Below are positions 1-59,246 of a stretch of 59,246 bases of DNA, piece after piece. Below the pieces are notes generated by a model, which saw only the letters and a list, made by a program, of their open reading frames with translations, did not search any database and was not told the origin of the DNA. The stretch is from Planctomycetota bacterium (GTDB lineage Bacteria > Planctomycetota > UBA8742 > JACQVU01 > JANLHZ01). Location of the stretch: assembly GCA_024653775.1 (NCBI GenBank), contig JANLHZ010000016.1, forward strand, positions 1 to 59,246, read 5' to 3'. The position numbers and the translations under genes are program-made. Position 1 is the first letter of the stretch, and each line of letters begins with the position of its first letter.

Positions 1-79
1 AATTCTCTGCGAATCTCCGCGCTCTCCGCGTCTCGGCGCTGAAGAACTGCGAGGACGCCGGTTTTGTAATTCAGGGAAT

Positions 80-247
80 GTGATTCACCGAACATTTACA
101 AGAATAGAGATTCTGGGCTTCGAAGTCTGCCACATCGACGACATCATCGCGAGCAAAGTCGCCGCAAAGAGGCAGAAGGACCTTGAGTCTCTACCGCGTC
201 TGAAATCGTTCCGAGAATACTATATCAACCGACATCAAAATCCCTGA
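80..247 (+). pseudogene. C-terminal remnant of a nucleotidyltransferase-like gene
   Basis: A reading frame ending at TGA 245-247 encodes a tail containing HIDDIIASKVAAKRQKDLESL. This resembles the C-terminal helix of small nucleotidyltransferase-fold proteins (an ...DLI.SK.AA.R.KDL.DL... pattern), as found in antitoxin-like or DUF6036-type proteins. The frame stays open to the window edge, but before about codon 80 it reads as low-complexity repeat-like DNA, so the N-terminal domain with the catalytic GS..D.D motif is absent. The fragment begins exactly at a sequence (79-93) matching an end of the repeat element at 49922-50264, which suggests that a repeat truncated it. Family assignment is by pattern only. 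Confidence 0.4.
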
Positions 248-308
248 TCGTCAATCCGCACGAGATAGAGTTTGCTCGATCGATCGGCATTGGCAGGCAG
301 CCCGAAGC

Positions 309-2993
309 TCACTTCGCCTTCTTGGTCCGCTTGCGTTTGATGCGCTTCGTCGGTCCGGCCTCGCGCTTTGTCTGTATCATTTCGACCGCACGTTCGAGCG
401 TGATTTCGTCCGTGTGCATTCCTTTCGGGAGCGTCGCGTTGACGTCGCCGTCGGTGACGTAGGGACCGTACCTTCCGGAAAGCAGCTTGATGCGCGTTCC
501 CCACTCCGCGTACTCGCCGAGGTCGCGAATGACTTCGGTCGCCTTGCGCGGCGTCTTCCTCGTTGGAGGCATCGCGAGCAGCTTCTTCGCGTCTGCGAGC
601 GTAAGGTCCAATATGCTGTACTCGGACGGAACTGAACGTGTGTCGCTTCCGCATTTTATGAACGGCCCGTACTTCCCCGACGCGGCGACGATCGGCTCTC
701 CGTTCGCATCGGAAACGCCGAGTGTCTTCGGAAGCGCGAGAAGCTTCATCGCGGTTTCGAAATCGACGGTTTCGAAGGACATCCCGGAAAGCAGCGACGC
801 GCGTTTGATTTCCTTCTTGTTCGCGGGGTCCGCGTCGCCTAGCTGGACGTACGGCCCGAACCTTCCCGTGATAGCGTAGACGACCTTCCCCGTCTCGGCG
901 TCGGTGCCAAGAATACGCGGGCCGGACGCCTTTTCGAGAAGCATCTTCTTCGCTGCCTCGATTGTGAGTTCGTCCGGCGGAATATCCTCTGGGATGCTGC
1001 TCGAAAGCTCGCCCGCGGACACGAACGGCCCGTACCTTCCGACGCGGACTTCGAGCTTGAATTCCGAGCCGGAGCCGCCATCGCTACCATCGAGCGTGAT
1101 CAGGCCGAGTTCGATCGAGCACACCTGGCGCGGATCGACGGTCTTTTCTGCGTCCTTGAGCGTGGCATCGAGACCGCCCTCGCTACCGCCACGTCCGAAG
1201 TAGAACGCGCTGAGATAGTCGACTCCCTTGCGGTCGGTCTGCGCGATCTGATCGAGTTCGTCCTCCATCCGCGCGGTGAAATCGTAGTCGATCAGATAGC
1301 CCATATACTGCTCGAGCAGCCCGGTGACGACGAACGCGGTGAAAGTCGGAATCAGCGCCGGGCCGCGTTTGAAGACGTAGTCCCGCGCCTGTATCGTTTC
1401 GATGATGGACGCGTACGTGCTTGGACGTCCGATGCCCTTTTCCTCGAGTTCGCGGATGAGTGAAGCCTCGGTGTACCTCTGCGGCGGCTGGGTTTTGTGA
1501 GCCTTCACTTCGAGGCGGTCCTTCGTAAGTCCGTCCCCGCGCGCGAGCTTCGGCAGAATCGAATCCTGCTGCTCATCGCCTTCATCTTCTCCGTTTGGAG
1601 TTTTCCGGACGTCGACTTCGTACGCCTTGCGGAATCCGGGAAAATCGTACACCTTCCCGAACGCGCTGAACACCGCATTGTGAGCGCGGATAGTGAGCTT
1701 GGTGTTCGTGCCCTCCGCGTCGTTCATCTGACATGCGAGAGTGCGTCGGTAGATGAGTTCGTACAGCTTGAACTCTTCGTCCGTGAGTTCGCTCTTTACG
1801 CTCTCGGGTTTTCTGAAGCGCTCGCCCGAAGGACGGATCGCCTCGTGGGCCTCCTGCGCGTTCTTGACCTTGGTCTTGTAGACGCGGACCTCCCGCGAAA
1901 GGTACTCGTCCCCGAAGCGGGCGCGAACTTCCGTCTGAATGCCGCGGATCGCCTCATCCGACAGCGCGGTACTGTCGGTTCGCATATAGGTGATGTAGCC
2001 GTTTTCATAAAGACGCTGGGCGATCTGCATCGTTCTCTGCGCGGTGTAGCGGAGCTTCGAGTGCCCCTCCTGCTGAAGTGTACTCGTCGTGAACGGTGAC
2101 GGTGGCTTCTCGCGAAACGGCTTCTCCTCGATATCGTGAATCGCAAACCGTTTGCCTTCGAGTTCGTCTCTGATCTTGCCCGCGGATTCCTCCGTCAGGT
2201 GCAGCGCGTCCTTCGCGCGGCCTTCCCGAAGCGCGCCCGTGTTCGGATCGAAGTCCTTCCCGATTGCGATCTTCCTGCCCGAGCCGACTGGAGCCTCCGC
2301 GGAACCGAGCATCTCGGTGAGCGTCGCCTTGAAAGGACTTCCCGCGCCGGAAGCCTCCGGACGAAGATACGCGGTCAGGCTCGCATAGCTGCTCATCTTG
2401 AAGGAAATCCGCAGACGTTCGCGCTCGACGATCAGACGCACCGCGACGCTCTGGACCCGACCCGCGCTGAGCTTCGGCTTGACCTTCTTCCATAAAAGAG
2501 GCGAAACCGAGTAGCCGTAGAGACGGTCCACGATACGGCGCGTCTCCTGCGCTTCGACGAGCCTCGTGTCGATCGACCGCGGCGATTTGAGCGCCTCATG
2601 GATCGCCTTCGATGTGATTTCGTGAAAAACGAGACGGTGTACCGGAATTTTCGGATCGAGTACTTCGAGAAGATGCCAGCTTATGCTTTCGCCCTCGCGG
2701 TCTTCGTCGGTCGCGAGGTACAGTTCGGACGCCTTCGCCACGGCTTCGCGGAGTTTCTTGACCTGATCCCGCTTTTTCGGAGGAACGATGTACAGCGGCG
2801 TGAAACCGTCATCCACGTTGACTCCGAACCGCGCCCAGGCTTCTCCCTTGAGCTTGCTCGGGACGTCGGAGGCTTTTTCTGGGAGGTCGCGGACGTGACC
2901 GATGGACGCCTCGACGTCGTACGCGTCTCCAAGAATCTTTTTGATCGTGCGGGCCTTTGCCGGCGATTCGACGATGACTAACGGTTTTGCCAT
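309..2993 (-). CDS. topA: DNA topoisomerase I
   Basis: Type IA topoisomerase that relaxes negative supercoils in the cytoplasm. The 894-residue protein starts MAKPLVIVESPAKARTIKKI, the TOPRIM opening typical of TopA. The active-site motif GYITYMRTDS places the catalytic tyrosine at residue 336 (Tyr319 in E. coli). Instead of C-terminal zinc fingers it carries about four repeats built on G(R/K)(Y/F)GP(Y/F)(V/I) between roughly residues 650 and 850, then a Lys/Arg-rich tail, an arrangement seen in several non-enteric phyla. No Shine-Dalgarno is visible: TATAAT on the coding strand sits one base before the ATG, too close to be the -10 of a leaderless message. The start is nevertheless secure from homology. 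Confidence 0.97.
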   Translation of the reverse strand: MAKPLVIVESPAKARTIKKILGDAYDVEASIGHVRDLPEKASDVPSKLKGEAWARFGVNVDDGFTPLYIVPPKKRDQVKKLREAVAKASELYLATDEDREGESISWHLLEVLDPKIPVHRLVFHEITSKAIHEALKSPRSIDTRLVEAQETRRIVDRLYGYSVSPLLWKKVKPKLSAGRVQSVAVRLIVERERLRISFKMSSYASLTAYLRPEASGAGSPFKATLTEMLGSAEAPVGSGRKIAIGKDFDPNTGALREGRAKDALHLTEESAGKIRDELEGKRFAIHDIEEKPFREKPPSPFTTSTLQQEGHSKLRYTAQRTMQIAQRLYENGYITYMRTDSTALSDEAIRGIQTEVRARFGDEYLSREVRVYKTKVKNAQEAHEAIRPSGERFRKPESVKSELTDEEFKLYELIYRRTLACQMNDAEGTNTKLTIRAHNAVFSAFGKVYDFPGFRKAYEVDVRKTPNGEDEGDEQQDSILPKLARGDGLTKDRLEVKAHKTQPPQRYTEASLIRELEEKGIGRPSTYASIIETIQARDYVFKRGPALIPTFTAFVVTGLLEQYMGYLIDYDFTARMEDELDQIAQTDRKGVDYLSAFYFGRGGSEGGLDATLKDAEKTVDPRQVCSIELGLITLDGSDGGSGSEFKLEVRVGRYGPFVSAGELSSSIPEDIPPDELTIEAAKKMLLEKASGPRILGTDAETGKVVYAITGRFGPYVQLGDADPANKKEIKRASLLSGMSFETVDFETAMKLLALPKTLGVSDANGEPIVAASGKYGPFIKCGSDTRSVPSEYSILDLTLADAKKLLAMPPTRKTPRKATEVIRDLGEYAEWGTRIKLLSGRYGPYVTDGDVNATLPKGMHTDEITLERAVEMIQTKREAGPTKRIKRKRTKKAK

Positions 2994-3402
2994 GATTATA
3001 GTTGTCAGATGGGAAACTGCGGCGGCTGGAAATCCCGAGTCGCCTCAAAACTCATCAGTACGAGAAGAGGAACAACATGAACCGCCCTGTGTCTGCTAAG
3101 TTCTCAAAAATACAGGCACAAAAATACAGTAAAAGCAAACACTTATCAAAAAGAATTTCTTTGCCGGAGGTCCGGGGTGCGAACACAATTTCATGTAATC
3201 AAGTTTTTTGAACCTGTATTTGGCTGACCTTCGCCCTTCCAATCTTCCCCGCATTTCGCGATCATCTTTGCGCAAATGCTGGTTTGGAGTCTGGCTTACT
3301 TTTTGTCGGCATAAATCCGCGTGCGCACCCGAGCGCGACTCTCCAAAGATATATGTATCGACAAGAGCGCAAAACGTGAGGTATTCTTTGTCTGGAGGCA
3401 AA
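2994..3402. other. Intergenic region between divergent topA and hisB
   Basis: About 400 bp between the starts of topA and hisB. It is more AT-rich than the flanking genes and must hold both promoters. Open frames that cross it give peptides of no recognisable family. The frame continuous with hisB is open from 3208, but its sequence is not IGPD-like until 3403. I see no convincing tRNA, riboswitch or terminator. Confidence 0.6.
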
Positions 3403-3996
3403 ATGACACCGCGCAAGGGGCATTTCGAGCGATCGACGATGGAAACCCATGTCAAGGCTTCGGTCAACCTAGACGGAAGCGGCGCCAGCGAGATTTCCAC
3501 CGGGATGCCGTTCTTCGATCACATGCTCGCGCAGCTTTCGAAGCACAGCCTTATCGACGTCGAACTGCGCGCGAAAGGCGACCTGGAAATCGACCACCAC
3601 CACACCGTCGAGGACGTCGGCATAACTCTCGGGAAAGCGTTCCACGAAGCGCTTGGCAGCCGGGAGGGGATAAACAGATTCGCGAACGTCATCGTGCCGC
3701 TGGACGAAGCGCTCGGAGAAGCGATCGTCGACGTCAGCGGCAGGGGGCACTGCCATTTCCACGCGGAATTCTCCCAGGAGAAAATCAGGGAATTCGATCC
3801 CTTTGTCCTCCGCGAGTTCTGGAACGCGTTTGCGCACCACGCGGGAATCACCATCCACCTGCGAAGGATCAGCGGGCTTAACTCGCACCACGAGGCCGAG
3901 TCGATGTTCAAAGCCGCGGCGGTGGCGCTGAAGCACGCGGTGACGCTCGATCCGCGCCGGGTAGGCGTCGCGAGCACCAAAGGCACCCTTCATTAA
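3403..3996 (+). CDS. hisB: Imidazoleglycerol-phosphate dehydratase
   Basis: Catalyses dehydration of imidazole glycerol phosphate in histidine biosynthesis (cytoplasm, manganese-dependent 24-mer in known homologues). The 197-residue protein has the normal monofunctional IGPD length. It shows both duplicated metal-binding motifs, DHHHTVED and SHHEAES, plus GMPFFDHML near the N-terminus. The open frame extends upstream to 3208, but I chose ATG 3403 because GGAGG lies four bases upstream (3394-3398) and because the IGPD fold begins just after it. No phosphatase domain is fused. It stands alone: no other his gene is in the window, so the pathway genes must be scattered. Confidence 0.96.
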   Translation: MTPRKGHFERSTMETHVKASVNLDGSGASEISTGMPFFDHMLAQLSKHSLIDVELRAKGDLEIDHHHTVEDVGITLGKAFHEALGSREGINRFANVIVPLDEALGEAIVDVSGRGHCHFHAEFSQEKIREFDPFVLREFWNAFAHHAGITIHLRRISGLNSHHEAESMFKAAAVALKHAVTLDPRRVGVASTKGTLH

Positions 3997-4047
3997 TTGC
4001 GCTTCGCTATGGAGATTTTAGTCCCGCGCGCTTAAAATCCTCGCAAG

Positions 4048-6156
4048 ATGAAATTCGCGCTCACAGCCTACTTTACGCTGATGATTCTCGGGAGCTTCGC
4101 GCAGATTGCGAAGGCGGACCCCCCGGACGAGCTTTGGCGGTCGGCGCAGTTCGAGTTTCTTTCGACCGAAGAAGCGCGGCTGACGTACAAACTCGAGTTC
4201 CAGCGAAGACTCGCGCAGAAGATCGTCTCCGCGGTCGTCGACGTCGACTTTAGCGGAGCCGTGACGGTGCAGGAGCAGCGGAGATACCTGGATCGCGCGG
4301 TGCCCGTGATCGCCGAGAATCTTTTCGTGTTCGTCGACGGAGTGCGGACCGACCTCCGGGTCGAAGGGAACAGTCTCGAATTCGAATTCGCCCGCGAAGA
4401 CGGGGAAGCCCGCGCGATCGAACAGTACGTAACCATGACTATTGCGTTCACGTTCCCAATCGAAAGCGCAGCGGAGAAGGAGCACGTAATCGTGTTCGCG
4501 GATCACGCGTTCATGACCATCTACGGAAGGCAGAAGCTGCTCATCGATCCGAAGTCGATTTTCGTCGATCCGGGCACCGCGTTTTCCCACGTAATCCACG
4601 AAGGCTACTGCGCGGCGGAGTTCCGCGGAATGAACCTTGTCGGAGTTCCGGAGTCGAGCCCGTACCGAAGCGCAGGCATGGCGACTTCAGTGGTGTTTCC
4701 GTTCCCGGTGACGGCGAAGCGTCCGCCGGCGGGATTCAACGTAACGCAGACGATAAGCGTCGATCCGGCGTACGTGGATGAAAGCGCGCTTTTGAAGACG
4801 CCGCAGGATCTCGTTAGGGTTTCGTCAGCTTCGGGCGGGCCGTCATTCGATCTTCCGGAGGAGAGTATGCGCGAGGTAGCAATCCGCGAAGGCACCAGCT
4901 ACCAGCAGCAGCAGCTTCTGAAGCTCAGCGAACTCGACTTCGGGGGAGATCACATAGTTCTCGCGGGAATCATCCTCGCGGTCGCATTCCTCCTCGGTGC
5001 GCTTCACAGCCTTTCGCCAGGACACGGGAAGACCCTCGTGGCGGCATATCTGATCGGGACGGAAGGCAGGGTGCGCGACGCGGTCTTCCTCGGCGTAGTA
5101 GTGACGATCACGCACACGTTCACGATTTATGTCCTCGCGTTCCTGTCGTACTACTTCGCGGACGAAGTGAACACCGACGCCCTCGGAAACATACTCGGAA
5201 TTTTGAGCGCGGGGCTTATCATCGCGATCGGACTCACGATCCTCTGGCAGGCTACAGGACCGAAAAAGAATCTGCACTCCCACGGCCTTTTCGGGAAGCC
5301 GCACAGTCACGGGGTAACGGAGTTCGCGCACGATCAATCCCACGAACATTCGCACGACCACGCGCACGACCACGCGCACGACCACGATCACGCGCACGAC
5401 CACGACCACGATCACGGGCATCATCACGATCATTCCCACGACCACGATCGCCAACACCATCACGACGACGACGGGGACGAAATCGATGAACGGGAAATCG
5501 ACGGTCCAGACTTCGGAGAGGGCGACCTCATTATCGGCGGCAAAGTGTACCCGAGTTCTTCCGTTGGCGAGCACGAACACGTTGCGAAACCGTCGATTCT
5601 GGACGAAAAGGACTCGAAGCGCGAAGAGAAGGCCGCGCGTGGCACGGGCATCTTGCCCGTGTTCCATCGGCGAGACGCCGATGCCACTGCCTTAGGCGCT
5701 CCGGAAACGCGCGAGGAGCCGACCGAACTTCACTCGCACGAAAACGAGCCGGAGCCTTCAACCGAGAACGAACTCACCGGCGATCCCGGAAAATTCTTCG
5801 GCAGGGTCTCGCTTTCGAAACGCGCGTGGACGCTGCTCGTCACCGGAATTTCGGGTGGAATCGTGCCGTGTCCGAGCGCGCTCGTCGTTTTCCTCACCTC
5901 CTGGCGTCTCGGCATGCAGGGCTTCGGACTCTTCATCCTGATCGCGTTCAGCCTCGGTCTCGCGACTCTCCTCTGCGGAATCGGGATCAGCCTCGTGCTC
6001 GCGCGGGACAGGATTTCCGCGTTCACAACGTCGAAGCGGGAGCACCCGGTTGTACTGCGAATCCCCGCGATCTCCGCGCTCGTCATAATGGTTGCGGGTC
6101 TAATCGTGATGACGATCACCCTTCGCGACTCGGGCTACGTCGTCTTCAACTTTTAG
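4048..6156 (+). CDS. NicO/RcnA-type nickel-cobalt exporter with extracytoplasmic N-domain
   Basis: Predicted inner-membrane divalent metal (Ni/Co) transporter of 702 residues. A signal peptide (residues 1 to about 23) is followed by a roughly 270-residue extracytoplasmic domain without clear similarity to me. The transporter starts near residue 305 and contains HSLSPGHGKT (about 319-328), the NicO signature. A cytoplasmic-type loop from about 410 to 475 consists largely of HDH, HDHAHD and HHHD runs that would bind metal. The second half resumes with GGIVPCPSALVVF and ends in two membrane helices. Between the halves, residues about 531-547 (GTGILPV...DADAT) are encoded by a palindromic repeat at 5639-5687, an insertion that stayed in frame. 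TAAAAT lies nine bases before the ATG; no good Shine-Dalgarno is seen. The true substrate is not shown by sequence. Confidence 0.85.
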   Translation: MKFALTAYFTLMILGSFAQIAKADPPDELWRSAQFEFLSTEEARLTYKLEFQRRLAQKIVSAVVDVDFSGAVTVQEQRRYLDRAVPVIAENLFVFVDGVRTDLRVEGNSLEFEFAREDGEARAIEQYVTMTIAFTFPIESAAEKEHVIVFADHAFMTIYGRQKLLIDPKSIFVDPGTAFSHVIHEGYCAAEFRGMNLVGVPESSPYRSAGMATSVVFPFPVTAKRPPAGFNVTQTISVDPAYVDESALLKTPQDLVRVSSASGGPSFDLPEESMREVAIREGTSYQQQQLLKLSELDFGGDHIVLAGIILAVAFLLGALHSLSPGHGKTLVAAYLIGTEGRVRDAVFLGVVVTITHTFTIYVLAFLSYYFADEVNTDALGNILGILSAGLIIAIGLTILWQATGPKKNLHSHGLFGKPHSHGVTEFAHDQSHEHSHDHAHDHAHDHDHAHDHDHDHGHHHDHSHDHDRQHHHDDDGDEIDEREIDGPDFGEGDLIIGGKVYPSSSVGEHEHVAKPSILDEKDSKREEKAARGTGILPVFHRRDADATALGAPETREEPTELHSHENEPEPSTENELTGDPGKFFGRVSLSKRAWTLLVTGISGGIVPCPSALVVFLTSWRLGMQGFGLFILIAFSLGLATLLCGIGISLVLARDRISAFTTSKREHPVVLRIPAISALVIMVAGLIVMTITLRDSGYVVFNF
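5639..5687. repeat. Two-hairpin palindromic repeat inside the exporter gene
   Basis: A 49-bp element bounded by GTGGCA and TGCCAC. Inside are two perfect hairpins: CGGGCA-TCT-TGCCCG and CGGCG-AGA-CGCCG. It is read through in frame and encodes GTGILPVFHRRDADAT. The opposite strand reads as HGQDARAT. I recall this peptide pair as a recurring trace of a dispersed intergenic repeat in several bacterial phyla, which is recollection and not a search. Confidence 0.75.
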
Positions 6157-6159
6157 TAA

Positions 6160-6372
6160 CCGTTCACGGGGTTTACATGGGAGTGCAGGCGTCTCGCCTG
6201 CGCGTGGGACTTCCGCCATCGTCCGTGAGTCCACGGGCAGGACGCCCGTGCCACAACCTGCCCGTGCTGCTCACTTTTGGAATGCATCGGGCGTTGGTGA
6301 TGCGTATCCATCAGGCGAGGACGCCTGATGGATTTTGCGGACGGGACGTCCGCGGTCCCAGCCCGTGAACGG
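6160..6372. repeat. 213-bp compound repeat with 11-bp terminal inverted repeats
   Basis: CCGTTCACGGG at 6160-6170 is perfectly inverted as CCCGTGAACGG at 6362-6372. Between them are at least four short hairpins of the same design as the 5639 element (for example GCAGGCGTCTCGCCTGC near 6185, CACGGGCAGGACGCCCGTG near 6232, CAGGCGAGGACGCCTG near 6312 and GCGGACGGGACGTCCGC near 6337). It fills the gap between the convergent exporter and helicase genes and overlaps the last 20 or so codons of the helicase. Confidence 0.65.
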
Positions 6373-9300
6373 ATACAACTTTTAGATCGCAGACTTCGCG
6401 GACCGGACACTCCGCGCAAGGCGGATTCGCGGGCGGATCGAAATTCGATTCGCGAATGCCGCGGACGGTGCGAGAAAGCGCCGCGCGAACTTCGCCGCTG
6501 TCGATTACGTCCACGGGAAGCCATGACACGTTCTCCGGAAGCAGAACGATCGCGCCGGCGCTCGCGACTTCGAAACCAAGTTCCGAAAGCGCGAGAGCGT
6601 AGGTCGAAAGCTGCCAGCGAAGCTCCTCGAAACGACTTCCCCGCGGCGTATACGTCTTGTAGTCCGCGAGAACGACGCCTTCCTCCGATTCGTGCATCCG
6701 ATCGATTATGCCATGTAGTTCGCACTCTCCGGAGCGAAGAGTAAACGCGTATTCCGCGCCTACGACTTTCTGCCTGAAGAATTCGGACGCCTCGTACTTC
6801 GCTAGAATATCCCTGCCTCGTCGTCTCTCGTCCGCGGAGAGTTCCCTAGCAAGGGTTTCGAACAGTTCGATCGTCCTCCCCTTCCGCGCCTGGACGGATT
6901 CCCGGTGCGCGAGATAAAGCGCGTCGTGGACGATCGTGCCGAATACGCGCGGGTCCTGGGCGACGCCCGCACCGTTTTCGATCTCCGGATTTTCATAGCC
7001 GCGCTTCGGAGGCGCGTCAGCGCGAGCAATCGTCCGCGCGAGAAAGTATCGATGTGGGCAGAAACTGTAGGCGGAAAGATCATGAAGATTGATGCGGGTT
7101 CTTTCAGCGCTGTCCGATTTTCGCTCTTCTCTTTCCGCGCCGGTGTCATCGTAAGGCGCGAGCACTTTCACTATATGCTCCGCGAACGCGGAAGCGTCGA
7201 CCCTCTCGAACTCCCTTTCGAACTTGTACGGCCTCCGCAGGAACGCCGCGTCGCCTTCGATCGCCTCCATCCCCGGAGCGTTCTTCGCATAGTCGAAAAG
7301 CGCGTCGATGAAGTCTCTTCCTCCTGACCGGCCTGACCGGCGCCTTCCGCCCGCTTCCTTCACGAGTTTGTTGCTCGCGCCTGCAAGGAACAGCCTGTCC
7401 TGCGCGCGAGTGCAGGCGACGTAGAAGACGTTCAGTTCCTCGCGCTCGCGCATTTTGACGAACTCTTCGTCCGCAGCGAGTTCGTCATACTCCGGGGTTC
7501 CGGAAACGACAGCGCCGCGCAGATCGTCGAAGAGAATGCCGTCCAGCTTTCCTGGTACGAGATCCGCCACGAAAGGAACGAACACCACCGGAAATTCGAG
7601 GCCCTTCGCTTGATGGACGGTCATCACGTTGACGACGTTCATCGTCACGTCCGCGGAACGCGCGTCCTCGGAATTCTCGATCTCCTCGATGAATTCGAGA
7701 AACTCCGAAATCCCGAGTGACGGGTTCGCCGCGCTGAACTCCGACGCGGTCGCGATGAACTCGTCGAGCTTCTTCGACTCCTCGATTCCGATGCTGGTCG
7801 CCACGCGTCGGATTCCGCTTTCCTCCGCGATCGTCCGGACCGACCTCGCAACCGACGTCTCGCGGACCATCGCTTTCCACTCGTCCGCGCAATCCCGAAG
7901 TCGTGCGAGAATCGATTCGTCATCGAAGCCGCATTCCCGGACCGCGTACTCAAGCAGAGTTCGCACGATTCGTTCGTCCGAGTCCGCGCCTTCGTCCTCT
8001 TCGAGATGATCCCGATACGAGCTGAGCCTCACGAATACGCGATCGCTCACGCCGAACGCGGGATGAGCGAAAACCCGAATCCACTCGTCCCTCGCCATCC
8101 GTAGCGCCGCATCCAGCAGTAGGCGCAGAGCATCGACGAACAGACTCCCGAAAAGCACGTTCGAACCGTGGGCGAAACATGGAATCCCCGCTTCCCGAAG
8201 TTTCCGCGCCGCGTCTCGCACCTGATACCTGTTCCTGCACAGCACCGCGATGTCGCCGGGAACGATCTTATGCCCCGGAGGTTTCCGTAGAGCCTTGTTT
8301 TCAGCCTCGATCCGGAAGCCTTCCGCCATCAGCGCCCGAATGCGATCGCACATGAATTCGCACGGCTGGTCCTTCGAAGGAAACCTCGCCACGATGGCGC
8401 CGGCGAAACCTTCCCCCGGAAGCCCGCGCGTAGCTTCGATGCGATCCTCCGAATCCGTCCTGAGCTTCACCGCGAACGACGCGACATCGAGCACAGGTTG
8501 GAACGAGCGGTAGTTCTTGCTCAGTTCGAACACCTCGGCGCGCTCTTTCAAGGAAGTGAACTGCCGATCGTCGCCGCCGCGGAACTGATAGATCGCCTGC
8601 CGCGCGTCCCCCACCGCGACGATCCTCGCGCGGTTTTTCCCCGCGAGAAGCATCACGAGCCGTGCCTGCAAACGATTCGTGTCCTGATACTCGTCGAGAA
8701 GGATTGCGCGATGCCTTTCGCGAATCTCCTTCGAAAGCCCTTCGTCCGCGAGAATCCGCATCGCCTCGCGCTGGATGCCCACGTAGTCGGTCCTGCCAAG
8801 GTCATCTGAAATCTCCGCGCGAAACCGAATGTACGCTTCGATGAGCGTGAGCGTAATCTTCCGCGCTTCGCCGCAATCGGTAGACGCCAGGATGGAGCTT
8901 CGAGCCTCGCCCTGACTTCCGTGAAGACTGCCCAGCTTGTCCGCCGCGTTCGCAATGTCGCGGATTCCAAGCTTCGAAAGCTGGCTCAGCCGCAGAAGAT
9001 CGAGCGCGTGGGTCTTCCGCAACCTCGATCCCGCCCGTCTTCGGATTTCGCGGCTTTCCTCGTCGCTCGCAAGCGACGCGAACGACTGAATCCCAAGGCT
9101 CTCGGAGGCGTGCTCGACGACGCTCAGCCAGAAAGCGTCGTAGGTCGAGACCCCGATCTTCGCCCGGGTCCCGAGTTCCCTCCGGACGCGGTCCGAAAGC
9201 GACGCCGCGGCTTTGCGCGTAAACGTCAGTCCAAGAATCTGCTCGACCGCGATCCCGTCGCTCACGGCCTTTCTGAAGCACGCGACCATCTGCGTGGTTT

Positions 9301-9379
9301 TACCCGTCCCAGCCGCGGCGTCGATCACCGTGATTCCAGGCGTAGCAAAATCGACCTTCTCCACGTCGAACGGCTGCAC
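6311..9379 (-). CDS. UvrD/RecB-type helicase fused to a PD-(D/E)XK Fe-S nuclease
   Basis: Predicted double-strand-break processing enzyme (AddA/AdnA-like) of 1022 residues. Visible in order: Walker A DAAAGTGKTTQ (GTGKT about 24-28); motif II LLDEYQDTNR; later SF1 motifs including VMTVHQAKGLEFPVVF; and a C-terminal nuclease with GIIDRM...VLADYKT (D...DYK active site). Cysteines in FCPHRYFLAR and in CAECPVREVC match the C...CX2CX5C pattern that binds a 4Fe-4S cluster in AddB/AdnAB/Cas4 nucleases. The start is GTG at 9379, one base after the stop of the upstream LutA-like gene, suggesting coupled translation. The last 20 residues (after CDLKVV) come from the repeat at 6160-6372, so the original C-terminus was altered. 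No AddB or RecC partner is in the window. Confidence 0.88.
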   Translation of the reverse strand: MQPFDVEKVDFATPGITVIDAAAGTGKTTQMVACFRKAVSDGIAVEQILGLTFTRKAAASLSDRVRRELGTRAKIGVSTYDAFWLSVVEHASESLGIQSFASLASDEESREIRRRAGSRLRKTHALDLLRLSQLSKLGIRDIANAADKLGSLHGSQGEARSSILASTDCGEARKITLTLIEAYIRFRAEISDDLGRTDYVGIQREAMRILADEGLSKEIRERHRAILLDEYQDTNRLQARLVMLLAGKNRARIVAVGDARQAIYQFRGGDDRQFTSLKERAEVFELSKNYRSFQPVLDVASFAVKLRTDSEDRIEATRGLPGEGFAGAIVARFPSKDQPCEFMCDRIRALMAEGFRIEAENKALRKPPGHKIVPGDIAVLCRNRYQVRDAARKLREAGIPCFAHGSNVLFGSLFVDALRLLLDAALRMARDEWIRVFAHPAFGVSDRVFVRLSSYRDHLEEDEGADSDERIVRTLLEYAVRECGFDDESILARLRDCADEWKAMVRETSVARSVRTIAEESGIRRVATSIGIEESKKLDEFIATASEFSAANPSLGISEFLEFIEEIENSEDARSADVTMNVVNVMTVHQAKGLEFPVVFVPFVADLVPGKLDGILFDDLRGAVVSGTPEYDELAADEEFVKMREREELNVFYVACTRAQDRLFLAGASNKLVKEAGGRRRSGRSGGRDFIDALFDYAKNAPGMEAIEGDAAFLRRPYKFEREFERVDASAFAEHIVKVLAPYDDTGAEREERKSDSAERTRINLHDLSAYSFCPHRYFLARTIARADAPPKRGYENPEIENGAGVAQDPRVFGTIVHDALYLAHRESVQARKGRTIELFETLARELSADERRRGRDILAKYEASEFFRQKVVGAEYAFTLRSGECELHGIIDRMHESEEGVVLADYKTYTPRGSRFEELRWQLSTYALALSELGFEVASAGAIVLLPENVSWLPVDVIDSGEVRAALSRTVRGIRESNFDPPANPPCAECPVREVCDLKVVSVHGLGPRTSRPQNPSGVLA

Positions 9380-9380
9380 G

Positions 9381-10091
9381 TCAACCTCCAGCGCTCGCCC
9401 TCGCGAGAAGGGACGCGAGGTGCAGGAATTCGAACTCGTATCCGCTTCCCCGCGCGACGCCTTCGAGCTGCATCAGACAGCTCGCGTCGACCCCCGTCAC
9501 TATGTCCACCTCGCTTTTCTTCCACGCGTCGAGTTTGACTTTCGTCATCGAAACGCTCAGTTCCGGAAACGTCACGCTGAAAGTCCCGCCGAAGCCGCAG
9601 CAGAAATCGTCCTCCTCGAATTTCCGCAGCCGCGCGCCGCGGATGGATTCGATCAGCGTCTCAGGCTGCCTCGAAATTCGAAGGTCCCGTAGCGCGTGGC
9701 AGCTTTTATGCAGAGCGATGTTCGCTGCGAGCGCGCCGTCGATCTTCTTCCCGAGAACCGTGACGATGAAATCGCTCAGCTCGTAGAACCGTGAGACATC
9801 GCTTTTTTCGAGGACTCCGAGCGCGGGATACCCCGCGTGAACCATCGACGTGCAGCTTCCGGACGGACACACGACATATTCGGAATCCCGGAAAACGTCC
9901 CGCGTCCACTCCGCGGCTTTTTTAGCCTCCGCGCGGTATCCGGAGTTGTACGCTGGCTGGCCGCAGCAGGTCTGGTCCCGCGGCACAGAAACTTCGCAGC
10001 CCAAAGAGCGCAGCAGCCGCAGCGAATCGATGGCGACCCGCGGTTGCAACTCGTTTATGTAGCACGGAACGAAAAGCGAAACCTTCGTCAT
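9381..10091 (-). CDS. LutA/YkgE-family cysteine-rich (Fe-S) oxidoreductase subunit
   Basis: The 236-residue protein carries two CCG domains: CCGQPAYNSGY and CCGFGGTFSV, plus HKSCHALR. This is the pattern of LutA/GlcF/heterodisulfide-reductase-like proteins that handle electrons in lactate or glycolate oxidation. The frame is open further upstream (to 10220), but ATG 10091 has GGGGAAGAG just before it and begins MTKVSLFVPCYINELQP, the normal family start. The LutB and LutC partners that usually follow are absent. Instead the gene runs into the helicase-nuclease with a one-base gap, an unusual pairing that may reflect only co-transcription. Confidence 0.88.
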   Translation of the reverse strand: MTKVSLFVPCYINELQPRVAIDSLRLLRSLGCEVSVPRDQTCCGQPAYNSGYRAEAKKAAEWTRDVFRDSEYVVCPSGSCTSMVHAGYPALGVLEKSDVSRFYELSDFIVTVLGKKIDGALAANIALHKSCHALRDLRISRQPETLIESIRGARLRKFEEDDFCCGFGGTFSVTFPELSVSMTKVKLDAWKKSEVDIVTGVDASCLMQLEGVARGSGYEFEFLHLASLLARASAGG

Positions 10092-10250
10092 TTCTCTTCC
10101 CCGATCTGCCCGCGATTGTAATAGACTGACGGACGCAAACCTAAATTCTAATTCCCAAAACTTGCCTGCCGCCTTTGAAACCGCATCGAATTCCGGGCGC
10201 ACCGAGATATAATCGTTCACGGAGGAGTCATCCCTGTAAAAGTAACAGCT

Positions 10251-11171
10251 ATGGATTCATCGAAGTTGATTGTCGCGATTTCGCTTTCGCTCCTTCTCAC
10301 ATTCTTCGGGGTTCGCTCCGCTAAAGCGCTCGCCGGGATCGAAGTCCGCTATGAGGAGACCCGCGTCAGCAGCGCGGAACTCACTCTCTACGACCATCGC
10401 GACAGAAGTGGCAGCGACAGCTCGCACGGTCCGTGGGATCTCTACACGCCGAGGTCGAGTAGCGTCAGAATGGGCGCGCTCGCGATGATCGAAGGCGACA
10501 AAAGTTTCTACGCCTTCGGGCTGTCCATCGAAAGTCTGACTTCGCGGTTTCTCTACCTTCCGGAAGGTTCCGGAACCGTCGGAACGAGCCAGCCCGTGCC
10601 CGCGGATTTCCAGGTGTTCACGCTGAGACTCTTCGCCGGGATTGGAGCAGGCGACGGCGAGGTGTTCCACGCGAAGGGAAGGGCTATGCTGCTGTTCGGG
10701 CTTTCGATTTCTTCGATCACAATCGAGGAGAGGCAGAAGACCCCGTGGAGCAGCTTCGGATACATTTCTCCGGAGCTGAGCCGGCAACTTGGAAGGAAAG
10801 ACGACGTCGATTCGACCATCGACGTCGGACTCAACGCCGCGGGCGCGCCGCTGTCGGTTTTCGGACTCGGAGTCGGACTCGAGACGGAAGACTGGATAGG
10901 CGCGAGCGTCCGCGACGACGGCTCCAAAGAGTACGAGGAAGACTGCGACTGCTACCGTGAGAAACCCGCGTACAAGGTCGACAAGCGCCTGAAGGCTCCC
11001 GGAGGTCTGCCCGAACTGGTAATCGAACTGCGGCTCGGAGCGTACGTCCAGGTATTTTGCGCGAAACTCAGCGTCGGCGTGATGTACAAGATGATGGGAA
11101 TCTTCAGCTACGATGGAAGTTCCGCCGCGGACTATCGGGGCTGGTACGTCGGGCTGACCGCTGTGTTCTGA
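10251..11171 (+). CDS. Predicted outer-membrane beta-barrel protein of unknown function
   Basis: A 306-residue exported protein. An N-terminal hydrophobic signal (LIVAISLSLLLTFFG...SAKA) is followed by alternating polar/hydrophobic strands, and the protein ends YVGLTAVF, with the terminal aromatic typical of outer-membrane barrels recognised by BamA. One Cys pair (EDCDCYRE) lies in a predicted loop. I recognise no family. TATAAT at 10208-10213 and GGAGGAG at 10220-10226 lie upstream, but the latter is 24 bases from the ATG, so translation initiation is not explained by it. Confidence 0.6.
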   Translation: MDSSKLIVAISLSLLLTFFGVRSAKALAGIEVRYEETRVSSAELTLYDHRDRSGSDSSHGPWDLYTPRSSSVRMGALAMIEGDKSFYAFGLSIESLTSRFLYLPEGSGTVGTSQPVPADFQVFTLRLFAGIGAGDGEVFHAKGRAMLLFGLSISSITIEERQKTPWSSFGYISPELSRQLGRKDDVDSTIDVGLNAAGAPLSVFGLGVGLETEDWIGASVRDDGSKEYEEDCDCYREKPAYKVDKRLKAPGGLPELVIELRLGAYVQVFCAKLSVGVMYKMMGIFSYDGSSAADYRGWYVGLTAVF

Positions 11172-11487
11172 AAAAGATTTTGGGAGCAGGATGAGCGTGC
11201 CACTACCTGGAAGTGCATGCGTCCCGCCTACAGCAAAAAAATCATGCGCGGACGAGGACGTGCGCAGTCCCAGGTTTGTAGTGTGCCCGTGAGGGCATAT
11301 AAACGCCTCACTGCGTCACTACGAACTCAGAGTGCCCGGCGCGTGGAGATTACTCGTGCGCAATTAACCCCGGATTTAACAGTTCTTATTTATTAACAGG
11401 TACGATTCTTATGGCTCAAACGCCGAAATTATGAGACTACCGACCAGATATCCCGCCTTCACATCACCAGCAAATCAGGACGCAGCT
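11172..11487. other. Repeat-containing intergenic region
   Basis: About 315 bp with no gene. It holds the two-hairpin repeat at 11278-11322, a second palindrome near 11250 (GCGC-GGACGAGGACGT-GCGC type) and degenerate stretches such as GCGTGCCACTACCTGG, all resembling decayed copies of the repeat families elsewhere in the window. The last 100 bp before the phosphoesterase are AT-rich and probably contain its promoter. Confidence 0.55.
11278..11322. repeat. Two-hairpin palindromic repeat, GTAGTG family
   Basis: A 45-bp element starting GTAGTG and ending TCACTAC. The first hairpin is TGCCC-GTGA-GGGCA; the second is CGCCTCACTGCG, imperfect. The architecture (inverted ends enclosing two hairpins) matches the GTGGCA element at 5639, but with different sequence. 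A second partial copy lies at 59195. Confidence 0.6.
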
Positions 11488-12309
11488 ATGTATAATCCGC
11501 AAACCGATGACGAGAAAAGCAGCAAGATCAGATACCGCACGGTTTTCATTTCAGACGTGCACCTCGGAAGCCCGGCCTGCAAGGCGAACCTGCTTTTCGA
11601 GTTCCTGAAGAACATCGAATGCGACACGCTCTACCTCGTCGGAGACATCATCGACGGCTGGAGAATGAAGCGAAGCTGGTTCTGGCACCAGAGCCACACA
11701 GACGTCATCCAGCGCGTCCTGAAACTCGCGCGAAAGGGAACGCGCATCGTCTACATCCCCGGAAACCACGACGAAGGGTTCCGCGGCTACGCGCACATGG
11801 CGCTCGGCAACATCGAAATTCTTCGGGAAGACGTGTTCGAAACTGCCGGCGGAAAGAAGTTCCTCGTCGTCCACGGCGACGAGTACGACGCGGTGATCCA
11901 GTACGCCCGCTGGCTCGCGGTGCTTGGCGACAAGGCCTACGATTTAGTCGTATGGCTGAACGGAATCATCGCGTGGCTTCGGGCGAAGCTCGGACTTCCG
12001 TACAAGTCCGTCGCCGCGTACCTGAAAAGCAAGGTCAAGAACGCGGTGAAGTTCATCGAGAATTACGAGGTCAAGCTCGCGGAGGTAACTAAGGAACGCG
12101 GCCTCGACGGCGTGATCTGCGGGCACATCCACAATCCGCAGATGACGGACATCGAAGGCGTCCAGTACATCAACGACGGCGACTGGGTCGAGAACTGCAC
12201 CGCGCTCGTCGAACTGGAAGACGGCACGCTCGAACTGATCAACTGGCCGCAGATGCGCCTTACTGTGGGCGCAGAACAGACCGCGGACGTCTCCTCTGCA
12301 CAAAATTGA
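11488..12309 (+). CDS. LpxH-family metallophosphoesterase
   Basis: A 273-residue calcineurin-like phosphoesterase of the group annotated as UDP-2,3-diacylglucosamine diphosphatase (lipid A pathway, membrane-associated). Metal-binding motifs are clear: DVHLG (Asp23/His25), GDIIDGW (Asp53), PGNHDE (93-95), HGDEYD, and CGHIHNP near the C-terminus. ATG 11488 is chosen because AGGA (11477-11480) precedes it by seven bases and the family begins close to RTVFISDVHLG; an upstream ATG at 11431 lacks a ribosome site. This longer YbbF-like subgroup also includes proteins whose substrate is not proven, so LpxH activity is an inference. Confidence 0.85.
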   Translation: MYNPQTDDEKSSKIRYRTVFISDVHLGSPACKANLLFEFLKNIECDTLYLVGDIIDGWRMKRSWFWHQSHTDVIQRVLKLARKGTRIVYIPGNHDEGFRGYAHMALGNIEILREDVFETAGGKKFLVVHGDEYDAVIQYARWLAVLGDKAYDLVVWLNGIIAWLRAKLGLPYKSVAAYLKSKVKNAVKFIENYEVKLAEVTKERGLDGVICGHIHNPQMTDIEGVQYINDGDWVENCTALVELEDGTLELINWPQMRLTVGAEQTADVSSAQN

Positions 12310-12330
12310 CGTGCCATAAAAATGGTATCG

Positions 12331-12373
12331 GTTCGGTTAACCACGTGGCACGGACGTCTCATTCGCGATTTCA
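12331..12373. repeat. Copy of the GTTCGGT...ACGTGGCACGGACGT repeat
   Basis: 43 bp matching 49922-49964 at 40 of 43 positions by eye, containing CCACGTGGCACGGACGTC and ATTCGCGATTTCA. It lies in the gap between the phosphoesterase stop and the deaminase gene. Confidence 0.7.
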
Positions 12374-12474
12374 AAAAATAGTACGTAAAATTCGTAGACG
12401 GCACGAATAAAATGTACTGCGAATCGACTGACTCCTTTCTTTTGCTGGATGCAGAATTTCGCTATCATCGGGAC

Positions 12475-12963
12475 ATGAACACGAAAACGAACGACGAATT
12501 TTTCATGGGGAAAGCCGTGGAGATGGCGCTCGAAGGCCTCGCCGCGGGGGAGGTTCCGATCGGCGCGGTCGCGGTCCGCGAAGGCGAAATCATCGCGAAA
12601 GGGCGCAACAGACGACGGGAGCTTACGGACATCACGAGTCACGCGGAGATGGTCTGCCTCAGAAACCTCGGCCACGTCGGAGACGACTTCAACTTCGATG
12701 GCGTGACGATCTACTCGACGCTCGAACCCTGCGCGATGTGCTCCGGCGCGATTCTGCACTACCAGATCAAACGCGTCGTCTTTGGCGAACGCGACCTCCT
12801 CCTCGGCGGCTGCGGAAGTCACTTCAGCATTCTACCGGCGAACGGAGTGGAACTGATCTCCGGAGTGCTCGTGGGCGAATGCCGCGCGCCGCTGCTTGCG
12901 TTCTTCGAAAAGCAGCTCGGAAAGCCGTCGCTCCGCTGGGCGGACATCGAACTCCCGGAGTGA
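12475..12963 (+). CDS. TadA-like nucleoside deaminase
   Basis: Zinc-dependent deaminase of 162 residues, most likely the tRNA(Arg) A34-to-inosine editing enzyme. It shows the catalytic motif SHAE (His56, Glu58) and PCAMC (Cys86, Cys89) for zinc. The region after the motif (GERDLLLGGCGS...) fits TadA in length, but the NHRVE signature typical of TadA is replaced by ANGVELISG, so cytosine or guanine deaminase activity is possible. ATG 12475 is chosen as the start; TATCAT (12463-12468) lies exactly six bases upstream and there is no Shine-Dalgarno, suggesting a leaderless message. An upstream ATG (12412) would place the promoter-like sequence inside the gene. Confidence 0.82.
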   Translation: MNTKTNDEFFMGKAVEMALEGLAAGEVPIGAVAVREGEIIAKGRNRRRELTDITSHAEMVCLRNLGHVGDDFNFDGVTIYSTLEPCAMCSGAILHYQIKRVVFGERDLLLGGCGSHFSILPANGVELISGVLVGECRAPLLAFFEKQLGKPSLRWADIELPE

Positions 12964-13004
12964 ATCGGCTTTCGCCAATGCGTGGGGTGTGCTACGATTA
13001 AAGT

Positions 13005-13979
13005 ATGATTACAGACCTCGACATCAAAGGCTTCAAGTCCATTAATGACCTTCATCTCGATTGCCGGCGGATCAATCTCTTCATCGGCGAACCCAACACC
13101 GGCAAGAGCAACATTCTCGAGGCGCTGGGGCTTTTATCTTATTCTTCCCACGGACAAGACGACCTACACGATTATATCCGCTATGAAAATCCGTGGAATT
13201 TCTTTCACATCGGTGAGAATGCCTATTCAGAACTCACGATTAGTTTAATGCGGGAAAACAAGAGGGATCCTGTCATAGCGCGTTGCCGAATGGACAAAGA
13301 TACCTTTACATTCTCCAGCGACCGACAAAAAGTGTTTTCCATCAGCGCCCAAAGAGCGGGGAGTAATAACCTCAGTGGCGGATTTAACGACGTCAAATTC
13401 TATCGATACAAGTCGCTCGAAGACACTTCTTTCGATAATCGCGAATTTCTCGTGCCGCCGTGTGGATGCAACCTCACCATGTTATTGACTGCGAACAAGG
13501 AACTCAGAGACATAGTTACAAGTATCATCGAACCTTCGGGTTTTATGCTCCTCATTAAACCCGTGGAAAAGAAACTCGAAATCCAGAGATTCAGTGATGG
13601 CGCCGCATTCGGTCTGCCGTTTGATCTAGTCTCGGATACTCTCAAAAGATATATTTTCCACATTGCGGCGATCGAATCGAACAAGGACTCTGCAATTGTA
13701 TTCGAGGAGCCGGAATCGCACGCGTTTCCGTACTATACAAAACATCTTGGGGAGCGAATCGCGCTGGATAATGGAAACAACCAGTTCTTTGTCGCGACAC
13801 ACAATATTTATCTTGCGAGCGCGATAATCGAAAAAGCGAAAAAGGAAGACGTGGCTGTATTCGTCACTTATCTCGATAATTTCGAAACCAAAGCCAAGCA
13901 TCTTTCTAAAGAAGAACTTGATGAACTATTCGAAGGAGATCCGTTTCTCGGATTGAACAGCGTTCTGGAGGAAGAGTGA
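13005..13979 (+). CDS. OLD-like AAA/ABC-type ATPase, first gene of a two-gene unit
   Basis: A 324-residue SMC/OLD-type ATPase: ITDLDIKGFKSI at the N-terminus, Walker A GEPNTGKS (28-35), ABC-signature-like VSDTLKR (209-215), Walker B with tandem acids SAIVFEEPES (229-238) and H-loop VATHN (263-267). It is shorter than OLD or GajA and ends just after the ATPase head, with the nuclease on the next, overlapping gene. Such ATPases usually work in phage defence or DNA repair. TACGAT (12993-12998) lies six bases before the ATG, a leaderless-type promoter. Codon usage is more AT-rich than the surroundings, which fits acquisition by transfer. Confidence 0.85.
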   Translation: MITDLDIKGFKSINDLHLDCRRINLFIGEPNTGKSNILEALGLLSYSSHGQDDLHDYIRYENPWNFFHIGENAYSELTISLMRENKRDPVIARCRMDKDTFTFSSDRQKVFSISAQRAGSNNLSGGFNDVKFYRYKSLEDTSFDNREFLVPPCGCNLTMLLTANKELRDIVTSIIEPSGFMLLIKPVEKKLEIQRFSDGAAFGLPFDLVSDTLKRYIFHIAAIESNKDSAIVFEEPESHAFPYYTKHLGERIALDNGNNQFFVATHNIYLASAIIEKAKKEDVAVFVTYLDNFETKAKHLSKEELDELFEGDPFLGLNSVLEEE

Positions 13980-14452
13980 AGTTCTTCTTCGAATGCAACA
14001 ACGACGAAGCCGTTCTCAAGGCGCTTGGAGTTTCCAGGAAGCAGCGAAAGCATATTGAGCGAAAAGGTCAGGTGATAAGGAGAGTGGCAAAGGAAGAAGG
14101 TTCTGTCGTCGGAATGGTCGACAGCGACCCCGAAGGGGGGAACCCACCGAGAGACTTATCCCGGTTTACCGAAACGAAGAACCAATACGGGTTGACCATA
14201 AAAAGGCGGGGCGCTGAGAATAAATTCATTATCGAAATACGCCCGCGGCTCGAAGATTGGTTGATCGAAAGAGCAAATACTGCAAGAATCGATTTGAAAA
14301 AATCCAAGTTGCCGGAAACGGGAGACAAACTTCATAAACTTCCTAACATTTCCAAAACCGAAAAATTCAAGCAGTTCCTGGAAACGTTGCTGGAAAAAGA
14401 CGCTGGAATGCAATTCCTCAAAACGTGGATCGACGAACAGACGAAGGGGTGA
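13976..14452 (+). CDS. Minimal TOPRIM-like protein paired with the ATPase
   Basis: A 158-residue protein starting at GTG 13976, overlapping the ATPase stop (GTGA). I read TOPRIM-type motifs: FFFECNNDEAVL (Glu6, Asp10) corresponds to the hhhEGxxD motif, and VVGMVDSDPE (Asp49, Asp51) to the DxD motif. The remainder is charged and ends FKQFLETLL...MQFLKTWIDEQ. The two proteins together would reconstitute an OLD-family nuclease (ATPase plus TOPRIM) split over two genes, as in PARIS (AriA/AriB), but this TOPRIM protein is about half the length of AriB. No family name is certain; the motif reading is mine. Confidence 0.7.
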   Translation: MKFFFECNNDEAVLKALGVSRKQRKHIERKGQVIRRVAKEEGSVVGMVDSDPEGGNPPRDLSRFTETKNQYGLTIKRRGAENKFIIEIRPRLEDWLIERANTARIDLKKSKLPETGDKLHKLPNISKTEKFKQFLETLLEKDAGMQFLKTWIDEQTKG

Positions 14453-14464
14453 TTTCAGAATCGC

Positions 14465-15781
14465 TCAGTTCACGCCGGCTTCGAAGTGGAAGCGAATCCG
14501 CTGCGCGGAGCCGGGCATGAACACGCGCTCGATTGTCGGCGTCGCGCTGATCGTGAAGTTCTGGAACCTGACTCGCACGCGGAACGTCGCGTTGCCAGGC
14601 CTGATCTCCGGATTGTTCAGCGGACTGACGCCCACGATTTCGCCGAACACGACGGGAATATTGCCGACCTTCTCCGCGTGGTTTTCGAACCACGTTGTCG
14701 CCTCGGCGTTCAGATTCCCCCCTATACGCCTCGATACGTCGTCTGCGGTCACGTACACCCTCGCGCCGCGAACGACGAGCGCCTGGTTTCCGGACGCGTT
14801 CGGATTCTGATTGCGCAGATGCAGCCTGCGAAGTTCGTAGCCGTCGTCGGACGGAAGGCCGCGGAAGTCCGCCGGCTCCACAACCTCGGCGCTGTCCGAT
14901 AGCGCCGGAAAACGACGAAGCACGATTTCCCGCGCCTCCGTCCGGCTGCGAAGCTGTTCCTCGGTGAGCAGCGGAGTCGTTCCGGATTTTCCGCCGATGG
15001 AGCTTTCCGCGAAATCCGCCTTCGCCTCGGTTTTGAAAAACCTACGGTACGTCGCCGGAACGTCGACAGTGAAAATGACACGGGACGGATCGACGATTTC
15101 AAAGATCTCGGTGCCGCTCGATAGCCATTCGTGTTCGCGGACGAACCTCTTCGTGATGACTCCGTCGAATGGCGCGGTGACTCTCGCCTGCTGCGCGAGG
15201 CGATCATTCATCCGATACTCCGCCTGCCTGCGACGGTACTGCGAAGGCACGACCTCCTCCCACTGAATCCTGCTGGTCAAATACGAAAGCTGCACCTGCG
15301 CGAATTCCGCCGGGCTGACGAGGTCGTTGTCCCGGAGGTATCTATACTGCTCCATCTTGCGCTCGGCTTCCTTGAATTTCAGGTAGGTCGTTGCCATCTC
15401 CGCGTCGTACTGACGGATCGTCTCCTCCGCCTTGACCGCGCGGGCGTCCTCTTCTTCCGCCTCGATTATCCCAAGTACGTCCCCGGCGTTTACCGCCACG
15501 CCTTCGACGTACTCGAAAAGGAAGTTGCCACGGTCATCGTAGTTTTCGATTTCGCTGATGGTGCCGCTTTTCATCGCGCGGAGCGTCACCATCCTCTCCG
15601 GGAGCGCCATCAGGTCCATCGATGGAATCCAGGTGTTCTGGCTGGTCGCCGCGCTGCTCGATATAGCGACGCCGGAAGTTGCGGATTCCTCCGCCTCACT
15701 GATTCCGATGACGAACACCGACATGGCGGCAAGGACGGTGAACACCGTCGCAAACAGGACCTTTCTGACAGCTCCGAGCAT
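14465..15781 (-). CDS. HlyD/RND-type periplasmic adaptor (membrane fusion) protein
   Basis: A 438-residue exported adaptor. A signal sequence (MLGAVRKVLFATVFTVLAAMSVF) precedes a biotinyl-lipoyl-like half (VTLRAMKSGTISEIEN...VNAGDVLGIIEAEEE), a coiled-coil hairpin (AEETIRQYDAEMATTYLKFKEAERKM), then the second lipoyl half (RVTAPFDGVITKRFVREHEWLSSGTEIFEIVD) and a beta-barrel domain. ATG 15781 is preceded by GGTGGG and gives the proper signal peptide; the frame runs on to 15973 but without coding character. The transporter and outer-membrane partner are not adjacent, so the exported substrate is unknown. Confidence 0.85.
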   Translation of the reverse strand: MLGAVRKVLFATVFTVLAAMSVFVIGISEAEESATSGVAISSSAATSQNTWIPSMDLMALPERMVTLRAMKSGTISEIENYDDRGNFLFEYVEGVAVNAGDVLGIIEAEEEDARAVKAEETIRQYDAEMATTYLKFKEAERKMEQYRYLRDNDLVSPAEFAQVQLSYLTSRIQWEEVVPSQYRRRQAEYRMNDRLAQQARVTAPFDGVITKRFVREHEWLSSGTEIFEIVDPSRVIFTVDVPATYRRFFKTEAKADFAESSIGGKSGTTPLLTEEQLRSRTEAREIVLRRFPALSDSAEVVEPADFRGLPSDDGYELRRLHLRNQNPNASGNQALVVRGARVYVTADDVSRRIGGNLNAEATTWFENHAEKVGNIPVVFGEIVGVSPLNNPEIRPGNATFRVRVRFQNFTISATPTIERVFMPGSAQRIRFHFEAGVN

Positions 15782-15971
15782 ATTTCCCACCGTTCGAATC
15801 GTTATGATGAATGCGATTGCGCCGATAATTCTATACAAATTAACGCCATACTTTAGCCTCCTTAAAGAAAACCTTTCCACAAATCCCAGGCGGGGCAGAC
15901 CGTTCAAAATTGTAATGGTTTTTCGGTTTCGGGTTAAAGAAAGTCCCGCGGGGTGTCGAAAAGATAAGTAC

Positions 15972-16988
15972 ATGCTAACAGCGTATAAAAATAAGGCCGT
16001 AAACCGGATTCTGGAAGGTCAGATTACACTCGAAGACCCGCCTGAGATTTTGTGGGTCGAACTGACGAGCAACTGCAACCTCCGCTGCGTGATGTGCCCG
16101 AACTCGATCCTTCTGAACAAGGAAGGTCACTACATCGAGCCGGACCTTTTCAAAAGAGCGATGGATCAGGCCGCGGAGTTCGATCCGTTCGTCGCGCTGT
16201 TCCTCGGCGGCGAGTCGCTGATGCATAAAGACGTAGGCGAGCTGCTTTCGTACAGCAAGAAGGCCGGGCTTTCGAAGGTGCATCTCGCGACGAACGCGAC
16301 CCTGATGGACGAGGCGAAGGCGCAGATGATCCTCGATTCCGGGATTGACCTTCTGACTTTCAGCTTCGACGGCTACGACAAACAGACTTACGAGCGCGCA
16401 CGCGTCGGAGCGAAGTTCGAAAAGACCGTCGCGAACATCGAGCGCTTTCTGAAGATGAAGGCGTCCTCGGGCAAAGACAAACCGTGGACCAAGATGTACT
16501 CGCTCGATCTCGATATGAAAGGCGAAGAGACGTTCCGTCCGTTCCTCGAAAGTTTCTTCGGCCTAGGCCTTAACGAGTACGGAGTCGAGCAGCCCGGCAC
16601 CTTCCGCGGCCTTTTCAACGACACGAAGGAATTCATACCGAAGCTGCCGGGAAGCGAATACTTCCCCTGCATCTGGCTGTGGAAGAGCCTTGCGATCCAT
16701 TCGAGCGGCCGCGTGGTTCCCTGCTGCGCCGACTTCGACGGCGAACTGGTTCTTGGCGACCTGCGCGAGGAATCCATCCTCGAAATCTGGAACAACGATC
16801 GCGTCCGGGCGATGCGCGCGGACATGCTCGAAAAGCAGGTCGCGAAATACGAAATCTGCAACCACCGCTGCGACAGCATCTGGTACGAAACCCTCGACGA
16901 AAACGGCGTCCCGCTGGAACACTCGAAGGAGCGCCCGCGCAGGATAAATCCGCAGGGCAAGCTTATCGCGTCGCAAGTGATTCGCTGA
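15972..16988 (+). CDS. Radical SAM/SPASM enzyme
   Basis: A 338-residue radical SAM protein: ELTSNCNLRCVMCPN gives the CX3CX2C motif for the SAM-binding 4Fe-4S cluster, followed by LGGESLMHKD. A C-terminal SPASM-like region has FPCIWLWKS...GRVVPCCADFDGELVLGD and ICNHRCD cysteines for auxiliary clusters. Similar proteins modify peptides, sugars or act beside surface-polysaccharide genes; nothing nearby identifies the substrate. The start ATG 15972 follows AAAGATAAGTAC without a strong ribosome site. The gene is divergent from the adaptor gene. Confidence 0.88.
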   Translation: MLTAYKNKAVNRILEGQITLEDPPEILWVELTSNCNLRCVMCPNSILLNKEGHYIEPDLFKRAMDQAAEFDPFVALFLGGESLMHKDVGELLSYSKKAGLSKVHLATNATLMDEAKAQMILDSGIDLLTFSFDGYDKQTYERARVGAKFEKTVANIERFLKMKASSGKDKPWTKMYSLDLDMKGEETFRPFLESFFGLGLNEYGVEQPGTFRGLFNDTKEFIPKLPGSEYFPCIWLWKSLAIHSSGRVVPCCADFDGELVLGDLREESILEIWNNDRVRAMRADMLEKQVAKYEICNHRCDSIWYETLDENGVPLEHSKERPRRINPQGKLIASQVIR

Positions 16989-17005
16989 AGCAATCCCTGT
17001 CTGCG

Positions 17006-18166
17006 TCACTTTTTAGATGGCGCTGAAGCGGTTATCTCATTGAAGTTAGATATACGTTCTAACCTGCCGATTCTTGCGCCACGGTGCAGGATTGCCCTAA
17101 AGGATACGTATCCAAATCCTTCCTTGTGCGCATGCAGGGCTTTCTCGTATCCAGGCGCATCGAGATTTCCCTTTGCCCTGACAGACCCTTCATCCGGAAT
17201 AAGCAATTCAAAAATCACTTCCCCGGCCCTGCGACCGTCCTTTTCTACGTCACCGCTAAGTGTCTCGACAGTGCCCAGATAGAAGCGTTCTTCATCGAGT
17301 TCATTTGCAGGTTGAAGTTTACGAAAAATTTCTTCCAGCGCTGAAAAGTACTCTGGTTTGAATGTGACTCTATTTTTAGTCGATGGCGGCGCGGGCAGCC
17401 TGGGGTTCGACGCCCATGATACTTCGACTGCAAGTTCCGCATCTTCATTTTCGGCGTTCATTCTGAGCAGAGCTTCGCAAAGATTGGAAGTAACTATGGG
17501 TTGAAGGCGGCCATCCTCTTCTAACATCCTATCGACATTATCGTTCTCGATACCATCCACGATTTTGTTACAGGCGTTTATCAGCAGTAAAGTAGTAGCT
17601 CTGGCAAATGGATCGCATTGATTCAAGATTCTAGGTTCCCCGATATCGTCGAGCGGACAAATTATTTTTATCCCGAAACTAGCAGCTTCGGTTTGCCCGA
17701 TTTTGCACTTGTTTATGAGAGAATCAGGCTCGGCGCGGGAAAGCCGAGGGTGATGCCTTACCTTGTTCAGGACCGAACAAGCCGAGGATAAAATAGCTTT
17801 CCTTGCTCCATCGAGGAGATTCGTAGCCTTGTTAAGAGGAATAATCCCTCCGGAGAAAGCTCGCCCTGAAACGCGAAATCGAACGACATCCGCGTCAGTG
17901 TTGAGCAGTCCATCCAATATCGCCGTTTCGCTTTTTTGTTCGTATTCCGCGAGCCTGCGAACAACGTCTCGAAAAGCCGAATCCCAATCTTCATCCTGAT
18001 CTATCGGCACTATCAATTGCCTGAAACCGTCTCCAGGCTGGTTTAGCAGCCAGACGCGCTGTCTGAAACCATCTTGAATCAACCATCCTCTCGAAACTGC
18101 GTAGTCGCGAATCGATATCGGAGTAACGCGCTCCGCGGTCTGAGAGATTATGTCTTTATTGCTCAT
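17006..18166 (-). CDS. Unknown protein, second gene of the DUF4365 pair
   Basis: A 386-residue soluble protein of unrecognised function. ATG 18166 lies inside the end of the upstream DUF4365 gene (11-base overlap) with GGAG seven bases upstream, so the two are translationally coupled. Its N-terminal third (TPISIRDYAVSRGWL...FRQLIVPID) and central segment (GARKAILSSACSVLNKVRHHPRLSRAEPD...CKIGQTEAASFGIKIICPLD) look conserved and structured; I recall similar unnamed proteins beside DUF4365 genes, without a citation. No catalytic motif, membrane segment or nucleotide-binding loop is visible. It may be the sensor or regulatory subunit of a nuclease pair. Confidence 0.75.
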   Translation of the reverse strand: MSNKDIISQTAERVTPISIRDYAVSRGWLIQDGFRQRVWLLNQPGDGFRQLIVPIDQDEDWDSAFRDVVRRLAEYEQKSETAILDGLLNTDADVVRFRVSGRAFSGGIIPLNKATNLLDGARKAILSSACSVLNKVRHHPRLSRAEPDSLINKCKIGQTEAASFGIKIICPLDDIGEPRILNQCDPFARATTLLLINACNKIVDGIENDNVDRMLEEDGRLQPIVTSNLCEALLRMNAENEDAELAVEVSWASNPRLPAPPSTKNRVTFKPEYFSALEEIFRKLQPANELDEERFYLGTVETLSGDVEKDGRRAGEVIFELLIPDEGSVRAKGNLDAPGYEKALHAHKEGFGYVSFRAILHRGARIGRLERISNFNEITASAPSKK

Positions 18167-18698
18167 ACGTAATCTCCTCATTCTCCGAGAGCCTTCGCAT
18201 TATCTTGCTGAGTCCATCTGGATTGAAGTATTGTTCTTCCGGCAGGTATACCGTCGTCCCGCTATTATTTTCAGTTTCCGGCGCGCCTCGTAAACTAACC
18301 CACCATGCGCAGTCTCTTATCGACAACTTTTCCGGGGTCCACTCCAACCAGTTTTCCTGTATTCCCGGCAAAAACAGAACTATGAGAATTCTTGGAGGAT
18401 TGACAGTCGGTTTTCTCAGTTTCTGATATCGTTTTACATCCTTAATGAAGTACGGAATCTTTCCATTGACTCTATTGGGCTGATTAGTTGTCGCTTTCAA
18501 TTGTACGTTCAGCGAAATATCGGTCAACTTCGCTTTTTCGGAGAGGCGTCCCAATGCTCGTATTTGACCATCGATGCCTTGTTTATCGTCATGCCTTGAC
18601 CCTACAACACTACATGACATCCCCGCGCTTGAAGCTACAGCATGCAGGTACGCATAGCTGAGTTCGGATTCAATCTCGTTTGGGGGTAAGAGCGACAT
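18156..18698 (-). CDS. DUF4365 nuclease-like protein
   Basis: A 180-residue protein of the DUF4365 type, thought to adopt a PD-(D/E)XK endonuclease fold. Candidate active-site residues are Glu12 (IESELSYAYLHA), Asp43 (QGIDGQI) and Gln66-x-Lys68 (VQLKAT), the usual E...D...QxK set of this family. DUF4365 proteins often occur in defence islands. Expression is probably from the AT-rich gap at 18699-18798. The partner gene overlaps its 3' end. Confidence 0.8.
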   Translation of the reverse strand: MSLLPPNEIESELSYAYLHAVASSAGMSCSVVGSRHDDKQGIDGQIRALGRLSEKAKLTDISLNVQLKATTNQPNRVNGKIPYFIKDVKRYQKLRKPTVNPPRILIVLFLPGIQENWLEWTPEKLSIRDCAWWVSLRGAPETENNSGTTVYLPEEQYFNPDGLSKIMRRLSENEEITYEQ

Positions 18699-18798
18699 TA
18701 GTTAGCCTGCTATCGAAAACTTCAGCGCGAATACCTTACGCGGTTTCCAATAACAAAAGGATACCATCGACATGAGACGAAAACAACGGGAACTCCGC

Positions 18799-19689
18799 TC
18801 ACCGCGCAATCGCGTCCGTCCGAAGCACCGGCTCCTTGTGCCGCTCGAAGAGCTGCACGGTTGCCATCTGCACCGTCACGTTCGAACCCTCGCTCAGACC
18901 ATTGGCGGCGCTCGCGGGGACGTCGACGAAATAACCCTCGTAAGTGTGCAGCAGGTTATCCCTGCGCGGAAGAACGTAAATGTACATTCTCGAAGTATCG
19001 TCCGGATTCGCTAGAACCGTCTGAACGATCCCCGTCCAGTTCTGCACGCGAACTCCGGTCTGATTCCCGCTGACGACCTGCTGATACTGGGTCTGCTGGT
19101 TGCCGGAAACCGCCTGAACCGCTGGCTGCTGAGTGGGACCAGCGGGCGTGGGGTTCACGGGAGTCGGATTGACCGGGGGCGGGTTCACCGGAGCAGGATT
19201 GACCGGCTGCGGATTCTGGCTCGACACGACTTCGGCGCTGCTCTCCTCCGGACGAACCGGACTCCCCCACCAGCCCTCGGGATCGGCGTGCGGATTCGGC
19301 CTCGTGACTGTAACTGGCGTGAACGTCGTCGGCACCTGCGTATTCGCTGGTTGCGTCGGTTGCATTACGTTTTCTGGCTGAGCTTGCTGCTGGCCACTGA
19401 CGCGGAATTCCGCGGTCCCAAGCTCCGAAACCGGTTCGCCCCAGAAATCCTCGCTTCTGACCGCCGCCGGTGCCGGCGCGGCCTGAACCGTGGCTGGCTG
19501 GTTCGACGCCATCCCGGTTCCGGACGAAGACGCCGATGGAGCTGGCGTCGCGGTAGAAGCCGCAGGAGTTGAACTCGAACTCGCGCTCGAAGACGCGGAG
19601 GTATCTTCACCCCCACCCAGGCCCAGCATTTCGCAGCCGGAAGTCAGAGAAGCGAGTATCAGGGCGCCGATCAGAAATAAATTGTTCAT
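18799..19689 (-). CDS. Proline-rich lipoprotein
   Basis: A 296-residue predicted lipoprotein. The signal peptide ends in the lipobox LTSGC (Cys19). A Ser/Ala/Pro-rich linker follows, then two short WGxPV-type motifs (FWGEPVSEL, WWGSPVRPE), a PVNPxPVNP tandem repeat near residue 165, and a C-terminal compact domain (NWTGIVQTVLANPDDTSRMYIYVLPRRD...) that could be a small beta-domain. It is third in an operon with the SUMF1 protein (12-base gap, GGGAG before the ATG). Function unknown; an envelope anchor is plausible. Confidence 0.75.
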   Translation of the reverse strand: MNNLFLIGALILASLTSGCEMLGLGGGEDTSASSSASSSSTPAASTATPAPSASSSGTGMASNQPATVQAAPAPAAVRSEDFWGEPVSELGTAEFRVSGQQQAQPENVMQPTQPANTQVPTTFTPVTVTRPNPHADPEGWWGSPVRPEESSAEVVSSQNPQPVNPAPVNPPPVNPTPVNPTPAGPTQQPAVQAVSGNQQTQYQQVVSGNQTGVRVQNWTGIVQTVLANPDDTSRMYIYVLPRRDNLLHTYEGYFVDVPASAANGLSEGSNVTVQMATVQLFERHKEPVLRTDAIAR

Positions 19690-19701
19690 CGTTATCTCCC
19701 G

Positions 19702-22404
19702 TTATTCTTCATAGTTTTTCGCGCAGCGGAAACCGATGTAGTCCCTGCGATCCAGCGGCGAACGGAAATCCCTCGCGGTCGGCGTGAGCCTCTGCTGCAC
19801 GTCGAGATACGATCCGCCGCGTACGACGCGGAGCGGCCCCATCTGCGGTGGCCAATTTTCGGAACTATCTCCGCTCTGCGGATAAGGCGCGAAGACGTCG
19901 TTCGTCCACTCAGCCGCGTTTCCGATGATGTCGTAAATTCCGTTCGAAGTCTGAGGAGTCGCCCCGGACGCCTTAAGCGACGCGTTATCGCCGAAATTCA
20001 CCGCACCACGGCTAAACGACGATCCCCACGGATACTGGGTCGAAACTCCGCCCCTCGCGGCACATTCCCACTCGACCTCCGTCGGAAGCCTCTTGCCTGC
20101 CCAGCTCGCGTAAGCCATCGCCTCGTACCACGAAATGCCCGTCACAGGAAGATCGCCCGCGCCTGGCGCGCGACCGTTCTCCCAGTTCGAGGGACCGTGA
20201 GCCTGGGAATCCTTCTGCTTGAATCGATCGCGATCGCCGAACCCGCCCGCGGACCAGTGGTTCTGCTTTTCGTAGCCGCGATCCGCTATAAACGCCGCAA
20301 ACTCGTCGCAAGTAATCTCCTTCGGATCGATAAGGAAGTCCGCTACCGCGACGTCATGCTGCGGCTTTTCCCACTCGTGCCTCTGACTTCCGATCGTGAA
20401 GCGCTCCGAGCCGCGGATCAGGACCATCGACGCGTAACGCCCCGACAGTTCCCGGACGTTCTCGGCTTCGGAGCGAAGATCCGCGAACTGCGAGTCGCTG
20501 GACCTGCGGGAGCCGAGAATCGCGTCGGCGTAAGTCACCGCGTCCGCGAACCTTCCATCATCGAACGCGGATTTCATATTGAAATAGTTGACGTAAACCT
20601 GAACCTCCTCGATTTTCGAGTCCACCTCCCGGCTGTTCTCGGAATAATCCTTCGCCTGATTGTAGAGCGAAAGGACCTCGTCCCAGTCCGGAGTCGTACC
20701 GCTACGCATCGAGTTCACGGCGCTTTCGTATGCGGAATCCGCCTCCGCGAGCTTTGAACGATAAGCGGCGCGGGAATGCTGCGTTCGCGCGGAATCGATC
20801 ATCCTTCGCACCTGCGCGTCCCGTCCGGACTGATTCGTTCCGGACTCGAGAGCGCGCTCGTAGCTGGTGATCGCCTCGGTCCACTGGCGATAGTCGCCCT
20901 GCCGCTCGGCCTCGGATTCGAAAAATTTGCCCTGCATCACGAGGTTTTCGAACTGCATCTCCTGCGCGAACTCCCGGGACGTCTGCGCGGGAAGGTCGAA
21001 GCTCCTCTCGAACGCGACGAGGAACGAATTGAACGACTCAGCCGCCTGTTTTCCGGTCTGCCCGCGATCGGCGTAAGCGTAGATCGTCTCCTTGCCTTTC
21101 TCGGAGAAGAGGTCTTGAGTCTCTGCGAGACGGGATTTGAAAGTCGCTCCGTGGTCGTAATCGAACCCGACGTCAGAGCGCTCGAAGAAGCTCCAGTCGA
21201 GACTGCTTTCGATCTCGTCTGTAACGCTCTGAATGCCCTCGTACGGAGTCGATGCGTTTTCGAGCGCGGAACTCCAGGCGTCTTCGTTCAGCGGATTTCT
21301 CGGATCCGCGACATTGATCGTGCTGTCGACGGAATCCATCGCGCTTAGAAAACGCAGCGCGTTTCGATCGAACTCGACGCGCTTTTCGAGCGCCGCCTTA
21401 TATGAGCTTGCGCGGGTGTCGTCCCGATCGAGGGCAAGCGCCTCCGCCTCGATAAGGATAACGATCGCTGCTCCAAGGTCGACCTGAGTCCCGGTGCGGT
21501 AGTCCTGTGGAAAGGCGGAGTTCGACGACGCCTGGGCTTCCTTCAGCTTGGCGAAATACGAAACCCAGTTGCGGGCATTCTGGACGCTGTTTTCCGCGCT
21601 CGCGCGAAGGGACTGGACCTGCTGCTGGTGATCGTCGAAAAGCGTTCGCGCCTGGGAGGCGTTGTGCGACGCGCTCGCCACAGGCTGCGCTGAAGACTCG
21701 GCAGGCTGCGCCGCGGGCGCGGGAGTCTCGCCCTCCGCGCCTTCCGAAGGCGCCGGCGTTCCTTCCGTTTCGGGCTGGGACTGCTTCGAGGTCTTCGAAG
21801 ATTTCTCTGGGTTTCCGGACTTTTCGCCCTCTCCCTCCGCGGTCCCTTCATCCATTCCACTCGCCTGGGCGGGCGCAGATGAACTCAGCCGCTCGTACGC
21901 CGCGATGGCGGCAGTGATTTTCTCCGGATCGCCCGACGCGATTCCGTCGTCGAGATCGCGTTTCGCCTGATCGAGGGATTCCCGCAGGCTCTGTACCTTC
22001 AGGTCGAGCGCCTGCTCGAACTTCTGCATTATTTCGTCGGTGTTCTGCCCGAGCGCTTCCAGATTCGAAATCATCTCCGGCACCGCTCCGAGGTCGCCGT
22101 CCGGATTGATGGCTTCGCTTGCGACTGTGACAAGCTCCTGCGAGTACGACTCCGCGCTTTCCTGTTTCTGATTGTTCGCGAACCACCAAGCGAACGCGAC
22201 GGCTCCCGCGACGATCAGCAGCGCGACGATGTTCAGAATCACTCCGCCGCTGCCGCCGGGCTTTGCGTTTTTCGCGCCGGACTGGTGAAGACGATCTCTC
22301 GCCCGCACTCCTGCGTCGCCTTTCGAAGCTTTCCCTTTGCCCGCTGCGGATTCAGGTTTTGCCCCCGCGGATTGTTTTTGCCCGGTTCGAAGTTTTGTTG
22401 CCAT
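19702..22404 (-). CDS. Membrane-anchored formylglycine-generating-enzyme-like (SUMF1) protein
   Basis: About 900 residues. A basic N-terminus (roughly 1-45) precedes one membrane helix (ILNIVALLIVAGAVAFAWWF); then comes a long helical region with acidic and Ser/Pro-rich linkers and TPR-like stretches (EAITSYERALESG, EVLSLYNQAKDYS). The last 220 residues form a SUMF1/FGE fold: FLIDPKEITCDEFAAFI, PVTGISWYEAMAYASWAGKRLPTE, WECAARGG and VVRGGSYLD...RDYIGFRCA. The catalytic Cys pair of true FGE is not evident, so it is probably a sugar/protein-binding or kinase-linked SUMF1 variant. The upstream gene stop overlaps a possible TTG start at 22446; I prefer ATG 22404, but neither has a good ribosome site. 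Confidence 0.8.
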   Translation of the reverse strand: MATKLRTGQKQSAGAKPESAAGKGKASKGDAGVRARDRLHQSGAKNAKPGGSGGVILNIVALLIVAGAVAFAWWFANNQKQESAESYSQELVTVASEAINPDGDLGAVPEMISNLEALGQNTDEIMQKFEQALDLKVQSLRESLDQAKRDLDDGIASGDPEKITAAIAAYERLSSSAPAQASGMDEGTAEGEGEKSGNPEKSSKTSKQSQPETEGTPAPSEGAEGETPAPAAQPAESSAQPVASASHNASQARTLFDDHQQQVQSLRASAENSVQNARNWVSYFAKLKEAQASSNSAFPQDYRTGTQVDLGAAIVILIEAEALALDRDDTRASSYKAALEKRVEFDRNALRFLSAMDSVDSTINVADPRNPLNEDAWSSALENASTPYEGIQSVTDEIESSLDWSFFERSDVGFDYDHGATFKSRLAETQDLFSEKGKETIYAYADRGQTGKQAAESFNSFLVAFERSFDLPAQTSREFAQEMQFENLVMQGKFFESEAERQGDYRQWTEAITSYERALESGTNQSGRDAQVRRMIDSARTQHSRAAYRSKLAEADSAYESAVNSMRSGTTPDWDEVLSLYNQAKDYSENSREVDSKIEEVQVYVNYFNMKSAFDDGRFADAVTYADAILGSRRSSDSQFADLRSEAENVRELSGRYASMVLIRGSERFTIGSQRHEWEKPQHDVAVADFLIDPKEITCDEFAAFIADRGYEKQNHWSAGGFGDRDRFKQKDSQAHGPSNWENGRAPGAGDLPVTGISWYEAMAYASWAGKRLPTEVEWECAARGGVSTQYPWGSSFSRGAVNFGDNASLKASGATPQTSNGIYDIIGNAAEWTNDVFAPYPQSGDSSENWPPQMGPLRVVRGGSYLDVQQRLTPTARDFRSPLDRRDYIGFRCAKNYEE

Positions 22405-22442
22405 ATCAGTGCCAGATTCAGAGGGAAATAATTTTGTAGGAT

Positions 22443-23480
22443 TCAACCTTTGCTGCGCTGTCCGATTTTCTTTACGAGGCCTCGCTGCTCCGCAATTCTA
22501 CGCGCGACGCCGAATCTCGGCTTCTTCGTCGCGGCTTTTGTGAATATTTCGTTGTACACGAGAATTTTGTCGGTCTTCGCGCTCGCCTCATCCTCATCTT
22601 CGACCGCGACTGCGTACTGGATGTCGGAGACGTCGCTTTCAGGATCATCGGACTCGTCGATTCCGGGGGGAGTGAACTCCTCGTCGTCGAGTGTCGCTGA
22701 GGTCGAAACCGGCTCCAGCACGGCGTCGCTCAACTCCTCGAACGAGTCGGAGGTCTCGTCCATCATCCTATCTAATTCGGCAAAGTCAAGGTTAATTGCG
22801 GTGACGCCGCTGTCCGTGACTTTACCCTGCGGCCTCGCGCCTCTGTCGGCGATTTCCTTCGTTACGATGCGCGTTCGCTCGCTGTTTCGCTTCGCGCCCT
22901 GGCCCGGATATTTCTCTACTTTGCCGTCGACCCGCGGGTTCTCGACTTCCTTGCCCTCCACAAGCACGCAGCCGCACTGACGACACACGACCCGCGCGCC
23001 ATTCTTGTATTTCCGGCTGTCGAACTGGGTCTCGCAGTAGAGGCACGTCAGCACGACGGTGTTCTGCGCCTGCACGAGCTTTTGTACCGCCTCGTATTCG
23101 AGATCCCCGTTTTCTACGAGGATTTTCCAGAGACGATAGAACTTCTGCTCCTCGAACTCCCGCGAGTTCTGAATCCTGCGCGCTTTCGAGATCGAGTCCT
23201 CCGTAACCGCGGACTGACTTACGAGAAGGTTCGCGAACTCGCGGTCCTTGAACTTCTCCATCCAGAACGGCTTCTTCTTTTTGAAATACTCGTGCATGTG
23301 TTTCGACAACGCGAGCATTTCGTCGGAGTTGATGTACCCGAGTTCCACGAGAACGCGACCAAGAAGCGCGGGCGGATGCGTGCGAAGCGCGATCTTCTTC
23401 GCCTTCTCAAGCTCCTGCATGGAGATCATGCCGCTTTTCACCGCGGCCTTCCCGATATGTACGTCCTTTGTGGGTAACAC
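22443..23480 (-). CDS. Zinc-ribbon protein with MshEN-like repeats
   Basis: A 345-residue cytoplasmic protein, first gene of the operon. The N-terminal half carries two or three helical repeats of the form IGKAAVKSGMISMQELEKA and LLGRVLVELGYINSDEM, like the N-domain of GspE/MshE ATPases (cyclic-di-GMP binding in MshE). A zinc ribbon follows (CLYCETQFD...VVCRQCGCVL, two CX2C knuckles) and then an acidic, disordered tail ending in basic residues. The GTG start has GGGAGA just upstream. The combination suggests a regulatory or scaffold protein acting with the SUMF1 and lipoprotein genes; the function is not known. Confidence 0.7.
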   Translation of the reverse strand: MLPTKDVHIGKAAVKSGMISMQELEKAKKIALRTHPPALLGRVLVELGYINSDEMLALSKHMHEYFKKKKPFWMEKFKDREFANLLVSQSAVTEDSISKARRIQNSREFEEQKFYRLWKILVENGDLEYEAVQKLVQAQNTVVLTCLYCETQFDSRKYKNGARVVCRQCGCVLVEGKEVENPRVDGKVEKYPGQGAKRNSERTRIVTKEIADRGARPQGKVTDSGVTAINLDFAELDRMMDETSDSFEELSDAVLEPVSTSATLDDEEFTPPGIDESDDPESDVSDIQYAVAVEDEDEASAKTDKILVYNEIFTKAATKKPRFGVARRIAEQRGLVKKIGQRSKG

Positions 23481-23645
23481 GTTCTCCCTGCGATCAAACG
23501 GACCTACTTTACACCCATTCTCTCATACAACTATCTGCATAGACCATCATGGGAACGAAAAAGAGTCAAGCGAAAAGTGGCTCTCGACCATTTCCGCGCC
23601 GGGAAACGGGTCGGAAATTTACTCACGCGCTCACTCCAGACTTCT

Positions 23646-25391
23646 TCACACCGACGCCGCGGCGAGGCTCGGGATGATCTTGCGGGTTCTCGCAACGAGG
23701 AAGTTCATTATCTCGCTCGCGCTCGACATTTCCGAAATCTGCCGCCAGATAAGTTTCGAGCCGCGGATCGTCGTCGAGCGGATCACTTTTTTCACCTCCG
23801 GAATGCTCATGGTCGGCATTGAAAGAGACCTCAGCCCCATTCCGAGCAGCGCGAGCGTGAATCGCGGATCGCCCGCGACCTCGCCGCAGCAGCTCACAAG
23901 CTTCGCTTTTCGCCTCGCCGCGATCACGACGGAATGAATGAGTTTCAGCACCGCTGGATGCCCCGGCTGGAACAGATTCGCGATCCTCTGATTGCCCCTA
24001 TCCACGGCGAGCGTGTACTGCGTTAAATCGTTCGTCCCGATGCTGTAGAAATCGACGTAATCCGCGAATTTCTCCGCCATCAGCGCGGTGCCCGGAACCT
24101 CAACCATCATCCCGATAGGGATTTTCTTTTCCTTCACTGCCCCGCTCGCGACGAGTTCGTTCTGAACGTCCGCGAAAATGTACGACGCGCGGGTTATCTC
24201 CTCGATGCTCGTGATCATCGGAAACATCACCCGAATGTCGCCTTCATCCGCGGCGCGGACTATCGCGCGAAGCTGCGTCCTGAACATCCCGGTCTCCTCG
24301 AGCGAGAGCCGGATGCTCCTACAGCCGAGAAACGGGTTCGCCTCGCGCTCGCCGCCGACGATCTCCGGAAACTTGTCCGCTCCGAAATCGAAGCTCCGTA
24401 TCACCAGCGGCTTTCCGTCGAGCGCGCGAAGACTCATCCGATAAGCGGCATAGTGCTCCTCCTCCGTCGGCATATGCCCGACCATGGTGTAAAGGAACTC
24501 CGTGCGGAACAGCCCGACCCCCGTCGCGCCCACCGTGATCGCAGGAGCGATTTCCTCCGGGAATTCGACGTTTGCGTGCAGTTCGACAACCTCGCCGTCC
24601 ATCGTTACCGCGACGGTTCCCGCGAGTTCCTCGCGGAGTTCGATTTCGAACTTCTCGCGGTCCTTTATCGCCTGGCGGTACTTCGCGAGAGTCGCTTCGT
24701 CCGGCGAAACGATCACGACTCCCTTCATCGCGTCTACTATCAGTAGGTCGCCGGGGACGATGACGTTCATCAGGTTCCCGAGGCCTACAACGGCGGGTAT
24801 GCCGAGGCTGCGAGCGATCAGCGCCGTGTGGCTGGTGGCACCGCCTACGTCGGTGACGAACCCCGCGACCTTCTCCTTGCTCAGCGTTATCGCCTGGGAT
24901 GGCGTCAGGTCGTGCGCGGCGACGATCATCCTGCGGTCGATTGTCACCACCTCGTCGGACCGCGTCTGCTTCAGCGTGGAGAGAAGCCTCATCTCGACGT
25001 CCTGAATATCCGCGAGCCTGAGCGCGAAATAATCGTCCGCAACCTGCTGGAAATCTTCGCGGAACTTGGTCAAAACCTTGTGTACCGCGTATTCAGGAGT
25101 GATGTTCCGCTTCGAAATGAGCTTCTTCACGGGCGCGAGGAAACTCTTCTCGTCGCTCATTACCGCGATGTGGAAATCGAACACGCCGCGGATCTCCTCA
25201 GGCACGAGTCCCTGCCGGCCCTTGATCTCCGCCTTCGTTTCCTCGATTGCGTTCTCGAACCGCTGAAGCTCCGTCCTTACATCTTCACCAGAAAAATACC
25301 TCTGGAGCTTGTCTTCCTTGGGAAAGGAAAGCCTGAAGACTTCCTCGATGGCAATGCCGCTCGAAACTGGTATTCCTTTGAGAATTTCCAT
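23646..25391 (-). CDS. ptsI: Phosphoenolpyruvate-protein phosphotransferase (EI)
   Basis: Enzyme I of the PTS, which transfers phosphate from PEP to HPr. It has 581 residues, the family length. The phosphorylated histidine lies in GGATSHTALIARSLGIP (His188; His189 in E. coli). The PEP-binding barrel shows FRTEFLYT, GVGLFRTE, IGTNDLTQYTLAVDRGN and SCCGEVAGDP with the catalytic cysteine. ATG 25391 begins MEILKGIPVSSGIA, the normal start; a TTG six codons upstream is possible. No HPr or sugar-specific EII gene is in the window, so it may serve regulation or a PTS encoded elsewhere. Confidence 0.95.
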   Translation of the reverse strand: MEILKGIPVSSGIAIEEVFRLSFPKEDKLQRYFSGEDVRTELQRFENAIEETKAEIKGRQGLVPEEIRGVFDFHIAVMSDEKSFLAPVKKLISKRNITPEYAVHKVLTKFREDFQQVADDYFALRLADIQDVEMRLLSTLKQTRSDEVVTIDRRMIVAAHDLTPSQAITLSKEKVAGFVTDVGGATSHTALIARSLGIPAVVGLGNLMNVIVPGDLLIVDAMKGVVIVSPDEATLAKYRQAIKDREKFEIELREELAGTVAVTMDGEVVELHANVEFPEEIAPAITVGATGVGLFRTEFLYTMVGHMPTEEEHYAAYRMSLRALDGKPLVIRSFDFGADKFPEIVGGEREANPFLGCRSIRLSLEETGMFRTQLRAIVRAADEGDIRVMFPMITSIEEITRASYIFADVQNELVASGAVKEKKIPIGMMVEVPGTALMAEKFADYVDFYSIGTNDLTQYTLAVDRGNQRIANLFQPGHPAVLKLIHSVVIAARRKAKLVSCCGEVAGDPRFTLALLGMGLRSLSMPTMSIPEVKKVIRSTTIRGSKLIWRQISEMSSASEIMNFLVARTRKIIPSLAAASV

Positions 25392-25754
25392 TTGCGGGGA
25401 CTTCCCCAACCCTCGGTTTCAGATTGAATAAAATTCTGCTATCATCATTTTATTAGATTTGTCGATGGAATACTACCACCAATTTCATTTGATCTGGATA
25501 ACATTACGTTATAACAATAATAACTTACAAATCGCATATCGAATATAAGAAACATAGCTTATGACGCTTGCTGACGTGCTGTCAGGTGCCGAGTTGTCAG
25601 TTAGTGACGGCGATGTTTCACGCTTTCCCTCGAATATAGCAAGCATTATGTACTGTTAATCGTCGATTTACGACAAGAGTACGAATTTTCCCCGGTTGGG
25701 AACGTCGTTTGATAGAATTAAGATAAAACGGAAATACATCCAGCGGAGAATCCG
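25392..25754. other. AT-rich divergent promoter region of ptsI and clpB
   Basis: About 360 bp without genes, markedly AT-rich between 25430 and 25560. It separates divergent ptsI and clpB. The clpB promoter candidate is listed separately. I see no CIRCE-type element (TTAGCACTC inverted pair) and no gene. Confidence 0.6.
25688..25724 (+). promoter_or_regulatory. Candidate clpB promoter with overlapping inverted repeat
   Basis: TTGGGA (25696-25701), a 17-base spacer and TAAGAT (25719-25724) fit a sigma70-type promoter about 30 bases before the clpB ATG. The palindrome TTCCC-CGGTT-GGGAA (25688-25702) overlaps the -35 box and could bind a regulator. Pattern match only. Confidence 0.45.
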
Positions 25755-28394
25755 ATGCTCAACCAGGAAAAATTTACCGACACCGCCCTTCAGGCGCTTT
25801 CCAATGCCGGGCAGCTCGCCATCGAGCTTGGAAACGCGGAAGTCTATCCGGAACACCTTCTTAAAAGCCTGATAGAGCAGGAGGAAGGTCCGATCCCAGC
25901 GATTCTGGCGAAGCTGGGCGCGAACGTCGAAAGGCTGCGCGTCAAGGTCACGGGAATGCTAGACGATCTACCGTCCATGAGCCAGGGATCCCAGCCGACG
26001 ACGTCGCGGCAGATGAACGAGGTGCTGAAGGCCGCGGAGCGGGAAATGAAAATGATGGAGGACTCGTACTGCTCCACCGAACATTTGTTTCTCGGAATCC
26101 TGAAGTCCGGCGGGAAGGTGATGACGCTGCTGCGCGACGCTGGGGTTTCGTACACAAACGTGGTCGAGTCGCTGAAGGACATGCGCGGCGAAAGGCACGT
26201 CACGAGCAGAGCGTCGGAAGGTCAGTACAACGTGCTCGACAAGTTCTCGCGGGATCTTACGGAAGAAGCCAAGCTCGGGAAGCTGGATCCCGTCATCGGT
26301 CGAAACGACGAAATCCGCCGGGTGATGCAGGTGCTCGCGAGAAGGACGAAGAACAATCCCGTCCTGATCGGCGAGCCGGGCGTGGGCAAGACCGCGATCG
26401 TAGAAGGGCTCGCGCAGCGAATCATCGCGGGCGACGTTCCGGAAAGCATCAAGGACAAACGCGTGATGGCGCTCGACGTGGGCGCGCTCATCGCCGGGAC
26501 TCAGTTCCGCGGGCAGTTCGAGGAGCGTCTGAACTCGCTGCTAAAGGAGGTCCGCGATCGCTCGGGAGAGGTGATCCTCTTCATCGACGAGCTGCACAAT
26601 ATCGTAGGCGCGGGCAAGACGGAAGGCAGCGCCGACGCGGCGAACCTGCTGAAGCCCGCGCTCTCTCGCGGCGAACTCCACTGCATAGGCGCGACGACGC
26701 TCACCGAGTATCGAAAACACATCGAGAAGGACGCGGCGCTCGAGAGGAGATTCCAGCCGGTGCTGGTCGGCGAGCCGACGCAGGAGGACACGATAAGCAT
26801 CCTCCGCGGTCTCAAGGAGCGCTACGAAATCCACCACAAGGTGCGCATCAGCGACAGCGCGCTCGTCAGCGCGGCGCAGCTTTCGACGCGTTACGTGTCG
26901 GATCGGTTCCTTCCGGACAAGGCGATCGACCTTGTCGACGAGGCGGGAGCGTCGCTCCGGCTCGACATCGACTCGATGCCGAGCGACCTCGACACGCTTG
27001 AGCGCTCGATCAGAAGGCTCGAGGTCGAGCGGGAAGCGCTTCGAAGGGAGGACGACGAGGGTTCTCGAATCCAGCTCGGGAAGGTCGAAAAGGAGCTGAC
27101 GTCGCTAAGCGAGAAGGCGTCCGGACTCCGCGCCAAATGGAAGACGGAGAAGGACATCATCACTAAAATGAGCGAGACGAAAGCGTCGCTCGAGCGCGCG
27201 CGCGCCGACTCGGATCGCGCGATGCGGGAAGGCCAGCTCGAACAGGCGTCGAGACTGAAATACGAAACCATCCCTGGCATGGAACGCGATCTGAAGGAAT
27301 TCCAGGAAAAGCTCGCCAGCGTCCAGAAAGGCGGGCAGCTTCTTCCAGACGAGGTCGGCCCGGAGGAGATCGCGAGGGTGGTCAGCAAATGGACCGGGAT
27401 TCCCGTTGACAAGATGCTCGAAACCGAGCGCGAAAAACTCGTGCATATGGAATCGAGGCTGTGCGAGCGCGTCGTCGGTCAGGACGAGGCGATCCTTGCG
27501 GTTTCGAACGCCGTTCGAAGAGCGAGGGCCGGAATTTCGGACGCGCGCAGACCGATCGGGAGTTTCATGTTCCTTGGCCCGACCGGAGTCGGCAAGACCG
27601 AGCTTGCGAAGGCGCTCGCGTGGTTCCTTTTCGACGACGAACGCAGCGTCATCCGCGTCGATATGTCCGAGTACCAGGAAAAACACACCGTGTCGAGGCT
27701 CGTCGGCGCGCCTCCGGGTTACGTCGGGTACGAAGAAGGCGGGCAGCTCACCGAGCAGGTTCGCCGAAGACCGTATTCGGTGGTGCTCTTCGATGAGATC
27801 GAGAAGGCGCATCCGGAAGTCTGGAACACGCTGCTCCAAATGCTCGACGACGGACGGCTGACGGACGCTCACGGGCACACGGTCAACTTCTCAAACACCC
27901 TCGTCATTATGACAAGCAACCTCGGAAGCGAAATCTTCGACCAGATCGAAACCGGCTCGACCTTCGTCGGCTTCACAACTAAATTGTCGACCGGCGAGGT
28001 CAACGGCGATCCAGACAAAGGCAACATCGCGGGACAGATAATGAGCGGGCTGAAAGAGCATTTCAAGCCGGAGTTCCTGAACCGCCTCGACGAGATCGTG
28101 GTGTTCAACCGACTCTCGCGGGAGAATCTCACGGGCATAGTGGAGATTCAGGTGAAACAGCTCTGCGATCGACTGCTCGAAAAGCGCATCGCGATCTCGC
28201 TTACTAATGGTGCGAAGGAGTTCCTCGTCCGCGAAGGCTACGACCCGCGCTTCGGAGCAAGGCCGCTTCGGAGGCTGATCGAAAAGAAAATCGAAAACGA
28301 AATCGCGATGCGGATTCTATCGGGAGACGTCCGCCCGGATCAGAACGTCGTGATCGACGTGGACGATAAAGGCGAGAATCTGATATTTGTGTAA
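25755..28394 (+). CDS. clpB: ClpB-type AAA+ disaggregase
   Basis: Hexameric ATP-driven chaperone that rescues aggregated proteins with DnaK. It has 879 residues. A Clp repeat N-domain ([19 protein letters not shown]...EVYPEHLL) is followed by NBD1 with GEPGVGKTA (about 206-214) and [11 protein letters not shown], a coiled-coil middle domain (about 405-530), and NBD2 with GPTGVGKTE (about 608-616), [10 protein letters not shown] and the sensor/arginine region [15 protein letters not shown] precedes the ATG. The length and the middle domain separate it from ClpA/ClpC. Confidence 0.96.
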
Positions 28395-28406
28395 TTGGGC
28401 TATGGG

Positions 28407-30359
28407 TCATTCCGCCATATCGATTTCCACGATGCGCCAGACGTTCTCCTGCCTCCGGAGCGTTATGCGCACAAGCTCCCGCGGAGTCGGCACCTGGACC
28501 TCCATCCCGACGAATTCCGCGACGTCCGGGTCCGTCTGGAGCGCCGCGGGTTCGAAGCGGACCTTCCCCACGAGGTCGCGCAACTTCGGCAGCTTCGACG
28601 AAAGCAATTCCTCCCTGAAGCTCCGTAGCGCCGCAGCGCGGTCTTCGCCTTCGAGAGTTCCGAATTCGGGGTAGCTCGAAGCCGCGAGGGACTCGACGTC
28701 GCAGTGCTCAAGCAGATCCTCGTTCACTGTCGTAACGAGCAGCCGCAGAAACTCGTCGAGGCTCTCCCGCGGGGACTGACCTATGTCGCGATCGTAATCC
28801 TCGTAGTGGAAAACGATCTTCCACCTGCCGTCGATTTTCTTAAGAAGCAGCGCTTCGACGTGGGTTACGCCGTCCGCGGTCTGTCGTTCGACGATGGCGG
28901 TTGTCGAAGTCTCCGAGGACTCGATGTATTCGAACTTCACGCCGTGGGAAACTTTTTCTTGCAATCCCGCGATAGAGCCGCGGATTTCGGTGGCGATTTC
29001 GGCGCGCTTCTGCGCTCGCTGCTCGTCGTTCCAGGTCTGGATTTCTTCCTCGTATGCGATCTTCAGATACTCATCTACGTCGAAACACGAAAGCAGACCG
29101 TCGACCTCCCCCGCGCGGATGAACCTTACCATCGACTCCATCGTCGAAACCGGCGTGCGGTAGAGAATCGCGCTCTGCATCTGGAAAGGCCAGTCGTAGC
29201 TGAGGATCACTTCCTCGAGCAGCTTGCGCTTTTCTTCGAACATGGGTTTCGGGCACGAAATCCCGATCTTGTGCACGCTCTCGCCCAGGTCGATGAAAAG
29301 CGAAACGTCGTATACCGCAAGCTCGTTCTCCGTCCTGCTTGAAAGGTGTAGCACTCCGCTGACGCCTTTTTCGTGGAGGTTCAGATTGTCGACAAGCATA
29401 ACGCGGTAGTCCTGGTAGAGCACGTTGCCCGTCGCTTCCTCGAGCATCACGAAGGTCGAAAGCCGCTGGTCAGCGCTTTTCGGATGGATGTCTAGCTTTG
29501 CGATCGCGCGCGGCCGCTCCGTCGTGTTGTCTGCGAAGGCGAACACCGTCGACGGATTCCACTCCTCCCTTGCAAGCGTCACCCACCCCCTGGGCGGAGC
29601 GATGCTGACTCCCGTATCGGGGTCCGTAACCCTCGGCGCGAGGGACGTGTTCAGCTCGCTTCTGATCTTTATCAGGAGGCTCCTTATGTTGTCGCAATCC
29701 CTTGCGAAGGCGCGCTCCTGCGCGTTGAACGAAATAATGCCTATGAGTTCGCCGGAGCGGAGAAACACGGGTCCGCCCGAATATCCTTTCAGGACTTCCT
29801 TGTTCAGTCCGAAAAATCCGGGTCCCCACGGACTTCGATCGTCCGTGATGTTTCGAATGTACTGGATGTCCGAGTCCCACTCGAGCTGGTCCGGCTGACC
29901 GATGACGATCACCGGAGTAAGCTGCGTGAACGAATCCTTGCTGCCGACGGAAGCCTGCGTCAGCCCCGGCGGCGGATTCAGAATCTGGAAGATGGAAATG
30001 TCGCCTAAGCGCTCGCTCCCGAGGACCTGCACGTCGCTGAACGTTCCCTCGACGTTGTAGAACCGGACGTTTATCGCGGCAGGATCGCGCTCTGCGAGAT
30101 GCTCGACAATGACGTGCCTCGCAGTGACGATGTATCCCCGCTCTGCGTCGATGATCACTCCCGCGCCGATCTGGCCGCCGCACTCGATCCGGACCACGCT
30201 CGCGACGACTTTCTGAAAAACTGGAGACCAGTCGTCGCCGCGATTTTGAGCGTCCTCTGCGAATACGACGCCGGGAACGAACGTCAGAATCGCCGCCGTC
30301 ACGATCGCCGCAATACGCTCCCGCAACTTTCCGCCGAAACTCTTGCCGAAATTTTCCAC
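28407..30359 (-). CDS. Exported trypsin-like serine protease with novel C-terminal region
   Basis: A 650-residue predicted periplasmic or envelope protease. A signal sequence (IAAIVTAAILTFVPGVVFA) precedes a chymotrypsin-fold domain with His in YIVTARHVIV, Asp in ERLGDISIFQI and Ser in GYSGGPVF, the DegP-like triad. There is no PDZ domain. The C-terminal 350 residues (AIAKLDIHPKSADQR..., two regions resembling limiting-conductance or NTF2-like folds such as EALLLKKIDGRWKIVFHYED) are not assigned. I favour the GTG start at 30359: TATACT (30366-30371 on this strand) sits six bases upstream. ATG 30377 is the alternative. Confidence 0.8.
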   Translation of the reverse strand: MENFGKSFGGKLRERIAAIVTAAILTFVPGVVFAEDAQNRGDDWSPVFQKVVASVVRIECGGQIGAGVIIDAERGYIVTARHVIVEHLAERDPAAINVRFYNVEGTFSDVQVLGSERLGDISIFQILNPPPGLTQASVGSKDSFTQLTPVIVIGQPDQLEWDSDIQYIRNITDDRSPWGPGFFGLNKEVLKGYSGGPVFLRSGELIGIISFNAQERAFARDCDNIRSLLIKIRSELNTSLAPRVTDPDTGVSIAPPRGWVTLAREEWNPSTVFAFADNTTERPRAIAKLDIHPKSADQRLSTFVMLEEATGNVLYQDYRVMLVDNLNLHEKGVSGVLHLSSRTENELAVYDVSLFIDLGESVHKIGISCPKPMFEEKRKLLEEVILSYDWPFQMQSAILYRTPVSTMESMVRFIRAGEVDGLLSCFDVDEYLKIAYEEEIQTWNDEQRAQKRAEIATEIRGSIAGLQEKVSHGVKFEYIESSETSTTAIVERQTADGVTHVEALLLKKIDGRWKIVFHYEDYDRDIGQSPRESLDEFLRLLVTTVNEDLLEHCDVESLAASSYPEFGTLEGEDRAAALRSFREELLSSKLPKLRDLVGKVRFEPAALQTDPDVAEFVGMEVQVPTPRELVRITLRRQENVWRIVEIDMAE

Positions 30360-30401
30360 GTAAAAAGTATACCTCATCCGCCCCGGACGCGTCCACGAGG
30401 A

Positions 30402-31142
30402 CTACGACTCCTTCGTAGCCCAGACGATGATGCATCCGGAATTGCCTAGCCCGTCATGAATAGTTTCCGACAGAACCTTGAAAATCGTGAATCCGCTCTG
30501 CTCGATTTCGCTGACGAACATGTTCTCCGAAACTACGCGAATCGGGACGGAAGGAATTTCGATTTCCCGTTTTCCGCCATCCGTCGCCACGAGGACGCGC
30601 TCCCTGGCGCGAGTGAGACCGTGATCGCCAAAATGCTTGAGCGCACCCCGTTCGGTCGCGCGGCTGTCCGCGCTCCAGCCAGCCGTTTCCGCGTATAGGA
30701 ACCCGCCGGGCTTAAGGACTCTGTGCGCCTCCGCGAGCGCGTTTTTGCGATCGACGTCCCGAAGAACTAAATGCAGGGTCTGGACGTGTGCGACTATCGT
30801 GAACTCCTCGGAGCCGATGTCGGGCATTTCGAGGAAGTCGGACACGGTGAACTGAATCTTTTTGCGTTCCTTCTCGAAAATCTTCGACGCGGTTTTCAGC
30901 GCGCTCGGCGAGTTGTCGATTCCGAGCGTCTTCCAGCCGAAGGTCGAAAGCAGCGAAAGATTCCGGCCTTCGCCGCAGCCTGCGTCGAGCGCTCGCCCGG
31001 AGACTGGGACATCGCTCGACTCGAGGAATTCGCGGAGCGACCTCGATGCCTCGGTCGAAAAAAGTCTGGACGCGCCTTGCCCGTAAGCTTCGTGATACCG
31101 GCTTTCGTAGAGCCTTAGGTAATCTGCTGGTAGGGTCGGCAC
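30402..31142 (-). CDS. SAM-dependent methyltransferase
   Basis: A 246-residue class I methyltransferase. Motif I is RALDAGCGEGRNLS, followed by TLGIDNSPSALKTA, TVSDFLEMPD and HRVLKPGGFLYAE. It looks like the TehB/UbiE-type group, but the substrate is unknown. The GTG start at 31142 encodes MPTLPADYL. It lies between the Rpn-type gene (21-base gap) and the protease, all on the minus strand and possibly one transcript. Confidence 0.85.
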   Translation of the reverse strand: MPTLPADYLRLYESRYHEAYGQGASRLFSTEASRSLREFLESSDVPVSGRALDAGCGEGRNLSLLSTFGWKTLGIDNSPSALKTASKIFEKERKKIQFTVSDFLEMPDIGSEEFTIVAHVQTLHLVLRDVDRKNALAEAHRVLKPGGFLYAETAGWSADSRATERGALKHFGDHGLTRARERVLVATDGGKREIEIPSVPIRVVSENMFVSEIEQSGFTIFKVLSETIHDGLGNSGCIIVWATKES

Positions 31143-31163
31143 GATACTTTCTTAAGAAGGGTG

Positions 31164-32237
31164 CTAAAACTTATTCAGAAACGCTTCGAATTCACCGGAG
31201 TTTCTGGCATTCAGGAGGAATTTCAGAAGACTGTCAACGGTTTTCTCATCCTCGATCATTTTTATCCGGCTCTCAAACTGAGTTCCTTCCGATCCGAATT
31301 TCGATTCGAGCAATTCCGACAGAGCTTCGATCTTGCCTTCGATCTTGCCTTCGATCTTGCCTTCGATCTTGCCTTCGATCTTGCCTTCGATTTTGCCTTT
31401 CGAAATCCCTTCCTTTTTACCTTTCCGGAATTCACGTCTGCATATCTTTTGAAGCGTAGTCATAAATCTGCTTCCTCCTTTTTCGAGACTCGTGTCGATT
31501 ATTGTCTCAATCTCTTCCTGTGAAACCTCGGTCGTAGAGAGGGAATAGAGGATATATGGCGCAAGTTCATCAATTCTTTCATAGTCCGAAAGTTTCCGGA
31601 GGTCGCCTTCGTGTTCCTCGATAGATTTCCTCCACGAATTGATTGTATCTTCTGAATTGTGACTTTTCAACAGGCGGGCGCATAGGACAGTTTCCAGCCC
31701 GCCTCGTATTTCAGAGTCGGAAAGTTTGTTCATGTCCGCCAGAAGGTATTCGAAGTTCATCGCAAATCGCTCGAAACCTGGCGGGATGTCCAGAAGATCG
31801 GCAAACCGCGTGGGGACGTCCCACTCCTGCTCGCCGTGATAAACGACGACCGGGATTATCAGCGAAGGTTTCCCGCCCCGACGCTTGATCTGTTTTTTCA
31901 TCCGATTGTACTTCGAATGGAGGTAATCGAATATCTGCCACGGCGTGGAAATATCTTTATGACTCTTATGCTCCACCATCAGTAGGACGTAAATGTTCTT
32001 TCCCTTGACCTTCGTCTTCAGCAACACGTCCGCCGACCGACGATTGAGGCCGCCGTCCCTCAGATCCGTGGATTCGATTTTCACCCTGGAAAGATCGAGC
32101 CCGGACTGCAGGGACTCGGGCAGTGTCGTCTTCAGAAATTCACCCGCGATTTTCTCTCGCGACATCAGCCACGAAAAAATTGCGTCGTGGGGCTGCTTCA
32201 GGAAAGAGAATCTTTTCGGCCTGTCTTTTCGTTTCAT
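31164..32237 (-). CDS. Rpn-family PD-(D/E)XK nuclease/transposase-like protein
   Basis: A 357-residue Rpn (recombination-promoting nuclease, formerly transposase_31) protein. The nuclease core shows RRSADVLLKT and LLMVEHKSHKD (D...EHK), followed by VVVYHGEQEW. Near residue 280 it has a run of six GKIE tetrapeptides encoded by a 12-bp tandem repeat, then a DUF4351-like C-terminus (ALSELLESKFG...LLKFLLNARNSGEFEAFL). Rpn proteins in E. coli promote RecA-independent recombination. A second, divergent paralogue is at 38080-39105. No Shine-Dalgarno is evident. Confidence 0.88.
   Translation of the reverse strand: MKRKDRPKRFSFLKQPHDAIFSWLMSREKIAGEFLKTTLPESLQSGLDLSRVKIESTDLRDGGLNRRSADVLLKTKVKGKNIYVLLMVEHKSHKDISTPWQIFDYLHSKYNRMKKQIKRRGGKPSLIIPVVVYHGEQEWDVPTRFADLLDIPPGFERFAMNFEYLLADMNKLSDSEIRGGLETVLCARLLKSHNSEDTINSWRKSIEEHEGDLRKLSDYERIDELAPYILYSLSTTEVSQEEIETIIDTSLEKGGSRFMTTLQKICRREFRKGKKEGISKGKIEGKIEGKIEGKIEGKIEGKIEALSELLESKFGSEGTQFESRIKMIEDEKTVDSLLKFLLNARNSGEFEAFLNKF
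31326..31397 (-). repeat. 12-bp tandem repeat, six units, within the Rpn gene
   Basis: Six copies of TTCGATCTTGCC (plus strand), the last with one C-to-T change. They encode GKIE repeats. The number of units is a multiple-of-three-safe length variation, so copy number can change without a frameshift. Confidence 0.9.
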
Positions 32238-32265
32238 TGAACTTTTGTCCAGTCTAAGTGGTCTA

Positions 32266-33363
32266 TTATCCGATAGTAATGTCGAAGTCGTAGAGCACCA
32301 TCGTCAGATTCGCCGCGTTGAATAGTCCGTGAACGACGATAGACGGATAGATCGATTTCGTCCGGCTGAACAAAAACGCGAGAACCGCTCCGACAAAAAA
32401 CACGGGTAAAAGCGAGTACGGCACCGGAAAATGCGCCATCGCGAAAATAAACGAGCTCGCCATAATCGCTGAGAACGGACGGAGAGCGCCTGAACTCGCG
32501 AATCCGCCGTGAATCAGCCCGCGGAATACCGTTTCCTCGCCGATCGGGACGAAAACGCAGATCGAGAGATAGATAAGGACGATTCCGAGTCTGCTCTGCT
32601 CCGCGATCAGATGATAGAACGTCGTGTGCGAGGTGAATTCGATTCCGATTCCGTGAAGCGCGATCGCCCACGGAAACGCAAGCAGGGTCGACGCAGCAAG
32701 GATGACCCCGAAGGACGCGAGCACGCAAATCGCCAAATCCTTCGCAGACGGAAGAACCGAAAAACCAAGACTCCGCAGCGATTCCCTGAACGCGCCGCCT
32801 GGCCTTGCCTCGAAGTGTCCCGCGGAAAGCGAAGTCGAAGTGTCACGCAGGTGGAAGATTATCCCCAGCATCACGGCGCCGAATACCGCGCCCGCGACCT
32901 TCCCAAGACCGCTTAAAACAACAAGAATCGTGCTCCGCCGGAGGTCGTACTCCGCTTCGAGGCCGAAAAGACCCGTCCCGAACCACTCGTGCAGACCCGC
33001 GGCAAAGAAGTTGTCGAAGAAGAACGCTAGCAGGCCTACGAAGAACCCCGCGCCGATCCACGTCCGCGCAGCGACGTCGGTGCGCTTGCTGACGAACGCG
33101 AGCGAGCCGAGCAGCACCACACCGATTCCGGAGAGGACGAGGTTTCGCATCGCGTGCGCTGGCAGACTCCCCCACTCCGGCTCCGTAAGCGTCCTTCGTT
33201 CGAGCACGACCGTGCCGTCGCTCAGCTCGATCAATTTCTGCTCAGGCACGACCGCGGAAGGTTCCGGCGGAAACGCCACATACGAAATCCCCCCGATGGC
33301 TGCAAGGACTATTCCGAAGATCGCCGCTAATAGAAACCGTTTTTGCGCCTGACTGATTTTCAC
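32266..33363 (-). CDS. CPBP-family intramembrane glutamic protease
   Basis: A multi-pass membrane protein of about 365 residues. The CPBP motifs are GEETVFRGLIHG (EExxxR) and VVHGLFNAANL (HxxxN-type), with HFPVPYSLLPVFFVGAVLAF between them, as in CAAX/Abi prenyl-protein proteases. The first 45 residues contain a membrane helix and a periplasmic loop, and an extra N-terminal region extends the usual 250-residue domain. The start is GTG 33363 or the adjacent TTG. It probably cleaves or processes a membrane peptide of unknown identity. Confidence 0.85.
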   Translation of the reverse strand: MKISQAQKRFLLAAIFGIVLAAIGGISYVAFPPEPSAVVPEQKLIELSDGTVVLERRTLTEPEWGSLPAHAMRNLVLSGIGVVLLGSLAFVSKRTDVAARTWIGAGFFVGLLAFFFDNFFAAGLHEWFGTGLFGLEAEYDLRRSTILVVLSGLGKVAGAVFGAVMLGIIFHLRDTSTSLSAGHFEARPGGAFRESLRSLGFSVLPSAKDLAICVLASFGVILAASTLLAFPWAIALHGIGIEFTSHTTFYHLIAEQSRLGIVLIYLSICVFVPIGEETVFRGLIHGGFASSGALRPFSAIMASSFIFAMAHFPVPYSLLPVFFVGAVLAFLFSRTKSIYPSIVVHGLFNAANLTMVLYDFDITIG

Positions 33364-33406
33364 CAATTCAGGTTACAGGTATTTTTCGCGGATCGGAAAC
33401 CTGAAA

Positions 33407-33883
33407 TCAGAACGCTTCGAACTCCTGACCCTCGGGCCTGACGGTAAGCACCGGGCAAGGCGACTTGCGCACGACCTTCTCCGCGGTTGAACCGATGAGC
33501 AGGTGCTTCAGCCCCGTAAGACCGTGGGTCGCCATCACGATGAGGTCGGCTTTCTTATCCTTCGCGAACTTGATGATCTCGACGAAAGGCGTACCCTCGA
33601 CGATGTTCAGCTCGAGTTTGTACTTCGACCTGACGTCCGCCGGGAAAAGCTCGTCGAACTTCTTCTTCGCGAAGTCCCGCGCTTTCGCGCTCCAGTCCCC
33701 ATCGACCTGCACGGTGGGGATGTGCGCCTGGAAACTCACGGCGAGATGCACGCTCGGATCGATAACGTGAAGAAGCGTTATATGCCCTCCGAAACTATCC
33801 GCAAGCGCCTTCGCATGATCGAACGCCGCGATCGAGTGACCGGAAAAATCGGTTGTGAACACTATGTTTCCGTAAAGAGACAT
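33407..33883 (-). CDS. Universal stress protein (UspA family)
   Basis: A 158-residue UspA-fold protein: IVFTTDFSGHSIAAFDHAKALA at the N-terminus and the ATP-binding signature MATHGLTGLKHLLIGSTAEKVVRKSPCPVLTVR at the C-terminus (G-2x-G-9x-GS pattern). ATG 33883 has a perfect AAGGAGGG just upstream; the ATG 13 codons earlier does not. It is the first gene of the minus-strand run. Confidence 0.94.
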   Translation of the reverse strand: MSLYGNIVFTTDFSGHSIAAFDHAKALADSFGGHITLLHVIDPSVHLAVSFQAHIPTVQVDGDWSAKARDFAKKKFDELFPADVRSKYKLELNIVEGTPFVEIIKFAKDKKADLIVMATHGLTGLKHLLIGSTAEKVVRKSPCPVLTVRPEGQEFEAF

Positions 33884-33983
33884 GGCACCCTCCTTCTTGT
33901 TGCTGGTGGATTCTGTTTCCACTTAAACTATACTATGAAAACTTTCAGCGGTATTAATTCTTCAAGATAAATGCCGACCCAAA

Positions 33984-34817
33984 ATGAGCCTCGACGTCAC
34001 AAATATCGAACGCGCGCTCGAAGCGAAACTCCCGCCAGGAATCCTGTTCGGCGTGTGCTCGATTGCGGAAGCCGAAAAAAGGTGGTTCGCGGGAAAACTG
34101 AAGATTCCGAAGGAAAAACTGGGCATCGACAGCAAGAGGCTCACCGCTCGCGGCTTTCTGCGGGAAGTCGCGAAAAGCGTCGCCGGGGAGTCGCTTATCC
34201 TGAAAGTAAGGTCGATGATGTCGAAAGCGGTTGCCGATGCTCGCGTCGGCAGAATTCCAGAGGATGATGCATTTAAAAGTCTGGCGGACGTATGCGTTGT
34301 CAGATCGAAGCTCCCCGGCAAGGCTGAACTCGCGAACGTTCCTCTCTCGGAATTCTTCAAAATGCATTCTCCTTTCAATGGACGGCACTCCTTATCGCAC
34401 ACGAACGATCTTGTGATTCATGTCGCCACTCTCGACAGGGGTTTCACTGCCCTCGGCGTCGACGTCGAACGCTTAGGGCGCGAAGTCAGCGATCGCGCAA
34501 TAAGCTGGGCGGGACTCCGTTATCCTGAGTGCGATGGAATCGCGAATCCGAACCTGGTGAAGTTCTGCGCCAAGGAGGCGTCGTTCAAGTACGTCTGCAA
34601 CAGATACAAGAACCTAAGCGAGGGTAAGAGTACCGACGTCTTCAAGGGAAGGATTCGTGAGTACGATCCGCTGCTGAATGATTTGCATCTCTCCTGGGAT
34701 TTGGAACGCGAGGTCTTCTGGGTCGCGTGCAGAAGCAGGTTCGATACTAGCCTTAGCCTCACTCATACCGTGGTCCCGATATTCACGGACGAACACGTCA
34801 TTACCGTCGCGTACTGA
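33984..34817 (+). CDS. 4'-phosphopantetheinyl transferase (Sfp/EntD type)
   Basis: A 277-residue protein predicted to attach phosphopantetheine from CoA to carrier proteins. The family motifs are LSHTNDLVI, ALGVDVERLG (Asp of GVDVE, about residue 157) and KFCAKEASFKYV (WxxKEAxxK, about 190), in the normal order. The N-terminal third is less conserved, as in EntD. No polyketide or peptide synthase is in the window. It is convergent with the alpha/beta hydrolase and its final codons lie in an inverted repeat. Confidence 0.82.
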   Translation: MSLDVTNIERALEAKLPPGILFGVCSIAEAEKRWFAGKLKIPKEKLGIDSKRLTARGFLREVAKSVAGESLILKVRSMMSKAVADARVGRIPEDDAFKSLADVCVVRSKLPGKAELANVPLSEFFKMHSPFNGRHSLSHTNDLVIHVATLDRGFTALGVDVERLGREVSDRAISWAGLRYPECDGIANPNLVKFCAKEASFKYVCNRYKNLSEGKSTDVFKGRIREYDPLLNDLHLSWDLEREVFWVACRSRFDTSLSLTHTVVPIFTDEHVITVAY

Positions 34818-34901
34818 ATTACGAAGCACGAATAGTAGTCGGTAGTCAGTAGTCAGAAATTCATTTCGTAATTCGTAATTCGTAATTCGTAATTCAGTAC
34901 G
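34810..34901. repeat. Heptad tandem repeats inside a 14-bp inverted repeat
   Basis: CGTACTGAATTACG (34810-34823) is perfectly inverted at 34888-34901. Inside are three AGTAGTC-type heptads (34834-34854) and four GTAATTC heptads (34868-34895). Each arm supplies the TAC-TGA end of one convergent gene, and the structure could act as a two-way terminator. It resembles short tandem heptad repeats of cyanobacteria. Confidence 0.75.
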
Positions 34902-35733
34902 ACCCGATCCTGCTGTCCTGATCCGCGAACGACTTTACGATCGCGAGGAACTCTATCGGGCGCTCCCATGTTATGAGATGGCCTGTTCCCGGCATTTCGC
35001 GGAAGCGCGCGTTCTTCATCCGCATCCGGACTTCGTGACTGCACGCAATTGGGATTATTCCGTCTTCGGAGCCGTGGATGAGCAGCGTTCGCGTGCTGAC
35101 GCCGGGGAGCCTCGATTCGACGTCGAACGTTGTCATCTCGCGAAGATACCGCGTTTTGACCTCCGTCGGAACGAGATCGAAGAGTTGAAGCGATCTCTCG
35201 ACGATGAGATCCTCCCGCTTCGAGAATTCCGCCGAGTACATCACGCGATTGATGACGTTCATCGTCGACTTCGGCACGTTGACGCCCTTCGTCGGAACCT
35301 CGCCCTGCAGGAACCTTGCGAGCTTGAAGAACGCGCTGTCCGCCGGCGCGGCTTTCAGCGACGGACTCAGCAGAACGAGTCCCGTAGGCGAAACGTCACC
35401 GGCATGGCCTATGGACATTGCGAGCGCGATCTGCGCGGAGATTCCCTGGCCGACGATTATCGGATACTTGATGCCAAGCGCCTTGCAGGCATCCGCGATT
35501 TCTGTCGCAAGCCGCGGAACGCTGTAATCGTCCGGCTCAGGTTTTTCGGAGTCGCCGTGGCCTTTCAAATCGATGCGGACGACGCGACGACCGCTCGCAA
35601 GCTCCTGAACCACGGGATCGTACACCCAGCGGGAAAGCAGGAATCCGTGCAACAGGACGATCGGCGCTTTGTCGCCTTCGCCGTGCTCGTCATACGCGAG
35701 CGAAACTCCGCCTGGCAATTTTACAAGTGGCAT
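34894..35733 (-). CDS. Alpha/beta-hydrolase-fold protein with altered nucleophile elbow
   Basis: A 279-residue alpha/beta hydrolase (PLVKLPGGVSLAYDEHGEG, IVLLHGFLLS, VVRIDLKGHGDSEKP). The elbow that normally reads G-x-S-x-G is VGQGIS (94-99): Gly97 stands where the serine should be and Ser99 where the second Gly should be. The acid (HGSEDGIIPI) and the histidine (GTGHLITWERP) are retained. It is either a non-hydrolytic member of the fold or uses an unusual mechanism. CGGAAAA precedes the ATG. Confidence 0.85.
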   Translation of the reverse strand: MPLVKLPGGVSLAYDEHGEGDKAPIVLLHGFLLSRWVYDPVVQELASGRRVVRIDLKGHGDSEKPEPDDYSVPRLATEIADACKALGIKYPIIVGQGISAQIALAMSIGHAGDVSPTGLVLLSPSLKAAPADSAFFKLARFLQGEVPTKGVNVPKSTMNVINRVMYSAEFSKREDLIVERSLQLFDLVPTEVKTRYLREMTTFDVESRLPGVSTRTLLIHGSEDGIIPIACSHEVRMRMKNARFREMPGTGHLITWERPIEFLAIVKSFADQDSRIGSY

Positions 35734-36046
35734 TTTTCCGAAGGTAAAACCATCTTAGGAGTCGTGTCGAAATAAGTTACCGTTTTCACATCACATCTTC
35801 ACGTCATCTTCGTTTCGCGCTCGGTCGCCAAATCCTCGACGGAACTACGGCTACGACTCCGGTTTGGCTTCCTCTCGCAAAACGAACCTCACGCAAATCT
35901 GAGCGTGAAATTCGTAAACTTATTTTGGCACGACTCCTTAACCATAAACTGATTTTGTACAGTTGATTGCAAAGGTTATACTCGCAATGTCGAATTACAA
36001 GCCCGTTGTCCCGCGCTGGAAACTTAGTTTTTAACCCCCGGATGAT
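35734..36046. other. Intergenic promoter region upstream of the secreted hydrolase-like gene
   Basis: About 310 bp between divergent genes. It contains no recognisable coding sequence. A candidate promoter is TTGTAC (35955-35960), 16 bases, TATACT (35977-35982), leaving a leader of about 60 bases before ATG 36047. Confidence 0.45.
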
Positions 36047-38080
36047 ATGCCAACAAAATCAACTACAATCGCTCTTTTAGCCTTAATTTTCTGGCTTCTG
36101 CTTTCGAAGGCAGCTCTTGCAGAAATTCGCGGCTGGCAGCTTCACGATCCGGATTTGCGGCACATCCTCTCTGTTCTCGATAAGGCGAAGGAATACGATA
36201 TCAACCACGTCCAGCTCAGCCACGGAATTGGAATGAGCGTGAACGAAGTCCTTGAGACGCCGGGAAGAATTGCGCTGGTCAACCTCGTAACGCAGCGGGC
36301 GCATTCGCAGGGCGCGAAGGTTTTCCAGTGGGCGCACGAATTCGAAAGCGCGGGTGGAAGACCTATTCTGCCGGTGATTTCAGTGGACCTGGACGGCCCG
36401 ATGAAATCGTTCTGGCAAAGCCGGCTCGATTCGTACCGCGAGTTCTTCGAAAAATGCCCCGAAGTCGACGGCATCGTGCTGATGTTCGGAAGCGCGTCGA
36501 TGGAGCCGTGGCATATGATTCCTCATCCGTCGTGCCAGATGACTCGCGATATGTCCATGCCGGAACGGCTCGCGACAATCATAAACCATATCGCGCACGT
36601 CGTCCGGGACGAGCTTGGCAAGGAAGTCATCGTACGCGACTTCAACCACGCGCCGCAGCAGCAGGAATGGATCTGCGAAACCGCGAAACTAGTCGAAGGC
36701 GTGACGTGGATGCCTAAGTGCGTCCCGCAGGACTGGGAACCTTACTATCCCCACAACCCCATGATCGGGAACACACCTGGGAGTGAATGCATCGTCGAGT
36801 TCGACCTCGGGATGGAGTATATGGGGCAGAGCGCGTTCCCGGTGGCGCTTCCAGAATATCTAAAGTACCGCCTCGGCTATCAGAAACGCGCGGGCACTTC
36901 TGGCTACGTCGCGCGGGTCGAGCGCGGCTCGCGCTGGGTGTTTGAAAATCCTAACGAGCTGAACGTCTACGCGCTCCAGAAGTTCTGGGAAAACCCGGAC
37001 CTCACAATCGACGATTTCTACCGCGATTACCTGCCGAAGACTTACAGCGTCGATCCGTCCACGGAAATGGACAAGCTCGAAAAGCTCGAAAAGATGTTCA
37101 GCAATACATTCCACGCCGCGAGAAAGATGTATTACATCCTCGGCTTCTGGTGTCTCGAAAAGGGCAGCGACGTCACCACCCGCGGCACATATCCCGCGCT
37201 CCTCGACGGTCGCAGTCTCGCGCTCTGGAATCCCGACTACCAGCCCTGGTACGAACGATTGAAGGCTCCTGACGGAAAGACGATGCGCGACATTTTCCAG
37301 GAGAAAATGGAAGCGGAACATTTGGCGCAGGAATCGCTCGACTTGCTTAACGAACTCCGGAGCGAATTCACAGACGCGCAGTTCACGGACCTGAAAGATC
37401 GTCTCGAAATCCTCGTCAAGTGCACCAATGTCTGGAAGTGGCTTGCGGATTCGATTTTCAGATACCAGCATTTGAAGACGCAGGCGGAAGGTTCAGAACA
37501 ATACGCGCGCCAGCGCGCGCTGCTGGAAGGTTCGCTCCAGGAGTTGGAATCCATATCCACCGAAATCCGGGGAACACGTCGGGATATGTTCCCCGGAAAC
37601 CCGGACCGCATCGAACAGTGCGTGCAAAGCATCCGCGACGCGCTCGGCGGCGGGACGCGCGAGTCGGAGGAGTTTCGTTTGCCGCAAATCGCCGTCGCAT
37701 ACAGCCAAACGAATCCCGACGAAGGAACGCCGCCAAGACTGATCGCGAGCGGAACGAAACCACCCGAAGTAGTTTTCGACGGAGGCGAGTGGGGCGTCGA
37801 ACCAATGAGGATGTCCAATTCTATGGACAGCGCATTGTTTGCGACGCGACCGCCGCGAACGGCATTTGGAGGATTGATCGACATTAACCAAACTGTTCCG
37901 AACCGCAGATATGTTTTCAGGTTCAAGTTTCGTCATCCCACGCACGGCGACTGGGAAACCGGGGACTTCTGGTTCTGGACACCTCCGATCGAGGAGTATC
38001 CGGAGGGGTACGTCCTGCCGAGCGAGGATGATCTGCCGGCCCGAGGCGCGGACGGAGCGGACAGCGAAGAGGACTTTTAG
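36047..38080 (+). CDS. Secreted glycoside-hydrolase-like protein
   Basis: A 677-residue exported protein. A signal peptide (IALLALIFWLLLSKAALA) is followed by a region that reads as a TIM barrel: IRGWQLHDPDL, YDINHVQLSHGIGMSV, VFQWAHEFES, VDGIVLMFGS, KEVIVRDFNHAPQQQ and ECIVEFDLGMEYMG. The arrangement recalls GH67/GH20-related alpha-glucuronidase or hexosaminidase clans, but I cannot assign a family or the catalytic acids with confidence. A helical middle (about 340-510) is followed by a C-terminal beta-domain and an acidic tail. It overlaps the next gene by one base (TAGTG). Confidence 0.55.
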   Translation: MPTKSTTIALLALIFWLLLSKAALAEIRGWQLHDPDLRHILSVLDKAKEYDINHVQLSHGIGMSVNEVLETPGRIALVNLVTQRAHSQGAKVFQWAHEFESAGGRPILPVISVDLDGPMKSFWQSRLDSYREFFEKCPEVDGIVLMFGSASMEPWHMIPHPSCQMTRDMSMPERLATIINHIAHVVRDELGKEVIVRDFNHAPQQQEWICETAKLVEGVTWMPKCVPQDWEPYYPHNPMIGNTPGSECIVEFDLGMEYMGQSAFPVALPEYLKYRLGYQKRAGTSGYVARVERGSRWVFENPNELNVYALQKFWENPDLTIDDFYRDYLPKTYSVDPSTEMDKLEKLEKMFSNTFHAARKMYYILGFWCLEKGSDVTTRGTYPALLDGRSLALWNPDYQPWYERLKAPDGKTMRDIFQEKMEAEHLAQESLDLLNELRSEFTDAQFTDLKDRLEILVKCTNVWKWLADSIFRYQHLKTQAEGSEQYARQRALLEGSLQELESISTEIRGTRRDMFPGNPDRIEQCVQSIRDALGGGTRESEEFRLPQIAVAYSQTNPDEGTPPRLIASGTKPPEVVFDGGEWGVEPMRMSNSMDSALFATRPPRTAFGGLIDINQTVPNRRYVFRFKFRHPTHGDWETGDFWFWTPPIEEYPEGYVLPSEDDLPARGADGADSEEDF

Positions 38081-39105
38081 TGACAAAAGCCGATGACGAT
38101 AAGAGACCGCCCGAGGTCAGATACGCTCACGACAGATTCGTGCGAACCGTGTTTGCGCTCCTTGGCGTGATGCGCAGCTTTTTACTGCTTTATCTCCCCG
38201 AAAGACTGATAGCGAGATTGAACCTCCGAACGCTGAAACTTGTCAAAGGCGATTTCATCGACGAAACCAACCTCACAGAAGATCGAACGGACTTGCTCTT
38301 CACAGTAGATTCCCGCGATGGACTCAAGTGCATAAGGCTGTTGTTCGAGCACAAGAGTTATCAGGACTCCGACTTAGGTCTACAGATAATCGACTACAAT
38401 CGCGCGGTTTGGAGAGAGCAACGCGCCCGCGGGGAGCGACGAACGCCGATAGTCACGGTGGTTTTGTACAATGGAGGCATGAAGTGGTCCCTTGGATGCT
38501 ATCTCGCCGTGATTCTCGGCATTGACGAAGAATTCCACGAATGGACATTCAACAACAGGATCGAAGTTGTCGATATTCCCAGGCTGGAACGGACGAAAAT
38601 AGTTGGTTCCGCGGACCTTAAAGGCGTGCTTCTTTTATTGTGGAGACGAACTACAAATGATAATATTGACGTTGTGGACGCGGCAATGAAGGAACTTGCG
38701 AAAGCTCAATACAAGAAGGTGAGAGATGCGGGATTAACTTACATACTTGCAGCCGGAGATATAGACAAAGCGAGAGTCATCGAATTGGTGGAGAAAAATA
38801 AAATGGTGAAGAACGGCAAAGAATTCGTAAGAACTACCTGGGAAAAGATTCACGACGAAGGTTTTGAAAAAGGTCGCGACCAAGGTCGTGAAGAGGGTTT
38901 GGAAAAAGGCAAACTCGAAGGCAAACTCGAAGGCAAACTCGAAGGTCTTGGCACCGCAATCCAAGCTAAATTTGGCGAACCTGGGACAAAGCTGCTGCCC
39001 GAAATGAAAAGACTGCGGAACCTCAAATTGGTCGACAGAGCTGAAAGACTCCTTCTGAAGGCGAAGAATCTGAACGAGTTTAGAGATAAACTCGTGAAAC
39101 TATAG
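38080..39105 (+). CDS. Second Rpn-family PD-(D/E)XK nuclease-like protein
   Basis: A 341-residue Rpn protein starting at GTG 38080, which shares a base with the previous stop. The core contains DLLFTV (about 67-72) and IRLLFEHKSYQD (EHK), then TPIVTVVLYNGG. The C-terminal half ends in three GKLEGKLEGKLE repeats and a DUF4351-like segment (AIQAKFGEPGTKLLPEM...LLLKAKNLNEFRDKL). It is only distantly similar to the copy at 31164-32237, so it is not a recent duplicate. Its role may be recombination or toxin-like DNA cleavage. Confidence 0.87.
   Translation: MTKADDDKRPPEVRYAHDRFVRTVFALLGVMRSFLLLYLPERLIARLNLRTLKLVKGDFIDETNLTEDRTDLLFTVDSRDGLKCIRLLFEHKSYQDSDLGLQIIDYNRAVWREQRARGERRTPIVTVVLYNGGMKWSLGCYLAVILGIDEEFHEWTFNNRIEVVDIPRLERTKIVGSADLKGVLLLLWRRTTNDNIDVVDAAMKELAKAQYKKVRDAGLTYILAAGDIDKARVIELVEKNKMVKNGKEFVRTTWEKIHDEGFEKGRDQGREEGLEKGKLEGKLEGKLEGLGTAIQAKFGEPGTKLLPEMKRLRNLKLVDRAERLLLKAKNLNEFRDKLVKL
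38908..38943 (+). repeat. 12-bp tandem repeat, three units, in the second Rpn gene
   Basis: Three copies of GGCAAACTCGAA encoding GKLE. It occupies the same position in the protein as the GKIE run in the other Rpn gene, but with different DNA sequence. Confidence 0.85.
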
Positions 39106-39113
39106 GGCAGAAA

Positions 39114-39899
39114 ATGCTTCCATTCGTTCCAGGTGTCGGTTCAGCCAGCCGCGGTCGGAAGTCGCGCGGTAGAGTTCGAGAACGACGCGCCGCGTGGGAC
39201 CCTGACCGCGGGTACGAAGTCAACCTCGAAGCTCTCGAAAAAGGATTCCGCAGAAGTATCGCGCTTATACATAACCCCATCGGACAAAGCGGCGTGACGT
39301 TTTCTATGATCTACCGCGAGCCGCAGACGGAGGCGACCCGCGTAAAGCTGATCGCGCCCGCCGCGGTGCTGCGCGAAACTCTTGCGGAGCATCCGGACGG
39401 CATCACGCGCCAGCTTATCGTCGAAGCGCTGCTCGCTGACGAAAACGTACCGCTGCCGCTGTCGATCGAAGACACCGCGTACTTGATGACCGAATTCGGC
39501 GTGCGATTCGATTCCGCCCTTCGAAGGTTCGTCCCAATCGAGAAAGTTGCTGACGAAGACGATCCCGGCAATTCGAATGAGGTAGTAAACGCTCCTCCCT
39601 CCGACGCGGCTTCCGATTTTGAAAATCAGAGTTCGTTCGTCTTCCCGCCGGAGATTCCTCCGCTTCGGGCGGACGCGGCTGCAACGATACTTCCATCGTT
39701 TCCTTATTCGCTCTCCGATTTCGAACTCGACCTCCTCGAAGCCATCGAGGAATTTGCTCGCGAAAAGGAGCACGAGCGCCTTAGCGCAAGTCTCGACATC
39801 AGGGGCGCCGTTTCGTTCTATATGCCACGAATTACGGGCTATCCGAAAATCGTTGCCTTCGCGCCGGCGTCAGAAACTCCCGGCGGCAATATCAGGTAG
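39114..39899 (+). CDS. Hypothetical protein downstream of the Rpn gene
   Basis: A 261-residue protein of no recognised family. It begins eight bases after the Rpn stop with AGGGCAG before the ATG, so it is probably co-transcribed. The N-terminus is Arg-rich (GRKSRGRVRERRAAW), then comes a mixed alpha/beta segment (VTFSMIYREPQTEATRVKLIAPAAVLRETLAEHPDG) and a low-complexity acidic/Ser stretch (about 150-200). There is no signal peptide or membrane helix. Confidence 0.6.
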   Translation: MLPFVPGVGSASRGRKSRGRVRERRAAWDPDRGYEVNLEALEKGFRRSIALIHNPIGQSGVTFSMIYREPQTEATRVKLIAPAAVLRETLAEHPDGITRQLIVEALLADENVPLPLSIEDTAYLMTEFGVRFDSALRRFVPIEKVADEDDPGNSNEVVNAPPSDAASDFENQSSFVFPPEIPPLRADAAATILPSFPYSLSDFELDLLEAIEEFAREKEHERLSASLDIRGAVSFYMPRITGYPKIVAFAPASETPGGNIR

Positions 39900-39940
39900 T
39901 TCTATTTCTCTGGAAAAGCCGCCGTTTAACGATGTCGGCG

Positions 39941-41023
39941 TCAGATCATTTCCCGCACGACGTCCAGCAGCTTCGCGCAGGATTTTTCCCAGGTATACTC
40001 CGCGGCGCGGGAAATACCTTTATTCCTCCACTCCGAACTATAGTTTCCATCCGACAATAGTTTCCTGATTTGGTTCGCCCATTCGGAAACGTCCGCGACG
40101 CCCAGGACTATAGCCGAGTCCCCCACCGCTTCCGGGAGCGACCCGCAATTCGATACTATAGCCGGTACCCCCGCGCGCATAGCCTCCAGCGGCGTAAGCC
40201 CGAATCCTTCCGCGAGCGACGGATGGAGCATCGCTTCCGCGCCCGCGTACCATAACGCGAGTTCCGCGTCCGATACGTATTCCACGTCGATAATTCGCGC
40301 GTTACCTGGCAAAGTCCATTCCGGAAAACGCTTCCCGATAATAACTATGGAAAGGTCCGGAAATTCGGACGCTATAGTTTCGAATACTTTTATCGCAAAC
40401 TCGAAATTCTTGTGGGGCTTTTTATTCCCGACGCATAGTAAATACCTCTGAACCTTATTCCGCGCTTTGAATTCGGCAATATCGCCGGCCCGCGGAGCCG
40501 CAATAGTATCTTCGAGTCCGGGATTTATGACTATCGTCTTATCGGTGGCGAATGGAAAATATCGAGCTATAGCATTCCCGGTATGGTTTGAAATCGCGAT
40601 TATCCTGCCGGATTTCTTAACCGCATTCGCCATTATCCGTCGCGCTGCGAATTTCTTTAGTAGCGAGCCATACCCAGGCTGTTCGAACTGAATGAAATCG
40701 TAAATCATTACTATCGAATTCCGAGGTATGTTCCATGGAGCGTTATACTGCGGGAAGAAGTATAGTTTCACGTTCGCGCGCAGCTCGTTTACTATTCTCC
40801 GGCCTATTACCTGCTCGCGAATGGAATATATTCCGGCGTCAAAGGACATGAATTCGCATTCGATACCCTCCGATATTATTTCTCCGCGCTGAATATCGTT
40901 TCTGAATCCGACTATCAGACTATACTCCTTCGACAGCGCCTTTGCGAACGCCGCGACGTACCTTCCAATACCGGAATGCCCGAACATCCGCGCGTCGAAG
41001 AAGATTGCTTCCGATGAAGTCAT
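39941..41023 (-). CDS. Glycosyltransferase family 4 protein
   Basis: A 360-residue GT-B glycosyltransferase: FFDARMFGHSGIGRYVAAFAKAL at the N-terminus and a nucleotide-sugar half with YLLCVGNKKPHKNFEFAIKVF, GKRFPEW, DAELALWYAGAEAMLHPSLAEGFGLTPLEAMRAGVP (the E...E motif) and AIVLGVAD. It probably builds a surface polysaccharide. Base use is unlike the neighbours: many ATA isoleucine codons (for example in SIVIIGK and TIVINPGLEDT) and frequent CTATAG, which suggests recent transfer. ATG 41023 is the preferred start; a TTG six codons earlier is possible. Confidence 0.9.
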   Translation of the reverse strand: MTSSEAIFFDARMFGHSGIGRYVAAFAKALSKEYSLIVGFRNDIQRGEIISEGIECEFMSFDAGIYSIREQVIGRRIVNELRANVKLYFFPQYNAPWNIPRNSIVMIYDFIQFEQPGYGSLLKKFAARRIMANAVKKSGRIIAISNHTGNAIARYFPFATDKTIVINPGLEDTIAAPRAGDIAEFKARNKVQRYLLCVGNKKPHKNFEFAIKVFETIASEFPDLSIVIIGKRFPEWTLPGNARIIDVEYVSDAELALWYAGAEAMLHPSLAEGFGLTPLEAMRAGVPAIVSNCGSLPEAVGDSAIVLGVADVSEWANQIRKLLSDGNYSSEWRNKGISRAAEYTWEKSCAKLLDVVREMI

Positions 41024-41071
41024 CGAGTCTAGTCCGCGCAAACCGCGGTAAATTCACCAGTACAATGAAAC

Positions 41072-42379
41072 CTAATGGCCCTGCGTCACCGGCGGAGGAG
41101 CAAGGTTCGGGACGGGCTTGGTCGCCTTTTTCAGGAACAGGATCGCGTAACAGGTGTCGGTCCACTGATTAACCGCGAAGGGATGGTCCTCCTGGTCCTG
41201 AACGGCCTGAATGTGCGCAGGCAGGTTGCCAGCGGCGTTCGTATCCCACTTGCCGTCGTCGAGCTGGTGGTCTACGAGGTATTGCGCGCCTTCCTTGTAC
41301 CAGTCGTGCTGACCGAACCACTCCTGCCCCGTCAGCGCGCCCGCGCGCTCGAGACCGTAGAGATAATAATAATGCCAGCCGCCGTCGCCGGAGGGAGCCG
41401 CGGGGTTGCGCTCCACGGAGAAATACTTGCCGAGCCAGCCGAGGCCGTCGAAAATCGACTTCGTCGTCCGGCCCTGAAGCTGGAGGTCATAGAACCTTCT
41501 GCGCCTGCCGTCGAGTTCGGTCAGACGATCGTGAATCACCGCGAGCGTGACGACTCCCGCGGTGGTCATGCTTCCCGTCTTGAGCCATCCCTCCTGGTAG
41601 TTCCAGCCGCGGGCGTTCGCAAAGTTGCTGTCGGTCGAACGCATATCGACGGTCGGACCGAACGGAGGAACCGCGGGACCGCTCTGATCCTGCGTATCGA
41701 GGAAGTGATTAAGCACGGGGATGTAGAACTCCGGCGTGCTTACATCCACCGTCATCCGAGCCGCGGAACTAAGCCCAAGCAGCGCGTACTGAGAATTCGA
41801 ATGATCGCCCTGACCGTGGGGGTAGCTCCAGAAGCCGGAGGAATTTCGCTTCTCTTCGATCCACGCGACCATTTCCTTGATCCAGTCGAGTTCGAGCGGC
41901 GTACGCTGCTGCTGCGCCTCGGTTCTCCTCGGATTGAACTGCACGGGACGAACTTCAAGGAGCATTAGCGTCACGCCAATGTCGTACGTGCGAAGCAGAT
42001 CGTGGGCCTTCAGATCGAGATACTGCTGATAAAGCCACTCGATGCCTTTCTGGATTCTGCGGTCCTCACGCTCGATGACTCCGCTATGCACAAGCGCAAG
42101 AAGGCAAAGCGCCGTGCCTCCCATAACGTGAGTGTTCATGTAAATGTCGAAGTGGCCGTCTGGTTTCTGCTGAGTCAGGAGCCAGTTGGTCCCCTTGTCC
42201 ACTGCCGCGTCGATTTTATCCTGCAGGGCCTGGTCGACCGGAAACTTCGTCAGTCCGGCGCCAAGCTTCTTTTCGAACGCGGTGAACTGCCAAGGCGCCT
42301 CGTCTCCGGCGTACGCCACCGAAATCGACGACACGGCGAAAAGCGCGATGAAAGCTACGATTAATCTTGCGGCGAACAC
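41072..42379 (-). CDS. Prenyltransferase/squalene-cyclase repeat protein, exported
   Basis: A 435-residue exported protein with alpha/alpha-toroid repeats: KGTNWLLTQQKPDGHFD, GGTALCLLALVHSGVIEREDRRIQKGIEWL, GIEWLYQQYL, AGVVTLAVIHDRL, YYLYGLERAGAL and YLVDHQLDDGKWDT. The start is GTG 42379 with a perfect AAGGAGG seven bases upstream; it gives the signal peptide RLIVAFIALFAVSSISVAYA. The DXDD motif of squalene-hopene cyclases is not visible, so an enzymatic cyclase role is doubtful; similar proteins are common in Planctomycetota and are of unknown function. Confidence 0.85.
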   Translation of the reverse strand: MFAARLIVAFIALFAVSSISVAYAGDEAPWQFTAFEKKLGAGLTKFPVDQALQDKIDAAVDKGTNWLLTQQKPDGHFDIYMNTHVMGGTALCLLALVHSGVIEREDRRIQKGIEWLYQQYLDLKAHDLLRTYDIGVTLMLLEVRPVQFNPRRTEAQQQRTPLELDWIKEMVAWIEEKRNSSGFWSYPHGQGDHSNSQYALLGLSSAARMTVDVSTPEFYIPVLNHFLDTQDQSGPAVPPFGPTVDMRSTDSNFANARGWNYQEGWLKTGSMTTAGVVTLAVIHDRLTELDGRRRRFYDLQLQGRTTKSIFDGLGWLGKYFSVERNPAAPSGDGGWHYYYLYGLERAGALTGQEWFGQHDWYKEGAQYLVDHQLDDGKWDTNAAGNLPAHIQAVQDQEDHPFAVNQWTDTCYAILFLKKATKPVPNLAPPPVTQGH

Positions 42380-42534
42380 TTGAACCTCCTTGAATGGACC
42401 CGGCAGGCAGTTAATCACAAAACCGATTCTTAGTCAAAATTATTGTTCGTGAAGATGAACTACCGGAAAACCTGAATCTACCCGTAATCTATCTTAAACG
42501 AGGAATTTCGTCAAAAGGTTCGAACTGAGAGGCA

Positions 42535-43188
42535 ATGAAAAAACTTCACTACTACGATCCGAAGACGCAGCCGGAAACGCTCGAACGCTGGCGAAGCGAG
42601 GTCAGGAAGTTGCAACCTGCTCCGAAGGTTTTGATGGACGCGAGCCTCTCTGCGCTGCTCGTGCTCGACGTGCAGCTCTATTTTACAAACGAGGCAAGCC
42701 GCGCGTTCGCGCCGCAGTCGAGGAGTCTGATCGAGCCGCTACGCATACTCGCGGACGAATTCGCGCGGGCCGGTAGCCAGGTGATCTTCACGCGGCACGT
42801 CGATCCGGAGCCTTCGAGTCCGATGCGAAAGTGGTGGCGCGGGCATATCGACCCTGCGGATCCTCTTGCGGGCATCGACCCCGCGTTCGAAGACGTGGGC
42901 GGCGTTAGAATCGATAAGACCGCGTATTCGGCGTTTCGGGGGACGAATCTCGAAGAGGAACTCAGGCGCCGCGGAATCCGGACGGTGGCGATTTCCGGCC
43001 TTCTGACGCACCTCTGCTGCGATACGACCGCGCGGGAAGCGTTCATGCTAGGTTACGACGTTGTCATTCTTCTTGACGGCACCGCATCGTACAGCGAAGA
43101 TCTGCACCTCGGATCGATTCGCGCGCTCGCGCACGGTTTCGCTACGCCTATGACCGTTGAAGAATGCAGAATAGTGGTTAGTGGTTAG
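42535..43188 (+). CDS. Isochorismatase-family cysteine hydrolase
   Basis: A 217-residue hydrolase with the full triad: Asp45 in LVLDVQLYF, Lys128 in RIDKTAYSAF and Cys161 in LTHLCCDTTAREA. This group includes isochorismatase, nicotinamidase and N-carbamoyl hydrolases; the substrate cannot be told from sequence. GAGAGG precedes the ATG. The last residues (IVVSG) and the stop codon lie in a 7-bp tandem repeat starting at 43172. Confidence 0.92.
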   Translation: MKKLHYYDPKTQPETLERWRSEVRKLQPAPKVLMDASLSALLVLDVQLYFTNEASRAFAPQSRSLIEPLRILADEFARAGSQVIFTRHVDPEPSSPMRKWWRGHIDPADPLAGIDPAFEDVGGVRIDKTAYSAFRGTNLEEELRRRGIRTVAISGLLTHLCCDTTAREAFMLGYDVVILLDGTASYSEDLHLGSIRALAHGFATPMTVEECRIVVSG

Positions 43189-43234
43189 TGGTTCGCTGCT
43201 ATTTATTCCATTCTTAATTTGTAATTCGTAATTC
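43172..43234. repeat. Heptad tandem repeats (TAGTGGT and GTAATTC)
   Basis: Three TAGTGGT units (43172-43192) supply the stop codon of the upstream gene, and two GTAATTC units (43221-43234) precede the GH57 start. The same two repeat types occur in the same order at 34810-34901. Confidence 0.8.
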
Positions 43235-43240
43235 ATTGCC

Positions 43241-45370
43241 GTGATTTCAATCGCCTTCTTTTTCCACTTCCACCAGCCGTATTACGCCGATGACGTCGGC
43301 GGCGGGATCCTGCTTCCGTGGGTGCGGATGCATTCCTGCAAGGATTATCTCGGCATGGGACTGCTGCTCCAGAAGTTCCCGGAGATCAAGGCGACGTTCA
43401 ATTTCGTTCCGTGCCTTCTGAAGCAGATCGTGGAGAAGGATAGAATCACGAAGGAAGACGAATACTACAAGGTTTCGCACAAAGCCGCGGACACGCTCAC
43501 CGAGGGCGAAAAGAACTTCATTGCGAGGAACTTCTTCTCGTGCCCGAAGACGACGATGATCGACCCGTACCCGCGGTATCGCGAGCTTCGCGAACTCTGC
43601 CTCGATCCGATCGCGATGAAGCCTGGCGCCTGCGATAAACTCGACGAAGACGATCTTCGCGACCTCCAGACGTGGTTCAATCTGACGTGGTTTCATCCGC
43701 TCGTAATCGCAGGGGAACCAGAACTCGCGAAGCTCCAGAAAAAAGGCGGCGATTTCTCCGAAGGCGAGAAGCACTTCGTCCTCGGGAAGCATCTCGAAAT
43801 GATGGAGCGCGTGATTCCGCTTTACCGCGAACTCTGTGCGCGGGGGCAGGTGGAACTCACGTTCACGCCGTTCTATCATCCGATAATGCCGCTGCTTTGC
43901 GATTTCACGTCGGTGAAGGAGGCGCTTCCGAGGGCGCAGCTTCCGAAGGGACACAGATCGCTGATTGACGACGCGCGAAGGCAGATTCAGAGCGGGATCG
44001 AGTATTTCGAAAAAGTCTTCGGCCACCGTCCGAAAGGTTGCTGGCCTTCGGAGGGAAGCGTTTCGCAGAAGGCCGCGGAGGTCTTCGCGGAACAGGGCGT
44101 AAAATGGATCGCGACCGACGAGCAGATTCTCGAGCGGAGCATCGAAGCAAAGCTCGAACGGGACGAAAAACGCAGGCTACGAAACCCGGACGTGCTGTGC
44201 AGACCGTACAGACTAAAGACGCAGGGCGACGCGCCAGCGATAATTTTCCGCGATCTCACGATCTCGGACAAAGTCGGCTTCAACTACAAGACTCTGCCGC
44301 CGGAGGTCGCCGCGGAGGATTTCATCCAGACCGCGCTGACTGCGAAAGAGCGCTCGAAACAGAAGTCGCCGCTGATGCCAGTGATTCTCGACGGCGAGAA
44401 CCCGTGGGAGTGGTATCAAGGCGGCGGGGTTCCGTTCCTGACGGAGCTTTACTCCCGGCTGACGAAACTTCAGGGAGAGATCAGCACGGTGCGTATCAGC
44501 GATTTCATCGAGGCGAACCCGCCGGAGCAGATTATTCCGCGGCTGTTCGCGGGGAGTTGGATCAACCACAATTTCTATATCTGGGCCGGGCACGAAGAGG
44601 ACCGACGGGCCTGGGAGGAACTATTCGCGGCGCGGAAGGCGCTCGAATCGAAAGCGGACGACCCCGCTATCCCGCGGGAGAACGTCTCGCGGGCATGGGA
44701 GGAGCTTTACATCGCGGAAGGGTCGGACTGGTGCTGGTGGTACGGAACCGACCATTCGTCGAGCCACGACCTCGAGTTCGACAGGCTTTTCAGGACGCAT
44801 CTCGTAAACATCTACGATCTCGTCGGCGAGCCGCATCCCGCGGCGCTCGACATGCCAATGACGAAGTCGGGCGCATCGGGCGAGGAATTCAGCCCGCCCG
44901 GGCAGAGGCTCGATATCGTCGTCGACGGAAAGGCTTCGAGCTACTTCGAATGGCTCGGCGCAGGACGGTACAAACCGACACGCCGCGGAAGCGTGATGAC
45001 CCTCGGCTTCGATCTCGTCCGCGAAGTTCTCTTCGGACTGACGAACAAGGACGATCTCGCCATCAGGATCGACCCGCGCGAAGGCGGAGCGATCTTAACG
45101 AGCGACGCGGACACCTGTAAGATTCACGTTATCGAGCCGGTGAAGCGCGAAATCGTGCTTCGAAACGGCGCTACTCCCGACCGGGCAATATGGGCGCACG
45201 GTAACGTCCTCGAAGCGGTGATCGAACTTCAAAGGCAGGAAACGCGCAGGGTTTCGTTCTACATCGAACTGATGCGCGAAAATGAATCTGCGATCCGACT
45301 TCCGTTCGAAGGCGCCATATCCTTCGACCCACCTGGCGACGATCTCTCGAACGGCGATTTCGTGATCTGA
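43241..45370 (+). CDS. GH57-family glycoside hydrolase (alpha-glucan active)
   Basis: A 709-residue cytoplasmic GH57 enzyme, probably an alpha-amylase or 4-alpha-glucanotransferase acting on glycogen-type glucans. Motifs: FFFHFHQPYYADD at the N-terminus (HQP), KATFNFVPCLLKQ, GCWPSEGSVS with the catalytic nucleophile Glu271, and VILDGENPWEWY with the acid/base Asp384. It starts at GTG 43241, just after the heptad repeat. The C-terminal domain (about 590-709) is beta-rich and typical. Neighbouring glycosyltransferases are not evidence for its substrate. Confidence 0.92.
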   Translation: MISIAFFFHFHQPYYADDVGGGILLPWVRMHSCKDYLGMGLLLQKFPEIKATFNFVPCLLKQIVEKDRITKEDEYYKVSHKAADTLTEGEKNFIARNFFSCPKTTMIDPYPRYRELRELCLDPIAMKPGACDKLDEDDLRDLQTWFNLTWFHPLVIAGEPELAKLQKKGGDFSEGEKHFVLGKHLEMMERVIPLYRELCARGQVELTFTPFYHPIMPLLCDFTSVKEALPRAQLPKGHRSLIDDARRQIQSGIEYFEKVFGHRPKGCWPSEGSVSQKAAEVFAEQGVKWIATDEQILERSIEAKLERDEKRRLRNPDVLCRPYRLKTQGDAPAIIFRDLTISDKVGFNYKTLPPEVAAEDFIQTALTAKERSKQKSPLMPVILDGENPWEWYQGGGVPFLTELYSRLTKLQGEISTVRISDFIEANPPEQIIPRLFAGSWINHNFYIWAGHEEDRRAWEELFAARKALESKADDPAIPRENVSRAWEELYIAEGSDWCWWYGTDHSSSHDLEFDRLFRTHLVNIYDLVGEPHPAALDMPMTKSGASGEEFSPPGQRLDIVVDGKASSYFEWLGAGRYKPTRRGSVMTLGFDLVREVLFGLTNKDDLAIRIDPREGGAILTSDADTCKIHVIEPVKREIVLRNGATPDRAIWAHGNVLEAVIELQRQETRRVSFYIELMRENESAIRLPFEGAISFDPPGDDLSNGDFVI

Positions 45371-45383
45371 GCGGGCGAGGCGG

Positions 45384-46634
45384 TCACGTCTTTGGCGCGG
45401 GCCGCACCTCATCGAAAACCGCAGCGAGTTTTGCCGTGAGTTTCCTTCGCTCGAATTCCTGCACGAACTTTGATCTCTCCTCGGAATCGCTCACTTCAAA
45501 CTTCAGTATATCCAGAAGTCCGCGCGAAATCGCCTCTACGTCCGCGGGAGCGCAGACGATCCCTGACCCGGATTCGCGGATGAGGTCCGCCGCGATGCCT
45601 TCGCGTACGGTTCCGAGAATCGGTTTCCCTGATCGAAGATACTCGTACATCTTGCCCGCGGTGGTGCTGTTCTCCGCCTCCTGGATTATGACGAGCAGCG
45701 CGTCCGCGGAAAGCAGGTACGAAATCGCGTCTTCGTGGCTTACAGGAGGTATTATCGAGACGTGTTTTTCGAGGGAGAGTTCGCTTACGGTTTCAGCAAC
45801 GACGGGCTGCGCGTTCCCGACGAATATCATCTGGAAAGGTAGGTCGCCTTCGTGCGAGTCGACAAGTTTTCTTACCGCCATAAGCACGTAGGTCGGCAGG
45901 GTGAACGCGTACATCGATCCGGAAAACACGATCGTCGGTTTCGAAAACGTCTTCAGAGGAACGCTCTGGAAGTCGCTTTCGTCGTACCCGTTGCTTATCG
46001 GACGAATCCTGTCAGCGGAAGCGTCACTGCCAAGCTCCAGAAACTTCGGGTAATCGACCTCGCCCCATGTCGTCACTCTGAAAGCCCCGTCGATCATCTT
46101 CGCTTCGAGGCTCTTCGCCTTTTCCAGAAGTTTGCCGCGGTCGTATTTGTTCACCGAGTTCCTCGTCCATGGATCGCGGAAGTCGATTACGTACGGAATG
46201 CCCGTGATTTGGGAAATCTCATGAACGATCAGGAACGATGACCAGGGCGAACCCGTGGCGAAGAGGATGTCCACCTTCCGCTTTCTCGCGATCTCCACTC
46301 CCTTCCTTATCGCTGGTTTGATCCAGCCCCGCGCGCGATCCGGGAAGGCCCAGCGTTTCGAAAGCCTCGTCGCGATGTTTCTGAGGCCGAGCTTCGCGGC
46401 CTGCATTATCACGCGGTCGAACCGTCTCGCGCCGACACGCACGATTTCGGTTTCCGGACCAAGTTCGCCCAGCAATTTGTGGTCTTTCCTGTGAATCGGA
46501 TCGTCGTCGACGGTTACGACAACCGGGGCCCAGCCGGACCCAGGAAGGTACTTTACGAATTTGAGCGAACGAAGCGTCCCTCCCGTCTGGAGAGGCGGGA
46601 AATCGTGGGCGAAGAAAAGTAATGTGCCAGGCAT
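45384..46634 (-). CDS. Glycosyltransferase family 4 protein
   Basis: A 416-residue GT-B enzyme of the WcaI/WbuB type: LLFFAHDFPPLQTGGTLRSLKFVKYL at the start, TGSPWSSFLIVHEISQITGIPYVIDFRDPW, FSGSMYAFTLP, and ADALLVIIQEAENSTTAGKMYEYLRSGKPILGTV for sugar-nucleotide binding. It probably adds a sugar to a surface glycan. It is divergent from the small-protein operon at 46719. Confidence 0.93.
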   Translation of the reverse strand: MPGTLLFFAHDFPPLQTGGTLRSLKFVKYLPGSGWAPVVVTVDDDPIHRKDHKLLGELGPETEIVRVGARRFDRVIMQAAKLGLRNIATRLSKRWAFPDRARGWIKPAIRKGVEIARKRKVDILFATGSPWSSFLIVHEISQITGIPYVIDFRDPWTRNSVNKYDRGKLLEKAKSLEAKMIDGAFRVTTWGEVDYPKFLELGSDASADRIRPISNGYDESDFQSVPLKTFSKPTIVFSGSMYAFTLPTYVLMAVRKLVDSHEGDLPFQMIFVGNAQPVVAETVSELSLEKHVSIIPPVSHEDAISYLLSADALLVIIQEAENSTTAGKMYEYLRSGKPILGTVREGIAADLIRESGSGIVCAPADVEAISRGLLDILKFEVSDSEERSKFVQEFERRKLTAKLAAVFDEVRPAPKT

Positions 46635-46667
46635 ATTCCGGTTTGACGAGTCTCGCTCAAAATTTGC

Positions 46668-46695
46668 TTTCAGTTAGGTCGCTTCATGCTATATT
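46668..46695 (+). promoter_or_regulatory. Candidate promoter of the 46719-49913 operon
   Basis: TTTCAG (46668-46673), 16 bases, TATATT (46690-46695). The predicted start is about 16 bases before the AUG, leaving room for AAGGAG at 46707-46712. Confidence 0.45.
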
Positions 46696-46718
46696 AAGGT
46701 CCAGGCAAGGAGACACTA

Positions 46719-46958
46719 ATGAACGGAGCGATCAATTTCAGCCTTTTATACATCGATCCCGCGGTGGGAACAGTCATTCTTTCCGCAATTCTGTCCGCCG
46801 TCATTGGGTCGTGGCTGTTTTTCAGAAACATGATCGAAAGAGCCTTTCGATTCTGCTTCGGCTGGGCGATGAAAAAGCCCGCGGAAACAGAAATCGCGCC
46901 TGTTACAAGCGAATCGTCGGCAGTTTCGGAAGAAAGCAAAGACGGAGACCATACTTGA
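46719..46958 (+). CDS. Small 'YIDP' membrane protein
   Basis: A 79-residue protein with LLYIDPAVGTVILSAILSAVIGSWLFF, one membrane helix preceded by the YIDP motif, then a charged tail. I know this kind of short protein (usually YIDPGTGS...) mainly next to methyltransferases and sulfatase/phosphatase-like membrane enzymes of surface-polymer loci, as here. A full Shine-Dalgarno AAGGAG lies six bases before the ATG. The stop overlaps the next start (TTGA). It may be an assembly factor or subunit. Confidence 0.82.
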   Translation: MNGAINFSLLYIDPAVGTVILSAILSAVIGSWLFFRNMIERAFRFCFGWAMKKPAETEIAPVTSESSAVSEESKDGDHT

Positions 46959-48415
46959 GCGGACCCGGCGTTTTCGAAAATGACCCCGGTTCATTTCGCG
47001 ATCCGTCCGGCTTTGTAATTCACTCGGAAGATCGCGTTTTCCGGGTTCTCACGGAGGTCGCGCTGCCCGCCATCGACGCGGCCACGGAAAGCGGTCTCCT
47101 GCGTGAGCTATCCGACGCCAGGAAGATCGTCGGCACGACGACTCTCGATGAAGGCGAGCAGTTGTCGCGCATTAAATCCACGTTCCCGGAAGCGAAGAGA
47201 GTCCTCGAACATCAGCGCATCGATCTGCTTACGTATCCGACCGAGTGGACGCTTTCCATGCTCGCGGACGCGGGGATTCTGACGCTCGCAGTGCAGATCG
47301 CAGCCGTGCGGAAGGGGCTTTCGCTCCAGGACGCGTCGGCGTACAACGTGCAGTTTATCGGCACGAAGCCGGTGTTCATCGACGTCACGTCCCTGCAGAT
47401 CGAAAAGAGAAGGGACATCTGGCTCGCGCTCGGGCAGTTCTACAGACACTTCCTCTATCCTATGCTGCTTAAACTGCATCGCGGCGCAAGCACCAAGGGT
47501 TACTTTCTCGAAAACATCGACGGCCTCGACTCTACGAACGTCGCAAGGATTCTCGGCAAGGGCACGCTCCTAAGCCCGGCGAGACTTTTCGACGTGTGGC
47601 TACCGTCGTGGCTTTCGAAAAAGGACGCCCCCGCGAAGAATCAGGCCGACGGCGCGCAGGCGCAGGCCGGGAACCCGGAAGTCCAGGTGTTCACGCTGCA
47701 GAGACAAAAATCGAAACTGTCAAAACTTCGCAAAGCGTTCAAGTCTCGAAGCGACTGGTCGAGTTACGAAAAGACCTGCACGTACAATGACGAATCCGAG
47801 CGGGAGAAGATCGAATTCGTCGATCGCGCGCTTAACGATCTGAAGCCTTCGTGGACGCTCGATCTCGGATGCAACACAGGTAACTACTCCCGGATCGCGG
47901 CGAAGCATTCGAAAAGAGTCATCGCGCTCGACCAGGATCACGATTCCCTCGATTCGCTTTACAGGAAATTCAGTCTCGATCCGGAACTTCGCGACAAGGT
48001 TCACATCGTGTGGTCGGGAATCGACAATCCGACGCCCGCGATAGGATGGACGAACTCGGAGCGCAAGTCGCTGTTCGAACGTATTTCGGCGGACGTAGTG
48101 CTCGCGCTCGCGCTTGTGCATCATCTTCTCGTGACGGGACGGGTGCCGCTTGGGAGACTTGTAGAGTTCTTCAGCGGAATCGCGTCAAGGGCGCTGATAA
48201 TCGAATTCGTTTCGCCCGCGGACCCGATGTTCACCAAACTCGCAGCGTTTCGAAAAGATCTATACGAGGGCATCAGCGAGGAATCGTTCCGCATCGCCTT
48301 CGAGAAAGAATTCGAAGTCGTCGATCGAAAGTCTCTCGGAGGCGGAACCAGGACGATCTTCAGACTTGAAAAAAGAGAACCAAATGAGCGACCTAAGCCA
48401 GGAACAGACCTCTAA
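46955..48415 (+). CDS. Two-domain SAM methyltransferase of a surface-glycan operon
   Basis: A 486-residue protein starting at TTG 46955, which overlaps the upstream stop; GGAG lies seven bases before it. The N-terminal half (HSEDRVFRVLTEVALPAIDAATESGLL...AYNVQFIGTKPVFIDVTSLQIEK...FYRHFLYPMLL) is kinase-like in pattern and known from nodulation-type (NoeA-like) methyltransferases. The C-terminal half is a class I methyltransferase (TLDLGCNTGNYSRIAAKHSKRVIALDQD). It probably modifies a surface sugar. Confidence 0.82.
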   Translation: MSGPGVFENDPGSFRDPSGFVIHSEDRVFRVLTEVALPAIDAATESGLLRELSDARKIVGTTTLDEGEQLSRIKSTFPEAKRVLEHQRIDLLTYPTEWTLSMLADAGILTLAVQIAAVRKGLSLQDASAYNVQFIGTKPVFIDVTSLQIEKRRDIWLALGQFYRHFLYPMLLKLHRGASTKGYFLENIDGLDSTNVARILGKGTLLSPARLFDVWLPSWLSKKDAPAKNQADGAQAQAGNPEVQVFTLQRQKSKLSKLRKAFKSRSDWSSYEKTCTYNDESEREKIEFVDRALNDLKPSWTLDLGCNTGNYSRIAAKHSKRVIALDQDHDSLDSLYRKFSLDPELRDKVHIVWSGIDNPTPAIGWTNSERKSLFERISADVVLALALVHHLLVTGRVPLGRLVEFFSGIASRALIIEFVSPADPMFTKLAAFRKDLYEGISEESFRIAFEKEFEVVDRKSLGGGTRTIFRLEKREPNERPKPGTDL

Positions 48416-49913
48416 ACCCTCGGTCTCGCGGAGAGCGCTGAAGGCGCTCGGCTATTCTTTCATGGCCTGCTTTTTTCTGGCGGTTCCGTACCTCAGGTTT
48501 CTGACAGACAATGAAAACCGGCACGCATACGGTTTCAGGCACATCCACTACTTCCAGATCATGGCAATCGTCGCGTCGGTGGCGGTTTGCGTGGCCGCAT
48601 ATTACGGCCTACTCGCGATGATCGCTCCGAGGCTTCCACGAAGAGTTTCCGGACTCGCGAGAAGACTCGCGCTCTCTCCGCTTTTCGCGCTGGTGGCGTT
48701 CAACGTAATCCGTATTCCGCTGTTCGAATTCGTTCCAGAGTGGGATCTCGCGCTCGTTCCGTATCAGCGGATCGTCGTAGGCTCGATGGCAGTTCTGCTG
48801 TTCGTCACGGAGACGGGGTTCTCCGGGTTCTGCAGGTTCGCACGAGGCTTCGCGCTGCTCTTTTCGCCTTTCCCGGTAATTCTGACGGCGATCTTCCTTA
48901 CCTTCGGCGCCCAGGGCGCGGCGTACGAGGAGCCGCCGTTTTCAGAGGAGAACCCGCTCGAAGGCGCGCCCACGACAAAATTCTCAGCTTCGATCTACAT
49001 CCTGATGTTCGACGGGTTCGACTACGACATCGCGTTCGGTTCAGAGAAGTCCGATCGCGTCAGAAAGAATCTGGACGAGCTGATTTCGAGAAGTTTCTTC
49101 TTCACGAAGGCGCGGTCTCCAGCGAACGTCACGCAGAAAAGCATCCCGCAATTCCTTTACCAGACGAGCGCGGAAGTCGAATGGGACGAAGGCGGAGAAT
49201 GCTGGTTCACGCAGGGCGGAAAGAAAAGCCCCGCGACGGAATTCGAATCCCTCTTTCAAAGGTGGAGCGGCGAAGGCACGATGAAAGTCGCCACGGGCTG
49301 GCATTTGAATTACCGGAAGCTCCTCGAAGACGACATCGACTACACCAGCTCCATCCCGAGCTACAACGGTTCGATTCTCGGCTTCGAGGCGATGATGAAC
49401 ACCCACGCGTTCTACCTGACGGACCTCGCGTACCTTCCAGTGAGGAGCGCGCTGCGTCTCTCGCCGAACTACTTCTGGGACTATCGCGCGCTCGCAATCG
49501 TTCATCTGCGCGAAAGAGCGCTTCGCACGGTCAATTTTGCCGGGGACGACGTCTTCGGCTACTTCCATTTCACGATCCCTCACGCGCCTTATGTCACCGA
49601 CCGGGACGGCGTCGTCCCGAGATCGCAGTTCAACAAGAGTAACTCCGGCGACGGCTACGAAAACGCGCTCGATTACGCCGACACGATCGTGGGAGAGGTC
49701 ATTTCCGCGCTGAAAAGCCGCGGCAGGTGGGATAACTGCCTTTTGCTGCTTACCTCCGATCATGGTCACGTCGCGTTCGACGGAGCGGCGGCGCGCAGCC
49801 TTAACGTGCCTCTTATAATAAAGATGCCGGGGCAGACGGAAGGCAAAGTTATCGACGACGAATTCTTTACGGTGAACGCCGCAGAGTGGATCGAGGAAAA
49901 CTCGCACCAATAA
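48384..49913 (+). CDS. Membrane-anchored sulfatase/alkaline-phosphatase-superfamily protein
   Basis: A protein of about 509 residues. The N-terminal part has four or five membrane helices (FMACFFLAVPYLRF, YFQIMAIVASVAVCVAAYYG, LFALVAFNVIRIPLF, GFALLFSPFPVILTAIFLTFG). The extracytoplasmic domain contains IYILMFDGFDYD (metal-binding Asp), KARSPANVTQKSIPQFLY (candidate nucleophile Thr/Ser), HFTIPHAPYV and LLLTSDHGH. This fits phosphoglycerol/phosphoethanolamine-transferase or sulfatase-like enzymes that act on surface polymers. ATG 48384 overlaps the methyltransferase gene by 32 bases. Confidence 0.85.
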   Translation: MSDLSQEQTSKPSVSRRALKALGYSFMACFFLAVPYLRFLTDNENRHAYGFRHIHYFQIMAIVASVAVCVAAYYGLLAMIAPRLPRRVSGLARRLALSPLFALVAFNVIRIPLFEFVPEWDLALVPYQRIVVGSMAVLLFVTETGFSGFCRFARGFALLFSPFPVILTAIFLTFGAQGAAYEEPPFSEENPLEGAPTTKFSASIYILMFDGFDYDIAFGSEKSDRVRKNLDELISRSFFFTKARSPANVTQKSIPQFLYQTSAEVEWDEGGECWFTQGGKKSPATEFESLFQRWSGEGTMKVATGWHLNYRKLLEDDIDYTSSIPSYNGSILGFEAMMNTHAFYLTDLAYLPVRSALRLSPNYFWDYRALAIVHLRERALRTVNFAGDDVFGYFHFTIPHAPYVTDRDGVVPRSQFNKSNSGDGYENALDYADTIVGEVISALKSRGRWDNCLLLLTSDHGHVAFDGAAARSLNVPLIIKMPGQTEGKVIDDEFFTVNAAEWIEENSHQ

Positions 49914-49921
49914 TCGTGAAC

Positions 49922-50264
49922 GTTCGGTGATCCACGTGGCACGGACGTCCCATTCGCGATTTCACGGTCAAGATGACCGTGCCACGCGCAAAAACCTTCG
50001 TAGGCTTCTATCAACGTGGTTTATCGAACGCTTACATTTTATTGACTTTAGAATAATGCTAATAAGCCTATAATAAAGCTTTATATAAGAATAAAGCGAC
50101 TTAAAAGATTACGACTAAGGCTTAGTTGAAATCAAAACTTAAATCAGACGTCAAAAGCGTTTCTGTTCAGAAAGTTTTTGACTGATCCCGGTGGTGTCCG
50201 CGTCACTAATGTAGATCATGGCCGAGGTAGGTACTCGATCCGCAAGAAACGTGGTTCACCGAAC
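49922..50264. repeat. MITE-like element with terminal inverted repeats
   Basis: GTTCGGTGATCCACG (49922-49936) is inverted at 50250-50264 with one mismatch. The left part (49922-50010) holds CACGTGGCACGGACGTC...GACCGTGCCACGCGC, and the middle is AT-rich (50030-50160) with no coding frame of interest. It fills most of the 410-bp gap before the VWA gene. Related sequences lie at 79-93, 12331 and 59041. Confidence 0.55.
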
Positions 50265-50323
50265 GAATACAATAATCATTCGTTTGTAACGAATGGATTT
50301 CGGCCTTCGAGTAGAATCGGGAA

Positions 50324-52900
50324 ATGGAATTTCGGGAACCACTGTTTTTGCTGCTGCTCGTCTTTCCCGCGGGGTTTTATTATCTGCGTGCGCGGGCAAC
50401 TAAAAAATCGCCTTCTATGCACTACGGTCTGAAGAGCCTGCTGCTCGCGTTCGCGCTTACCGCGCTAGCGCTCGCGAAGCCAGAGATAGACCTCATCGAA
50501 GGTCCGAGAAAGATAGCGCTGCTTTTCGACGTCAGCCACAGCGCGTTCGACAGAATCGACGTGGCGCGGGAACTCGAAACCCTCGCGACCTCCGGAAGGC
50601 TCCGGCAGGATGATATCATCAGCGTGACTCTTTTTGCCGGCTGGTCGCGGACCATTCTGAGCGGCGAGCGCCTTTCGGAAGCGCCGTCGAAACTGCCGAC
50701 GCCGCTTCCGAACATAGCGGGCGGTGCGACGAACTTCGCGTCAGCACTGGAAGAAATTCCCCCGGACGCGGACTTCGCGATCGTCTTCACCGACGGCGCG
50801 TTCACTCATTCGCGGTCCGAGACGGCGGCCGCTACGAGGTTTGCCGCTCAGAAGGATACTCCGGAACTTCATTTCGTCTGGAGCGACCTTAGAAGGTTCG
50901 ACGCGCGGATCGCGGACATCGTCGCGCCACTGAAAGTGAATCCGTCGGAGACGTTCGCGGTGGAGGTCGAGCTGATTGCGAGCGATTCCTGCGAGGCGAT
51001 CCTGACGGCGAGTTCGCGCGAAAGCGGAGCAGAAATCTTCAGGCGGAAAATCGACCTCGCGCCCGACGCCCAGACACGAGCGATCCTGAATTTCACAGCT
51101 CCGGAGTCGGGGTTCGTCGAACTCGAGTTCCGAATCGACCCTTCGGACGAAAATCCGGAGCATCGCGAGTCCGGGCACTATCTGGCGAATAACGTAGGGA
51201 GCGTTACGATTCTCGTCCGATCGGAGGTTCGGAACGTGCTGCTTTTTTCGAGCCTGGAGGACAGCCAGATTCAGCGCGCGCTCGAAAGCAGCGTCTCGCG
51301 GAACGTCGTCGTGCGCAGAAGTTCGGGCGCCGCGCTCGAAGTTTCGCTCGCGGACCTCATTATCGTCGAGGACTATCCCGCGGACAAAATCCCACTGGAA
51401 ACCATGGAGTCCATCGTGAACTGCGCCTTCCGGGAAGGTTGCGGATTTCTGATGCTCGGCGCGGGGGGCGCGTTCGCTCCCGGAGGCTACGCGGATACGA
51501 TCGTCGAGGAAAGGCTGCTCCCCGTCAAGTGCGCACGGGACGATCGCAGGCTGAACGTACTTCTGCTGCTTGACGTCAGCTCGAGCATGAGCGAGCCGCT
51601 CGCCGGCGCATCCCGCAGCGCGACCAGATTCGACGTCCTCCGCGCGGCGGTAGGCTCGCTCTCGGCGAAACTTCTCCCCGGCGACGGAATCGGGCTGATC
51701 ACTTTCGCTGGCCGGGCTGATTTCCCCGCGGGAAGATCGTTCGTCCCGATGAGCAATCGAGCCGAGATTTCCGCCGGGCTGTCCGCGGTACGTCCGTTCG
51801 GGCCCACGGACGTGCGTCCGGCTCTCGGTCCCGCAAAGTCCATGCTCGAAGGCTCGGACGCGCCGCTGAACCACGTCGTACTGATCACCGACGGAAGGCA
51901 GCTTGCGGAAATCGGGGACGCGAACGCCAGGCTCGAAGCGTTCTTCCGCGAAACCCTTGACCTCGGCGCGTCCATCACCGTGCTTTCGGTAGACGACGCT
52001 CCGACCCTCGATTATTCCGCACTGTCCGGGAATCCAGACGCGAACGTACTCGACGCGACCATTGAACGGATTCCGGAGCTTCTCCTTGAAGACATTCGCA
52101 AAAAACGAAGTTATTTCGAGCCGGAGCCGGGGAACGCGCGGCTTGAAAACGCGGTGGCGGGTTTCGAGGACGCGCCGGGAATAGAAGCGAAGGCCGGGGA
52201 GATCGTCACTAGCGCGCGAAGGGAAGAAGGCGTTCTCATCTACAGCGTGGAAAAGGACGATCTGCCGCTGGTCGCTATCAGGCGCGTCGGCGCAGGGATT
52301 TCCGGAGCGATCCTGCTCGACCCGTCCGACAAAAACATGGCGGGCGAACTCGCCTTCGACCGAAACTGGAACGTCTTCCTCCAGAATTTCATACTCCGCC
52401 TGATTCGCGACCACTCCGAAAATCAACCTGAAATCGAGGCGCGCGAGAACTCGCAGGACGACAGTACGCTCGATCTCGTCATCACGTTCGATCACGCCGA
52501 GCAGGCTCCGGAGGAAAGAATGTTCGTCAGGCTCACGCCGATTGGGACCGGCGGGCCGGGAGAAGTATTCCCGCTGATCAGGGAAAGCGCGACGAGATTC
52601 GAGGTTCATAGCGTTCCGGCTTCCGCTACTGGTAGGCTTGCGGTGGTAGAATCCGCGTCCGGAGCCGTGATCGTCCGCACGGTGATCTCCGGCAGGCTTG
52701 CGCGGGAGTTCTTTGAACTCGCCCCCAGGCAGATGGAAATCCAGACGCTGGCGTCGCTCTCCGGAGGCGCCGTAGTGAAGGACGCGCGGGCCGTGCGAAT
52801 TCGCAACAGCGAAAGCGCAGCAGCTTACGGTCTCGATTCCGCGCTCTTTGGCGCCGCGATTCTGTCCCTGCTTTTCTGGTGGTTGCGCAGAGCAAGATAA
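50324..52900 (+). CDS. Double-VWA membrane protein (BatA/glutamine-amidotransferase-like)
   Basis: An 858-residue membrane protein. Two N-terminal membrane helices (about 5-25 and 35-52) are followed by a first VWA domain with the MIDAS-like DVSHS (about residue 69), an intervening beta-region, and a second VWA with LLLLDVSSSMSE (DxSxS, about 410-421). A flanking segment (NVLLFSSLEDSQ...LIIVEDYPADK...FLMLGAGGAFAPGGY) is of the glutamine-amidotransferase-like DUF1355 type. A last helix precedes the basic C-terminus WWLRRAR. TAGAAT (50312-50317) is six bases before the ATG. Such proteins are usual in Planctomycetota but their role is unsettled. Confidence 0.85.
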   Translation: MEFREPLFLLLLVFPAGFYYLRARATKKSPSMHYGLKSLLLAFALTALALAKPEIDLIEGPRKIALLFDVSHSAFDRIDVARELETLATSGRLRQDDIISVTLFAGWSRTILSGERLSEAPSKLPTPLPNIAGGATNFASALEEIPPDADFAIVFTDGAFTHSRSETAAATRFAAQKDTPELHFVWSDLRRFDARIADIVAPLKVNPSETFAVEVELIASDSCEAILTASSRESGAEIFRRKIDLAPDAQTRAILNFTAPESGFVELEFRIDPSDENPEHRESGHYLANNVGSVTILVRSEVRNVLLFSSLEDSQIQRALESSVSRNVVVRRSSGAALEVSLADLIIVEDYPADKIPLETMESIVNCAFREGCGFLMLGAGGAFAPGGYADTIVEERLLPVKCARDDRRLNVLLLLDVSSSMSEPLAGASRSATRFDVLRAAVGSLSAKLLPGDGIGLITFAGRADFPAGRSFVPMSNRAEISAGLSAVRPFGPTDVRPALGPAKSMLEGSDAPLNHVVLITDGRQLAEIGDANARLEAFFRETLDLGASITVLSVDDAPTLDYSALSGNPDANVLDATIERIPELLLEDIRKKRSYFEPEPGNARLENAVAGFEDAPGIEAKAGEIVTSARREEGVLIYSVEKDDLPLVAIRRVGAGISGAILLDPSDKNMAGELAFDRNWNVFLQNFILRLIRDHSENQPEIEARENSQDDSTLDLVITFDHAEQAPEERMFVRLTPIGTGGPGEVFPLIRESATRFEVHSVPASATGRLAVVESASGAVIVRTVISGRLAREFFELAPRQMEIQTLASLSGGAVVKDARAVRIRNSESAAAYGLDSALFGAAILSLLFWWLRRAR

Positions 52901-52986
52901 AAGTAAACGATCTTGCTCCGAATCGCATAAGATATCAACTTAAAATAACCTATTAAAACAGTTTGGATATAATATCGGACGATTTA

Positions 52987-53036
52987 TGTATGCGAGTATC
53001 AGTGTGAAACGCAGATAAAGGATAATATAGATTATT
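52987..53036 (+). repeat. 50-bp inverted repeat, left copy, flanking the flagellin region
   Basis: The motif TGTATGCGAGTATCAGTGTG...AAACGCAGATAAAGGATAAT matches the inverse of 58969-59018 at 46 of 50 positions by eye. No other copy was noticed in the window. The surroundings of the two copies do not look alike beyond the 50 bp. Confidence 0.8.
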
Positions 53037-53042
53037 AACAGA

Positions 53043-53514
53043 CTATATGAAGTGCTGACCCGTGACGGGCCGTTTTCGGTGAGCGCTACGCAAAATGAAA
53101 TGCTCTGTTGATCCCACATCGAGCAGAATCCAGCCATCCCGGCAGTGATCGGAGAAAACTTCAAATACTCCCGACGAAACTACCGGCGCCTTCGCAATCT
53201 TCTCTCTGAGTGAGGTTGTCGAAAAAGTGCCGGGGACTTCAACCGTCTGACACTCCGATGCCTGGAATCGACTTCTTGCGCAACTTTAGACGAGAAAGTC
53301 CCCGGCACTTGTAGTTTCCGGTCCTTATCAGGTAGCCCCTGAGTAACTGAAATCGAGGATGCGGGCGCTAAGATAATTTTGTTTTTAAGCTCAAGATCGT
53401 AAGGCGCGCCGCCGATTATATGGATGACGAACTTTTGTTTCTTCCAATCCTTAGCGATTGTCTGAACGCGTTGTTCGGACCGCTCTATCCCAGAACTCAG
53501 GATTTGAAGTAATC
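53043..53514 (-). pseudogene. Decayed gene upstream of flagellin, broken by a repeat
   Basis: Two convincing coding stretches on the minus strand in different frames. The first (53514 to about 53311) includes QTIAKDWKKQKFVIHIIGGAPYDLELK and ILAPASSISVTQGLPDKDRK. The second (about 53224 to 53043) reads SLREKIAKAPVVSSG and VFEVFSDHCRDGWILLDVGS and ends at TAG 53043-53045. The 86-bp palindromic repeat at 53225-53310 lies exactly between them. More coding-like sequence in another frame lies further 5' (KTLLITSNPEFWDRAVRT, near 53490-53550), implying an additional frameshift. I do not recognise the family. Confidence 0.5.
53225..53310. repeat. REP-like element with 15-bp perfect inverted ends
   Basis: AAGTGCCGGGGACTT (53225-53239) is perfectly inverted at 53296-53310, with a 56-base loop. 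It separates the two halves of the decayed gene. The palindrome resembles REP sequences mobilised by IS200-like RAYT transposases, but no RAYT gene is in the window. Confidence 0.75.
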
Positions 53515-53704
53515 AGAAGAGTTTTCTTTTCTTTCTGACCAATGGTTCGGCACGGCCGGGTCGTCTGCGGACGGTTCGACTGAGTTCTGGCAACGTTTTA
53601 CGCAAGGCGCGAAGCAGGCTATCGATAGCCCGGCTCGCCCGAAGCGTCAGGCTGCGCGCGGAAAGCCGTGCCGAAGCCATCGGTACAAACCGTGGATTTC
53701 GACT

Positions 53705-56700
53705 TTGAGCCTCAACATACAGAGCAACTACCTTCTTGACGTCGCCCGCCAGGCGTTCGGAAAGAACAGCGCCCTGCGGGATCGGTCTCTCGAGCGAATG
53801 TCCACTGGACTCCGCATCAACCGCGCCAGCGACGACGTCGGCGGGATGGTGATGCACGAGAAGTTCCGCACCCGGATCGCGAGCCTGCAAACGTCCATCA
53901 GCAACGTGCTCTCGTCAGTGTCGCTCGTCCAGATTGCGGAAAGCGCGCTTGCGGAAATGGACGATCTGCTGAACCAGCTCCGCGGCGTGTTCGTCGAGAG
54001 TCAGAATCTTCCGTCTTCGAGTTCTCAGAAGGGCGCCGCGGCCCAGAGGCGGATCGACGATATTCTGGACGCGATCGACAGAATTTCGTCCACGACCCGC
54101 GGCTTCGGGAAGAACATCCTCGACGGCACGCTCGGAAGGGAAATTACTTTCGTGGGCGACCTCAGCGTCATCGGCGGGACGAAAATCGATATTCCCGAAG
54201 GCAGCCGTCTGTCGCTCGGCGAGCACAAACTCATTTCGTCGCAGGTCGCGATCGTCAGCGACATCAATAACGACGGCATCGCGATCTACAACCAGAACAT
54301 GCTAGGCGAAGGCGGAAGGCTCACCGACGCAAGCGACGCGGGAGGACTTCCGTTCCTTTCGCCGATTTTCAATTCCGCCACGAAGACCGTCTACTTCGCC
54401 GGGTCGGACGGAACCCTGCAATCGCGGCATGAAAGGGACACCGGAAATTCAGTCACGCTGACGAACCCCGCCAAGACCGGGATTATGGGCGGCGACGATC
54501 CGACGCTCGTAACGGACATCCACGCGCTTTCGAACACCCAGCTCGTCTACGCGAACGATGTCGCGGGAGAAAGCTACCTCTTCACCCAGAGCGCAGGCGC
54601 GGCGGCGACTCAGATCAACTTCCCGAGGCTCTACAACCCCACCGGGACGTCCTCCGCAGTCGTCGCGGAATACGACGCCGGGGGGCTGTTCAACTCGTCG
54701 TTCGCGTATCCGGGCGGAGTTTCGAGCCTGACGAGCGTCACCACCGACGGCACACTGCTCTACGGCATTCGTCAGGACGGACTCATCGTTTCGTTCGACA
54801 CCGCGGGCGGTTCCGCGCAAACCTTCGCGTATCAGGACGACACCGGCACCGGGTTGACGCTTCCACTCGACGCGAAGGCTATTGCCTACGTCCCGGCGGG
54901 CGCGCCGGGAGTCGCGGCGAACAGTCTTTTCGTCTACGATCCGACGCAGGGGTTTGCGAGGGTCGAGCTGAACACGGGAACGTCCACCGCGCACATAATG
55001 GACGTCAGCAGCTTCCTCGAAGACTCCCCCCCGTTTACTGTAACGGAGTCGGGCGATGCGACTCCGGATTCCTTCACGCTTTCGAGCGGCCCGGACATCG
55101 TCGATCTGAACGCGTTCACGACAACCGGAACGATCACCGTAACCGCGACGGACGTCAACACCAACGGCTCCATAGACTGGGTGACGAGCGGTCCCGCGGA
55201 CTATTCCGGGCAGAACATTCTCACCGCCTCGGGAGGCGGAGTCATCGACATAAAGAGCAACAGCGTCGGCACCGTCGCGATAACCCAGACCATCCTCGAA
55301 AGTCAGACTGGCGGATTCCTCCAGGGCGCGAGCGGCGCGATCACCGACACCACGGGCTGGGCGAATCATTATATGACCGCGACGATAGACAAGGAAGGAG
55401 CCTCGCCGCTCACCGCGAACGTGGTGATCGCGGACGGCGCGGGAGCCACGGGCGCGGACATCGCGACTTCACTCCAGAACGCCATCGATCCGGGGATGGC
55501 AAGGGCGCTCGTCACCTTCGACGGCGGCACGAACAGCTACAAGATAACTTCCCTCGCGACGGGCGCGACTTCCGAGATCACCCTTACGGACGGATCGCAG
55601 GACGCAGTCGTTTCTTCGGGAGCGACGGTTCCCGGGTCGGACAGACTCGTAACACACGGACAACTCCGCGTTACTATAAACGGCGCGGCGACCGACGTCA
55701 CAATCAGCAACACCTCGATTCCGTCGGCTCTGACCGCGATAAACACTCAGCTCGGCTCCTCCATTTTCGCGTTCAGCGCGCTTAAAGTCGTCGGCACGAA
55801 AACCGCCGCTTCGTCCGCGGAAGACGTCGTGCCGGAGGTCACGGTCCAAAGCCTCGGAGTTACCGCCGGCGAGACTGTCAGTATCGCGGGCGCGTCTTCG
55901 ACCGACATCAGCGCGCTCACGTCTGGAGCCACGTTCAAGGTGGCGATGACCAACGCCGGCGTCGCCACGTTCCAGAGCATAACGCTCGATCACGTCAGTT
56001 TCGACCTCTCGAACTCCGCCGGCATCGCAGCCGCGATGGAAAGCGCGATAGAGAACAAGTTCTCCGGGCTTTCAACGACGGACTTCGCGGTGACGTTCGA
56101 CGGAAGCAGCTACAAATTCGCCACGACGCCGCAGGCTGGAGTATTCACTTCGGGCGGCGTCGAAATAAGATTCGAGGAGGACGGCTCGTCCACCGCGTTC
56201 CAGCTCGGACTAACGAGCACCGCGGCCAGCGGAGACAGAACGAATTTCTCGCAGGTAACGAGAGGCGCGGGAGATCTGTTCGTCAACTGGCAGTTCGGCG
56301 GCGCGGGCGCAAGCAAGACGGGCACCGGAAAGCACGGCCTGACAAGCGATCTGAAACTCACAGGCGCCGGCGTAACGTCAGACTCCGGAGGCATCGCGGT
56401 AGGCGACAAGTTCACCGTCAAGATCGCGCTGATTCCCCGTGACTTCACCGACATGACGTTCAACGGAACGAACCTCGTCGCGTCCTCCCCCACTGCGACC
56501 GTCGGGAGGCTTTACAGCACCTCGACGCTCCAGCCGACGGGAGGGACGATCAATTTCGCGAACGCAGTTCAGACCGGGACGGAAGCGGTCGCCTACGACG
56601 GGACTAACTACTACGTCGAATCGCCCGGAACTCCGTTCATCTACGCGCTCGATTCCGCGGGCACGATAAAGAACGTGATTCTGAAGCCCGAGTCCGCGGA

Positions 56701-58681
56701 CGTAAACGACGAGCTTGGAATGGCATTCAGCGGCGGTCTTCTCTACGTCACGAACGACTCCACCTCCGAAGTCTACGCGATCGATCCCTTCTCAGCACAG
56801 GGACAGAAGGTGATCGTCGAGGGCAATTCGACCTTTTCGACTCTGAAGCTCAAATCGTCGAACACGGGCACGGATCAGGCCTACGCGCCAGTCGTAAACT
56901 CCGCCGGGACGTACATCTTCTACGAACTTTACGACGGCGCGAGCCGATCGCTTATCGCGCACCAGCGCTCCACGGGACTCGAACACGTCGTGCTGACCGA
57001 CAATTCGCCGTTTACGCCCGCGACCGCCGCGCCAACCATCGGGACCGCCGCGGAGTCGCACTTCCAGACCCGCTCGAACGCAAGCGGTTCAAGAATCGTT
57101 CTCGTCGAGGAAGGGAACGTCAAGGTGTATGACGTCGACGTCGCGGGCGGCACGACCACTCTCGTCAGCGACCTCGGCGCGGGGGACAATCCGGAAATCG
57201 ATTCGTCCGGAACCTACGTCGTTTTCGAAAGGCCGGATACGAACCCGACGGACCTTTTCTTCGCCTCCGCGGACGGATCGTTCGCGCCCGTGAACTTCAC
57301 CGCGAGCGAGAACCCGGACAGCGGCCCCGAGTCGGGCGGAGTACGCGACGGAAACGAAGTCACGGGCGGCTCGTCCGCGAGCTTCTCCACAGGCGGAGAT
57401 CGCATAGCGTTCATCTCGAACGGCGACGTCTACGTCTATCGCACGACGAACCCGCTGACGGGGCAGGTAGCGACTCCGATTCCGATAAAGCCGTCGGACG
57501 TCGATCTTGACGCGGAACTCGACAACCTCGCGAGACCCACCGGGCCGAATCCGAACTCGCTTTTCACGAAGACGCCGACCATCGACACGTTCAACACGAT
57601 GACTCGCGAGACGTTCACCATCAAAATACTGACCGACCCGGACGAAGAGTACGCGGGCACGTTCTCCGTGAATGGCGACGAATCCGGCTCTCACGCGGAC
57701 GGAGTCATCGGAAAGGAGTACGTCACTTCCGGCGGCGTCGGCGGAACGGGAATGGGACTTCGGTTCACGGTGAACGACGACGGGCAGTACACCGTCGGCG
57801 ACGAATTCCTGATCGACGTCGACGTCGTCGCCGCGATAAGGCTCGACGGCGGACCGACGCAGCTCGCCACCGCCGACAGAACGCTGCTTTTCGAGGACGA
57901 GTACGGGCAGAGAGTAGCGGTGAGTTTCGCGTCGTACATTCCTTCCGGGAATAACGAGGTTCGGTTCCGCGTCGAGGGCGAGGAGCAGTTCCAGACGCAC
58001 ATCGAATCCGGACTCCCAGGAGGCCAGGAAGACATCGTCATAGATAGCTATTCATCGAAATCACTCGGACTGGACGGCATGAAAGTTACTGACAGCATCC
58101 AGTCGGCCTGGACGAATCTGACGGTGAGTTCGCAGAACGCGGGGACGAGCGACGAGCTTGAAATCTTCCTCGCGCCGGAGGTCAGGAGAGACGACTTCGT
58201 GCCGAGGAAGGAAACCTACAGACTCACCTTCAAAGATGAAAACACCTTCGACGTCACGGGAACCATCAGCGGAACCATCGCGAAGAACCTGCAGTACTAC
58301 GAAGGGCACAAGATCGAGTTCCGCGGAATCGAACTCACTCTCACCGGCAAAGCCGAGGCGGGAGATTACGTCACCTTCGGCTACGACGGCGAACTCGGAA
58401 CGCTCGCGAAGATCGACCTCGCGAAGGATCGCATCGCGGACGCGCGGGCCGAACTCGGCGCGAAGGCGTTTTCGCTCGAGAACTGGGCGAACACTCAGAC
58501 CCAGCAGCGCTTCAACTTCGTCAAATCCGACAGCGACATAGGCGACGCAGACATGGCGGCAGAATTCACCAACTACACGCGCAATCAACTCCTCGCAGGA
58601 CAATTCCATCTAACCTCGACACTGTCGCAGATATCGTCGGAGCGGATGATGGAACTTCTCGGGCCGAGTCTGCTGCTCTGA
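53705..58681 (+). CDS. Giant flagellin with beta-propeller-like inserts
   Basis: A 1658-residue flagellin; typical flagellins have 270-600 residues. The N-terminal D0/D1 (1 to about 160) is normal: SLNIQSNYLLDVARQAFGK, MSTGLRINRASDDVGGM. The C-terminal D1/D0 (about 1560-1658) reads LAKDRIADARAELGAKAF, ADMAAEFTNYTRNQLL and ends LLGPSLLL. Between lie about 1400 residues: a first region with WD40/TolB-like repeats (about 175-440), a middle with FlgIN-type motifs (for example SLQNAIDPGM...NSYKITSLATG), and a second TolB-like region (about 925-1245; IYALDSAGTIKN, IDSSGTYVVFER, DRIAFISNGDVYVYR). The start is TTG 53705; no in-frame ATG or strong ribosome site precedes it. The neighbouring flagellar genes are elsewhere. 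Confidence 0.88.
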   Translation: MSLNIQSNYLLDVARQAFGKNSALRDRSLERMSTGLRINRASDDVGGMVMHEKFRTRIASLQTSISNVLSSVSLVQIAESALAEMDDLLNQLRGVFVESQNLPSSSSQKGAAAQRRIDDILDAIDRISSTTRGFGKNILDGTLGREITFVGDLSVIGGTKIDIPEGSRLSLGEHKLISSQVAIVSDINNDGIAIYNQNMLGEGGRLTDASDAGGLPFLSPIFNSATKTVYFAGSDGTLQSRHERDTGNSVTLTNPAKTGIMGGDDPTLVTDIHALSNTQLVYANDVAGESYLFTQSAGAAATQINFPRLYNPTGTSSAVVAEYDAGGLFNSSFAYPGGVSSLTSVTTDGTLLYGIRQDGLIVSFDTAGGSAQTFAYQDDTGTGLTLPLDAKAIAYVPAGAPGVAANSLFVYDPTQGFARVELNTGTSTAHIMDVSSFLEDSPPFTVTESGDATPDSFTLSSGPDIVDLNAFTTTGTITVTATDVNTNGSIDWVTSGPADYSGQNILTASGGGVIDIKSNSVGTVAITQTILESQTGGFLQGASGAITDTTGWANHYMTATIDKEGASPLTANVVIADGAGATGADIATSLQNAIDPGMARALVTFDGGTNSYKITSLATGATSEITLTDGSQDAVVSSGATVPGSDRLVTHGQLRVTINGAATDVTISNTSIPSALTAINTQLGSSIFAFSALKVVGTKTAASSAEDVVPEVTVQSLGVTAGETVSIAGASSTDISALTSGATFKVAMTNAGVATFQSITLDHVSFDLSNSAGIAAAMESAIENKFSGLSTTDFAVTFDGSSYKFATTPQAGVFTSGGVEIRFEEDGSSTAFQLGLTSTAASGDRTNFSQVTRGAGDLFVNWQFGGAGASKTGTGKHGLTSDLKLTGAGVTSDSGGIAVGDKFTVKIALIPRDFTDMTFNGTNLVASSPTATVGRLYSTSTLQPTGGTINFANAVQTGTEAVAYDGTNYYVESPGTPFIYALDSAGTIKNVILKPESADVNDELGMAFSGGLLYVTNDSTSEVYAIDPFSAQGQKVIVEGNSTFSTLKLKSSNTGTDQAYAPVVNSAGTYIFYELYDGASRSLIAHQRSTGLEHVVLTDNSPFTPATAAPTIGTAAESHFQTRSNASGSRIVLVEEGNVKVYDVDVAGGTTTLVSDLGAGDNPEIDSSGTYVVFERPDTNPTDLFFASADGSFAPVNFTASENPDSGPESGGVRDGNEVTGGSSASFSTGGDRIAFISNGDVYVYRTTNPLTGQVATPIPIKPSDVDLDAELDNLARPTGPNPNSLFTKTPTIDTFNTMTRETFTIKILTDPDEEYAGTFSVNGDESGSHADGVIGKEYVTSGGVGGTGMGLRFTVNDDGQYTVGDEFLIDVDVVAAIRLDGGPTQLATADRTLLFEDEYGQRVAVSFASYIPSGNNEVRFRVEGEEQFQTHIESGLPGGQEDIVIDSYSSKSLGLDGMKVTDSIQSAWTNLTVSSQNAGTSDELEIFLAPEVRRDDFVPRKETYRLTFKDENTFDVTGTISGTIAKNLQYYEGHKIEFRGIELTLTGKAEAGDYVTFGYDGELGTLAKIDLAKDRIADARAELGAKAFSLENWANTQTQQRFNFVKSDSDIGDADMAAEFTNYTRNQLLAGQFHLTSTLSQISSERMMELLGPSLLL

Positions 58682-58803
58682 AGTGGCCCTCACTCGTAAA
58701 CGGGGTTTTGAGCCGTCAGAAAGCGCGCCTGACACCGCGCTGCGATCTCTTCATTCGCTTCTGGAGGTGAGTTGCCCCCACTAAGAAACTATCGTAGGCA
58801 CTT

Positions 58804-58859
58804 GGGACCGCGGACGTCCTCGTCCGCAAAAGCCGTCAAACGTCTCGTTTGACAGCTCC
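58804..58859. repeat. Two-hairpin palindromic repeat
   Basis: GGGACC followed by hairpins GCGGACGTCCTCGTCCGC and GTCAAACGTCTCGTTTGAC. The first part matches the unit near 6334-6360 on the other strand (GGGACCGCGGACGTC), so the flank is shared but the stems differ. Confidence 0.65.
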
Positions 58860-58968
58860 GAATTATCGATGTCGCTTCCTTGAGATAATTTCTAAATAAT
58901 TCAACTATGCGAGCAGTATTAATAAATAAAATCATATACACACAGCATTAAGAGACATCTATTTATAA

Positions 58969-59018
58969 AATAATGTATGTTATCCTTTATCTACGTTTCA
59001 CACTGATACTCGTATACA
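58969..59018 (-). repeat. 50-bp inverted repeat, right copy
   Basis: The reverse complement matches 52987-53036 at 46 of 50 positions. The pair is about 5.9 kb apart in opposite orientation and encloses the decayed gene and the flagellin. Confidence 0.8.
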
Positions 59019-59040
59019 GATGCGCAATTTAGATATAAGT

Positions 59041-59084
59041 CCGTGAACCACATTGCATGGACGTCTCATCCGTGTTTTCACGGT
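59041..59084. repeat. Degenerate copy of the ACGTGGCACGGACGT repeat
   Basis: CCGTGAACCACATTGCATGGACGTCTCATCC...TTTTCACGGT aligns with 49922-49970 and continues with scattered similarity to about 59150. Confidence 0.55.
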
Positions 59085-59194
59085 GAGGATGACAATACCG
59101 CGCGCGGGAAACACTCCAGACTTTTCAATCAACTTGGTTCCCCAAACCGTAAGTGTTCACGGGGTAGATCGCAGTCTATAGCGGGATTCTGTTC

Positions 59195-59235
59195 GTAGTG
59201 TGCTCGTGAGAGCATATTTTCGCGGTGTGGTGGAT
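59195..59235. repeat. Partial GTAGTG-family two-hairpin repeat
   Basis: GTAGTGTGCTCGTGAGAGCA matches the first hairpin of 11278-11322, with compensating changes (CTCGTGAGAG versus CCCGTGAGGG) that preserve the stem. The second half is less clear. Confidence 0.55.
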
Positions 59236-59246
59236 CAAAGAAACGC

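Follow-up and report, generated by a model that had tools for sequence, protein, structure and literature searches.

Propeller domains are common ligand-binding folds, and sialidases are propellers. Among flagellins, the closest described systems are the giant flagellins, which exceed 1000 residues, keep intact D0/D1 domains and carry a very large insert, and planctomycetes are among the lineages listed for them (Thomson et al. 2018, PMC6248924). The giant flagellins studied closely have duplicated DE domains and a DX insert and no recognised enzyme domain, and a text search of that paper finds no mention of the β-propeller. Flagellins fold out and back, and the same work left open whether large inserts are tandem continuous domains or discontinuous out-and-back domains (PMC6248924). 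A second group consists of flagellinolysins and other domain-bearing flagellins, in which a foreign folded domain occupies the hypervariable region; Table 1 of Eckhard et al. 2017 (PMC5595980) gives 10 Sialidase matches and 21 vWFA matches in the variable regions of flagellins, and its text never uses the word propeller. The precedent for a flagellin-borne propeller, these ten Sialidase matches, is thus thin. In addition, titles and abstract openings among the matches listed in our literature searches report no flagellin with a β-propeller, and those of the matches for flagellin and FG-GAP are unrelated; within the same titles and abstract openings no description of a nested propeller arrangement in a flagellin was found, subscription journals and most preprints lying outside the search.

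The flagellin described here is encoded in the window, that is, the whole stretch of DNA analysed (59,246 nucleotides, contig JANLHZ010000016.1 of a groundwater-type Planctomycetota bacterium). It shares length, intact ends and a very large insert with the giant flagellins, but its insert appears to contain propeller blades. Like the domain-bearing flagellins it seems to hold a foreign fold in its hypervariable region, but it differs from the flagellinolysins in lacking HExxH and in having a PD40/NHL-type insert which is seemingly interleaved, not continuous. It resembles TolB/PD40 propellers in the blade sequence and spacing of one segment, but these blades sit in a flagellin, are split by another domain and are divergent, scoring below the Pfam cut-off. 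Its remaining blades would be of the type seen in NHL/YVTN propellers such as that of the archaeal surface-layer protein 1l0q, an example of a propeller used at the cell surface, but they are divided over two arms and their assignment is weak.

The gene and its product

The gene is one intact reading frame on the plus strand of the window (Table 1). No in-frame ATG lies between the preceding stop codon and the TTG start, no clear ribosome-binding site was found, and scans for sigma-28 and sigma-70 promoters gave no match. Flagellin_N and Flagellin_C both exceed the Pfam cut-offs, nothing else in the protein does so, and the best PDB matches by phmmer are flagellins. The initial annotation had described a flagellin of 1658 residues with normal D0/D1 domains separated by about 1400 residues, and this is borne out by the intact frame and by the Pfam matches at both ends, which are about 1420 residues apart. 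The length exceeds the 1000 residues that mark a giant flagellin. The protein contains no cysteine and has a net charge of -95. Outside the core, the returning conserved beta domain is the best conserved part in family alignments, and it gives a weak flgK_1st_1 match (E 0.25). FlhA of the flagellar type III export apparatus is encoded in the host genome G000 (E 2.8e-251), which is 5.4 Mb in size, 96% complete and has 12 Flagellin_N matches.

Table 1. Features of the giant flagellin gene, with positions in the window
Feature	Residues	Position	Strand	Basis or remark
Giant flagellin gene		53705..58681	+	1658 aa, TTG start; ortholog G001:C515
N-terminal D0/D1, Flagellin_N	5-142	53717..54130	+	Pfam E 2.9e-20
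Outgoing beta linker, conserved 'LGEHKL..V.IV' hairpin	143-200	54131..54304	+	alignments of four family members
Outgoing PD40-like blades, ~2.5	201-326	54305..54682	+	hhalign to PD40
Outgoing NHL-like blades, ~2	330-437	54692..55015	+	hhalign to NHL
Distal D3-like repeats	438-894	55016..56386	+	without propeller signal; tandemly expanded in paralog
Returning NHL-like blades, ~3	895-1029	56387..56791	+	hhalign to NHL
Returning PD40/TolB-like blades, ~4.5	1021-1265	56765..57499	+	hhalign to PD40
Returning conserved beta domain, D2/FlgK-like	1285-1565	57557..58399	+	alignments
C-terminal D1/D0, Flagellin_C	1567-1633	58403..58603	+	Pfam E 2.5e-6

The DNA around the gene has features of its own. 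A 50-bp inverted repeat (window 52987-53036 and 58969-59018, 92% complementary, 5.9 kb apart) flanks the flagellin gene. Its core GTATCAGTGTGAAACG has about 19 copies in the genome, which marks the repeat as dispersed and perhaps as a small mobile element. Upstream of the gene, at 53225-53315, there is an inverted motif 'gtgccggggacttc ... gaaagtccccggcac' which is like a small palindromic repeat element, and the flagellin's immediate upstream neighbour, at 50324-52900, encodes a protein of 858 aa in which a von Willebrand A domain (VWA_2) is present.

Family members and other flagellins of these genomes

The search for homologous flagellins with the same insert, which the initial annotation had proposed, gave a family of six members in three planctomycete genomes (G000, G001 and G055). 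The ortholog is full length (33% identity over aa 19-1654, E 4e-159) and belongs to a Planctomycetota groundwater MAG of JACQVU01, the same order as the host. The host genome has a paralog (G000:C142, a 2102-aa frame), as does G001, where the gene is split by contig ends (C347/C243). Two remoter members of 1337 and 1394 aa are found in G055, from another class of the phylum; this genome is 8% contaminated and FlhA was not found in it, so the two genes could stem from another organism, and the one other genome of that class has no family member. Among 392 genomes of the phylum, the profile of the returning arm (strongly) or that of the outgoing arm finds only these three genomes. Furthermore, a scan of genome contigs led to a single groundwater MAG, with the ortholog and paralog already known and nothing more, and the viral contigs searched contained no relatives. 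In a D0/D1 tree the giant members, with long branches, do not resolve as a single clade. The tip of the 2102-aa paralog (L029 3517-4375 and 5241-5502) is made of tandem repeats with units of 276 bp and 60 bp, and expansion of these repeats can therefore alter the size of the subunit.

Smaller flagellins of these genomes also carry unusual outer regions. The 862-aa flagellin G000:C229 (L035 1901-4486) matches Pfam FG-GAP_3 in seven stretches (E 1.6e-42), and its outer domain is, judged by its repeats and DxNxDG-like motifs, a textbook seven-repeat FG-GAP (integrin-type) propeller. It has flagellin ends and a propeller outer domain as the giant flagellin would have, but it differs in its continuous repeats, Ca-binding-like motifs, length and unrelated blade type. 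By analogy it suggests that a flagellin can tolerate a propeller as its outer domain. In the 824-aa flagellin G000:C13 (L034 2407-4878, minus strand; hhalign 18-31%, one strong blade) the outer region looks like an unbroken run of about five NHL-like blades with a Flagellin_IN motif. Both flagellins had been picked to serve as negatives in the propeller scan and carry blades themselves, and consequently flagellin-borne propellers look like a repeated theme in the host genome. The initial annotation knew of no flagellin with propeller insertions, a statement which has to be qualified in view of the FG-GAP flagellin and the published Sialidase matches. Moreover, the 968-aa flagellin G000:C142:6970 (L033 1950-4853) has a weak reprolysin-like match, the motif HEVGHSLGL and, later, VMNPS, which looks like a Met-turn, making it a candidate metzincin-like enzymatic flagellin, unlike the gluzincin flagellinolysins. 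The 1002-aa flagellin G001:C349 (L036 1578-4583, minus strand) also has a weak reprolysin match.

Propeller sequence in the returning arm

The references for hhalign were ordinary propeller proteins of related planctomycetes, namely a PD40/TolB-like set and an NHL set. The returning PD40/TolB-like segment aligned with PD40 at 98% probability (E 3e-13) when four sequences were used and at 89% (E 2.6e-6) with only the window protein and its ortholog, reversed controls giving 2.8% and 0.3%, respectively; against NHL the four sequences gave 0.3%. The whole returning stretch of six sequences reached 97-98% against PD40, and the D3-like and C-side regions stayed at 0.1-0.5%. The returning NHL-like segment of four sequences gave 49% against NHL (E 2e-4), 0.1% when reversed and 0.3% against PD40.

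When the propeller part of the relative L055 was compared with the PDB by phmmer, all four matches were propellers: the TolB-like 2ojh (E 0.013), two acyl-peptide hydrolases, and PAM, whose NHL-type domain aligns with the NHL-like part. Phmmer and profile searches of the PDB with the window protein itself gave flagellins or non-propeller matches only. Pfam PD40 finds no match in the window protein at the gathering score and gives L055 16.7 bits, below the cut-off of 20.9. At the level of sequence, the presence of propeller blades in the returning stretch is confirmed beyond chance.

Three other readings of the variable region were rejected: WD40, since no WD40 family is among the Pfam matches up to E 10; sialidase, since the window protein has no Asp-box repeats; and metallopeptidase or flagellinolysin, since it has no HExxH. 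The initial annotation had spoken of WD40/TolB-like blades in two stretches. TolB/PD40 holds for the second stretch and true WD40 does not; the four motifs quoted as typical of both stretches are present, but all lie in the second (aa ~979-1250); and for the first stretch (aa ~201-437) a likeness to propellers emerges only with the help of distant relatives.

Mirrored blade order in the two arms

Against PD40, the outgoing PD40-like segment gave 86% with the G055 pair, 60% with four sequences and 14% with the pair that holds the window protein (window pair), reversed controls being 0.1-0.2%, and 0.1% against NHL with four sequences. The outgoing NHL-like segment gave 38% against NHL with four sequences (E 3e-4), 2.9% with the window pair and 0.1% when reversed, and 0.2% against PD40 with four sequences. 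The segment borders in these tests had been set by eye before any unsupervised scan, and for this reason a border-free sliding scan of 120 residues was run. From the N-terminal side it gave, for the G055 pair, PD40 (peak 83%), NHL (8.5%), nothing, NHL (10.6%) and PD40 (97%), and for the window pair PD40 (3.5%), NHL (2.7%), nothing, NHL (18.8%) and PD40 (83%), with reversed controls of at most 2.3%. Since the scan of the window pair is near background in the outgoing arm, the blade assignment there rests on the homologs. The blade order is mirrored, running PD40-like, NHL-like, D3-like repeats, NHL-like and PD40-like. It is clear in the G055 pair, whereas the outgoing arm of the window pair shows it only as a trace; the NHL typing of the blades is weak.

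Profile comparison of the outgoing with the returning arm gave 24-70% for PD40 blades and 7-18% for NHL blades as opposed to 0.1-1.1% for cross-type pairs, and in the distant relatives the first stretch matches its own returning blades at 70%. The two NHL arms, 38% and 49% singly, gave one continuous NHL alignment of 228 columns at 70% when joined, compared with 9-19% for wrongly joined arms, and the joined PD40 arms gave one PD40 alignment of 229 columns at 98.1%. Repeat proteins align in any register, so this joined-arm test is supportive, not decisive.

Structure prediction

AlphaFold2 models of aa 145-1296 (2 alignment rows, pLDDT 32) and aa 1017-1265 (3 alignment rows, pLDDT 39), whose additional rows came solely from related loci, are too low in confidence for a usable fold, so we infer ring closure and nesting. 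Foldseek with both models gave nearly all propellers, with low TM-scores (at most 0.25 for the shorter model); the first match was the TolB structure 7mx5 (E 2.9e-4) for one, and for model 1 it was PDB 1l0q, a YVTN surface-layer propeller (E 6.2e-4). Coming from low-confidence models, these matches carry little weight as support for a propeller.

A model of nested propellers and the role of the coat

Blade counts, which are our reading of the alignments, are 2.5 + 4.5 for the PD40-like and 2 + 3 for the NHL-like type (outgoing + returning), and the distant relatives have one PD40-like blade more (8 against 7). Full rings of each type arise only when both stretches are combined, and each stretch is mirrored in blade type; therefore the two separate propeller regions proposed in the initial annotation are probably wrong. 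Given the out-and-back fold of flagellins and the mirrored order, two nested discontinuous rings are the simplest reading. We consider it probable (about 0.6) that this is a filament-type giant flagellin bearing two nested discontinuous propellers, with about five NHL-like blades within about seven PD40-like ones, as a surface coat. The chain would leave D1 into the opening blades of the PD40/TolB-like propeller, form the first two blades of the NHL-like propeller and then the D3-like repeats at the tip; on its return it would close the NHL-like ring first and the PD40-like ring second. According to the alignments the third PD40-like blade may be split, the outgoing arm supplying strands a-b and the returning arm strands c-d. 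Unfolded subunits would pass along the hollow filament during export and D0/D1 would then polymerise; with two stacked propellers on every subunit, the filament would be thick, strongly acidic and coated with propellers. The wider statement, that propellers of two different families are nested with rings closed by the meeting arms and that the organism fields a flagellin set with FG-GAP, NHL-like and PD40 + NHL propellers and a metzincin-like member, has about an even chance of being right.

The coat would be bulky and possibly ligand-binding, and its role is most likely a putative binding of surfaces, polymers or neighbouring subunits, filament thickening or both, not catalysis; no catalytic motif was found in the window protein, which has neither Asp-box nor HExxH. 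The adhesion, ligand binding or shielding suggested in the initial annotation would be putative functions of this kind. A purely mechanical role, which fits any fold, is a strong competitor at a little less than even odds: the domains would only add bulk and bind no ligand, making the filament thick, or cross-linked through its outer domains, for swimming in sediment that is viscous or porous. Filaments of giant flagellins have a width of 30 nm or more (PMC6248924), and viscous-media motility in other bacteria needs outer-domain networks (PMC10256154). Across the family, sequence, blade number and tip repeats drift but the type of fold persists, which also suits mechanics, but the FG-GAP repeats and the metzincin-like motif in flagellins of the same genome suggest functional cargo.

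Alternative folds

Two separate continuous propellers, one per stretch with the D3-like repeats between them, are unlikely. Such an arrangement would accord with the blades found in both stretches and with the continuous NHL-like run of G000:C13, but neither stretch is uniform in blade type, the first, with about four blades of two types, falls short of a standard ring, and flagellins are known to fold out and back (PMC6248924). Rather less likely still is a propeller in the returning stretch only (aa ~900-1265), the first stretch being ordinary D2/D3-type beta structure with a weak compositional alignment; the low values of the window pair there (14% PD40, 3% NHL, at most 3.5% in the scan) would suit this, but the first stretch of the distant homologs reaches 86% against PD40 (0.1% reversed) and matches their own returning blades. 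That there is no propeller at all, only Ig-like modules with chance blade-like motifs, is very improbable, since the lack of one in AlphaFold2 models and in Pfam matches of the window protein stands against profile-profile probabilities of 89-98% (reversed at most 3%) and against the L055 and Foldseek matches, all or nearly all of them propellers.

Biological significance

From the mirrored blade order one would expect the discontinuous alternative to hold here for a repeat fold which normally closes on itself, and the question left by Thomson et al. 2018 thereby becomes directly testable with one protein. If nested rings are indeed formed, one flagellum would carry thousands of interleaved double propellers, which suggests that propellers can leave through the flagellum unfolded and nevertheless close into rings once exported, and that the flagella of some planctomycetes may serve as rods on which propeller domains are displayed.
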